From positions 1 to 38,940 of the forward strand of contig CALBFA010000110.1 in NCBI GenBank assembly GCA_937888365.1: a DNA stretch of 38,940 nucleotides, in the 5' to 3' direction. Positions 1-38,940 of the stretch are shown here, piece by piece. The notes beneath the pieces are model-generated. The model saw nothing but the letters and a program-made list of their open reading frames with translations, did no database searches and was not told where the DNA came from. The translations under genes were made by a program, and so were the position numbers. Position 1 is the stretch's first letter; every line of letters begins with the position of its first letter. The DNA comes from an uncultured Fidelibacterota bacterium. Lineage in GTDB: Bacteria; Fidelibacterota; UBA8477; JABMPR01.

Positions 1-1
1 T

Positions 2-61
2 ATTTACAGACAAGTTAGAGTGATTTTGGACCTTTTTCAGCAGCGACTACTTAGAATTTAA
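2..61 (+). CDS. possible 3' end of an upstream CDS
   Basis: Frame 2 is open from the window edge to a TAA at 59-61 and would encode about 19 residues ending RLLRI. The other two forward frames close within 25 bases. There is too little sequence to recognise a family, and a 20-codon opening can occur by chance. It is listed only because it touches the edge. Confidence 0.15.
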   Translation: MYRQVRVILDLFQQRLLRI

Positions 62-106
62 ACGAGGTTAAACCTTCATTAAATGGACAAGATAATTGAG
101 GAGTGA

Positions 107-322
107 ATGATGAAAAGGTGTGTTAACATAATTATTCTGATACGAATAGGGTTGTTTGATACAAGCTCTGCTCAACGACCGCATACATTCATACAGACAG
201 CTCATAATGCTGAATATGGTTCTCCTATCAATGTGGCTGTGGTTTCTGACGGGACGGTGTTTATAGCAAATTTTTATGATGGCTACCAAGACAAGGTTTA
301 CAATTTGCATTCAAAAGAATAA
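107..322 (+). pseudogene. remnant of a secreted beta-propeller-repeat protein
   Basis: A 71-residue reading frame with a good ribosome site (GAGGAG, 98-103) ahead of ATGATG. The N-terminus (MMKRC...SSAQ) looks like a damaged signal peptide in which RIG interrupts the hydrophobic core. It is followed directly by a segment with the phrase VSDGTVFIANFYDG, which resembles one blade of the 'DGTVFLAN..DGLRAY' beta-propeller repeats common in secreted proteins of this bacterial group. The frame then stops after VYNLHSKE. A real propeller protein would need several such blades, so the simplest reading is an internally deleted relic. It could still be a small expressed secreted peptide because start and ribosome site are intact. 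The family resemblance is from memory, not from an alignment. Confidence 0.45.
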
Positions 323-350
323 GGCTTTAACTTGATTTGAGGAGAATCTT

Positions 351-752
351 ATGAAAAAAACGACATTATATATAAGTTTGTGTCTCACAGCATTGCTGGC
401 GGGATGTATCGACTCACCGAGTATTACCGGGTCAAATGATGTTACAGAATATACGACTGCTCAGTTTGAAGTGACTGAAATTATTGGCGAAACGACTCGA
501 CTGACGGCACGAGGAATCGTAGAAAATACAGGCACCACAACATATTACGCTGTTTGGTACATCGAAGGCGATTTCTATGCCGACAACACCTACGATTTTA
601 AATTAGGTGGAGATCGATATTCCTTTACATTTGCTTTAGAGCCAGGCGAAAAAACAGGCTGGGAGTTGGAATTCACATCATCCCTGTATACCGAAAGTGA
701 ATACCCTGATTTTGCCGTTAAAAACTTACGTGCATTTACGGATAGTAACTAG
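351..752 (+). CDS. small lipoprotein with FxLyD-like domain
   Basis: 133 residues. The ribosome site GGAG lies 6-9 bases before the ATG. Residues 1-18 form a lipoprotein signal peptide with lipobox LAGC (Cys19), so the protein should be lipidated and anchored in the outer or inner membrane. Residues about 38-128 form one beta-rich domain with the pattern G-V-N-G...TYYAVWYIEGDF...L-PGEKTGWELEF, which matches FxLyD-type immunoglobulin-like domains in many bacterial lipoproteins. No catalytic residues stand out, so a structural or binding role is likely. It sits 28 bases after the decayed propeller relic and 62 bases before a glycosyltransferase, with no clear operon link. Confidence 0.75.
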   Translation: MKKTTLYISLCLTALLAGCIDSPSITGSNDVTEYTTAQFEVTEIIGETTRLTARGIVENTGTTTYYAVWYIEGDFYADNTYDFKLGGDRYSFTFALEPGEKTGWELEFTSSLYTESEYPDFAVKNLRAFTDSN

Positions 753-814
753 GTTTGGAAATATGAACCTTCCAGTGAGCTATGATTCTCATGGCGTTTC
801 GATGTATTGAATAA

Positions 815-2002
815 ATGATTCTATCAAAATTCTCACAACTAGGGGAATGGGAAAAAGTAGTATTCATTGCTTTTTCGGCAATTATTATCATCCTTTTTGC
901 AGGTTTTTTAGGCGTCCATCTAGCTGAAAACAGTTTTGGTTATGGCGGTTCATTATTACCATCACCAAAAGAATTTGGTTCAGGCATCCAAACATGGCTT
1001 GTTCGGTGGGACGCAAGTTATTTCCAAAAAATTGCCCTCAATGGATATCAAGCTGATGGAATTGAAAGAGCTTTTTTTCCGCTTTATCCTCTGTTGTGTG
1101 GAATTTTAGCAAAATATACGATGCTTCCGGTATTATGGATTGGCTTCGCTATATCGGGGCTCTGTTTTATCGGCGCTTGTTTAGTTTTGTATAAACTCGT
1201 TAAATTTGAATATAATAACGATGAAGCGCTCTATAGTGTTTTTGTGATGTCTATCTTCCCCATGTCTTTCTACTTTGTGGCATTTTATCCAGAATCGATG
1301 TTCCTTCTTCTTTCCATTACGTCGGTGTATTTTGCGCTGCGAGGTCGGTTTATTTTGAGCGGTATAGCCATCGCCCTTGCGGGAGGAACGAGTCCCCTGG
1401 CTCCTATTTTAGCGATCCCTTATATTGTCGAATTTATATCTCAGCGAAAATTTTCAAATTCACGATGGATGCATTTCATAATAGGAGCACTTGTTGCACC
1501 AATGGGAATGCTGAGCTACTTGGCATTTATTGGCAATTATACTAACGTAATGAATGGATTAAATACCTACGCAACATTACAAGCATCCGAATGGTATCGC
1601 TCTTTTTCATGGCCGTGGATGACGCTATTTAATGGTTTAGAAGAAGTCCTCTCTGGTAGAAATATGCATATAGGTTGGTTTTATCAAGTGTCTTCCATTC
1701 AAAATACAACCTTCGTATTGGCGAGTGTCGCCATTTCAATATACGGCTGGTTTTATATACGAAAGAGCATTGCTATCTATTTCATTTCAGGATTGATTTT
1801 TTCCCTCGCGACATCGGGCCCCGACGGCAATGTACTTATGTCATTTCCTCGGCATATGGCAATTCTTTTCCCTGTTTATATCATCCTTTCAAGAGTATTA
1901 ATACGACTCAATTATACGAAGAGACTGATTTTTATAGGGACATCTATTTTATTTCTCATCTTTTATACTGCCTGGTTTAGCAGCGGAAGATGGGTAGCTT
2001 GA
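815..2002 (+). CDS. PIG-V-type mannosyltransferase family membrane protein
   Basis: 395 residues, about ten to eleven hydrophobic membrane segments. The first loop after TM1 carries VRWDASYFQKIALNGY (Arg64-Trp65-Asp66) and then FFPLYPLL. This is the signature layout of bacterial members of the PIG-V / GPI mannosyltransferase 2 family, GT-C enzymes that use a polyprenyl-phosphate sugar and whose loop-1 Asp is catalytic. The acceptor is unknown. The start ATG at 815 has no good ribosome site, but no better start fits because TM1 begins soon after. It stands alone between a lipoprotein gene and another lipoprotein gene, so a role in glycosylating an envelope component is plausible but inferred. 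Confidence 0.75.
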   Translation: MILSKFSQLGEWEKVVFIAFSAIIIILFAGFLGVHLAENSFGYGGSLLPSPKEFGSGIQTWLVRWDASYFQKIALNGYQADGIERAFFPLYPLLCGILAKYTMLPVLWIGFAISGLCFIGACLVLYKLVKFEYNNDEALYSVFVMSIFPMSFYFVAFYPESMFLLLSITSVYFALRGRFILSGIAIALAGGTSPLAPILAIPYIVEFISQRKFSNSRWMHFIIGALVAPMGMLSYLAFIGNYTNVMNGLNTYATLQASEWYRSFSWPWMTLFNGLEEVLSGRNMHIGWFYQVSSIQNTTFVLASVAISIYGWFYIRKSIAIYFISGLIFSLATSGPDGNVLMSFPRHMAILFPVYIILSRVLIRLNYTKRLIFIGTSILFLIFYTAWFSSGRWVA

Positions 2003-2107
2003 TTGCTCAGCCATATTTTTAAAACTTTTGAAAAACTCATTGGGAGAAATTAAGTCCCGAGAGACCTGTCGAAGCATTTTCTTGGGAGGAAAAGTGTTGA
2101 GGTAATA

Positions 2108-3034
2108 TTGAGACTCGGTCTATATTCAAAGCAATCGATAATGACTATGAACTGGCATCAAACCATCAAAATTACGCTACTTTCCCTTTTTACATTGGTG
2201 GCTTGCGAAGAAACGATTCATAGGCCCATCGACGAAAACCCATTGTCATTTCGCATTAACGATAGACAAGCGTCGGCTCTCAACGGATCGGCTTTTGCCA
2301 CTTCGATCCAAACGTTTGATCTTGAAACGCGGGAGGAAGCCATCTTTAACGAAATCAAAAACGGCAATATTCCTGCTTTTCTAATACAAGAATTAATCCC
2401 CGTCAAATTTAGCGAAAATATTGACGACAGCCTTTATAACGTAACGATTTATGTGATGCCTGACTATCTTGCAATTGGTGAAAATAGTGACTATTTTTTG
2501 ATGCCTATGACACCCATCCTTGCCCAAAAAGTAATGGATGAAATAGGTGGTATTTTGCCCACACGAAAAATGGTGGATTTAATCTGGTCTGCTGCTTCTG
2601 TAAAATTATCGCCGAATCCCATCCCGCCAAGCGATGCGATGATTACCATGCCGGTTTTTAGCCAACACAACATGATGGTTCTTAATCAGCGAAATGCCTT
2701 CATAGACGATTATCCCTTAGGTTCCCTGGTTTCGGGACACAAAAAAGACGTAATCCTTTCCAATCGTATTGCCGAAAATTTAAATAAAGTCGTTATTTAT
2801 GGATGGCATTATACGACAGGCGTTCCGATTCAACCACTTTTTAGTGGTCATGTAAATTGGTATGCCGATTATAGCCATGGCATTCGAGGGGTATTGGCGC
2901 AATGTGACATTAATAACGAAAATATTGCTGTTTCAGATGTCTTACACAATCCCTATTTGTATCGATTATTAAGTGACGAAAACGCTCCCATGGAAATCAC
3001 ATATTATGATACAGCTGTATCGAATTACCCATAG
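2108..3034 (+). CDS. conserved lipoprotein of unknown function with YGWH motif
   Basis: 308 residues if started at TTG 2108, which has GAGGT (2098-2102) just upstream. ATG codons at 2141 and 2147 are alternatives and would give a more usual 20-22-residue signal. The signal ends in LVAC, a lipobox, so this is an exported lipoprotein. The rest is a mixed alpha/beta domain without a named fold that I can identify. Near residues 228-261 is a conserved-looking block rich in His, Asp and aromatic residues: VVIYGWHYTTGVPIQPL, then GHVNWYADYSHGIRG. I have seen similar blocks in uncharacterised secreted proteins, and the cluster H..H..D..H looks like a possible active site. The next gene follows closely and may be cotranscribed. 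Confidence 0.7.
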   Translation: MRLGLYSKQSIMTMNWHQTIKITLLSLFTLVACEETIHRPIDENPLSFRINDRQASALNGSAFATSIQTFDLETREEAIFNEIKNGNIPAFLIQELIPVKFSENIDDSLYNVTIYVMPDYLAIGENSDYFLMPMTPILAQKVMDEIGGILPTRKMVDLIWSAASVKLSPNPIPPSDAMITMPVFSQHNMMVLNQRNAFIDDYPLGSLVSGHKKDVILSNRIAENLNKVVIYGWHYTTGVPIQPLFSGHVNWYADYSHGIRGVLAQCDINNENIAVSDVLHNPYLYRLLSDENAPMEITYYDTAVSNYP

Positions 3035-3057
3035 GAATTTTGAGAATTGCATATTTC

Positions 3058-3540
3058 ATGAAATCCCTTATAGAAAAATTTTACCAAGCATTTAGCGAAT
3101 TAGATAGCGAAACTATGATTGCCTGTTATCACGATGATATACAATTTGAAGACCCAGCATTTGGCATCCTAAAGAGTGATAAAGCGAAAAATTTGTGGCG
3201 AATGCTTTGTCAAAACCAGAAAAATGCACAATTCAGAATTGAATTTTCGGACATCCGATGCGATGAGATTAAAGGTCAAGCTCATTGGGAAGCCCATTAC
3301 ATTTTTCCAGCGACAGGGCGTAAAATTCACAATCGAATTGATGCAACTTTCGAATTTAAAGACGGCAAAATAATCCATCACATTGATAGGTTTAATCTAT
3401 ACACATGGGCGAGACAAACACTGGGATTAAGTGGCTACCTCTTGGGTTGGACATCTATGTTTAAGTCGCGACTGAATCTCCAAACAGCGAAAATGCTTTC
3501 GAGGTTCGAAGAAAAACAAAACGGCCCATTTGTGGAATAA
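3058..3540 (+). CDS. SnoaL/NTF2-like protein
   Basis: 160 residues from ATG 3058. An in-frame TTG at 3040 would add six residues. The opening KSLIEKFYQAFSELDSETMIACYHDDIQFEDPAF is the classic start of SnoaL-like polyketide-cyclase/NTF2-fold proteins: two helices, then a strand with Asp/His lining the pocket. Residues 60-125 supply the beta-sheet, and the C-terminal 40 residues extend beyond the usual domain. Members bind small hydrophobic ligands or act as simple hydratases or isomerases, and the ligand cannot be told from sequence. The start lies 24 bases after the lipoprotein stop, so the two are probably in one transcript. Confidence 0.75.
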   Translation: MKSLIEKFYQAFSELDSETMIACYHDDIQFEDPAFGILKSDKAKNLWRMLCQNQKNAQFRIEFSDIRCDEIKGQAHWEAHYIFPATGRKIHNRIDATFEFKDGKIIHHIDRFNLYTWARQTLGLSGYLLGWTSMFKSRLNLQTAKMLSRFEEKQNGPFVE

Positions 3541-3881
3541 CATTAAAAGAATTATATACCTTCATTAACTTTTTTTCAATTTTAAATATTAGTTGTGTAT
3601 TGTGGTTTTTTTGTTTTGTATATTCACCATTATGCGCAGAGACATTAAAACAATCATACTATTTATCCACACTGAAAATAATGGTTTCAGAACAGCTATT
3701 TAGTTGCGTTTTTTTGAGCGGTAATTTCAACGTAAAGTAAATATATTATGATAGTTGGAGGCAGGGAAGCTTATTGATATGAGTGTATACTCCCAGAATG
3801 GGGGAAATATTTTTTTATGGGTTCGAGAGACTTTCGGCCTGCTTTATAATCACACTTTAATGAATTATTTTTGGAGTTAAA
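3541..3881 (+). other. intergenic region with a possible promoter
   Basis: 341 bases without a gene. It is AT-rich. The only signals I can point to are a TATAAT box at 3845-3850, 32 bases before the TTG start of the next gene, with only a poor -35 match (TTCGAG, 3822-3827), and a short imperfect C/G hairpin followed by a T run near 3790-3817. I see no RNA gene or repeat in it. Confidence 0.35.
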
Positions 3882-5810
3882 TTGGCAAAAAACACAGAAG
3901 CTCAACTTAAAAAGGAGCCCCCTAGCCGACCCGCGAAAACAATGGGCCCCGTTGACAATCTTGAACAACACTTGCATCCTGAATGGTGGAAAAGAATATT
4001 TAATGCCATTTATCTCAAAACCGATGCAGATGTCGTAGAAGATGATGTCATTACAAAAAATGAAATTGAATTATTTAAAACGATTCTTGGTCTAAAAAAT
4101 GGTGATTCCCTCCTCGATCTCGCATGTGGTCAGGGTCGTCACCTTATCGAATTAGGCCAGTGCGGTGAATTTAATCTTTTCGGCATTGACCGGTCTCGTT
4201 ACCTTATTCAACGCGGAAAAAGTGCCTCGCGAAAAAAAGGGCTTTCTATCAATTTTAAAGAAGGTGATGCCCGTAAACTTCCTTACAGTACCGACACGTT
4301 TGACTTTGTAACGATTCTTGGGAATAGTTTTGGTTACTTTGAAACATCCGAAGACGACCTGAAAATTTTAAAAGAAGTCTTTAGAATTCTAAAACCCAAC
4401 GGAAAATTATTAATGGATGTAGCCGATGGTGCATTTTTAAGAGATAATTTTACGGCGAGAAGCTGGGAATGGATTGATAAAAAATACTTTGTCTGTCGGG
4501 AACGCTCTCTTGCGTCGGATAACGAAAGACTCATTTCACGAGAGGTTGTCACTCATACAGAAAAGGGTGTTGTGGTCGATCAGTTTTATGCCGAACGACT
4601 TTACACCAAAGAAATTTTGGCCCAATTAATTGAGAATGTCGGCTTTAAAAATACAGAGTCCCATGGAAATCTTGCCGTCGACTCAATACGCAATCAAGAT
4701 TTAGGCATGATGGCGAATCGCTTTATTTTAACGACCTCCGCTGTAAAAGAATGGACGCCGAAAAAAAGTAAAAAGGCCATCAAGAATGTCGTTGTTATAT
4801 TAGGTGACCCAAAGCTAAAAGACATCATAAAACCTGATGCGAAATTTGACTCGGATGATTTCGAAACCATCGAAAAATTGAGAATTGCATTGAGCAAATT
4901 AGACAATTATAAGTTTAGCTATATTAATAATCATAGTACCGTTATCACGGATTTGCAGAAGCTGAAAGGCAAGGTTGATTTGGTTTTTAATCTATGTGAT
5001 GAAGGATTCGAAAATGACGCTAAAAAAGAATTGCACGTTCCGTCACTTTTGGAGATCATGCGGTTTCCTTATACGGGATCAAACCCGCAAACCCTTGCTT
5101 ATTGTTATGATAAATCGTTGATACGCGGAATCGCAACGGAAATTGGTGTCCCTGTCGCGGACGCATTTGTTATCACCGCTGAAGAGAATCTCTATGAACT
5201 CAATATTCCGTTCCCTGTTATTGCAAAACCGAATTTTGGCGATTCAAGTTTCGGCATTACACAAAAAAATGTCGCATATAGTATTGAAGAGCTCGCAAAT
5301 GCGATCCTTCAAATTCGAACACAATTTGACTATAATAATCCGATTTTAGTTGAAGAGTTTCTAACAGGTGCCGAAATATCTGTTGGCATAATTGGCAACT
5401 CAGACAATTATACGGTTCTACCTATTATTGAAGAAGATTACTCAGAATTGCCCGAAGGATTGCCTAAAATTTGCGGATATGAAGCGAAATGGATGACGGA
5501 TTCACCATACATGCAAACGCTGCGATCGATTCGGGCTTCGCTACCTCAAGCTGTCGAGCAGGAAGTTATAAATCATAGTCTAAAACTATTTAGACGCTTG
5601 GACTGCAAAGATTACTGTCGATTTGATTGGCGTCTCAATAGCCAAGGCGAGCCAAAATTGCTCGAAGTGAATCCTAACCCGGGATGGTGTTGGGACGGAC
5701 ATTTGGCCAAAATGAGCAGCCATGGCGGAATGGATTATTCTCAAATGCTCAACGCAATATTGTGTGCGGCTGAATTAAGAAATAACCCCGTTGGAGGAAA
5801 CGCTAACTAA
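3882..5810 (+). CDS. fusion of class I SAM methyltransferase and D-Ala-D-Ala-ligase-like ATP-grasp enzyme
   Basis: 642 residues from a TTG start with GGAG at 3873-3876. Residues about 40-295 are a Rossmann methyltransferase: motif I LLDLACGQG (Asp79, Gly83, Gly85), an acidic residue after GIDRS, and the post-motif stretch RILKPNGKLLMDV. Residues about 303-635 are an ATP-grasp ligase of the Ddl type, with VVVILGDP at the first strand, YTGSNPQTLAYCYDKSL, the nucleotide loop FPVIAKPNFGDSSFGI, ILVEEFLTGAEISVGI, and the metal-binding LLEVNPNPGW. Both halves look intact. ATP-grasp ligases of this group join a carboxylate to an amine through an acyl phosphate. The fused methyltransferase may modify the same substrate or product. 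The gene stands alone with no biosynthetic neighbours, so the product is unknown. Confidence 0.85.
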   Translation: MAKNTEAQLKKEPPSRPAKTMGPVDNLEQHLHPEWWKRIFNAIYLKTDADVVEDDVITKNEIELFKTILGLKNGDSLLDLACGQGRHLIELGQCGEFNLFGIDRSRYLIQRGKSASRKKGLSINFKEGDARKLPYSTDTFDFVTILGNSFGYFETSEDDLKILKEVFRILKPNGKLLMDVADGAFLRDNFTARSWEWIDKKYFVCRERSLASDNERLISREVVTHTEKGVVVDQFYAERLYTKEILAQLIENVGFKNTESHGNLAVDSIRNQDLGMMANRFILTTSAVKEWTPKKSKKAIKNVVVILGDPKLKDIIKPDAKFDSDDFETIEKLRIALSKLDNYKFSYINNHSTVITDLQKLKGKVDLVFNLCDEGFENDAKKELHVPSLLEIMRFPYTGSNPQTLAYCYDKSLIRGIATEIGVPVADAFVITAEENLYELNIPFPVIAKPNFGDSSFGITQKNVAYSIEELANAILQIRTQFDYNNPILVEEFLTGAEISVGIIGNSDNYTVLPIIEEDYSELPEGLPKICGYEAKWMTDSPYMQTLRSIRASLPQAVEQEVINHSLKLFRRLDCKDYCRFDWRLNSQGEPKLLEVNPNPGWCWDGHLAKMSSHGGMDYSQMLNAILCAAELRNNPVGGNAN

Positions 5811-5815
5811 GCTGG

Positions 5816-5842
5816 AAACGAGGAATCATATTTATTCCGTTT
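5816..5842 (+). terminator. weak hairpin after the methyltransferase/ATP-grasp gene
   Basis: An imperfect stem: AAAC and GGAAT (separated by a GA bulge) pair with ATTCC and GTTT around a 7-base loop. No clear T run follows, so this may be a weak or Rho-assisted end or a chance hairpin. The next gene begins 198 bases after the stop. Confidence 0.25.
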
Positions 5843-6007
5843 GGGCTCAGGGTCTTTTGGGCTCCTATTCTCTTATAGAATAAGATGACTCCTCTTTGTT
5901 TATCCAAAATATAATTTTTCGAGCTTTGCATAAAAATAGAATATTTGAAAAATAACACCGTAAATTTTCATACTTGTATCCTCATGATTCTTATCTAGCT
6001 TCAAACC

Positions 6008-6835
6008 ATGAGACTCTATGTATTTACTAAACAAGACGCTTTTCTCATTACCATATTTTCCCTTATAGCCGGGCTTTTATTCGGGACGTATCTTCAAGGG
6101 TTTTTTGCCAAAATCAACGATTCACAAACGCTCCAACTTTTAGCAATGGCAATCGGAGAGGCTTTAATTCTTGGTCCTTTGATGCTTGTAATGAACATCA
6201 AAAAAGTAAAGTTTCATCATATTCTTCCCCTAAAAAAACTCAATCTCCAAACATGGGGGATGGTGTTTCTCATGGCAATTGGCGTCTTAGCCCTCCAAGA
6301 AGTTATCGCAAAATCGACGGTTGATTACTTTCAAATCCCGGAGTTTCTTAAGGGCATCAATGATTCCGTCATGTGGGAATCGCCCCTTCAATACATTTTA
6401 GTTATTTTCGGAGGCGTTATTTTTGCCTCAATTACGGAAGAATTTCTTTTCCGCGGTGTTTTGCAGCAATCCATAACGGCCAATCATCAATCACTTATCC
6501 CTGGTATTGTTGTCCCAGCCGTTGTCTTTTCGCTTTTTCATGCGGCCTATCTTTTTTACATCCCAGCCGTCATAGAAATTGTTCTAATTTCCCTTATTTT
6601 AGGGTATGTCGTCGCGAAAACGGGCAATATTCTTGCCTCAATTTTAATACATAGTATCAACAATTTTTCAGGTATCACTTTTCTGGGGCTTTACGGTGAT
6701 GACTTTTACATATTTTTTCCCGAATCGGGCTTCCCTTGGATGGCTTTATTCGGGATGATTGCTCTCGCCATTTCCCTTTACTATTTAGTGGGGAGAAAAA
6801 GTTTTATTCCTGATGAAGAAAACATCATTGAGTAA
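6008..6835 (+). CDS. CPBP family intramembrane metalloprotease
   Basis: 275 residues with about seven membrane segments. The core of the CAAX-protease/bacteriocin-processing (Abi) family is complete: motif 1 TEEFLFRG (Glu144, Glu145, Arg149), motif 2 FSLFHAAY (His178), and motif 3 HSINN (His215, Asn219). These residues form the metal-independent or metal-assisted glutamyl active site inside the membrane. Substrates of bacterial members are mostly unknown; some confer bacteriocin immunity. There is no peptide or bacteriocin gene next to it. The crcB gene starts within 10 bases of its stop, so the two are cotranscribed, though no functional link is evident. Confidence 0.88.
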   Translation: MRLYVFTKQDAFLITIFSLIAGLLFGTYLQGFFAKINDSQTLQLLAMAIGEALILGPLMLVMNIKKVKFHHILPLKKLNLQTWGMVFLMAIGVLALQEVIAKSTVDYFQIPEFLKGINDSVMWESPLQYILVIFGGVIFASITEEFLFRGVLQQSITANHQSLIPGIVVPAVVFSLFHAAYLFYIPAVIEIVLISLILGYVVAKTGNILASILIHSINNFSGITFLGLYGDDFYIFFPESGFPWMALFGMIALAISLYYLVGRKSFIPDEENIIE

Positions 6836-6844
6836 ATTATTGTG

Positions 6845-7231
6845 ATGTCTCTAAAACTCCCGATTTGGTTATGGATAGGGTTTGGCGGTTTCTTAGGCGC
6901 TATCGCACGCTATACTCTCGGCAGTATTTTGAATCAAATGCATACTAAAATCCCATTTGGGACGCTCGGCGTTAATGTAATAGGTTCGTTTCTCGTCGGC
7001 GTCTTTACCTTTGTTTTACTCACAAAAACACATCTTCCCAATGAGCTTCGTTTTTTTCTAATCGTTGGTTTCTTAGGCGCATTTACGACTTTTTCTACAT
7101 TTAGTTTGGAAACGTATGCCCTCTATCAATCGGGTCAATTAATCACTTCGGCACTCAACATTTTTCTCAATACGACGCTCTCCATTTTAGGCGTCATAAT
7201 TGGAATGTATCTTAGTAAATTGCTCATTTAG
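6845..7231 (+). CDS. crcB: fluoride ion channel CrcB/Fluc
   Basis: 128 residues from ATG 6845. A GTG at 6842 is in frame and equally possible, because neither has a good ribosome site. Four membrane segments and the family motifs are all visible: GGFLGAIARY near the N-terminus, FGTLGVNVIGSFLVG with the pore Asn, and the Phe-box segment GFLGAFTTFSTFSLE. The length is typical. Fluc channels work as antiparallel dimers that export fluoride and protect phosphatases and enolase. No fluoride riboswitch is apparent upstream of this gene or of the preceding protease gene, so expression may be constitutive. Confidence 0.93.
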   Translation: MSLKLPIWLWIGFGGFLGAIARYTLGSILNQMHTKIPFGTLGVNVIGSFLVGVFTFVLLTKTHLPNELRFFLIVGFLGAFTTFSTFSLETYALYQSGQLITSALNIFLNTTLSILGVIIGMYLSKLLI

Positions 7232-7266
7232 CACTTATTACACACAACATCATTATGAGGTGATGC

Positions 7267-8139
7267 ATGATAACATCTTTTCGCCAACTTGAATCCAAGA
7301 TTAAGCAACAAACGAAAAAGACCATTGTTTTAGTCAACGCGACCGATGCCGTTATGATTGACGCCGCTAAAATGGCTGTGGAAAAAGGCTTGGCAAATTT
7401 CATTTTAGTCGGGAATAAAGACATCATCGAAAACCTTTTAGAACAAAGCAATTCTCGAGAAATGTTTGAGATTTTTCCTTCGGACAATCCAGCATTCGAT
7501 GCGGTTTCCCTTGTTCGTCAAGACGATAATCGCATTCTTATGAAAGGCAACATCCCAACTGGGACACTCTTAAAAGCAGTTTTAAATCGTGATACTGGCT
7601 TAAGACAAGGTGCACTTCTCAGCCATGTTGCCGTTATTGAATCGCCCCAATATCCAAGGCTGCTATTCGTGAGCGATGGCGGTATTAATATCAGTTTTGA
7701 CAAAGATTCTATGGTAGGAATTGTGCAAAATGCATCTGACTATGTAAGTCGGTTTGGCATTACAAATCCTGCAATCGGTATGATGGCTTTAGTCGAGGAA
7801 GTTAATCCGAAAATTCCTGAAACCGTCCTTGCTGCCGAGGTCGCTCATGCACTTCAGGATTCCTATTTAATCGAAGGTCCTATTGCATTAGACGTTGCTT
7901 TGTCTTCGGATGCAGCCGTGCATAAAGGCATCACATCAAAAATAGCCGGAAAAACGGATATTCTCATTATGCCCAATACGACGGCTGCGAACCATTTGGT
8001 AAAAGGACTTGGCGCTATTGGATCCTGCCTTGTCGGGGGTGTAATCGTTGGTGCAACGGTTCCCATTATTCTTTTAAGTCGTTCCGATGATGCAGAAACA
8101 AAATTGCGTTCGATTCTCCTGGGTCTCATTAAAGCTTAA
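7267..8139 (+). CDS. phosphate acetyl/butyryltransferase family protein
   Basis: 290 residues with a strong ribosome site (GAGGTGAT) before the ATG. The length and sequence fit the PTA_PTB family, nearer to phosphate butyryltransferase than to long Pta. Recognisable parts are the N-terminal strand KTIVLVNATDAVMIDAAKMAVEKG, the middle motif RLLFVSDGGINISFD, and the C-terminal IEGPIALDVALSSDAA and GKTDILIMPNTTAANHLVKGL, which bind the phosphate and CoA. The enzyme swaps an acyl group between CoA and phosphate. No acetate or butyrate kinase gene is nearby; instead an MFS transporter overlaps its stop. Exact acyl specificity is not decided by the sequence alone. Confidence 0.85.
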   Translation: MITSFRQLESKIKQQTKKTIVLVNATDAVMIDAAKMAVEKGLANFILVGNKDIIENLLEQSNSREMFEIFPSDNPAFDAVSLVRQDDNRILMKGNIPTGTLLKAVLNRDTGLRQGALLSHVAVIESPQYPRLLFVSDGGINISFDKDSMVGIVQNASDYVSRFGITNPAIGMMALVEEVNPKIPETVLAAEVAHALQDSYLIEGPIALDVALSSDAAVHKGITSKIAGKTDILIMPNTTAANHLVKGLGAIGSCLVGGVIVGATVPIILLSRSDDAETKLRSILLGLIKA

Positions 8140-9383
8140 TGTCAAATCATCTAAAACAACATAATCGTAACCTCATTTTCAATATTTTGGGCGAGGGATT
8201 ATGGGGTTTTGCCACCGCTTTTCATAATATCAATTCTGTTGTCCCTGTAATCTTAAAAAATTTGGATGCACCGCCAGCGTTGATTGGTATGATTCCAGGC
8301 GGTTTTATTCTTTTACTCGGTTTGCCTCAACTTTTTGCCGTACGATTGTTTCGTGAACACACCGATATTAGAAAACTGAATATCACGCTCCATTATCTTA
8401 TGGCAATTCCAATTTCATTATTGGTTATTCTATTTTTTATTTTTCAACTTTCCCCCGCTGTTTCCGTTTGGTTATATATCGTTGTTTGGTTTTTATTCTC
8501 ACTTTCTGTCGGCATTCTTATTCCTGTTTGGGCTGATTTTTTAGCCAGTGCGTCAATACCTTCCCATCGGGGTCGTTTTTTTGGGATTACATTTTCGTTC
8601 AATTCTATAATGGGTATGATGGGTGGCGTTGTGCTTCATTATATTCTTGAAAATTCGAGCTATTCATTCCCACGCAATTTTGGATTAGGATTTGTCATAA
8701 TGCTATTTTCTAGCCTGCTGGGCACGTGGTTTCTGAGTAATCAAAAAATGCTTCAAGATTTTAAGCCCGAGGCAAAACCACGGACACCTATTCTTGCGGG
8801 TTTAAAAATAATTTTTAAAGAAAATGTGAATTTTAGAAACTATCTATTTGCCAGAATGCTCGGCGGCGCCTTTGTAATGCCACTCGCTTTTTATGCGATT
8901 GATATGCAAGCTCGCTATGACTTGTCCATAAGTACAGCTGGGACTTTTACGGTTTTTCTCGTAATGGGAACGAGTATTTTTAGCCTTCTTTTTGGATTCC
9001 TTTCAGACAAAATAAATCGTAAAATTGTCGTAAGTTTCTTTTTTATTGGGCATTTGTTAGCCCTTTTAATCGCAATTTTCCTCGATACTCCTTGGGCTGG
9101 AAACTTATTATTTTTCTGTATTGGTTTGGCGATGGGTGCCCAACAGTCTTCGTTTATGATTTATGTTTACGAATTCGCAGGTGAAAAAGGAGATCGGCAA
9201 CTTTATTATGCGTCTGTTGATTCTGCGCTTGCCCCTGTCCTACTTTTATATATTATTATTTCTGGGATTCTCGTATCTTTTTGGAGCTATCAAACCATCT
9301 ATTGGGTCTCCCTTTTCTTCATATTTTTTGGTTTGATGTATTATATATCACATGTGAAGACAATTCGTCCAAATTCTGCATAA
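8139..9383 (+). CDS. MFS transporter
   Basis: 414 residues, about 12 membrane segments in two halves with a cytoplasmic linker around residues 205-225 (QKMLQDFKPEAKPRTP). After TM2 and its loop, the VWADFLASASIPSHRGRFFGI stretch and the second-half FGFLSDKINRK correspond to the conserved loop motifs of the major facilitator superfamily. Its ATG overlaps the TAA of the phosphotransacylase gene (TAATG), so translation is coupled. That suggests the two act on related metabolites, for example an organic acid, but substrate assignment is only inference. Confidence 0.82.
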   Translation: MSNHLKQHNRNLIFNILGEGLWGFATAFHNINSVVPVILKNLDAPPALIGMIPGGFILLLGLPQLFAVRLFREHTDIRKLNITLHYLMAIPISLLVILFFIFQLSPAVSVWLYIVVWFLFSLSVGILIPVWADFLASASIPSHRGRFFGITFSFNSIMGMMGGVVLHYILENSSYSFPRNFGLGFVIMLFSSLLGTWFLSNQKMLQDFKPEAKPRTPILAGLKIIFKENVNFRNYLFARMLGGAFVMPLAFYAIDMQARYDLSISTAGTFTVFLVMGTSIFSLLFGFLSDKINRKIVVSFFFIGHLLALLIAIFLDTPWAGNLLFFCIGLAMGAQQSSFMIYVYEFAGEKGDRQLYYASVDSALAPVLLLYIIISGILVSFWSYQTIYWVSLFFIFFGLMYYISHVKTIRPNSA

Positions 9384-9399
9384 TTCATATCTGAAAGAA

Positions 9400-9427
9400 T
9401 TGCGACAATATTAATAAAAACTATATT
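9400..9427 (+). promoter_or_regulatory. possible sigma70-type promoter for the TPR lipoprotein
   Basis: TTGCGA (9400-9405), a 16-base spacer and TATATT (9422-9427). Transcription would start near 9434, only about eight bases before the ATG, and no ribosome site is visible, so the mRNA may have a very short leader. Identified by eye. Confidence 0.3.
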
Positions 9428-9441
9428 GTTCAGCTAAGCTT

Positions 9442-9834
9442 ATGGACAGAAGACACACAAATATAAAACGAATAACAATGGGTTTAATAACTGTTATTAT
9501 GTTAGTTAGCATTTTATCGTGTACCAATCGCGCTGAAAAACTGTATGAACAGGGTGAGTACTATTATAAAACGGGGCTTCTTGATGAAGCCATCATCAAA
9601 TTTAAAGCAACGACACAGATAGAACCCAAGCACTCCAGCGCTCATCATTTTTTAGCACTCGCCTTTATGCGAAAAGAATGGTACGATTATGCTCTTGTTG
9701 AAGCTGAAATTACATTTGATTTAAAGCCGACTTCTGAAATATATGAACTTGTACAACTCGCTCGTTCCAAAGCAGAAGAAAAAGAAGAACTGCGAAACCG
9801 CCTTTTAAATAATCGTCTCGAATTACCTAATTAG
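9442..9834 (+). CDS. TPR-containing lipoprotein
   Basis: 130 residues. An N-terminal basic stretch and hydrophobic core end in a lipobox SILSC (Cys27), so it is a membrane-anchored lipoprotein. Residues about 30-105 hold two tetratricopeptide units: AEKLYEQGEYYYKTGLLDEAIIKFK, then an A-HHFLALAFMRKEWYDYAL unit. The C-terminus is a charged helix. TPR lipoproteins act as adaptors in envelope complexes, and the partner is not visible here. The last eight bases overlap the 3' end of mutM on the other strand, so the two genes converge tail to tail. Confidence 0.8.
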   Translation: MDRRHTNIKRITMGLITVIMLVSILSCTNRAEKLYEQGEYYYKTGLLDEAIIKFKATTQIEPKHSSAHHFLALAFMRKEWYDYALVEAEITFDLKPTSEIYELVQLARSKAEEKEELRNRLLNNRLELPN

Positions 9835-10639
9835 TAAATAATATCTGACATTTTGGGCAAAAATGAGTGTTCTTGTTGTAAACTTTAATTTTTTCAATTT
9901 TTGTACTACATTCAAGACAATCCTCACCTTTTTTGCTATAAACCTGTAATCGGCTTTGAAAATATCCTGAATCACCGGGGCCATATTCGTAACCTTTAAT
10001 GGTGAGCCCTTTTAGCGCAATACCCTCTTTGAGTACTTGCCGAATGGATTTAAATAATAAATTCAATTGTTTTTCTGGGACAGAACTCGATTGAGAAGAA
10101 GGATGAATTTTTGCCCTAAATAGCGCTTCATCCACATAAATATTGCCTAAACCCGAAACGATTGATTGGTCAATTAATAAGGATTTAATTTGCCTCGATT
10201 TCGATCGAATTTTAGAAATAAATTTTTCTTTAGTAAATTCATCCGACAACGGTTCAAAGCCAATATTCTCAAAAAATTTCTCCCGATCGGGAATCCAGTA
10301 AAACTTCCCAAACTTTCTCCGGTCTTGAAAATATAAAATACACCCATCTTCGAGGTGAATTCGTGCTCTTATATGTGTCGGTTCGGTAATTGCGTTATAA
10401 GATGAAATGAATTTGCCCGTCATTCGTAAATGAATACCAATATGTCCACGCTCCAATTGCATCACGATATATTTCCCTCGACGATAGACGTCTATAATTT
10501 TTTGATGCCTTGCGAAATGAGAAAGTCTCCCATGCATAGAGGTTTCTTTTAACAAGAAAAGAATGTGGTCGATTCGTTTACCCACAAGTAAAGGTCGAAT
10601 GGAATCTACAATGGTTTGTATTTCTGGAAGTTCGGGCAT
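9827..10639 (-). CDS. mutM: formamidopyrimidine-DNA glycosylase (Fpg/MutM)
   Basis: 270 residues, the normal length. The protein begins MPELPE, giving the catalytic N-terminal proline and Glu3. The beta-elimination lysine is in RRGKYIVMQL (Lys56 counting Met1). The helix-two-turn-helix region IDQSIVSGLGNIYVDEALF is intact. The C-terminal zinc finger C-L-E-C...C-P-K-C is complete. The enzyme removes 8-oxoguanine and formamidopyrimidines and nicks the abasic site. One oddity is that the phosphate-binding arginine just before the third zinc cysteine (QRAT in E. coli) appears to be Lys here (NKNT). It starts three bases after the stop of the exonuclease III gene, so they form a base-excision-repair operon. 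Confidence 0.95.
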   Translation of the reverse strand: MPELPEIQTIVDSIRPLLVGKRIDHILFLLKETSMHGRLSHFARHQKIIDVYRRGKYIVMQLERGHIGIHLRMTGKFISSYNAITEPTHIRARIHLEDGCILYFQDRRKFGKFYWIPDREKFFENIGFEPLSDEFTKEKFISKIRSKSRQIKSLLIDQSIVSGLGNIYVDEALFRAKIHPSSQSSSVPEKQLNLLFKSIRQVLKEGIALKGLTIKGYEYGPGDSGYFQSRLQVYSKKGEDCLECSTKIEKIKVYNKNTHFCPKCQILFTN

Positions 10640-10642
10640 CGC

Positions 10643-11407
10643 TTATTTACGGAGTGTTAATCCTATCGGGCAATGGTCAGAGCCGGTAATGTCGGGATAA
10701 ATATTACTGCTTTCGACGACTGATTCAAGTCGTTGATCCACCAAAAAATAGTCAATTCTCCATCCAACATTATTGACACGGGCGTTTGCACGATACGACC
10801 ACCAAGAATAATAGCCAGCCATATCAGGATGTTCCTTGCGAAACGTATCGACCAGTCCCGCATCGAGGTAGGCATCAACCCAAACGCGTTCTTCAGGAAG
10901 AAAGCCACTTACTGTTTCGTTTGCTTTGGGTCGCGCTAAATCGATTGATGTATGCGCCGTATTGTAATCACCCACAACGATGATGGGTTTGTACTGCATT
11001 TTTTTCTTCATGTGCTTAAGCAATGATTCATAAAATCGGAGTTTATAGTGCAGTCTGTCATCGCGACTTTGTCCATTAGGGAAATAGACGCCGTAGAGGT
11101 AAAAGTCTTCAAATTCAGCACAAATCGTTCGCCCTTCATCATCAAATTCTGGTTCAAGGATGTCTGATTCGACACTGAGAGGTTTAACTTTACTCCACAT
11201 GGCAACGCCACTATATCCTTTTTTTTCGGCTGAATGGTAGCTTGCATAATATCCTGGTGGGTTAATTAATGCATCATCCAATTGGTCGGGTTGCGCTTTA
11301 GTTTCTTGGAAACAAAGAATATCTGGAAGTTCCTGATTAAACCAATCCCAAAACCCTTTTTTTACAACCGCTCTAATTCCGTTCACATTCCAAGAAATAA
11401 TTCTCAT
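10643..11407 (-). CDS. xth: exodeoxyribonuclease III (AP endonuclease)
   Basis: 254 residues from the ATG at 11407, which has GAGGAG about six bases upstream. The frame is open 30 codons further but that part does not resemble the family. Motifs of the exonuclease/endonuclease/phosphatase fold are clear: MRIISWNVNGIRA (metal-binding Asn), CFQETKA (Glu), VYFPNG, VVGDYNTAH (Asp and Asn), and the final GSDHCPIGL (catalytic Asp-His). The enzyme cuts DNA 5' of abasic sites and removes 3' blocks. It precedes mutM with a 3-base gap, so glycosylase and AP endonuclease are made together. A TATAAT lies on this strand at 11435-11440. Confidence 0.95.
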   Translation of the reverse strand: MRIISWNVNGIRAVVKKGFWDWFNQELPDILCFQETKAQPDQLDDALINPPGYYASYHSAEKKGYSGVAMWSKVKPLSVESDILEPEFDDEGRTICAEFEDFYLYGVYFPNGQSRDDRLHYKLRFYESLLKHMKKKMQYKPIIVVGDYNTAHTSIDLARPKANETVSGFLPEERVWVDAYLDAGLVDTFRKEHPDMAGYYSWWSYRANARVNNVGWRIDYFLVDQRLESVVESSNIYPDITGSDHCPIGLTLRK

Positions 11408-11496
11408 TTCAACTCCTCGTTTCTCAAGCAAGATATTATATGAACTCGATAGTATATAGTCTTTTTTGGGTTTTAAAGGAGAATGGGGAAGTTTCA

Positions 11497-11527
11497 TTGA
11501 TATTTATTATAAAACTTACTTTATATT
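11497..11527 (+). promoter_or_regulatory. possible promoter placing the transcript start at the flavoprotein ATG
   Basis: TTGATA (11497-11502), then TATATT (11522-11527) after a 19-base spacer. The ATG at 11534 lies six bases after the -10 box, where transcription would begin, and no ribosome site is visible. This is the layout of a leaderless mRNA. The spacer is longer than ideal. Confidence 0.3.
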
Positions 11528-11533
11528 CAGTGC

Positions 11534-12727
11534 ATGAATTTGAATCAAACGCATTATGATGTCATTATCGTCGGAGCGGGAGCCTCCGGACTCATGTGTG
11601 CAATAGAAGCCGGAAAACGTGGACGTTCCGTTCTCATTATTGATCATGAAAATAACGTCGGAAAGAAAATTTTAATTTCAGGTGGTGGTCGATGTAATTT
11701 TACAAATCGCACCGTCTCAACGGATAATTTTCTGTCTCATAATCCATATTTTTGCAAATTTGCACTTCAACAATTTACGCAAAACGATTTTTTGGAGATA
11801 ATTCAAAGACATTCTATTCCCTTTCATGAACGCGAGCATGGACAACTTTTTTGTGACAAGAGTGCACGCGACATCGTTGAGATGCTTATTCGCGAGTGTG
11901 AAAATGTTGATGTTCAAATTGCCTTAGAAACAAAAATATTATCCATTATGAAAAATGATAATGCCTTATTCACTGTTTCGACTTCTAGAGGACATTATGA
12001 ATCTGAAGCATTCGTTGTTGCAAGCGGCGGACTGTCGATTCCGTCTATCGGTGCCAGTTCATTCGGATATACGATTGCAAAACAATTTGGGCATCATGTC
12101 TGGGAACCTCAGGCTGGACTTGTGCCGTTTATTTATAGTCCTGAACAATCGGAGCAGTTTGTATCGTTATCTGGTATTGCTCTTGATGCTATTGCGAGCA
12201 TCGAGAAACACTCTTTTCGTGAAAATTTGCTTTTCACTCACAAAGGTTTGAGCGGTCCTGTTATACTGCAAATTTCATCCTATTGGCAACACGGACAGCG
12301 TTTGGTCATCAACCTTTTACCTGATGTGCAGGTCTTTGAAACATTGCTGGAATACCAGTCCAAATATCCACAACGCAAACTAAAATCTATCTTGTCACTT
12401 CTTGTTCCAAAGCGAATGGTGGTCGTATTTTTCGAAAGTTTTGATTTAGAAAAAACATTGGCAGAGACATCTCACAAAGCATTTCGCAGTATTGCTCAAA
12501 CCTTGGAATCTTGGAGTATTATTCCTCATGAAACGGATGGTTATCGAAGTTCTGAAGTCACAACGGGTGGCGTCGATTGTAAGGAAGTTTCCGCCAAAAC
12601 CATGGAATCTCGACTCGTTTCGGGTCTCTATTTTGTCGGAGAAGTTGTTGATGTTACGGGCTGGTTGGGCGGTTACAATTTTCAATGGGCTTGGTCCAGT
12701 GGTTGGCTTGCAGGACAACATGCTTAA
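11534..12727 (+). CDS. HI0933-family FAD-dependent oxidoreductase
   Basis: 397 residues. The N-terminal Rossmann motif YDVIIVGAGASGLMCAIEAGKRG binds FAD. It is followed by the family hallmark GKKILISGGGRCNFTN (residues about 44-59), a mid-protein VVASGGLSIPSIGASSFGY, LLFTHKGLSGPVILQIS, and the C-terminal VDVTGWLGGYNFQWAWSSGW that closes over the flavin. This is the YhiN/HI0933 group, often labelled aminoacetone oxidase or BaiN-like; the physiological substrate of most members is not known. The gene is divergent from the exonuclease III gene and ends three bases before a strong terminator, so it is monocistronic. Confidence 0.88.
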   Translation: MNLNQTHYDVIIVGAGASGLMCAIEAGKRGRSVLIIDHENNVGKKILISGGGRCNFTNRTVSTDNFLSHNPYFCKFALQQFTQNDFLEIIQRHSIPFHEREHGQLFCDKSARDIVEMLIRECENVDVQIALETKILSIMKNDNALFTVSTSRGHYESEAFVVASGGLSIPSIGASSFGYTIAKQFGHHVWEPQAGLVPFIYSPEQSEQFVSLSGIALDAIASIEKHSFRENLLFTHKGLSGPVILQISSYWQHGQRLVINLLPDVQVFETLLEYQSKYPQRKLKSILSLLVPKRMVVVFFESFDLEKTLAETSHKAFRSIAQTLESWSIIPHETDGYRSSEVTTGGVDCKEVSAKTMESRLVSGLYFVGEVVDVTGWLGGYNFQWAWSSGWLAGQHA

Positions 12728-12729
12728 AT

Positions 12730-12757
12730 AAAAACGGAGCTAAAAAGCTCCGTTTTT
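12730..12757 (+). terminator. strong bidirectional Rho-independent terminator
   Basis: A perfect 12-base-pair stem, AAAAACGGAGCT with AGCTCCGTTTTT, around an AAAA loop. The A run on one side and the T run on the other let it serve both the flavoprotein gene from the left and pepF transcripts from the right. Confidence 0.93.
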
Positions 12758-12848
12758 ATTAACTGATTACCATTCAGTTGGCTTTTTCAATATGTATCCA
12801 TCTTCTTTATGGATTCTATAATAATTTGATTTACATTAACCCAACATC

Positions 12849-12869
12849 ACTGAAGATAGCATCTTCAGT
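12849..12869 (+). repeat. 9-bp inverted repeat
   Basis: ACTGAAGAT, loop AGC, ATCTTCAGT. It lies in the 3' region of pepF, between the two terminator hairpins, and could be an RNA structure element that protects or regulates the pepF message. Confidence 0.6.
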
Positions 12870-12872
12870 CCG

Positions 12873-12900
12873 ACGCTCCGAAAGGAGCGTTTCTTTTTTA
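12873..12900 (+). terminator. second plus-strand intrinsic terminator with GAAA tetraloop
   Basis: ACGCTCC, GAAA loop, GGAGCGT, followed by TTCTTTTTTA. The T run is on the plus strand, so it ends rightward transcription just before the pepF stop. No rightward gene lies between this and the previous terminator, so it is either a backup terminator for the flavoprotein gene or the end of a small RNA. Confidence 0.75.
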
Positions 12901-12906
12901 ATCATG

Positions 12907-14700
12907 TTAAACGAGCGCTTCCAATTCATCGATAAGTTTTTTGATATAAGCGATACTCTTTCTCCAAAATTTGGGATTCGTAATATCAGCTTTGACGATT
13001 TGTGCAAGTTCGACTGGATTATTTGAGCTTCCGCTACTCAAAAACTCTTTGTAAAGCGGAATAAAACTTACGCCCATTTCCAAATATTGTTGATAGAGCG
13101 CAAATACGAGTAAGTTTCCAAAATTGTACGCATAGACATAAAATGGTACATTGTATATATGTGGAATTGACGACCACTCCCATTCATACTCAGGTGTATA
13201 ATCAATGGCGTCACCGAACATTTTCTCCAATTCAGTTTTGTAAAGCGCGGACAAGTCTTCAGCACTCAATAAACTTTTACCAATTGCATCATGAGCTTTT
13301 ATCTCGAAACGAGAAAACATATTTTGACGATGGCTTGTGGCGAGAATGTCTTCTAACTTTGATGTCAATAGTGCAATTTTGACGTCTTTGTCGGTCTCTT
13401 TTTTCAAGAAATAGTCGGTTAAGACCATCTCAGAAAAAATTGAAGCGGTTTCGGCTAGCGGCAAAATTGAATGATAATTTCCTAAATTTTGTTTTGAACT
13501 TAACATGGCGTGAATGGCATGTCCTAATTCATGAGCCATCGTCGAAACATCTCTTGCTTTGCCTGTAAAATTTAGAAATACATAAGGTTTTAAATCGGGC
13601 GTAGAGCTTGAACAATAGGCTCCGCCTTGTTTCGTTGGCGTTGTAGGCGCATCAATGCGATTTTCGTCAAACATAGATTTAGCGAGGTCATAGAATTCGG
13701 AATCAAATTGAGCGAATCCTTCCAAAACCAGCGCTTTTGCCTCATCAAAACTATAGGATTTGCTGGAACTAGGCATGGGAGCATAAATGTCGGCCAATGT
13801 CAATTTTTCAAGTCCAAGAATTTTCTTTTTGAGCTTATAATATCGATTGACTAACGCGTAGGATTCCGTTGTAACTTGATGAAGCGCTTCGACAGCCTCT
13901 TTCGTCAAATCGTTATGAATATTCATAGCAGAAATCGGTTCTTCAAAACCCCGTAACTCATCTTCGATATGTTTATCTTTTACAATATTATTATAAATAG
14001 AGGCAAGGATAAGGCCGTCTTTTTCATGTCTTGCAAAGAAGGTTTCCATGGCTCTTTTACGAACACTGGCGTCAGGATTCATGCGCATCGACCGCAATTC
14101 GCTACCATTCATTTTTTTGATTTCACCATCAAGCTCAAATTCGAAAGAGTAGCTGGAGGTATATTCGTTATATAATTTTTGAAAAGCGGAACTACCGGTC
14201 AAATCTTTTAAGTTGATGACTCTTTCTTCGGCTTCACTGAGGTTATACTTCGCATTTTTGTAAGCTTTTCCGAGTTTATAGATGTAATCTTTAAGTTCTG
14301 GCGCTTTCGCATGTTTAGCAAAAATATCGGGTGGTAGAGCACCAAACTCAAGATGAAAAAAGACGAGTTCGTTGCTTAATTTTGAACCTGCTTCTTGTAC
14401 TTTTGCTATGAGCATTTTTGCCTGATTGTCAGCCGTATCTGTCGAAAATACTAAATGAGAATATTGACTTAATCGATAAAGCGGGCCTTGTAATGCTTCC
14501 ATCTCATCCAAAGCCATTTTGAGTTCCATTGAATTCAGCGTCGCGACTTTGGTTTTATATTTTTCAACAAAAGATTTTACGTCAGATGTGGCGGTATTAA
14601 GAGTTGCTTCAATGCTAGAATCATCAAAACCAGAGAATAATTGATCAAGATTCCATCTAATATTTTCTGCTCCAGTTGACTCCGTTTTTTTTGTATTCAT
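12907..14700 (-). CDS. pepF: oligoendopeptidase F (M3 family metallopeptidase)
   Basis: 597 residues from the ATG at 14700, which has AAAGGA seven bases upstream. A TTG seven codons earlier is less likely. The N-terminal ~110 residues are the helical oligopeptidase F domain, and the peptidase M3 domain follows. The zinc site is AHELGHAIH (His390, Glu391, His394) with Glu417 in LAETASIF as third ligand. A C-terminal YVYAYNFGNLLVFALYQQY stretch carries the substrate-binding Tyr/His region of the family. No signal peptide, so it is cytoplasmic and cuts short peptides. It is transcribed alone; the downstream hairpins at 12730-12900 probably form its 3' end. Confidence 0.95.
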   Translation of the reverse strand: MNTKKTESTGAENIRWNLDQLFSGFDDSSIEATLNTATSDVKSFVEKYKTKVATLNSMELKMALDEMEALQGPLYRLSQYSHLVFSTDTADNQAKMLIAKVQEAGSKLSNELVFFHLEFGALPPDIFAKHAKAPELKDYIYKLGKAYKNAKYNLSEAEERVINLKDLTGSSAFQKLYNEYTSSYSFEFELDGEIKKMNGSELRSMRMNPDASVRKRAMETFFARHEKDGLILASIYNNIVKDKHIEDELRGFEEPISAMNIHNDLTKEAVEALHQVTTESYALVNRYYKLKKKILGLEKLTLADIYAPMPSSSKSYSFDEAKALVLEGFAQFDSEFYDLAKSMFDENRIDAPTTPTKQGGAYCSSSTPDLKPYVFLNFTGKARDVSTMAHELGHAIHAMLSSKQNLGNYHSILPLAETASIFSEMVLTDYFLKKETDKDVKIALLTSKLEDILATSHRQNMFSRFEIKAHDAIGKSLLSAEDLSALYKTELEKMFGDAIDYTPEYEWEWSSIPHIYNVPFYVYAYNFGNLLVFALYQQYLEMGVSFIPLYKEFLSSGSSNNPVELAQIVKADITNPKFWRKSIAYIKKLIDELEALV

Positions 14701-14860
14701 ATATGAATCCTTTCGTAGCAATTATAGTTCATTCGCCGAGGAAAGTACATTTTGAATGTGTTCCAGCAACACTTTTCGAACAATGCTGAATGAAGATGCT
14801 TACCTTACTTTTTTTAAAGGCTTGAGGAGTCCTTAGAGAGCTTTAGGAATCGTTTTGTGG

Positions 14861-14930
14861 TTAAAAAAATTTAACACCAAGTACACGAAGAAGCACAGAG
14901 TTTCACGAAGAAAAACAAAAGCCAAAAAAT
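14861..14930 (+). repeat. dispersed repeat, copy 1 of 3 (ACCAAG/GAAGAAGCAC family)
   Basis: Shares the core pattern TAACACCAAG, CACGAAGAAGCAC, AGTTTCAC, GAAG, CAAAAGC with the copies at 32080-32160 and 38819-38905. It is noncoding and has no inverted ends. Repeats of this 'accaag..acgaagaagcac' type scatter through intergenic regions of many environmental bacteria. Confidence 0.75.
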
Positions 14931-14942
14931 GTTTGGGCCATT

Positions 14943-15060
14943 TTATTCTTAGCATCTTTTTAGTTTTGTAGCCTTTAAACCACCCTGTACCCCGACCCAT
15001 AGCATCGGAGCATACTTCGACATGCTCAGCAACCGCCCCTCCTTAAAAAAGGAAGGGAGT
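14943..15060 (-). repeat. ~117-bp direct repeat, copy 1
   Basis: About 118 bases closely matching 17373-17488 in the same orientation, so the pair brackets the beta-helix gene. It contains TTTTGTAGCCTTTAAACCACC, the CCCGACCCATAGC hairpin remnant (degenerate here) and a CCTCCTT...AAGG hairpin. On the minus strand it ends in a leader followed by an ATG (14941) and only 12 codons before a stop, as if it were a relic of another gene start. Confidence 0.85.
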
Positions 15061-15102
15061 CTAAATCTTTTTTTCACAAGCAAAAGACTTATGCACTCAT
15101 AA

Positions 15103-17373
15103 TTATTTTACTTGCAGTGTTTTCCCATAAAGCGTTACACCCGCATTTGCGATCTCGTATAGATAGAGTCCTGAAGGTAAATCTTTCGCATCCCAAGCGA
15201 TTGTTTGAGAACCTGAGCTTAAATATGTGAGGACTTTCTTTTCAATTTCTTGACCTTGAATATTATAAACTGTCAATTTTACATCACCTGCTTGCGGTAC
15301 ATAAAAAGATAAATGCGTCACGCCATTAAACGGATTCGGGTAATTGCCATACAATTTGAATGATGTAGGAACTACCATTTCAACAACATCATTGGTTTCA
15401 TCATACTCATACGCACCGATATCAGGTGCTAGTCCTCGGTAATCATCAGGGCTTAAATTTAAAAGAGTATCACCCTCCCAAACAAAAAAGTCCGTTCCCG
15501 CATCAATTGCTGGAGAATTCGCTGTTAAATAGTAGGGATTAACATCTCCTCCTTGAAACAATGGGTCTTCGTCAATATTGCCCTCTAGCCAATTAAGTGT
15601 ATTGGCTCCCATGCCCATCACGTTCCATTGACCCCCTTCTATCAGTGAGTTCTGCACCGTAAGCGTATTTCTTGAATTCCCATAGAGGTTATCCAGTAAT
15701 ATTTGCGTAGGACTATTGCCATACAAAATACTATTTACAACCGTTACCTCCGCATCATACATAACGAGTGCGGCACCTTCGGGGCTCGTGTTATCACCTA
15801 TGGTACAGTTAATCAGCTCGGCTGTGGTGTGTTCAATCGCTATTGCACTACTATTATAATAGAAACTTGTATAGTATTCATGATTTTGCGTGATTTCGAT
15901 ATTTCGTAAAATGTGCTTATCATTTTCACCTGCCACCATATCCATATAAAGTGGTAAGCCCAAATACATTTCCCATACCTCATCATAGGCTGGCGTTAAG
16001 TTGCGTATAGAACTATTGCTAAATACACATGTTGCATGATGCGCCATATGTACCAACAAACTGCAGGAATTGTCAATCATTTCTAAACTATCCAGAAGTA
16101 TTGAATCATTTGTTGGATGTGGTGAATCATCGGAACTGTACTTCCCCATGACAATAGCTCCTCCACTATTATTTGTAAATTTTAAGTTGCTATATTTACC
16201 ACCAATGTTTTCATAAAGTGTTATAGACCTTAAAACAGCTATGAAAGGAGCGCGAGTAATCCCCAACCGCGATATTGTATAATAATTATCATAACGAGCA
16301 AAAATGAGTGAGGCAACATCTTCTCCATCTAAAACCGTTAAATCTTTGCCTGCCCCTTGTATATTAACGTAACTCTTTGCATTGAGTGGAAAATGTTGTC
16401 CTGTGGATGGGGCAAAGACACCTTCATCTAGGTAAATCGTATGGGGGTTTAAACTATCACTCTCAATGATGCTTAAGGCATATTGTATTGTTTTTAAAGG
16501 CTCTGAAAACGATACACCGCTATTATTATCATCTCCATCAGGACTCACATAAAAATTATGGTCAAGAGGTTCAAAGTACGCATGCTCTACACTCAGTGTT
16601 AACGTTGGGGATAAACCAACAAAGTGCTCATCTGCCTGACCCACTGAGAATGTATCCAATGGAATAAATAAGTTAGTTGAATAACGCTCCGCCAGATAAA
16701 TGTCATTTTGAGCCCCTGAGTAATTATGATAGATACTACATTTATGAATCGGGTCAAATTCAGGATTACTCGTATGAAAAATCATTAAACCTCCACCCAT
16801 ATAGCCAGCAGTGTTGTCGTGAATACTGAGTCCTGATAGCAAAGGATTTGCCTCCTCTTCTATCGCGAGCCCAGCACCGGTGAAAAACCCCAAACCATGA
16901 TTGTCAGTTATTATACAATTTTTTATAGTAGGACTACTCTCGTCTATCCATATACCAGCTCCGTAGCTCATAGCGGGATGGTCATAAGGTCCCGGGTTTA
17001 AAAAACCATGTTGTATTGTAAATCCAATGAGTTGACAAGATCGATTCTCACCACTAGTTATGGTTACCACTCGTCCTTCATGATTGCCATCTATGATGGT
17101 TGTACTGATATAATTCTCATCTTCTGTATAAAGATAGCGTGACGTTAAAACCACATTTTTTCCATTAAAGTTGATATTCTCATAATAAGTCCCAGGTTCT
17201 ACCAGAATCGTATCACCCTGACTGGAGCCATCTATAGCGTCTTGAATCCGTACAAAATGACCCCCAGCTTCGGGTTGGACTATCCAAGTGGTGGCTTGGA
17301 TTGAGAAAGGAAACATCATGATTAGGATTAAATACAGAGCATGACAATTGAGCTTACAACGTTTAAATCCCAT
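15103..17373 (-). CDS. secreted right-handed beta-helix protein with type IX sorting domain
   Basis: 756 residues from the ATG at 17373, which has AAGGTG eight bases upstream. The open frame runs further but that part is repeat sequence. Residues about 1-27 form a signal peptide ending FSIQA. Residues 28-250 form a first parallel beta-helix (FVRIQDAIDGSSQGDTILVEPGTYYENI is the usual entry; NCIITDN-like coils follow). A second begins near residue 285 with FYVSPDGDDNNSG (DUF1565-like) and runs to PDIGAYEYDE. The last 80 residues are a type IX secretion sorting domain: YGNYPNPFNGVTHLSFYVP, then SGLYLYEI and a terminal Lys. Such proteins often bind or cleave polysaccharides, but no lyase residues can be assigned. 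A ~117-base repeat lies on each side. Confidence 0.88.
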   Translation of the reverse strand: MGFKRCKLNCHALYLILIMMFPFSIQATTWIVQPEAGGHFVRIQDAIDGSSQGDTILVEPGTYYENINFNGKNVVLTSRYLYTEDENYISTTIIDGNHEGRVVTITSGENRSCQLIGFTIQHGFLNPGPYDHPAMSYGAGIWIDESSPTIKNCIITDNHGLGFFTGAGLAIEEEANPLLSGLSIHDNTAGYMGGGLMIFHTSNPEFDPIHKCSIYHNYSGAQNDIYLAERYSTNLFIPLDTFSVGQADEHFVGLSPTLTLSVEHAYFEPLDHNFYVSPDGDDNNSGVSFSEPLKTIQYALSIIESDSLNPHTIYLDEGVFAPSTGQHFPLNAKSYVNIQGAGKDLTVLDGEDVASLIFARYDNYYTISRLGITRAPFIAVLRSITLYENIGGKYSNLKFTNNSGGAIVMGKYSSDDSPHPTNDSILLDSLEMIDNSCSLLVHMAHHATCVFSNSSIRNLTPAYDEVWEMYLGLPLYMDMVAGENDKHILRNIEITQNHEYYTSFYYNSSAIAIEHTTAELINCTIGDNTSPEGAALVMYDAEVTVVNSILYGNSPTQILLDNLYGNSRNTLTVQNSLIEGGQWNVMGMGANTLNWLEGNIDEDPLFQGGDVNPYYLTANSPAIDAGTDFFVWEGDTLLNLSPDDYRGLAPDIGAYEYDETNDVVEMVVPTSFKLYGNYPNPFNGVTHLSFYVPQAGDVKLTVYNIQGQEIEKKVLTYLSSGSQTIAWDAKDLPSGLYLYEIANAGVTLYGKTLQVK

Positions 17374-17488
17374 TATTCTTAGCACCTTTGTAGTTTTGTA
17401 GCCTTTAAACCACCCCGTCCCGACCCATAGCGTCGGGACATACTTCGAGAACCTCAGCAACAACCCCTCCTTAAAAAAGGAGGGGAAT
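17373..17488 (-). repeat. ~117-bp direct repeat, copy 2, supplying the leader of the beta-helix gene
   Basis: Near-copy of 14943-15060. It has two perfect hairpins: GTCCCGAC/GTCGGGAC (17417-17439, 7-base loop) and CCCCTCCTT/AAGGAGGGG (17464-17485, 4-base loop). The left edge coincides with the start codon of the beta-helix gene, so the repeat contains its ribosome site and 5' untranslated region. Confidence 0.88.
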
Positions 17489-17549
17489 TGATTCCTATTC
17501 TCATGTTTTGATTTTATCTCTTATGTTATCATTTATACCCATGTGTTTT

Positions 17550-19751
17550 TTATTTAAGCAGCATCACTTTCTGTGTGGACTGATAGTCAGAGGTTTTAAA
17601 TACGACAAAATACATCCCTGACGCCACATCGCTACCGTTCCATGTGAGTTCATATTGACCTCTATCTTGTTGACCTTGATATAGATTTTCAACGACTCGA
17701 CCACTCATGTCATAAATGACAACTGAAACATGTTCATGTTTGGCTAATGCATAGCGCAATGTAGTGCTGGGGTTAAAAGGGTTTGGATAGGCTGAAAGTA
17801 GAGATGTTTCCATAATCATCACTTCATCACTTTTTTCGATTTCGGCTTTATAAAGAACAAAGCCATCATCTGTCACATCTCTATCCATTTTAGCAAGCTT
17901 ATAGTGCTCTTTAAACATATTGTCATGCCCTATTGGGGTCCCATTGTCAGGAATACTTTTGGCTAAACCACCATCACGAACAATTTGGAATGAAAGATCG
18001 TCCATCGAGTCTGCACCATTGTATATTTGCATATAGACAGGAAAGCCCTTTGCGGGTTCTGCTGCAACACATTTATCGCCTATAAATGCAGCAATTTCAA
18101 TAACAGATTCAGGATCCGTAACGGTTTCAATCGTCAAAGCTGTATAGTCATCAAGCTCCTCGTACTGATATATTGTACCCTCTTTTGTCACACCTCGCAC
18201 AATACCGCCATTATAGTTGTAGGAAAAGTCTGTACTGGTTGATCCCGTATAATTCAGCTCGTACATTTGACCGTAGACAAACAATGGACAGCTCTCACTT
18301 GGCTCGGGTCCGTCACAACCTGAAGGCATTGCACCATACCACTGTGTTCCCTTTTTGTACATATACCAGTGTTGTCCTCGGATAGAAGAAATATTGTCTA
18401 AAACAGTGGCGGGTAATGCGTCGAAGGGTGATTGTGTTTCATTTACAAAATAGGAAACCCAGTTAATGCCAGGGGATAACGTAACACTTGCATCTTGTGC
18501 TATTTTGTCCCCAACAGTGTATAAGGGATATACCGCATATGTTTCAGCCATCCTCAATTTAACGCCTTGCTTGCTGTTAATGTTGATTGGAGAGGACCAT
18601 ACTCCATCTTGATAGCTTGAATTAACACCACCATTCAAAATAATTTGAAGCGCATCGGGAGCTACATTTTGCAGCACGTCGACAACATTAGTACCTTCAA
18701 TATCTCCTAATACTGGAAATCCCACCCAGTTCCAGCTGGAATGTAGAGTTTTTGTTTCTGCCATATCTTGATAAATGAAGTTATCATATACCTCTATATC
18801 TCCTATTCGAGGCAAGTAAACAAGTGTGCCATTTGGTATATTAACCCATGCACCAAAATTTTGACTGAGTGTCTCTTGAGAAGTGATTGTTTTTAAATGG
18901 AAAGATAAACCCTGTTGAGCATTTTCATAATCAGAGTCACAATAATATAGCGTATGCTGTAAGTCCACGTTATTGGATTCATTATTTTGAGCTTTACGAT
19001 ACCCCCAAATGGCCTCACCATTGGAAAAAAGAAAATTCAAACTCTCAGTAGAATGATTTATGATATTAGTAAAACTAGTAGATGAAAGTGCTTGATGAAT
19101 ACCTTGCAATATATCGCCATTGCTTTCCTCAACATTTTTCATAATCCAGAAGAAATAAAGTTCGGAATCTACAACATAGTCCAAATTATCTTCCCAAGCA
19201 CCATGACCAAAGGTTTGTAAGCCGCCATGATCGTTTATCCAATCTACGCCAATGATATTTTTTAATCCAACTTTGTCATTAATCGTCCCATTATGTGCAA
19301 AGGTATATGTAGCACCATTATATTCCATTATCCAGGGGTGTGGATCAGGAATACCTGTTGCACCAGAGCTAGACCTTCGAACATGTGCTAATATTGTTGT
19401 TGTATTTTGCCCTTCACCTATAAGTATATTTCTAGCATTAGAAAAACCTGAATTATACTCATTTGCTTGAACGGAACTGTTAAATTTCTCCATATACCTC
19501 GTGGTACCACTACCTAAATCTGAATAAAATAACATCCCCCAGCCATTTGGATGGTCATCATCACCTTGCCCTCTGAAATCATTAAGCTCCAAATATGTTC
19601 TTATTTGATTGCCATCATTTTCATTATTATTGCCACTTAATTCATAGCCAAAATCTGCTACAGAACCAAACAATCGACAGGCATAGACACTCTGATTTGT
19701 TATGAAAACGCTAATTAATAATAGAATCAATATTCTTTGAAAATTCTTCAT
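17550..19751 (-). CDS. secreted class-II glutamine amidotransferase-like protein with type IX sorting domain
   Basis: 733 residues with AAGGAG six bases before the ATG. A signal peptide (1-24) ends SVYA, and the next residue is Cys25 in CRLFG, which aligns with the N-terminal nucleophile of Ntn-type (class II, YafJ/EgtC-like) amidotransferases. Supporting motifs follow: HPNGWGM (67-73), ILAHVRRSSSG (Arg125), DPHPW (136-140), FAHNGTI (Asn154, Gly155, oxyanion hole) and a DSELYF stretch. After about residue 335 come two beta-sandwich-like repeats (SSWNWVGFPV and GINWVSYFV), then a type IX sorting domain: YPNPFNPSTTLRYAL, SGMYFVVF, terminal Lys. It should be a cell-surface or released amide hydrolase. 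No acceptor domain is present, so simple hydrolysis of an amide is likelier than amide transfer. The substrate is unknown. Confidence 0.85.
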   Translation of the reverse strand: MKNFQRILILLLISVFITNQSVYACRLFGSVADFGYELSGNNNENDGNQIRTYLELNDFRGQGDDDHPNGWGMLFYSDLGSGTTRYMEKFNSSVQANEYNSGFSNARNILIGEGQNTTTILAHVRRSSSGATGIPDPHPWIMEYNGATYTFAHNGTINDKVGLKNIIGVDWINDHGGLQTFGHGAWEDNLDYVVDSELYFFWIMKNVEESNGDILQGIHQALSSTSFTNIINHSTESLNFLFSNGEAIWGYRKAQNNESNNVDLQHTLYYCDSDYENAQQGLSFHLKTITSQETLSQNFGAWVNIPNGTLVYLPRIGDIEVYDNFIYQDMAETKTLHSSWNWVGFPVLGDIEGTNVVDVLQNVAPDALQIILNGGVNSSYQDGVWSSPININSKQGVKLRMAETYAVYPLYTVGDKIAQDASVTLSPGINWVSYFVNETQSPFDALPATVLDNISSIRGQHWYMYKKGTQWYGAMPSGCDGPEPSESCPLFVYGQMYELNYTGSTSTDFSYNYNGGIVRGVTKEGTIYQYEELDDYTALTIETVTDPESVIEIAAFIGDKCVAAEPAKGFPVYMQIYNGADSMDDLSFQIVRDGGLAKSIPDNGTPIGHDNMFKEHYKLAKMDRDVTDDGFVLYKAEIEKSDEVMIMETSLLSAYPNPFNPSTTLRYALAKHEHVSVVIYDMSGRVVENLYQGQQDRGQYELTWNGSDVASGMYFVVFKTSDYQSTQKVMLLK

Positions 19752-20069
19752 AAAAACTCCTTGTATTAGATTTAACTAACCTATGTACTGAAAAATATTC
19801 AATACTCCCATCGCTCTTTTCAAATCTAACACGTGTTCGCTCTGCTTTTGAGACATGTCCAATATAAGTTTTTTTTTTTTGCATACACAAGGTATTTTAG
19901 AAAACGGAATTAAACAAAAGTGTGCATTCTTTTTTACAGAAATAGCTCCAGAGACTTACCACACATTCTTATTGTATGACTGCATCAATCTTATATTTAG
20001 GTGTTTTTTGTTATAATTCTATTGGATTGGTAGAATTATAAGTTTATTTTCCAAACATGCAGAGTCAAA
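19752..20069 (+). other. divergent intergenic region upstream of the oxidase locus
   Basis: 318 bases between the secreted amidotransferase gene (leftward) and the Rrf2 gene (rightward). It contains a run of 12 T at 19869-19880 and the perfect inverted repeat at 20011-20041. I found no FNR-type TTGAT-N4-ATCAA site. Confidence 0.6.
20011..20041 (+). promoter_or_regulatory. putative operator: perfect 11-9-11 inverted repeat overlapping a -10 box
   Basis: TTATAATTCTA (20011-20021), 9-base spacer TTGGATTGG, TAGAATTATAA (20031-20041). The left arm contains TATAAT (20012-20017), a perfect -10 box, and the Rrf2 ATG is 28 bases downstream of the right arm. A dimeric repressor bound here would cover the promoter. 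The first gene of the locus encodes such a regulator, so autoregulation of the whole cbb3 operon is the natural inference. I cannot assign a good -35 box. Confidence 0.7.
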
Positions 20070-20546
20070 ATGCCATTTAAACTCAATAGCGCGAGTGAGT
20101 ACGCGATTCGACTCATTGTTTATTTATCTGAGCTAGACGTGGGTACAATTATCTCGGTAAAAGAAATTGCGAGGATACAAAATATCCCCGAAAAATTTCT
20201 CCACACCATTACAACTCAGCTCCAAAAATTAGATTACATCAACTCTTTTAAAGGAAAAGGTGGCGGGATTCAACTTGCGCGTGACGCTGGAGATATCACG
20301 ATGCTAGAGATAGTAGAAGCTTTGGAAGGCCCCATAAGTGTCAATGTGTGTACGGTCGATAATAGTGCATGTATTTTTTCCGACACGTGCTCTGTCCATT
20401 GCGTTTGGGACGATGTTCATACATCCATTAAACAGATTTTAAGCACGAAGACAATGGCAAGCCTCGCAGGGGAAAATCTTTTGGCGAGAAATAATCGCTT
20501 TCCCGGTTCAAAGGTTCAATCAGAAGTGAAATCTCATGGCAATTGA
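20070..20546 (+). CDS. Rrf2-family transcriptional regulator, probably Fe-S-binding
   Basis: 158 residues. The N-terminal winged helix is typical: KLNSASEYAIRLIVYLSE, then VKEIARIQNIPEKFLHTITTQLQKLDYINSFKGKGGGIQLAR, and the dimer helix with LEIVEALEGP. The sensor loop has Cys94, Cys101, Cys107 and Cys111 with His110, spaced C-x6-C-x5-C-x3-C, close to the three-cysteine ligand set of IscR and NsrR. It is therefore likely to hold a [2Fe-2S] or [4Fe-4S] cluster and sense oxygen, nitric oxide or iron status. Its last 11 bases overlap the first possible start of ccoI, so it is the first gene of the oxidase operon. A perfect inverted repeat lies upstream. Confidence 0.9.
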   Translation: MPFKLNSASEYAIRLIVYLSELDVGTIISVKEIARIQNIPEKFLHTITTQLQKLDYINSFKGKGGGIQLARDAGDITMLEIVEALEGPISVNVCTVDNSACIFSDTCSVHCVWDDVHTSIKQILSTKTMASLAGENLLARNNRFPGSKVQSEVKSHGN

Positions 20547-20583
20547 TATAAAACCGTATCAGCCCCTCAAAGAGGATGGCTCT

Positions 20584-22986
20584 ATGGGCGTGAGTGAAAA
20601 ACACTGCTTTCATTGCGGAGAGCATTGTTCGGACAATTCCATCCTTATCGGTGATAAATATTTTTGCTGCAATGGCTGTAAAGCTGTTTTCCAACTTTTG
20701 AACGGTAGCGACCTTTGCGAATATTATGAAATTGATAAAAAAGCTGGTATTACACCTAATATTGACATTGTAGAAGGTCGATTTTCATATCTTGATGACG
20801 AATCGATTACCAGCCAGCTTTTGGAATTTCGTGACGGAAAAATGAGTACCGTTACTTTTTCAACGCCAACAATGCATTGTGCGTCCTGTATATGGCTTTT
20901 AGAAAAATTGTATAGTTTGCACAAAGGTGTACTCAAATCCGTCGTTAATTTCCCTCGTAAAGAGGTGTCGATTACATTTAATCAAGAGCTGATTTCTTTA
21001 AGTGAATTAGCAGCGCTTTTGACGTCGATAGGCTACGAACCACAGATAAGTCTTGAGAGTATCGAATCGAAAGAGCGTTCGCATGTTCAACGGAAACTCT
21101 ATTATAAAATTGGTATTGCGGGATTTGCTTTCGGTAATGTCATGCTTTTAAGTTTCCCTGAATATATCAGTCGAACGGGTGAAGTTGACCCTATTTTCAA
21201 AATGGTTTTTGGTTATTTAAGTATTCTATTTTCACTGCCCGTTTTTTTCTATTCAGCCCTTGATTATTTTAAATCTGCTTGGGGTGGATTAAAGCAAAAA
21301 GACATCAATATTGATGTCCCCATAACCTTGGGCATTGGTATTTTATTTAGTCGTAGCGTCTATGAAATAATTTCTCAAACGGGGGCAGGTTACTTGGACT
21401 CTTTTACGGGTCTTGTTTTCTTTTTACTTATTGGTAAAGTGTTTCAACAAAAAACCTATGATGCATTATCGTTTGACAAAGACTATAAATCCTATTTCCC
21501 CCTCGCTATTACAAAACTTATTGATAAACATGAGACCATCGTCCCTGTTACAACTTTGGAAAAAGGGGATAGAATTTTGATGCGGAATCAGGAATTGATA
21601 CCTGCTGACGCCATACTCATGTCGCAAATATCCCATGTCGATTATAGTTTTGTTACAGGAGAAAGTGATCCCATCGAAAAAATGAATGGAGACATGATTT
21701 ATGCTGGCGGGCGACATATTGGGGCCGCTGTTGAAATGGAAATCCTCAAAGAGCCTTCTCAAAGTTATCTAACTCGACTTTGGAATAATGATATTTTTAC
21801 AAAATCACGACGTCCTCAATTATCAAAAAAAGTCGATGAACTTTCAAAATATTTTACGTTTTCAATTTTATTAATCGCCTTTTCAGCATTTGTTTACTGG
21901 TACTCTATTGATACGGCGATTGCTGTTAAGTCGTTTACGGCTGTTCTTATTGTGGCTTGTCCATGTGCATTGGCATTGTCCTCTCCTTTCGCGTTTGGAT
22001 CGGCCATGCGCATTTTTGCTAAACATCGTTTCTACATAAAAAATATAGAAAGCATTGAAGCACTAACTAAAATTGACACCATTGTTTTTGACAAAACGGG
22101 TACATTGACGCAATCCAATTTAGATTATATCGAGTTCAAAGGAGACATCCTTAATAAGGAGGAACAATCCTGGGTAAAATCGGTCGTTCGGCATTCAACG
22201 CATCCATTAAGCTTAAAAATTTTTGACGTGCTTAAAGATTCGAAATATTTCGGTATTTCCAATTTTGAAGAACAATTGGGAAAAGGATTGAAAGCGAAAG
22301 TCCAAAAACAAGAGATTATGCTTGGATCTGCAAAATGGATTGATACGAACATCGAAGGTGTTGATGTCGAAGCCAAAAAATCCCACGTCTTTTTATCCAT
22401 TAATGGCGATTACAAAGGATATTTCGCCATTTCACATCATTTTCGTCCAGGTTTACGGGATGTCATTTCAAATCTTTTTCGTGATTATTCCCTCTTCCTC
22501 CTTTCAGGAGATGTGAATCGAAGCCAAAGTGAGTTGGAGAATATTTTTGGAGGGAGTGATAAACTTGGCTTTGAAAAATCGCCTCAAGATAAAATGGACT
22601 TTATACAATCAATTCGAAGCGAAGGCAAAACTGTGCTTATGATTGGTGATGGTCTCAACGATGCCGGAGCTTTACAAGCCAGCGAAGTCGGTATCGCAAT
22701 TACAGATGATATTGGTTCGTTTTCCCCTGCATGCGATGCAATTTTGTCAGGAGATGAACTTCCCAATCTGTCCAAATTTTTACATTTTTCGAAAGCGACG
22801 ATGAATATTGTTCTCATAAGTTTTGGGATTTCAATACTTTATAATGTGATAGGAATTTCGTTTGCGGTGACGGGACATTTATCACCGCTAATATCGGCCA
22901 TCCTTATGCCTATTAGCTCGGTAACCGTCGTTGCTTTTACGACATTTGCAACTATTTTTAAAGCCAAGATGTTAAGGTTAAACTAA
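20584..22986 (+). CDS. ccoI: copper-translocating P-type ATPase for cbb3 oxidase assembly (CcoI/FixI type)
   Basis: 800 residues from ATG 20584, which has AGAGGA seven bases upstream. An in-frame ATG at 20536 overlaps the regulator gene and would add 16 residues. A Cys-rich N-terminal metal domain (CFHCGEHC, then FCCNGC) is followed by an HMA domain with CASC (Cys99, Cys102). The P1B core has TGES, the transmembrane Cys-Pro-Cys at 459-461 and the phosphorylation site DKTGTLT (Asp503), and it ends with GDGLNDAGAL. The N-terminal Cys-rich module is the mark of the CcoI/CopA2 group, which exports Cu+ slowly to the periplasm for the oxidase CuB centre. ccoS overlaps its stop (TAATG), confirming its role in cbb3 assembly. 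Confidence 0.95.
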   Translation: MGVSEKHCFHCGEHCSDNSILIGDKYFCCNGCKAVFQLLNGSDLCEYYEIDKKAGITPNIDIVEGRFSYLDDESITSQLLEFRDGKMSTVTFSTPTMHCASCIWLLEKLYSLHKGVLKSVVNFPRKEVSITFNQELISLSELAALLTSIGYEPQISLESIESKERSHVQRKLYYKIGIAGFAFGNVMLLSFPEYISRTGEVDPIFKMVFGYLSILFSLPVFFYSALDYFKSAWGGLKQKDINIDVPITLGIGILFSRSVYEIISQTGAGYLDSFTGLVFFLLIGKVFQQKTYDALSFDKDYKSYFPLAITKLIDKHETIVPVTTLEKGDRILMRNQELIPADAILMSQISHVDYSFVTGESDPIEKMNGDMIYAGGRHIGAAVEMEILKEPSQSYLTRLWNNDIFTKSRRPQLSKKVDELSKYFTFSILLIAFSAFVYWYSIDTAIAVKSFTAVLIVACPCALALSSPFAFGSAMRIFAKHRFYIKNIESIEALTKIDTIVFDKTGTLTQSNLDYIEFKGDILNKEEQSWVKSVVRHSTHPLSLKIFDVLKDSKYFGISNFEEQLGKGLKAKVQKQEIMLGSAKWIDTNIEGVDVEAKKSHVFLSINGDYKGYFAISHHFRPGLRDVISNLFRDYSLFLLSGDVNRSQSELENIFGGSDKLGFEKSPQDKMDFIQSIRSEGKTVLMIGDGLNDAGALQASEVGIAITDDIGSFSPACDAILSGDELPNLSKFLHFSKATMNIVLISFGISILYNVIGISFAVTGHLSPLISAILMPISSVTVVAFTTFATIFKAKMLRLN

Positions 22987-23207
22987 TGCATATTATGTTT
23001 TTACTTATGGGTTTTAGCCTTTTCGTTGCGACTGGTTTTCTTATCGCTTTTCTATGGGCGGTGCGTTCAGGACAATATGATGATAACTATACACCCTCCG
23101 TGCGAATGCTTTTTGACGATGGCGTTTCGAGTGATGTGTACGATAAACAGTTTTTTGGAGAGAAAACAAAAGAAGGAGAAAGAGTCAATGGAAATGGAAA
23201 AATTTAA
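22986..23207 (+). CDS. ccoS: cbb3-type oxidase assembly protein CcoS
   Basis: 73 residues. One N-terminal membrane helix (about 3-27) is followed by FLWAVRSGQYDD, the conserved CcoS stretch, and a charged tail. CcoS is needed to insert haem and copper into CcoN. Its ATG overlaps the ccoI stop, and its last 20 bases overlap the start of ccoNO, so three genes are translationally coupled. The tail beyond residue 50 is longer than in many homologues. Confidence 0.93.
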   Translation: MHIMFLLMGFSLFVATGFLIAFLWAVRSGQYDDNYTPSVRMLFDDGVSSDVYDKQFFGEKTKEGERVNGNGKI

Positions 23208-25317
23208 CTACGACAATTCGATCGTACGCATGTTTTTCATCGCCACTGTTGTTTGGAGTATCACCGCTTTTACCGTAGGTCTCACAATAGCTTTAGAGCT
23301 ACCATGGCCTGCATTAAACCTTGGTATATCTTGGATGACATTTGGTCGAATTCGTCCACTTCATACAAACGCAGCAATCTTTGCATTTGTAGGAAACGCG
23401 ATTTTTATGGGATATTATTATGCTATCCAACGTTTATTGAAAGCAAGGAACTTTAATGATACACTCTCAAAAATTCATTTTTGGGGATGGAATCTAATTA
23501 TCGTTGCTGCTGTTATTACCTTGCCTCTCGGTATTACGACAAGTAAAGAATATGCAGAATTAGAATGGCCAATTGATATCGCCATCACTTTAATATGGGT
23601 CGTTTGGGGCATCAACATGATTGGAACAATCATGAAACGCCGGGAAAAACATCTCTATGTGGCAATTTGGTTTTTTATCGCAACATTTTTTACGATCGCT
23701 GTTTTACATATCGGTAACTCGATGGAAATTCCAATTACATTGACAAAAAGCTACTCCCTTTATGCAGGTGTTCAAGATGCGCTTATACAGTGGTGGTATG
23801 GCCATAATGCTGTCGCATTTTTCCTTACAACGCCATTTTTGGGACTCATGTACTATTTCATGCCAAAAGCCGCACAGCGTCCTGTTTATAGCTATCGTCT
23901 GTCTATTGTTCACTTTTGGGCATTAATCTTTATCTATATTTGGGCCGGTCCTCACCATTTACTTTACACTTCAACACCAGACTGGGCACAAACATTAGGA
24001 ACTGTTTTCTCCGTTGTTCTCATAGCACCTTCCTGGGGTGGTATGTTAAACGGTCTTTTGACTCTACGTGGTGCTTGGGATAGAGTTCGTCAAGATCCTG
24101 TCCTCAAATTTATGGTCGTGGCCATTACCGCTTATGGTATGTCAACTTTCGAAGGCCCTATGCTTTCATTGAAGAATGTGAATGCCCTTTCCCACTTTAC
24201 GGATTGGACCATTGCGCATGTTCACGTCGGTGCACTCGGTTGGAATGGATTTTTTACGTTTGGTATGATTTATTGGCTCGTTCCACGTCTATATGGAACA
24301 AAATTATATTCCGTTAAATGGGCTAATTGGCATTTTTGGATTGGAACATTAGGTATCCTCTTCTGGGTTATTCCAATGTATTGGGCAGGCATTACGCAAG
24401 GTTTGATGTGGAAACAATTCACACCTGAAGGCAATATCATGTATCCGAACTTTTTAGAGACGGTTACTCAAATTATTCCTATGTATTGGATGCGTGCTTT
24501 TGGTGGAACGCTCTATTTATCAGGGGCTATTCTGATGGCTGTCAACGTTTTTAAAACAACGAAGCAAGGTACATTCATACCTGAAGAAGCAGCTGAAGCA
24601 GCACCCTTGGTTCTTAATCGTGAAGCCGAGACCACCACCGGTTATAAGCATCGTTGGATTGAAAGTCGTCCGATACAATTCTTTATTCTATCGACTGTTG
24701 TTATTTTAATTGGCGGACTTGTCGAAGCGATTCCACTATTTGTTGTTAAATCTAATATCCCAACGATCGAATCAGTAAAACCATATACGGCGCTTCAACT
24801 CACGGGTCGCGATATTTATATACGCGAAGGTTGTTATAACTGTCACTCACAAATGATACGACCTTTCCGTGATGAAGTTGCGCGTTATGGCGAATATTCA
24901 AAAGCGGGTGAATTTGTCTATGATCACCCATTCTTGTGGGGTTCAAAACGTACGGGACCCGATTTACTTCGCGAAGGCGCTGCAGGTCCATTGAAAAAAC
25001 CTGATGCGTGGCATTTTAGTCACATGAGAGATCCAAGAACGATGTCTCCAGGTTCGATAATGCCTCCTTATCCATGGCTCATTGAAAATGAAACTGATTA
25101 TAGCACAATCGGTGCAAAAATCTCAGGCCTTCGAAAAATTGGCGTCCCATATCCAGAAGGATATGAAGATAGAGCAATGGCGGATATTAAAGCCGATGCC
25201 CAGGTTATTGTTGGACACTTGAAGTCAAGTGGTGTCCAAACAACTTGGGATCGTGAAATTGTAGCAGTAATCGCCTATCTACAAGGACTAGGCGCCCATT
25301 TAGACACTGGTAAATAA
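23188..25317 (+). CDS. ccoNO: fused cbb3 cytochrome oxidase subunits I and II (CcoN-CcoO)
   Basis: 709 residues from ATG 23188, with GGAG at 23175-23178. The open frame extends upstream but that part is ccoS sequence in another frame. Residues 1 to about 470 are CcoN: haem-b and CuB ligands are visible in RPLHTNAAIFAF, WWYGHNAVAFF, AGPHHLLYTSTPDW and TIAHVHVGALGWNGF. A linker of about 35 residues leads to CcoO, with a TM anchor (FFILSTVVILIGGLVEAIPLF), a single c-type haem site CYNCH (549-553) and a methionine-containing MPPYPWL segment. Fusion of the two subunits is known in Bacteroidetes and relatives. This is the terminal oxidase, a high-affinity proton-pumping enzyme in the inner membrane. 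Confidence 0.96.
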   Translation: MEMEKFNYDNSIVRMFFIATVVWSITAFTVGLTIALELPWPALNLGISWMTFGRIRPLHTNAAIFAFVGNAIFMGYYYAIQRLLKARNFNDTLSKIHFWGWNLIIVAAVITLPLGITTSKEYAELEWPIDIAITLIWVVWGINMIGTIMKRREKHLYVAIWFFIATFFTIAVLHIGNSMEIPITLTKSYSLYAGVQDALIQWWYGHNAVAFFLTTPFLGLMYYFMPKAAQRPVYSYRLSIVHFWALIFIYIWAGPHHLLYTSTPDWAQTLGTVFSVVLIAPSWGGMLNGLLTLRGAWDRVRQDPVLKFMVVAITAYGMSTFEGPMLSLKNVNALSHFTDWTIAHVHVGALGWNGFFTFGMIYWLVPRLYGTKLYSVKWANWHFWIGTLGILFWVIPMYWAGITQGLMWKQFTPEGNIMYPNFLETVTQIIPMYWMRAFGGTLYLSGAILMAVNVFKTTKQGTFIPEEAAEAAPLVLNREAETTTGYKHRWIESRPIQFFILSTVVILIGGLVEAIPLFVVKSNIPTIESVKPYTALQLTGRDIYIREGCYNCHSQMIRPFRDEVARYGEYSKAGEFVYDHPFLWGSKRTGPDLLREGAAGPLKKPDAWHFSHMRDPRTMSPGSIMPPYPWLIENETDYSTIGAKISGLRKIGVPYPEGYEDRAMADIKADAQVIVGHLKSSGVQTTWDREIVAVIAYLQGLGAHLDTGK

Positions 25318-25337
25318 TCAAGGGATGCGTTACTAAA

Positions 25338-25511
25338 ATGATGAAATATGTTATTGAGAAATCAACTGATTATGAGATTTGGCAGGTCCTCTCTTTACTT
25401 ATTTTTGTTGGCTTCTTTATTGGAGCATTAATTGTATTATTCAAAATGAGTCGCTCATATATCCATAATATGGAAAATCTTCCATTGGATTTAGACGACA
25501 GACCCGAATAG
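25338..25511 (+). CDS. ccoQ: small CcoQ-like membrane subunit
   Basis: 57 residues, beginning at ATGATG. One membrane helix (about residues 16-36, LLIFVGFFIGALIVLF) is followed by a short polar tail ending LDDRPE. Position between ccoNO and ccoP, single helix and size fit CcoQ/FixQ, the small subunit that stabilises the cbb3 complex. Sequence conservation in this family is poor, so the call rests mainly on context. It starts 20 bases after the ccoNO stop, and ccoP starts 12 bases after its own stop. Confidence 0.8.
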   Translation: MMKYVIEKSTDYEIWQVLSLLIFVGFFIGALIVLFKMSRSYIHNMENLPLDLDDRPE

Positions 25512-25523
25512 GAGATCAGCCAC

Positions 25524-26174
25524 ATGGCGAAACAAATTTTAGATGAATTAATGGATCACGATTATGATGGTATCCAAGAATATGACAATGATTTACCACC
25601 ATGGTGGAAAAATCTATTTTTACTTACAGTCATTTTTGGGCTTGTGTATATATTTTATTACCATTTTTTTGGCGCCGGTAATTTGCAAGAAGCAGAATAC
25701 CTTGCGATGGTAAATAAGACTGAAGCAGCGACAGAAATGACATCAGGCGGTGGGATTGGTTATAAATCACCCTATTCGGGTGATAATGTTACGCAACGCA
25801 AAGCAAATACAGGTGATTTAGCGAGCGCTCCCACTCCCGAACCCGTTGCACAAACCTTTGCATTACTGACTGACGAGGCGAGTCGTAGAGCAGGAAAAGA
25901 AATATGGATTACAAATTGCTCTGTTTGCCATCTCGTAGATGGTGGAGGTATGATTGGACCTAATATGACGGATAATTATTGGATCCATGGTAACAAGATG
26001 GCGGATTTAATCAATACGATTAATGTGGGTGTCCTTACAAAAGGGATGACGCCATGGAAAGAGATTCTCAGTGATGAACAAATTCAACAAGTTTCTAGTT
26101 ACATTTTAAGTGACTTAGTTGGATCGACTCCTGCAGTTGCGAAAGGACCCCAAGGGACAAAATCAGAAGAATAA
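25524..26174 (+). CDS. ccoP: cbb3 cytochrome oxidase subunit III (CcoP), monohaem
   Basis: 216 residues with GGAGAT upstream of the ATG. The N-terminal DHDYDGIQEYDNDLPPWWKNLF is the diagnostic CcoP/FixP entry, followed by one membrane helix (residues about 32-52). After a Gly/Pro-rich linker comes one cytochrome c domain with CSVCH (132-136) and a Met in the MTPWKEIL segment. Classical proteobacterial CcoP carries two haem c groups; here there is only one, as in several Bacteroidetes. It passes electrons from soluble carriers to CcoO. A terminator follows 12 bases after the stop, closing the structural part of the operon. Confidence 0.95.
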   Translation: MAKQILDELMDHDYDGIQEYDNDLPPWWKNLFLLTVIFGLVYIFYYHFFGAGNLQEAEYLAMVNKTEAATEMTSGGGIGYKSPYSGDNVTQRKANTGDLASAPTPEPVAQTFALLTDEASRRAGKEIWITNCSVCHLVDGGGMIGPNMTDNYWIHGNKMADLINTINVGVLTKGMTPWKEILSDEQIQQVSSYILSDLVGSTPAVAKGPQGTKSEE

Positions 26175-26185
26175 ATATCGTTCTA

Positions 26186-26231
26186 AAAAAGGGAGCTGAT
26201 GAGAGGAAACTCATTTTATGGCTCCCTTTTT
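26186..26231 (+). terminator. terminator after ccoP with nested hairpin
   Basis: An 11-base-pair stem AAAAAGGGAGC/GCTCCCTTTTT encloses a second small stem, ATGAG/CTCAT (26199-26214). The T run follows the outer stem. It separates structural cco genes from the assembly genes ccoG and ccoH and could cause partial read-through, giving less of the assembly factors. Confidence 0.85.
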
Positions 26232-26268
26232 GTTGTATTTTTAAGTACATGCAGAAAGGCACATATTG

Positions 26269-27687
26269 ATGGATAGCAAGGACAATCTCAAACTCGCAAA
26301 TCAAGATTCTGCAGGATATAGAGATAGAGTCGCTACTATAGACGAAGACGGCAAACGAACGTGGATATACCCTAAAAAACCCAAAGGTAAATATTATAAC
26401 TACCGAACATGGCTTTCCTATGTTCTCTTATTTTTAATGTTTGCGGGACCTTTCATGAGAGTCAATAGTCAACCTGTTCTTCTGTTAAATATTTTAGAAC
26501 GAAAATTCATTATTCTGGGGATGGCTTTTTGGCCACAAGATTTTCATTTATTCGTCATAGCCATGATTACAGGCGTGGTTGCGATACTACTCTTTACATC
26601 TATTTTTGGTCGCCTTTTTTGCGGCTGGGTCTGCCCTCAAACCGTCTTTATGGAAATGCTCTTTCGAAAAATAGAATACTTTATAGAAGGCGATGCCAGC
26701 AATCAACGCAAACTTGATAGGCAAGCTTTAAACATTGAAAAAATCTTTAAAAAAACTATCAAACATGTCATCTTTTTTGCCTTATCTTTTTTAATCGGAA
26801 ATACGCTTTTAGCCTACATCATTGGCTCTGATGAACTTATTCATATCATTACTGACCCTATCAATAGTCATATGCAAGGGCTAATGGTCATGATGCTATT
26901 TTCCCTCGCATTCTACTATGTATTTAGCCAATTTAGAGAACAAGCCTGCACAATGGTGTGCCCCTATGGACGTTTCCAATCAGTATTATTAGATGACCGA
27001 TCCATCGTTATTTCCTATGATTTCGTGCGCGGCGAACCTCGTGGAAAATTGGAAAAGCATCCCAATAGTGAGAAAGGGGACTGCATCGATTGCGGTCACT
27101 GTATCGACGTCTGTCCAACGGGAATTGATATTCGCAATGGTACTCAACTAGAATGCGTAAATTGCACGGCCTGTATGGATGCCTGTGATAATATCATGAC
27201 CAAAATAGGTCGCGAACCAAACCTTATTCGTTACGCGTCATCTTATGGCATCGAAACAGGTGAGACCAAAATAATGACGTCCCGCGCATACGGCTATTCG
27301 GCTATTCTCATCATACTTATTGCGGTCCTCTCTCTATTGCTTTTTACTCGCTCTGATGTGGAAGCCTCCATCCTAAGAGCAGCAGGTTCGTTATATTATG
27401 AATTGCCAAGCAAGGTTATTCGCAATTTATATACGGTTAAAGTCGTTAATAAAACCTTTGATGTCATGCCGATTCGTTTTGAACTCGCCGAACCCGAAGG
27501 AAACATTGTTATCCAAGGAAATGCTATTATAGTTGAGCCTCAACAAATTGGGAAAGGTCAATTTTTTGTTGATTTAAAACATCAAGAACTTACAGGCTAC
27601 CGAACAACAATTGTCATAGATGTCTTTTTTGGAGATCGTAAAATTGAAACCGTTCATACAAACTTCATGGGACCCGAAAACGAATGA
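26269..27687 (+). CDS. ccoG: cytochrome oxidase accessory protein CcoG/FixG (ferredoxin-like)
   Basis: 472 residues from ATG 26269, with AAAGG at 26255-26259. A TTG one codon earlier is less likely. Several membrane helices surround CGWVCPQTVFMEMLFRKIEY and the CTMVCPYGRFQ segment. A cytoplasmic 2x[4Fe-4S] ferredoxin domain follows with CIDCGHCIDVCPTG and CVNCTACMDACD. The C-terminal ~110 residues are an Ig-like domain typical of CcoG. The protein is a cupric reductase that supplies Cu+ for oxidase assembly. It starts 38 bases after the terminator hairpin, and its stop overlaps ccoH (ATGA). Confidence 0.95.
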   Translation: MDSKDNLKLANQDSAGYRDRVATIDEDGKRTWIYPKKPKGKYYNYRTWLSYVLLFLMFAGPFMRVNSQPVLLLNILERKFIILGMAFWPQDFHLFVIAMITGVVAILLFTSIFGRLFCGWVCPQTVFMEMLFRKIEYFIEGDASNQRKLDRQALNIEKIFKKTIKHVIFFALSFLIGNTLLAYIIGSDELIHIITDPINSHMQGLMVMMLFSLAFYYVFSQFREQACTMVCPYGRFQSVLLDDRSIVISYDFVRGEPRGKLEKHPNSEKGDCIDCGHCIDVCPTGIDIRNGTQLECVNCTACMDACDNIMTKIGREPNLIRYASSYGIETGETKIMTSRAYGYSAILIILIAVLSLLLFTRSDVEASILRAAGSLYYELPSKVIRNLYTVKVVNKTFDVMPIRFELAEPEGNIVIQGNAIIVEPQQIGKGQFFVDLKHQELTGYRTTIVIDVFFGDRKIETVHTNFMGPENE

Positions 27688-28148
27688 TAAACTGGATCAA
27701 AAATAACTTTTGGCCGTGGGGCATTGTATCCTTTCTGGTCATATTTATGTCTTTTTTTATTGGGTTCGCAATTTGGACTTTTAGTCTGCCTATAAATTTG
27801 GTCGAATCTGAGTACTATGAAAAGGGCCAAGATTATCAACAACAAATTGATATAGAAAATCGAACCTCAGGTCTTCCTTTGAAACCAGTTTTTCAATTTA
27901 ATGGCGAAAGCAATCAACTTAATGTGCAATTCCCCTCTGCGTTAATCCCAGAATTTCAATCTGGCGAAATCATTTTTTATTATCCCGCAGATGGTAGGCA
28001 GGATATCAAGTCAAAAGTCGAATTGTCTTCAACTGGCAACGCTCAATTCAATCTTAATTCCCTCAAAAAAGGCCCTTGGATTGCTAAATTTAAATGGGTC
28101 ATGAATGAAACAGACTATTTTATGAGCCATCATATACTTGTTAACTAA
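27684..28148 (+). CDS. ccoH: FixH/CcoH family protein
   Basis: 154 residues. WPWGIVSFLVIFMSFFIGFAI is the single N-terminal membrane helix, followed by the family motif LVESEYYEKGQDYQQQID and a periplasmic beta-domain. FixH/CcoH is a component of the cbb3 assembly complex and interacts with CcoI and CcoN. The start overlaps the ccoG stop by four bases, so the pair is coupled. Confidence 0.9.
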   Translation: MINWIKNNFWPWGIVSFLVIFMSFFIGFAIWTFSLPINLVESEYYEKGQDYQQQIDIENRTSGLPLKPVFQFNGESNQLNVQFPSALIPEFQSGEIIFYYPADGRQDIKSKVELSSTGNAQFNLNSLKKGPWIAKFKWVMNETDYFMSHHILVN

Positions 28149-28169
28149 CAAAGACATCGCCCCTATATT

Positions 28170-28694
28170 TTGAAAAAATTAATACCACTTTTAATCGTTT
28201 TACTGCTGATTGTTGGGATCGTCACAATTTTCACATCCTTAGCAAATGTCCAACGCATGACGGTTGTTTACGAAGGCAACACTACGAAACTTCCCATTGA
28301 AATTGAATTCAATCATTTTCAAGATAGCGAATGCGGAATGATTATCGATGACATTACATACGCCTCACAAGTCATTGCTTCCGACGGTAAAACTTGGTTT
28401 TTTCATGACCACGGCGGCATGGCATCATGGCTCTTTCTCAAAACTGAAAGATTTCAGAATGAGGCTGTGATTTGGGTCTGGGCAAAAGATTCTACGCGAT
28501 GGATTGATGGAAAAATGGCGTGGTACAGCCGCAACGACATTACACCGATGGCTTACGGATTTGGCGCTTATATGTCGAAAAGAGCTAGGTTTGTTTCATT
28601 TAACGACATGCAAGGTTACATGGAACGCGGTGAGACATTGGCAAATTTGGATAAACGAAAACAAATAATGGATGAACTAAATGGAAACCGTTGA
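28170..28694 (+). CDS. membrane-anchored NosL-like copper-binding protein
   Basis: 174 residues from a TTG start that lacks a clear ribosome site. Residues 3-25 are a signal anchor without a lipobox. Residues about 53-85 carry ECGMIIDDITYASQVIASD and WFFHDHGGMASWL, the pattern of NosL, a periplasmic copper chaperone that uses Met, Cys and His residues. Canonical NosL is a lipoprotein next to nitrous oxide reductase genes; here the protein is anchored by a helix and sits in a cbb3 assembly cluster, so it may help deliver copper to CuB. Its end overlaps the next gene by 14 bases. Confidence 0.72.
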   Translation: MKKLIPLLIVLLLIVGIVTIFTSLANVQRMTVVYEGNTTKLPIEIEFNHFQDSECGMIIDDITYASQVIASDGKTWFFHDHGGMASWLFLKTERFQNEAVIWVWAKDSTRWIDGKMAWYSRNDITPMAYGFGAYMSKRARFVSFNDMQGYMERGETLANLDKRKQIMDELNGNR

Positions 28695-29388
28695 TTTCCT
28701 ATCCATCATTACCATTGCTTTCTTCGGCTCATTTGGCCATTGCGTGGGAATGTGCGGCGGTATCGTTATTGCCTATTCCACGAAAAATCTGGAAAAAAAT
28801 TGGAGCAAAACAAAGCAAAGTGCTTCCCACTTATTGTACTCATTAGGTCGCGTTGTCACTTACACACTTCTGGGTAGTATTTTTGGATATTTAGGCGGTG
28901 TTGCTGTTTTTAATAATACGACAAATGGGATTCTTTGGATTGTTGCAGGCACGGCCATGGTTTTGGCTGGTTTGTCGCTTCTCGGTAAAATCAAATTTCT
29001 TTCACTTTTGGAATATACGTTTTCAAGCTCTTCTTGGTATCAAAAGAATTTTCGAGCCCTCCTCAAAACACAATCTCTCTTTGGATTTTTCCTTTTAGGC
29101 ATGCTCAATGGTCTCCTTCCTTGCGGTTTTGTTTACTTTTTTGCTATCACTGCAGCCAGTACCGCAAGTCCCTTCTATGGCGCAATCGTTATGACAATAT
29201 TTGGTCTCAGCACCATACCTGCACTTTTTAGTCTTGGATTTTTTATCGGGCTTTTAAAAAAAATGAGCTTCCGAAATATCATGACAAAACTCGCTGCTTA
29301 TTCGGTGATTATCTATGGTGCTTATACATTATATAATGGATATCGATACCTCGTGGAGCCAGCCCATAGCATTTTGGAATGCCATTAA
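28681..29388 (+). CDS. TauE/SafE-like membrane protein of the cbb3 assembly locus
   Basis: 235 residues, about six membrane segments. The opening FFGSFGHCVGMCGGIVIAYS, with Cys-x3-Cys, and the second-half LNGLLPCGFVYFFAITAAS are the two half-repeats of the SafE/UreH-like group (DsbD-like topology). Such genes sit at the end of cbb3 operons in many Bacteroidetes and Epsilonproteobacteria and have been proposed to move copper or thiol reductant across the membrane. The paired cysteines, one in each half, fit either idea. It overlaps the NosL-like gene and is the last gene of the run. Confidence 0.85.
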   Translation: METVDFLSIITIAFFGSFGHCVGMCGGIVIAYSTKNLEKNWSKTKQSASHLLYSLGRVVTYTLLGSIFGYLGGVAVFNNTTNGILWIVAGTAMVLAGLSLLGKIKFLSLLEYTFSSSSWYQKNFRALLKTQSLFGFFLLGMLNGLLPCGFVYFFAITAASTASPFYGAIVMTIFGLSTIPALFSLGFFIGLLKKMSFRNIMTKLAAYSVIIYGAYTLYNGYRYLVEPAHSILECH

Positions 29389-29444
29389 CGCTATTGCTTA
29401 TTCACCTTTAATCGAATAATATCCCCTAAAAATTGGAGTCTCGT

Positions 29445-29792
29445 ATGAGCACAAAACATCCCTTTCAATGGATTTCGGAATCGTCACAAAATCGTACATT
29501 TGGCATACTAATATTACTGACAATTAATGTCGTTATTGGGCTTCAACTCACAGGCGGGCCACTTAAAACATCCGCTTCTCCTGCTGGGATTGTTTCTTTC
29601 GAATTCGCCGGTGAATTGGACAATGCACAAGCCATGATTAAATCGTGGGGTCAAGGCGGACAGGTCTACATCGGCTTAAATCTTGGACTCGATTTCCTTT
29701 TTCTCGTTCTTTATTCAACAACAATTGGCTTGGCTTGCGTCATTGTTGGCAGTTTAGTCACCTGGGGACAATCCCTACTCTCTAAAAAATAA
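29445..29792 (+). CDS. short membrane protein of unknown function, possibly C-terminally truncated
   Basis: 115 residues from ATG 29445, with GGAG seven bases upstream. Three hydrophobic stretches can be seen (around 15-33, 48-60 weakly, and 73-103). The phrase FEFAGELDNAQAMIKSWG, then LGLDFLFLVLYS, belongs to a small uncharacterised membrane protein family whose members, as I recall, are about 160-190 residues with a further C-terminal helix pair. Here the frame stops right after GQSLLSKK, and the next 150 bases do not continue it in another frame. Expression and function are unknown. Confidence 0.6.
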   Translation: MSTKHPFQWISESSQNRTFGILILLTINVVIGLQLTGGPLKTSASPAGIVSFEFAGELDNAQAMIKSWGQGGQVYIGLNLGLDFLFLVLYSTTIGLACVIVGSLVTWGQSLLSKK

Positions 29793-29952
29793 TTTCGATT
29801 ATTCGAAGACGGTTTTTCAAGCTTTTGGGCATCATCATGTTTTATGATGTCTAATACGATTAATTTTTTAACAAGTCTTCATTCTTTCTTGTTATCTATG
29901 TCCTTGTATTCCAAAACAAAATTTCTATGCTAAAGAAAAAATTGAGACACAA

Positions 29953-32055
29953 ATGAAAATCACACACATATTTCAATACTACCTAACCGCTCTCCTTCTT
30001 TCGACCTTTATTTTTGCTGATATTCCCAATGGATATTACGACTCGGCGCAAGGTCTCATTCAAGAGCCACTACAAGCCAGCTTACATGACATCATAGACA
30101 ATCACAATGCCCGAACCTATGCCCAACTTTGGACTGATTTTCAAACGACAGATCAGAAACCCAACGGCAAAGTTTGGGATATGTATTCTGATATTCCCAA
30201 TCAATCGCCGCCCTACGAATACACATTTGTTTCGGATCAGTGTGGCAATTATAGCGGCGAAGGAAGCTGCTATAATCGTGAACACTCATGGCCTAAAAGT
30301 TGGTTTAATGATGCGGCGCCTATGTACACAGATTTATTTCATCTCGTTCCGACGGATGGCTATGTCAATGGGATGCGAAGCAATTATCCTTATGGCGAAG
30401 TCGGGACGGCGACATGGACAAGCCAAAATGGGAGCCAGCTTGGAGCATGTGTAACACTGGGATATTCTGGAACCGTTTTCGAACCCATTGATGCCTATAA
30501 AGGCGACTTTGCACGAAATTATTTCTATATGTCCACGCGATATTATGGCGAAGATGGAGGATGGCCAGGATCGCCAATGGTGAATGGCTCACAGCTGGAA
30601 CCGTGGGCATTAGACATGATGATGCGATGGCATGTTGATGACCCTATCAGTCAAAAAGAAATCGACAGAAATGATGCTATTTACGGCATTCAAGGCAATC
30701 GGAATCCCTATATCGATCATCCTGAATATGTCAACAGTGTTTGGGGAAATATGCCTGTTTCGCCTTCAAACTTGCTACTTCATAACCTAAGTTCAAATTC
30801 GGTGACAATTAGTTGGACCGATGAAGCCGACAATGAATTCGGCTTTTATATTTATATGGATGCCATTCGCGTGGACACCTTAGTCGCCAATAGTTATGAA
30901 ATATCTATTGTCAGTCTTTCACCCTCCACCGAATATTTATTTGGTGTCTCAGCCTATAATGCTGATGGAGAATCAGGCATTTCGAACCTTTCGTTTATCA
31001 CTGGCAGCGGTACCGCGCCCAATGCACCGAATAGTGTTACGGGGAGTAATATCACCAGCGCAAGTTTAACACTTACATGGACTGATAACGCCAACGACGA
31101 AAACGGTTTTTATATCTATCAGGATGCGCAACTTCGCGACAGTGTCGCTTCAGACATCACACAATACGATGTGACATTATTAAGCGCTGAAACACAGTAC
31201 ACCTTTGGAATCGCGGCATTTAATTCGGGCGGCATTTCAGGCATCTCTACCGTGACGCTTACAACAACGAACGGTGGCGGCAGTACGGAAACGCATTTTA
31301 TTGAGGGCTTTGAAACAGGAAGCGGCTCGTCTTACATTGCGGGGAATTACACTTTAGAAAGCGGCGTTTGGGAGATGTCTGCTGCGGGAAATTTCACCTT
31401 GGGGACGCCTTTTAGCGGGAATTTGTGCCTCGCGATCAATGATGACACGCCCAACGCACACGTGACCACGCCGTCTGTAAATAGCGTGGGAACTGTATCG
31501 TTTTATTATTATCAACGATCCGGCGATAGCGACGATGACTTTATTCTGCAAAAATCTCTTAATAGCGGTGCTTGGGAAGATGTCGTTACACAAGCGTTTA
31601 ATATGGGCGAAAGCTATACACTATTTTCCTATGACATCAATGATGAGCGTGACAATATCAAGATTCGTATTTTAAGTGATGACAATACAGGACACCTTAT
31701 TATTGATGACTTTACCCTGACAAATTACGAACCTATCGGAATAATTGATATTTCAAAACCTGAAATAATGCCTCAAACTATTTCCATAAGCAATGTATAT
31801 CCAAATCCATTTAATCCTGTCGTGTATTTTAGTGTGTTATCGCAAGAGGATGCAACGTCTCTAAACATTAATGTCTTTAATATTCGTGGTGAATGGGTTT
31901 CTCATGTTTTTTCGGGCGAGATTGCCCTGGGGACGAGAAACTTTATGTGGAATGGGACAAATGGTGCTGGCGAAAATGTTCCGTCAGGTGTTTATATGAT
32001 TCGCGGTGAGAATGGGAGTATCAACATTTCCAAGTCCGTTACATTATTAAGATAA
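29953..32055 (+). CDS. secreted endonuclease I family nuclease with two FN3 domains and type IX sorting domain
   Basis: 700 residues. Signal peptide 1-22 (ending IFA). Residues about 24-270 are an endonuclease I (EndA/NucM) domain opening with IPNGYYDSAQGL and carrying the His-Me finger-like site YNREHSWPKSWF (His111), then DLFHLVPTDGYVNGMRSNYPYGEV. Two fibronectin type III domains follow (about 273-353 and 357-435), each with a W-TD-A(N/D)-E-GFYIY strand. Next comes a jelly-roll-like anchor domain (about 440-590) and a type IX sorting domain with YPNPFNPVVYFSV. It would degrade extracellular DNA for nutrient or phosphate supply. It is preceded by 160 AT-rich bases with TATGCT 22 bases before the ATG. 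Confidence 0.92.
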   Translation: MKITHIFQYYLTALLLSTFIFADIPNGYYDSAQGLIQEPLQASLHDIIDNHNARTYAQLWTDFQTTDQKPNGKVWDMYSDIPNQSPPYEYTFVSDQCGNYSGEGSCYNREHSWPKSWFNDAAPMYTDLFHLVPTDGYVNGMRSNYPYGEVGTATWTSQNGSQLGACVTLGYSGTVFEPIDAYKGDFARNYFYMSTRYYGEDGGWPGSPMVNGSQLEPWALDMMMRWHVDDPISQKEIDRNDAIYGIQGNRNPYIDHPEYVNSVWGNMPVSPSNLLLHNLSSNSVTISWTDEADNEFGFYIYMDAIRVDTLVANSYEISIVSLSPSTEYLFGVSAYNADGESGISNLSFITGSGTAPNAPNSVTGSNITSASLTLTWTDNANDENGFYIYQDAQLRDSVASDITQYDVTLLSAETQYTFGIAAFNSGGISGISTVTLTTTNGGGSTETHFIEGFETGSGSSYIAGNYTLESGVWEMSAAGNFTLGTPFSGNLCLAINDDTPNAHVTTPSVNSVGTVSFYYYQRSGDSDDDFILQKSLNSGAWEDVVTQAFNMGESYTLFSYDINDERDNIKIRILSDDNTGHLIIDDFTLTNYEPIGIIDISKPEIMPQTISISNVYPNPFNPVVYFSVLSQEDATSLNINVFNIRGEWVSHVFSGEIALGTRNFMWNGTNGAGENVPSGVYMIRGENGSINISKSVTLLR

Positions 32056-32079
32056 TTTGATAAAGTTAGATTAAATATC

Positions 32080-32160
32080 GTAAGCATTTTGCTTGCGGGA
32101 AAAGTCTACCACCAAGCTCCATGAAGAAGCACTAAGTTGCACAAAGAAAAGTAAAAGCAC
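32080..32160 (+). repeat. dispersed repeat, copy 2 of 3
   Basis: Starts with a GTAAGC/GCTTGC hairpin and continues ACCAAGCTCCATGAAGAAGC, ACTAAG, CACAAAG, AAAAG, AAAAGC. It matches 38819-38905 over its whole length and 14861-14930 over the right part. Confidence 0.8.
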
Positions 32161-32265
32161 GAAACTCACACAGAGTCACGGAGCCACGAAGAAAAGAAAG
32201 CCTGTCACTCTGTTCCGCCAGTTGGCGGAGAAGAGTCCCATGCAATTTCATAGTAAAAAGCTCTA

Positions 32266-32298
32266 AAATCAACACTCGTTAATCGATATTCTTAAATC
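32266..32298 (+). repeat. 33-bp exact direct repeat, copy 1
   Basis: Identical to 32437-32469. It begins AAATCAACACTCGTTAATCG and ends TTCTTAAATC. It includes the palindrome-like TTAATCGATATT. The two copies are 171 bases apart, with no gene between. Confidence 0.9.
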
Positions 32299-32436
32299 CC
32301 ATATAATTTTCTCTGCGTTCTCTGTGTAAATCTCTGCTAACTCTGTGGTAAAATCTCCTCACGTTTCATAGAAAAACAGGATTGTAAGAATTACAAATTA
32401 TGAATTATAAATATATATAACAGCCGTATTTTTCTG

Positions 32437-32469
32437 AAATCAACACTCGTTAATCGATATTCTTAAATC
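32437..32469 (+). repeat. 33-bp exact direct repeat, copy 2
   Basis: Identical to 32266-32298. It could come from local duplication or be two members of a dispersed family. Confidence 0.9.
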
Positions 32470-32597
32470 AAATATCATTTTTCATGTGTGAAGCCTCACT
32501 CTTTTTCCTCATCCCTCAAAAAACTCTTTCCATTCCCTAACATAAATTTTATATGCTAGATTGTGATAACAAGCCAAAACAAACCACATGAGAGAAA

Positions 32598-33512
32598 ATG
32601 AATAAACCAAAACATGCCGATTTATTGACGGAACAACGGAATCCCGCGAGTCAAGATATTGACACAAAATCCGTTCAAGATATTCTTACGATAATTAATA
32701 ATGAGGATCGAAAAATCCCCGAAATCATACAAAACATCATCCCCGACATTACCCATGCAACAAACTTGGTCGTCGATGCAATGGCACAAGGCGGACGACT
32801 GATTTACGTCGGCGCCGGTACGAGTGGGCGCTTGGGCGTTTTGGACGCTTCCGAAATTCCGCCGACTTACAACGCTCCTCCAACGCTTGTGCAGGGATTT
32901 ATTGCTGGTGGTGATGTCGCCCTGCGCACCGCCATCGAAGGCGCCGAAGATTCTCCTGAAGACGGCGCAAAACTCATGGATGAAATAAATATTTCGTCGG
33001 TTGATGTTTTGATGGGAATCGCCTCAAGTGGTGTGACGCCTTTTGTTCTCGGCGCCCTCCAAAGAACACACGATTTAGGTGGAAAAACAATTTTTCTCAC
33101 CTGCGTCGCACCAGAACATATTCAAATTAATGTCGATGTCTTAATCTCAGCGCAGGTAGGCCCAGAAGTCGTAACAGGCTCTACACGCATGAAAGCGGGA
33201 ACCATCACGAAACAAATTCTTAACATGATTTCGACAACAGCCATGATTAAAGCGGGTAAAGTCTATGAAAATTTGATGGTGGACTTAAAGGCAACGAACA
33301 ATAAATTAGTAGACCGTGGACGACGCATTATTTCAAGTATTACGCAAACAGATTACCAAACAGCGACAGCTCTTCTAGAGCAAGCCGATAACTACGTGAA
33401 AGTTGCCATTATCATGCACAAAACAAATTCTACTGTAGAAGAGGCAAAAAAATTCTTAAACCAATATCATGGCAATGTTAGACTCGCTATGAAAAAAATA
33501 GAGGAAAAATAG
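32598..33512 (+). CDS. murQ: N-acetylmuramic acid 6-phosphate etherase
   Basis: 304 residues with GAGAG just before the ATG. The N-terminal LLTEQRNPASQDID and the sugar-phosphate-binding SIS loop YVGAGTSGRLGVLDASEIPPTY are diagnostic. GVTPFVLGAL and EVVTGSTRMKAGTITKQILNMIST complete the active site, including the Glu of DASEIPP. The enzyme splits MurNAc-6-phosphate into GlcNAc-6-phosphate and D-lactate for peptidoglycan recycling. No AnmK or PTS gene is nearby, so the source of MurNAc-6-P is not evident here. It is followed after three bases by a phosphohexomutase gene, so they form an operon. Confidence 0.96.
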   Translation: MNKPKHADLLTEQRNPASQDIDTKSVQDILTIINNEDRKIPEIIQNIIPDITHATNLVVDAMAQGGRLIYVGAGTSGRLGVLDASEIPPTYNAPPTLVQGFIAGGDVALRTAIEGAEDSPEDGAKLMDEINISSVDVLMGIASSGVTPFVLGALQRTHDLGGKTIFLTCVAPEHIQINVDVLISAQVGPEVVTGSTRMKAGTITKQILNMISTTAMIKAGKVYENLMVDLKATNNKLVDRGRRIISSITQTDYQTATALLEQADNYVKVAIIMHKTNSTVEEAKKFLNQYHGNVRLAMKKIEEK

Positions 33513-33515
33513 TTT

Positions 33516-34892
33516 ATGAACATCAATCCATACATGTTTCGCCAATACGATATTCGTGGCGAAGTCGCCGTTGATTTCCCTGAAGAGGTCGTTATTGCAC
33601 TCGGAAAAGCCTTTGGGTCCCTCGTTAAACGTCGCGGTGGCAAAAAAATTAGCCTCTCCGGTGATGTTCGTACAACGACGCCTCTCCTCAAATCTTATTT
33701 CATGGAAGGTGTCCTTTCGACGGGTCTGGATGTCGTTGATATTGGCATTTTACCAACGCCTATTAATTATTATTCTGTTTTTGTGATGGATGATGTCGAT
33801 GGCGCTTGCCAAATTACCGGAAGTCATAATCCACCCGAATTCAATGGCTTTAAGCTCACATACGACAAACGCCCTTTCTTCGGCGACAGTATTCAAGATA
33901 TGCTCAATCTCATTCAAGCAGATGACTTTGAAATCGGCGCGGGGCAGTCATCTACCTACGATATTCTACCTCAATATATGGATCATGTCCCAGCAAAAAT
34001 TAAACTCGATCGTCCCATGCGTATTGTTGTGGATGCAGGAAACGCCGCTGCCTCTATTTGCGCTGTGGATTTCTATGAGAAAATCGGCTGCGAAGTCACA
34101 CCACTTTTTTGCGAAATCGATGGAACATTCCCCAATCATCATCCCGATCCAACCGTTGAGAAAAATCTTTTAGACATCAAAGCCGAAATTAAAAAAGGTG
34201 GCTATGATGCAGGAGTCGCCTTCGACGGAGACGCCGATCGCCTAGGACTTATTGATGAAAAAGGCAATGTCGTTTGGGCCGATTATCAAATGATAATTTT
34301 CGCGAAAGAAGTCATCAAATCAAAAGCGGACCATATAATTTTTGATGTAAAATGCTCCCAAGCTCTCGAAGAAAAAATCACCGAATACGGCGGAACGCCC
34401 GTCATGTACAAAACCGGGCATTCACTCATCAAGGACAAAATGCTCGAGCTAAATTCACCATTTTCAGGTGAAATGAGCGGCCACCTTTTCTTCGCCGATG
34501 ATTACTATGGCTACGATGATGCCATCTATAATGGCGCTCGCATGCTGCAATTGTTATCCCGCCAAGACAAAACACTCTCCGAGCTTGTCGATGCCTTGCC
34601 TAAATATGTTTCAACACCGGAACTTCGCCTCAATTGCATCAATGATGAGGAGAAATTCCGCATCGCATCCGAAGCCGAAGCTTATTTTAATGCAAAATAT
34701 GACTGTATTACCGTTGATGGTGTACGCATAAAATTTGGTGATGGCTGGGGACTCGTACGCGCCTCCAATACACAACCAGTTCTTGTATGCCGTTTCGAAG
34801 CTAAAACAGCTGAACGCATGGAAGAAATCCAAAAATTAGTTATTGATAAAATCCAATCCATTGGAGAAGTGGAACTTGACGAAGGTCATTGA
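33516..34892 (+). CDS. phosphomannomutase/phosphoglucomutase
   Basis: 458 residues. All four domains of the alpha-D-phosphohexomutase family are present: the FRQYDIRG entry, the catalytic phosphoserine loop ITGSHNPPEFNG (Ser103), the metal loop AFDGDADRLGLID, the sugar-binding GEMSGHLFFAD and the C-terminal phosphate-binding RASNTQPVLVCRFEA. The FRQYDIRG start and length resemble AlgC/ManB-type enzymes that act on both glucose and mannose phosphates. The 3' end overlaps the first in-frame codons of the isomerase gene. It supplies hexose-1-phosphates for envelope polysaccharides. Confidence 0.93.
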   Translation: MNINPYMFRQYDIRGEVAVDFPEEVVIALGKAFGSLVKRRGGKKISLSGDVRTTTPLLKSYFMEGVLSTGLDVVDIGILPTPINYYSVFVMDDVDGACQITGSHNPPEFNGFKLTYDKRPFFGDSIQDMLNLIQADDFEIGAGQSSTYDILPQYMDHVPAKIKLDRPMRIVVDAGNAAASICAVDFYEKIGCEVTPLFCEIDGTFPNHHPDPTVEKNLLDIKAEIKKGGYDAGVAFDGDADRLGLIDEKGNVVWADYQMIIFAKEVIKSKADHIIFDVKCSQALEEKITEYGGTPVMYKTGHSLIKDKMLELNSPFSGEMSGHLFFADDYYGYDDAIYNGARMLQLLSRQDKTLSELVDALPKYVSTPELRLNCINDEEKFRIASEAEAYFNAKYDCITVDGVRIKFGDGWGLVRASNTQPVLVCRFEAKTAERMEEIQKLVIDKIQSIGEVELDEGH

Positions 34893-35904
34893 TCAACGCA
34901 AAAAGGACCACCTTCGTATCGCCTTAAGCCCTACGATTACTTCTCAGAAAACCGCTGGATTTGAAAAATGGCAATTTATCCATAATGCATTGCCCGAAAT
35001 AAATTTTAGTGATGTCTCAACCGAAACATCTTTCTTAGGGAAAACAATTTCAGCACCTTTCATTATTTCGTGTATGACGGGCGGTGAAACAATGGGAAAA
35101 AATCTCAATATCGAATTGGCAAAAGCGGCCCATCATCTCAATATTCCTTTGGGTTTAGGCAGTATTCGCCCCGCCTTGGAAGACGCGTCAAAAATTGCGA
35201 CCTATGCCATAGCAAGAGAGACTGCGCCTCATATTCCCATTATGGCGAATATCGGATTAGCCCAATTAATTCAAGGACAAAGTATCGAAAAAGTATCGAC
35301 GCTTTGTACTCAAATAGGCGCTGACGCTTTAGCCGTCCATTTAAATCCTTTACAAGAAGTTTTTCAAACGGATGGCGATACACAATTTGCAGGTGGTGAA
35401 CGCGTATTACAACAATGGATTCGAGAATTCCCTCTCCCCATCATTGTAAAAGAAGTCGGCATGGGATTGTCGCTAAATTTATTGTATCGCTTGGAATCCA
35501 TGGGATTAAAAATGGCCGACATTGCAGGTGCCGGCGGCACAAATTGGGTCTTAGTCGAAGAACAACGCTTGCCCGAAAACGATATTAAAAAAGAAGTCGC
35601 CTCTTCTTTCTCAAATTGGGGCGAAACGTCATCCTATATATTAGAGAATTACAAAGGCTCACTTTCACTTGTGGCCAGTGGCGGCATTAATGACGCCATG
35701 TCAGCCGCCGTTGCATTGGCACTCGGTGCAAAACATGTCGCATCAGCACGGTCAATTTTGCTCTCATCGGATAAAAGCGGCGCAAAAGCCATCATACAAA
35801 AATTAGAAACTTGGCAATTAACATTAAAAACCAGCATGTTTGCGACAGGACAATCTTCGCTAAAATCATTTATTGGTAACACCGCTTTGCTTAGGAAAAA
35901 CTGA
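34876..35904 (+). CDS. fni: type 2 isopentenyl-diphosphate delta-isomerase
   Basis: 342 residues from TTG 34876, which has GGAG at 34863-34866. The frame opens earlier at TTG 34843, but homologues begin near VIDQRKKDHLRIAL. The FMN-binding TIM barrel shows ISCMTGGE, LGLGSIRPAL, ADALAVHLNPLQEVFQTDGD (catalytic Gln and Glu region), VKEVGMGLS, DIAGAGGTNW and the terminal VASGGINDAMSAAVALALGA phosphate site. It converts IPP to DMAPP using reduced FMN. The start lies inside the end of the phosphohexomutase gene, so it is translationally coupled, and its product feeds the prenyl synthase encoded next. Confidence 0.95.
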   Translation: MTKVIDQRKKDHLRIALSPTITSQKTAGFEKWQFIHNALPEINFSDVSTETSFLGKTISAPFIISCMTGGETMGKNLNIELAKAAHHLNIPLGLGSIRPALEDASKIATYAIARETAPHIPIMANIGLAQLIQGQSIEKVSTLCTQIGADALAVHLNPLQEVFQTDGDTQFAGGERVLQQWIREFPLPIIVKEVGMGLSLNLLYRLESMGLKMADIAGAGGTNWVLVEEQRLPENDIKKEVASSFSNWGETSSYILENYKGSLSLVASGGINDAMSAAVALALGAKHVASARSILLSSDKSGAKAIIQKLETWQLTLKTSMFATGQSSLKSFIGNTALLRKN

Positions 35905-36885
35905 TTGACTTACGATTTGAATAAAGCCTTAAAACTGTGGCGCAATGCCATTGAACAGGAGCTTTCCAAAACCGATTATCCTCAAGCACCCGATTATTTA
36001 ACCTCTCCCATGGCTTATGCTTTAGAGGCGAAAGGCAAGCGACTAAGGCCGGCTCTGTTTTTTGCAACGCTTGAAGCGTTTGGTCAAAATTGGGAAGATT
36101 TTGTTAATATTGGAACGGCCATCGAGGTCTTTCACACATCCACACTCGTTCATGATGATATTATGGATGGCGATGAAATGCGTCGTGGCCAGGAAACGGT
36201 TCATAAAAAATTTGACCACAATCAAGCACTTTTGGTGGGAGATGCGCTCATTATTTATGCCTATCAATTATTGGAGACACTTCAGCCTGAAAAATTTTCA
36301 GAAGCCCTCAAGCTATTTAATAAAGCCACAATGGATGTCTGCGTTGGGCAGGCGCGTGACATGCAAAATGAACGAGACAATACAATTTCTCGCCTTGATT
36401 ACGAGCGTATGATTGATGAAAAAACCAGTGCTTTATTGGTTTTATCATGCAAAATGGGGGCATTATTATCAGGGGCACGTTCGAAGCAAATTGAAGCGAT
36501 AGGGACTTTTGGTCTCAAGTTAGGTCGCGCTTTTCAAATGCAGGACGATTTTTTAGAACTTACATCGTCGGCACAAGATATGGGTAAAAGTCTCGGAAGC
36601 GATATTGATAATGAAAAAATGACATGGCTCTGGCTCGATATGATTGACCATCTCACTCCCTTGCAAAAGGAAGAGAGAAACGATTTAAACAGAAGTGATG
36701 CTCCCGTTGAATTGATACGGGAAAAAATCTTGGGCTGGATGCAAAGTTGCGGAACGTTTGATCGAGCAAAAATACAAATTAATAATTACTTCAATGATTC
36801 AATACACTATCTTAAAAACGCTAATTTAGAAAATGATCAGGGACTTATCGCATTAACAGAATTTATTCTTAAGCGAAAAAACTAA
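35905..36885 (+). CDS. polyprenyl (farnesyl/geranylgeranyl) diphosphate synthase
   Basis: 326 residues from a TTG directly after the isomerase TGA, with AGGAAAAA upstream. The substrate sites are KGKRLRPAL, the first aspartate-rich motif LVHDDIMDGDEMRRG (DDxxD, Asp84-Asp88), and the second region FQMQDDFLEL. The second motif reads DDFLE (214-218) where DDxxD is usual. Small residues (Ser, Thr) rather than aromatics precede the first motif, which argues against strict C15 specificity, so the chain length may be C20 or longer. It provides prenyl chains for quinones or undecaprenyl carriers. Confidence 0.92.
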   Translation: MTYDLNKALKLWRNAIEQELSKTDYPQAPDYLTSPMAYALEAKGKRLRPALFFATLEAFGQNWEDFVNIGTAIEVFHTSTLVHDDIMDGDEMRRGQETVHKKFDHNQALLVGDALIIYAYQLLETLQPEKFSEALKLFNKATMDVCVGQARDMQNERDNTISRLDYERMIDEKTSALLVLSCKMGALLSGARSKQIEAIGTFGLKLGRAFQMQDDFLELTSSAQDMGKSLGSDIDNEKMTWLWLDMIDHLTPLQKEERNDLNRSDAPVELIREKILGWMQSCGTFDRAKIQINNYFNDSIHYLKNANLENDQGLIALTEFILKRKN

Positions 36886-36912
36886 AGTATAAACACAGGA
36901 GATGTTGCCATC

Positions 36913-37974
36913 ATGGACCATTTACATTACCTCATCAATTCATTGGATAAAGAAAAAATGCTGGAAGCCATCGAAAGCTTCCCTCGACAAATTAAAGAGG
37001 CTTATGATATTGCACGTGTCGTAACATTAAAGCTCGAGGGGAAAAATATTCAGCAAGTTGTTATCCTTGGAATGGGAGGTTCGGCAATTGGTGGTGAAGT
37101 CACAGTAGGCTTATCGCAAAAATTTAGCAAAATCCCTATGTTCATTAATCGTGATTACGATGTTCCGAGATGGGTGAATGCGTCGACACTCGTTGTAGCG
37201 GTTTCGTATTCTGGAGGTACTGAGGAGACCTTGTCGGCTTTAGATGTCGCTATAAAACAAGGCGCGCAATTGCTTATTGTCTCTAGTGGTGGGCAGATTT
37301 CTGACATTGCTAAAAAACAAAAAGCTGATTTGATTACGATTCCCGACGGATTACAACCCCGTGCTGCATTTGGCTTTTTATTTCTGGCGCAGATCACAGC
37401 ATTATGGAAACTCGGACTCATTGATATTCCCCTTGATATATGGATGGAAGATGCCGTAAAAGAAGCAACGTTCCGCACGCACCAATATTCTCCTGATGAA
37501 ATTGGCGGACACGCTTATTCTATCGCACGTGATTTACATGAAAAAATCGTTGCCGTGTTTAGTGGCCCTGGTTTCTTGGCTCCCATCGCAGCGCGCTGGA
37601 AGGGACAAATTTGCGAAAACGCAAAAACATTGGCCTATCATTATCAATATCCTGAAATGAATCATAACGAAATCGTGGGTTGGAAACAAAATCCTGAACT
37701 CTTGAAAAATATCGCTGTCGTGCATCTTGTTGATGAAGACGAAGACCATTATCGCGTCATTGCCCGCATGGATAAAACAGGTCAGATGTTGGCTCATTAC
37801 GCTGGGGGTGTTTATTTCTTTCATACGCAGGGTGAAAATCTTTTGTCCAAGATTTTTTCATTGGTGCAATTGGGTGATTACGTGTCCTATTATTTAGCGC
37901 TTCTCAACAATGAGAACCCAACGCCTGTTGAAGCAATCGGTGTATTAAAAGCACACTTAGCAACCATTCGTTAA
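36913..37974 (+). CDS. bifunctional phosphoglucose/phosphomannose isomerase
   Basis: 353 residues with GGAG ten bases before the ATG. It is a short SIS-fold isomerase with VVILGMGGSAIGGEVTVGLS, the second-half VAVSYSGGTEETLSALD (phosphate-binding Ser/Thr), PRAAFGFLFLAQITALWKLGL, and the C-terminal YPEMNHNEIVGW that carries the catalytic Glu/His. It matches the PGI/PMI group first described in archaea and found in many bacteria, which interconverts Glc-6-P, Fru-6-P and Man-6-P. It follows the prenyl synthase by 27 bases and pairs logically with the phosphohexomutase two genes upstream. Confidence 0.93.
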   Translation: MDHLHYLINSLDKEKMLEAIESFPRQIKEAYDIARVVTLKLEGKNIQQVVILGMGGSAIGGEVTVGLSQKFSKIPMFINRDYDVPRWVNASTLVVAVSYSGGTEETLSALDVAIKQGAQLLIVSSGGQISDIAKKQKADLITIPDGLQPRAAFGFLFLAQITALWKLGLIDIPLDIWMEDAVKEATFRTHQYSPDEIGGHAYSIARDLHEKIVAVFSGPGFLAPIAARWKGQICENAKTLAYHYQYPEMNHNEIVGWKQNPELLKNIAVVHLVDEDEDHYRVIARMDKTGQMLAHYAGGVYFFHTQGENLLSKIFSLVQLGDYVSYYLALLNNENPTPVEAIGVLKAHLATIR

Positions 37975-38067
37975 TCGCGACTTTTCCTTTTGGACGCTCC
38001 TCCTTTTTTGGGATGCGTATTTTCTCCTTAATTGCTGGTTTTAAGACGGCTTAAACACGATTTTAAT

Positions 38068-38802
38068 ATGACAGAAACACAGACAATCCGCATCAATAAA
38101 TATCTTAGCGAAGTTGGCTATTGCTCGCGGCGAGAGGCTGATAAACTCATTGAAGAAGGTCGTGTAACGATTAATGACCTTATTCCTGAAATGGGGACAA
38201 AAATCAGCGAAAGAGATGTTGTCCGCGTTGACAATGTCATCATATCAAAACCGAATGAGCCATTGGTTTACCTCGCTTTTAACAAGCCAATTGGCATCGT
38301 TTGTACGACGGACACAAAAGCGGAAAAAGATAATATCATTGATTTTATCAATTATCCCAAGCGCATTTTTCCGATTGGACGACTGGATAAACCAAGCGAG
38401 GGGCTTATTTTTCTTACGAACGATGGCGATATCGTAAACAAAATTTTGAGGGCTCGAAATCATCATGAAAAAGAATATTTCGTAACGGTGGATAAAGCCA
38501 TCACGTCGGAATTTCTAGAAAGCATGGGAAAGGGTGTCCCGATTCTTGATACCATCACGCGAAAATGTGTTGTTGAAAAAATGGGAAAATTCAAATTTAG
38601 AATCATTTTAACGCAAGGATTGAATCGCCAGATTCGCAGAATGTGTGAAGCGCTGGATTACGACGTTACAAAGCTTAAGCGCGTTAGGATAATGAATGTG
38701 ACCTTGGATATTCCTGTCGGCGAATGGCGTAATCTCACTAAAGGGGAACTACAAACAATTCATCAACTTGTAGAAACGTCCTCCAAAACATTTGATTCAT
38801 GA
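38068..38802 (+). CDS. rluF: 23S rRNA pseudouridine synthase, RluF type
   Basis: 244 residues from ATG 38068. A TTG 12 codons earlier is in frame but starts a non-homologous stretch. An N-terminal S4 RNA-binding domain ([30 protein letters not shown]) is followed by the RsuA-family catalytic domain with [21 protein letters not shown] (catalytic Asp in GRLD) and the RluF-like [21 protein letters not shown]. RluF modifies U2604 (and U2605) of E. coli 23S rRNA. RluB is the close alternative, but the KEYFV and [17 protein letters not shown] wording favours RluF. No ribosome site is obvious. Confidence 0.9.
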
Positions 38803-38818
38803 AACGCCACTTAGTAAT

Positions 38819-38905
38819 GTAAGCATCTTGCTAGCGGTTTAAAAAAATCTAACACCAAGCTCCACGAAGAAGCACTAAGTTTCACAAAGCAAAAGCAAAA
38901 GCAAA
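38819..38905 (+). repeat. dispersed repeat, copy 3 of 3
   Basis: Opens with GTAAGCATCTTGCTAGC and continues AACACCAAGCTCCACGAAGA, AGCACTAAG, TTTCACAAAG. It matches 32080-32160 along its whole length. Its right end passes into the hexanucleotide tract. Confidence 0.85.
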
Positions 38906-38940
38906 AGCAAAAGCAAAAGCAAAAGCAAAAGCAAAAGCAA
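38891..38940 (+). repeat. AAAAGC hexanucleotide tandem repeat, running off the window
   Basis: Eight complete AAAAGC units plus AA up to the window end. A degenerate unit (CAAAGC) precedes it. The tract grows from the position where the other two repeat copies hold a single AAAAGC-like unit. Confidence 0.95.

Follow-up and report, generated by a model that had tools for sequence, protein, structure and literature searches.

The question raised by this locus was whether a class-II amidotransferase, whose nucleophile has to stand at the N-terminus, could be switched on by its own export, as an earlier note on this DNA had proposed. The window (the whole 38,940-nt stretch analyzed, corresponding to contig CALBFA010000110.1 of an uncultured Fidelibacterota bacterium) contained an intact ORF of 733 codons with an ATG start on the minus strand, and this gene had the following components:

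17550..19751, minus strand: whole gene, encoding a predicted exported class-II amidotransferase-fold (Ntn) protein of 733 aa (ORF list, Pfam, and NCBIfam).
19680..19751, minus strand: signal peptide, aa 1 to 24 (MKNFQRILILLLISVFITNQSVYA), with predicted cut A24/C25 (sequence; -3/-1 pattern and hydrophobic core kept in 66 homologues).
19677..19679, minus strand: Cys25, predicted N-terminal nucleophile and mature residue 1 (Cys in 59/66 and Ser in 7/66; aligned with the YafJ Cys after Met).
18807..19679, minus strand: GATase_4 or YafJ-EgtC-like Ntn domain, aa 25 to 315 (PF13230; profile-profile comparison with YafJ; PDB profile matches).
19362..19388, minus strand: AHVRRSSSG, aa 122 to 130, with His123 (66/66), Arg125 (65/65), and Gly130 (66/66).
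19287..19295, minus strand: HNG, aa 153 to 155, predicted oxyanion hole (His 66/66, Asn 64/66, and Gly 66/66).
19161..19169, minus strand: DSE, aa 195 to 197 (Asp 66/66 and Ser 66/66).
17808..18806, minus strand: middle region, aa 316 to 648, with two WNWVGFP/NWVSYF-like modules (sequence; Pfam and PDB searches).
17553..17789, minus strand: type IX secretion C-terminal sorting domain, aa 655 to 733 (PF18962 and TIGR04183).

The class-II motif set listed in the earlier note was complete, with every named motif in its place: V22-Y23-A24/C25-R-L-F-G, HPNGWGM (aa 67 to 73), AHVRRSSSG (aa 122 to 130), DPHPW (aa 136 to 140), AHNGT (aa 152 to 156), and DSE (aa 195 to 197). Pfam search matched PF13230 (GATase_4) on aa 60 to 259 (E = 3.5e-15; 56.1 bits against a cut-off of 23). 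The comparison with YafJ that the note had called for upheld, at the level of profiles, the placement in the class-II amidotransferase/Ntn family: hhalign against five YafJ-like proteins gave 99.75% probability over the full domain and aligned mature Cys1 on YafJ Cys2 (after Met), and a PDB search with a 53-member profile retrieved 3mdn (3e-12) and 1te5 (3.9e-12), followed by PurF and GlmS. An Ntn alpha-beta-beta-alpha fold of the window domain may be expected from these profile matches; AlphaFold modeling from two sequences gave pLDDT 29 for the Ntn domain and 39 for the C-terminal part, values too low for fold searches. Membership in EgtC itself was rejected: the window protein had no TIGR03442 match, and its best-scoring paralogue (L003) reached 29.5 bits against a cut-off of 218.65. 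The middle region (about 330 aa) had no Pfam or PDB relative, the PDB search matching the tail only.

The C-terminal type IX sorting domain claimed earlier was confirmed by two matches: Por_Secre_tail PF18962 on aa 655 to 730 (Pfam; E = 1.7e-11) and the T9SS type A tail TIGR04183 (NCBIfam; E = 3.4e-13; 49.4 bits against a cut-off of 23). Both of the two T9SS core proteins tested were present in the host genome, namely PorU (E = 1.3e-201) and SprA (E = 4.1e-35), and thus the machinery was available for the sorting tail. The 2.53-Mb host assembly contained two further genes of the same layout: (i) a 728-aa paralogue on contig 42, with VYA/CRLLS at the signal end, and (ii) a 410-aa paralogue on contig 106, with VFG/CRLFS; PurF was encoded by a separate gene (L004). 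Elsewhere in the window, another exported T9SS protein, composed of endonuclease I and fibronectin III domains plus a sorting tail, was encoded at 29953-32055 (plus strand). The plus strand also carried a 642-aa ORF fusing a methyltransferase domain to a D-Ala-D-Ala-ligase-like ATP-grasp domain (3882-5810), together with a COX1-FixO fusion in one ORF (cytochrome oxidase subunit I joined to the mono-haem subunit; 23026-25317), which adjoined an Rrf2 regulator and a P-type ATPase for heavy metals.

The codon preceding Cys25 was GCC and not a start codon, so that Cys25 could be exposed by proteolysis only and not by Met removal. Among 245 genomes from the phylum Neomarinimicrobiota (Fidelibacterota), 57 contained relatives by profile search, and 66 relatives read from the fetched loci were aligned. 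The nucleophile column directly abutted the signal peptide, with no extra residue, in 66/66 relatives (including L062, whose contig ended inside the signal region and left only the last three signal residues visible); such abutment across all the homologues was not attributable to chance, and the claim that the Ntn domain starts right after the signal peptide held throughout the family. With cleavage sites assigned by the -3/-1 rule and by eye, the residue at -1 was Ala in 43 relatives, Pro in 14, Gly in six, and single others in the rest, and 50/66 relatives, the window protein included, conformed to the rule. Conservation jumped at +1, where entropy was 0.49 bits, compared to 2 to 3.5 bits at most signal positions. 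All but one of the 14 homologues with Pro at -1 belonged to genus g2. Pro just before the predicted nucleophile was seen in L014, L015, L019, L021-L023, L026, L027, L029, L038, L039, L041, L042, and L064, and also in the C69 protein L143; among near neighbours of the Pro(-1) group, L028 and L031 had Ala and L032 had Ser at this position.

His123, Gly130, His138, Pro139, His153, Gly155, Asp195, and Ser196 were invariant in the 66 relatives, as was Arg125 wherever readable (65/65). The expectation that Cys25, Asn154, and Gly155 would all prove invariant was thus borne out for Gly155 (66/66), while Asn154 was kept in 64/66 and Cys25 in 59/66, with Ser in the other seven. Cys at the apparent +1 was absent in the beta-helix partners (see below) and in the other T9SS proteins listed. 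A T9SS-tail profile matched 61 of the 66 homologue frames, and of the five without a match at least four came from stretches that ended short of the C-terminus. A scan of 84,980 species with narrow peptide patterns added one further locus, from the same phylum; no relatives were found in viral contigs, and plasmid records yielded YafJ-like proteins only (21 to 30% identity), with a signal peptide in none of the five examined.

The window protein is probably an Ntn amidohydrolase that works outside the cytoplasm and belongs to the YafJ/EgtC branch (GATase_4) of class-II amidotransferases; it would have its Cys25 freed by signal peptidase, be exported by T9SS, and be paired with a beta-helix protein. 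The precursor would be made inactive, its nucleophile hidden behind the Sec signal peptide; Sec export would be followed by the signal peptidase cut A24/C25, and Cys25 would then form the free N-terminus, with its alpha-amino group as the base and its thiol as the nucleophile. The oxyanion hole would be formed by His-Asn-Gly (aa 153 to 155), a role presumed from family knowledge; Arg125 and Asp195, which we take to occupy the positions of the glutamine-carboxylate-binding Arg and of the residue binding the substrate alpha-amino group in GlmS/PurF, respectively, would grip the substrate, glutamine or a gamma-glutamyl compound, at its amino-acid end. The type IX system, using the C-terminal domain, would take the protein across the outer membrane to the surface, where it would hydrolyze the side-chain amide of its substrate in concert with the beta-helix protein.

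Signal peptidase might instead cut elsewhere or leave a few residues, so that autoproteolysis would free the nucleophile, as in PurF and propeptide-bearing C69 dipeptidases. Signal peptidase I normally rejects Pro at -1, and for the 14 Pro(-1) homologues either the host signal peptidase tolerates Pro or the Ntn domain frees itself; in addition, some C69 proteins of the phylum carried a propeptide ending DG/C. For class-II amidotransferases, a review describes a short propeptide, a few residues ahead of the Cys that are removed autocatalytically (PMC9140057). Against this route, the -3/-1 site stood exactly before the nucleophile in the window protein and 49 homologues and left no room for a propeptide, making it unlikely compared to direct release of Cys25 by signal peptidase.

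The favored reading also involved the gene directly downstream of the amidotransferase gene, and the two genes were separated by a short intergenic region:

15103..17463, minus strand: conserved partner gene, probably starting with the ATG at 17373, for an exported protein of the right-handed beta-helix type (DUF1565/Beta_helix) that carries a T9SS sorting domain (Pfam; neighbourhood conservation).
17464..17485, minus strand: intergenic stem-loop CCCCTCC-TTTTTTAA-GGAGGGG, resembling a terminator in its pattern only.

Full-length relatives of the partner (33 to 74% identity over 740 to 790 aa) adjoined every 730- to 750-aa amidotransferase form, and the linkage extended across seven families (f1, f2, f8, f12, f17, f18, and f19), while the short amidotransferase forms of about 400 aa had no beta-helix partner. 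A search of the phylum with a partner profile retrieved 16 loci, either full-length or split or truncated where a contig ended, below which the score dropped from 578 to 374 bits; 15/16 had an amidotransferase gene upstream or a contig break consistent with one, the exception being G224:C239. The PDB search with the partner gave a marginal pectate-lyase match (E = 0.0026), in which none of the individual stretches passed. Gene linkage was the strongest functional hint obtained, and it suggested that the amidotransferase and the beta-helix protein probably act together at the cell surface.

Stem-loops of the terminator-like kind displayed no excess over shuffled sequence. In the window stretch 17393-17520, the translation beside the CCCCTCC...GGAGGGG palindrome (VPTLWVGTGWFKGYKTTKVLRIMG) was identical in the paralogous cassette, in the manner of a converted patch or dispersed repeat. 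The two amidotransferase/beta-helix cassettes of the host genome (window 15103-19751 and L106 64-4683) shared patches with 98 to 100% DNA identity, located at about 17730-17130 and 15780-15180 in the window and flanked by stretches of 40 to 80% identity; this patchiness suggests recent gene conversion, affecting in part the portion of the amidotransferase gene that encodes the sorting domain.

The partner gene, almost always beside the long form, and the conserved glutamine-binding positions would also accord with a true amidotransferase or transamidase, releasing ammonia or forming an acyl enzyme for transfer to an acceptor, be it on the beta-helix protein or on the cell surface. No synthase domain was recognizable in either protein, however, and EgtC and Dug3, the gamma-glutamyl amidohydrolases of ergothioneine and glutathione metabolism, act without a synthase; transfer was accordingly considered quite improbable. 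The lack of an attached synthase domain favors hydrolysis over transfer, and the window protein is likelier an amidohydrolase on glutamine or a gamma-glutamyl compound. The name amidotransferase, used in the earlier note, was appropriate for the family as defined by profile but too specific for the activity.

The +1 column contained Cys in 59 relatives, Ser in seven, and nothing else. On a maximum-likelihood tree built without the nucleophile residue, the Cys/Ser label needed five changes, at least four of which were forced by well-supported branches. Five of the seven Ser proteins were the partner-linked long form and two were still longer (897 and 1112 aa); all of them kept the Arg, His-Asn-Gly, and Asp of the active site. 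One locus, L088 (G241:C171 1-9853), harbored two complete cassettes in tandem, one amidotransferase having a Cys nucleophile and the other Ser. Because both residues serve as nucleophiles in Ntn hydrolases generally (PMC5474475), the restriction of +1 to Cys and Ser fits an Ntn nucleophile, and the Ser forms may be active members of the exported GATase_4 family. A lipoprotein, with V-Y-A-C as lipobox, Cys25 lipidated by the SPII route, and the domain reduced to a surface anchor or binding module devoid of catalysis, would agree with Cys at +1 in the window protein and with lipobox-like ends (LSAC and LNAC) in several homologues, but it was rejected as very improbable because Ser, which is not lipidatable, stood at +1 in seven relatives through four to five independent changes with the rest of the active site kept, so that a lipobox cannot be obligatory in the family; moreover, the fold started directly at +1 without a linker, the polar TNQSVYA stretch and the Tyr at -2 were atypical, and surface sorting was already supplied by the T9SS tail.

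Release of the nucleophile by signal peptidase, as favored for the window protein, is not new as a principle, because the C69 dipeptidases and a CBAH relative of the same phylum displayed the same layout: the former commonly had ...SFA/CTNFLI or ...ALA/CTNFLI, and the latter had ...LFA/CTSFVL. The C69 dipeptidases (L143-L151) were of two kinds: in one the nucleophile immediately followed the signal peptide, and in the other a short propeptide with the ending PDG/C came in between. Signal-peptidase activation is also exemplified by the penicillin V acylases of Gram-negative bacteria and by the bile salt hydrolase of Bacteroides. The proposal that export frees the nucleophile thus retained its core, the nucleophile standing at +1 family-wide, but is not unprecedented; the novelty lies in its apparent use by class-II amidotransferases, and our literature search found no paper linking class-II amidotransferases with signal peptides, signal peptidase, or export.

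Neomarinimicrobiota are an abundant, almost uncultured marine phylum. We tentatively suggest, with somewhat more doubt than conviction, that its members carry on their surface an undescribed class-II amidotransferase-fold family, which is exported, activated by signal peptidase, and subject to repeated Cys-to-Ser exchange, and the long form of which is paired with a beta-helix protein. If so, the Ser members would be, to our knowledge, the first natural class-II amidotransferase enzymes with a Ser nucleophile, and the repeated natural exchange on one tree would offer a ready enzyme set for testing Ser in class-II amidotransferases. Replacement of the initiator Met by a signal peptide at the same residue would be a simple route outward for a cytosolic enzyme family, silent until exported. 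For this phylum, in which glutamine-like or gamma-glutamyl organic nitrogen may be processed extracellularly, the amidotransferase and beta-helix genes form a concrete, conserved pair.

The window protein was finally compared with four groups of known systems. YafJ (Pfam GATase_4; E. coli YafJ and P. aeruginosa 1te5) fell into the same fold family when profiles were compared along the entire domain, and YafJ-type proteins and the window family shared the Cys start and the GWG, HxRxxxxG, HPF/HPW, HNG, and DSE motifs; however, YafJ is a cytosolic protein of about 255 aa with the initiator Met directly before Cys and with neither signal peptide nor sorting domain, while the window family had a signal peptide, a middle region, and a T9SS tail, with a Ser nucleophile in some members. 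EgtC and Dug3 have the superfamily in common with the window protein and, being hydrolases without a synthase domain, suggest a gamma-glutamyl substrate, but they are cytosolic. The glutaminase domains of GlmS and PurF share the catalytic residues (Cys1, Arg, His-Asn-Gly, and Asp), but they are cytosolic and fused to synthase domains. Exported Cys-Ntn hydrolases (C69 and the choloylglycine-hydrolase/penicillin V acylase family) resembled the window protein in that the signal peptide abuts the nucleophilic Cys, but they represent other Ntn families with other substrates, and several C69 members retain a propeptide.

Follow-up and report, generated by a model that had tools for sequence, protein, structure and literature searches.

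Control of cbb3 oxidases is mainly of the Fnr/FixK and two-component types, and in the literature we searched no description of a dedicated Rrf2 regulator of such an oxidase was found. In Geobacter sulfurreducens an rrf2 gene is paired with cydAB (GSU1639-1641; PMC7726332). RsrR of Streptomyces venezuelae has an 11-3-11 inverted repeat at its own promoter, where a block to RNA polymerase has been proposed, and this 11-3-11 arrangement (14 bp) is said to characterise full-length Rrf2 sites (PMC5015018). At the protein level, recognition-helix residues S40, E43 and Q44 of IscR bind the major groove, with E43 setting specificity, and the residues of note in S. coelicolor NsrR are D8 and R12 (PMC5411485); position 43 is decisive in Salmonella NsrR too (PMC10783083).

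The window, by which we mean the whole stretch of 38,940 nucleotides analysed here, makes up the whole of contig G000:C110 in a genome of 2.53 Mb and 95% completeness from an uncultured Fidelibacterota bacterium, and carries a perfect inverted repeat ahead of an rrf2 gene that heads a cbb3 operon. On balance we think it probable that the repeat is the autoregulatory Rrf2 operator of that operon, a reading for which we infer binding, repression, promoter position and signal.

The rrf2-cco operon

The repeat stands in a spacer of 318 bp (19752-20069; 30% G+C) between divergent ORFs. Behind it the gene order is rrf2-ccoI-ccoS-ccoNO-ccoP-ccoG, then ccoH, with overlaps joining the first four genes, and Pfam/NCBIfam confirm the calls of Rrf2, the CcoI-type P-ATPase and the cbb3 subunits.

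20070..20546, + strand: rrf2, winged-helix regulator of 158 aa (Pfam/NCBIfam, alignment)
20536..22986, + strand: ccoI-type copper P-ATPase (ATPase-cat_bd, HMA and E1-E2 ATPase), overlapping rrf2 by 11 bp
22986..23207, + strand: ccoS/FixS, 73 aa (PF03597, 72.8 bits against a cut-off of 23.1)
23188..25317, + strand: fused ccoNO (COX1 and FixO), with the ATG at 23188 as its start
25524..26174, + strand: ccoP (FixP_N and cytochrome c, from domain matches)
26266..27687, + strand: ccoG/FixG-type assembly protein (domain match)
27684..28148, + strand: ccoH/FixH

The ccoS gene, too short for inclusion in the first ORF list, bridges its two neighbours, sharing 1 bp with ccoI and about 20 bp with the start of ccoNO. 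The TTG start at 23026 listed for ccoNO is probably wrong; because the ORF from that position overlaps ccoS and homology starts at its residue 54-60, the start at 23188 is likelier. Since rrf2, ccoI, ccoS and ccoNO overlap, one promoter ahead of rrf2 would serve the oxidase, and a single transcript from upstream of rrf2 is likely.

The divergent neighbour (17550-19751, - strand) encodes a protein that combines a class-II glutamine amidotransferase domain with a type IX sorting tail. That protein has an apparent signal peptide, and the mature protein would start CRLFG, so that cleavage of the signal peptide could expose a catalytic N-terminal cysteine. Elsewhere in the window, the single ORF 3882-5810 encodes both a methyltransferase domain and a D-Ala-D-Ala-ligase-like ATP-grasp domain.

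The inverted repeat and candidate promoters

Three features of the spacer bear on transcription of the operon.

20011..20041, no strand: perfect 11-9-11 inverted repeat, arms 20011-20021 and 20031-20041, candidate autoregulatory operator (sequence, copy search, shuffles)
20008..20036, + strand: best-scoring promoter-like site, TTGTTA (20008-20013), 17 bp, TAGAAT (20031-20036), with TGn before the second hexamer (consensus scan)
20012..20017, + strand: TATAAT, the hexamer picked in the initial annotation, with no -35 match at 16-18 bp

Both the coordinates and the sequence of the repeat given in the initial annotation are exact: the 31 bp read TTATAATTCTA-TTGGATTGG-TAGAATTATAA, and each arm is itself a near-palindrome around AATT. 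Its downstream end lies 28 bp from the rrf2 start codon, and its centre 44 bp upstream of that codon.

Genome-wide work consisted of pattern searches together with sampled stretches (214 kb). With 0-3 mismatches allowed, the repeat is single-copy in the window and the 2.53-Mb genome, and looser repeat patterns gave matches in this genome at 3 mismatches, near the reversed-control level. Across 245 Neomarinimicrobiota genomes, no match to the repeat with two or fewer mismatches was found besides the window's own, and 3-mismatch matches occurred at about the control frequency. The genome-wide search that had been suggested for further sites thus returned one copy, and a single copy provides no regulon on which a motif could be built; the site, if functional, would be dedicated to one operon.

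The claim that the repeat sits on a -10 box stands in so far as the repeat lies across a plausible promoter, but the TATAAT then chosen lacks a -35 partner. TTGTTA-N17-TAGAAT is the sole consensus-scoring + strand promoter in our scan, with both hexamers in or at the repeat arms, and it is more plausibly this site than TATAAT that the repeat covers; the predicted transcription start would fall near 20041-20043. Since such consensus matches turned up about as often as in shuffles (3 against an expected 2.3) and we know of no characterised promoters from the window's phylum, the promoter position is one that we infer. A protein sitting on the repeat would block polymerase with either candidate.

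A different dyad in the sister genus

We searched 60 relatives, none from the window's own genus, with the window Rrf2 protein; a single-sequence search of genome contigs gave no match, whereas one based on an alignment put names to the phylum and the sister loci. The named matches among the nearest Rrf2 relatives, on the very contigs of the sister-genus genomes, are without exception 'Candidatus Neomarinimicrobiota', which places the window's genome in that phylum. In 15 sister-genus genomes an Rrf2 orthologue (41-50% identity) lies directly ahead of ccoI, and almost all loci whose stretch is long enough to show it have ccoNO as the following gene. The repeat is absent upstream of rrf2-ccoI in all 15. 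The initial annotation had read the repeat as possibly a new Rrf2 operator type, and had named footprinting at orthologous rrf2-ccoI loci as the check and lack of conservation as the outcome that would speak against it; that is the outcome here, with a different dyad in place of the repeat. A sequence unconserved at orthologous loci cannot define a general operator type and, since the spacing also departs from the 11-3-11 criterion (11-9-11 in the window), what is left is a candidate operator at one locus rather than a new type.

The element that the sister loci do share (L003-L017, 15 of 15; for example around L009:1380-1420) spans 45 bp, AAcAtCACTAwTTnCATGGCATTTGARnTGTTcaanaTTAtTTTg, and is centred 80-132 bp upstream of the rrf2 start codon; the fifteenth locus, L007, has TACTAATTGCATGGCATTTGAATTGTT in the element. 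Its dyad core, AAcAtCACTAwTTnCATGGCATTTGARnTGTT, is strongly conserved. Around CATG, the 34 central columns score 9.18 of 17 for dyad symmetry (column-permutation p = 0.00045), and with every centre allowed none of 2000 permutations did as well. At 0-1 mismatch the core occurs once per genome, at the rrf2-ccoI locus, in 11 of the 11 genomes searched, one of which has an extra match at 2 mismatches. The element thus looks like the operator of a dedicated autoregulator, for which it is a candidate, and its presence at this locus, and almost nowhere else, in all 11 genomes suggests that a dedicated dyad at the cbb3 operon is the rule in this family. The conserved sister-genus dyad is the more solid regulatory finding and the better-supported operator candidate of the two. 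We considered whether the element might be a small leader ORF (ATG GCA TTT GAA ...), and dropped this because the stop position and length vary.

The sister motif was not found in the window, matched the window's own genome at 3 mismatches only (control level), and in a profile scan of the window spacer did no better than in shuffles. By eye, the window arm TAGAATTAT shares 7-8 of 11 letters with the sister half-site TTGAATTRT in some members, a kinship that the profile scan does not support. The two dyads are of similar size (31 bp in the window, 32-34 bp in the sister genus), and each is a single-locus element ahead of this cbb3 operon. The window repeat could plausibly be the sister dyad's counterpart, diverged in sequence.

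Beyond these genera, an Ignavibacteriales contig (L081:2316-5125) has an Rrf2 gene, 43% identical, directly ahead of cydAB. The encoded protein carries R45, and the sister element is weakly matched (shuffle p ~0.01) 47 bp upstream of the start codon, beside a TTGACA-type -35. The weak match and R45 together would make the sister element the older form, for which one sequence is too few.

The Rrf2 protein

The window protein passes the cut-offs for the Rrf2 domain (PF02082, 115.3 bits against 30; TIGR00738, 110.5 against 73.3). Residues C94, C101, C107 and H110 are invariant in alignment A1 (eight aligned orthologues), and the cluster ligands of IscR are C92/C98/C104/H107, the C3H set, which the window residues match. 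This places the protein in the three-cysteine Fe-S subgroup, with a cluster predicted, and the initial annotation was right that an Rrf2 gene with Fe-S cysteines heads a cbb3 operon. With the NCBIfam equivalog models for IscR, NsrR, RirA and CymR it scores 47-65 bits against cut-offs of 110-275, outside all four.

To place the recognition helix we mapped IscR numbering through an alignment with CymR, whose helix there reads YLEQL, which we take to be the IscR reading also. The window protein carries K42, H45 and T46, of which K42 and H45 align with the base-reading S40 and E43 of IscR. All 15 sister-genus orthologues have R42 and R45, with T or S at 46, and the wider relatives L018-L026 have R at 45 as well. 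The window protein is thus the exception at exactly those positions that would be expected to change with a new site, a correlation drawn from one species and a metagenome-assembled contig; K42/H45 in place of R42/R45 is a protein change that fits the changed site.

The genome also encodes separate Rrf2 paralogues, one adjoining sufB, so that control of Fe-S biogenesis need not rest on the operon Rrf2, leaving it free for respiration. A second paralogue (L087:2595-3002; G000:C68) lies directly upstream of what by eye is a transketolase/pyruvate-dehydrogenase E1-like gene, and paralogues resembling it (36-41% identity) occur throughout the sister genus.

Explanations for the repeat

In the autoregulatory reading, which we favour, an Rrf2 dimer would bind both arms of the repeat and cover the promoter, probably TTGTTA-N17-TAGAAT, shutting RNA polymerase out and repressing its own operon. 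Alteration or loss of the Fe-S cluster, through O2, NO or iron status, would release the protein from DNA and allow expression of rrf2-ccoI-ccoS-ccoNO and the following cco genes. The switch would serve one operon only, and its operator sequence and the recognition helix would have diverged together from their sister-genus forms. The dedicated sister-genus dyad before the same genes makes an operator at the window locus credible, that dyad being likewise a putative Rrf2 site. Several findings count against this reading: none of the 15 orthologous loci has the repeat; the sister element is centred 80-132 bp from the start codon, as against 44 bp for the repeat, and the window spacer holds no match to it; the repeat has no second copy and so no supporting regulon; its arms are 20 bp apart centre to centre, wider than the 14 bp of RsrR; and the promoter match is no better than background.

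The explanation that survives best beside it, doubtful in our view and still to be taken seriously, is that the repeat arose by chance in AT-rich promoter DNA, its 11 pairs being an accident of -10-like hexamers that lie on both strands (TATAAT/TAGAAT), with the real site elsewhere or absent. When the 318-bp spacer was shuffled with its dinucleotides preserved, 7 of 1500 shuffles held a perfect repeat whose arms were 11 or longer and whose loop was 0-20; the analytic expectation is 0.0076. The chance for its own spacer is ~0.5% (p ~0.005), unusual and not overwhelming, and the description of the repeat as very unlikely by chance holds at this level, for a single spacer and before correction for the many spacers that a reader sees. 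With hundreds of spacers per genome, and many features from which a reader may choose, such a figure is not negligible; the missing conservation in orthologues points the same way, and arms near-palindromic around AATT make inverted matches easier to come by. Against chance, 214 kb of this genome yielded 14 perfect repeats whose arms reach 11 or more, the majority of them terminator-like, and by inspection the window repeat and one 28-bp palindrome are the only AT-rich ones in a promoter region. The repeat also stands where an operator would be expected, ahead of a regulator gene whose family is known to autoregulate. The palindrome, TTGCTAATTATTAATTAATAATTAGCAA, is perfect, lies at L093:12209-12236 (G000:C103:32209-32236), ~240 bp ahead of a TonB-dependent-receptor-like gene, and is a possible operator itself.

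It is unlikely that the repeat is the operator of a regulator other than the adjacent Rrf2, such as Fur-family PerR, whose box is TTATAAT-n-ATTATAA (7-1-7). The repeat does begin with TTATAAT and end with ATTATAA, and several regulators often act on one terminal oxidase operon; the spacing here, however, is 7-17-7, and global regulators usually have many sites, whereas this one has a single genomic copy.

We give little credence to the repeat working in RNA as a 5'-leader hairpin (an attenuator or stability element). The transcribed strand could form the stem, but folding of the leader is only slightly above shuffles (z = -1.55; 18 of 200 fold equally well), there is no Rfam match, and the left arm would lie upstream of the transcription start with either promoter candidate, so that the full hairpin would go untranscribed. 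An intrinsic terminator or mobile-element remnant, to which a perfect inverted repeat in a spacer might otherwise point, is already counted wrong by the context: there is one G-C pair per 11-bp stem and no terminator-like site was found, the flanking genes diverge so that no transcript is expected to end there, and the genome holds a single copy.

If the repeat is the operator of its own Rrf2 gene, we suggest, tentatively and as the less probable extension of that reading, that the pairing of regulator with operator was readjusted between the two genera, R42/R45 with the CATG-centred core in one and K42/H45 with TTATAATTCTA-N9-TAGAATTATAA in the other, as a dedicated single-target cbb3 switch in which both sites (31-34 bp) are wider than the 25-bp RsrR site. 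Overall, what the initial annotation observed is confirmed and its interpretation partly supported. If true, the locus would represent a self-contained switch for low-oxygen respiration in an uncultured marine phylum, and would offer a natural pair of regulator/operator variants, differing at two residues and each with its own short DNA site, for testing how Rrf2 specificity changes.

Comparison with described systems

With IscR of E. coli the window protein shares the Rrf2 fold, three cysteines with a histidine three positions past the third, and a regulator gene at the head of an operon that it controls (in the window, putatively). It differs in a first inter-cysteine loop one residue longer, in H45 for E43, and in an NCBIfam IscR score of 63.6 against a cut-off of 207.6; moreover, the window rrf2 stands beside cbb3 rather than isc/suf genes, and its candidate operator is unrelated in sequence to the type 1 and type 2 sites of IscR. 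NsrR belongs to the same family, and an alignment by eye places E10 and R14 of the window protein at the positions of D8 and R12, but the NsrR model score (61.8 against 182), the site sequence and its spacing all differ. RsrR offers the likeness of an Rrf2 protein with an 11-n-11 inverted repeat at its own promoter, whereas its loop is 3 and its genomic sites are many, against a loop of 9 and one site here, and the sequences differ. In the rrf2-cydAB pairs, as in the window, an Rrf2 gene lies directly before a high-affinity terminal oxidase, which is a bd quinol oxidase there and a cbb3 oxidase here.
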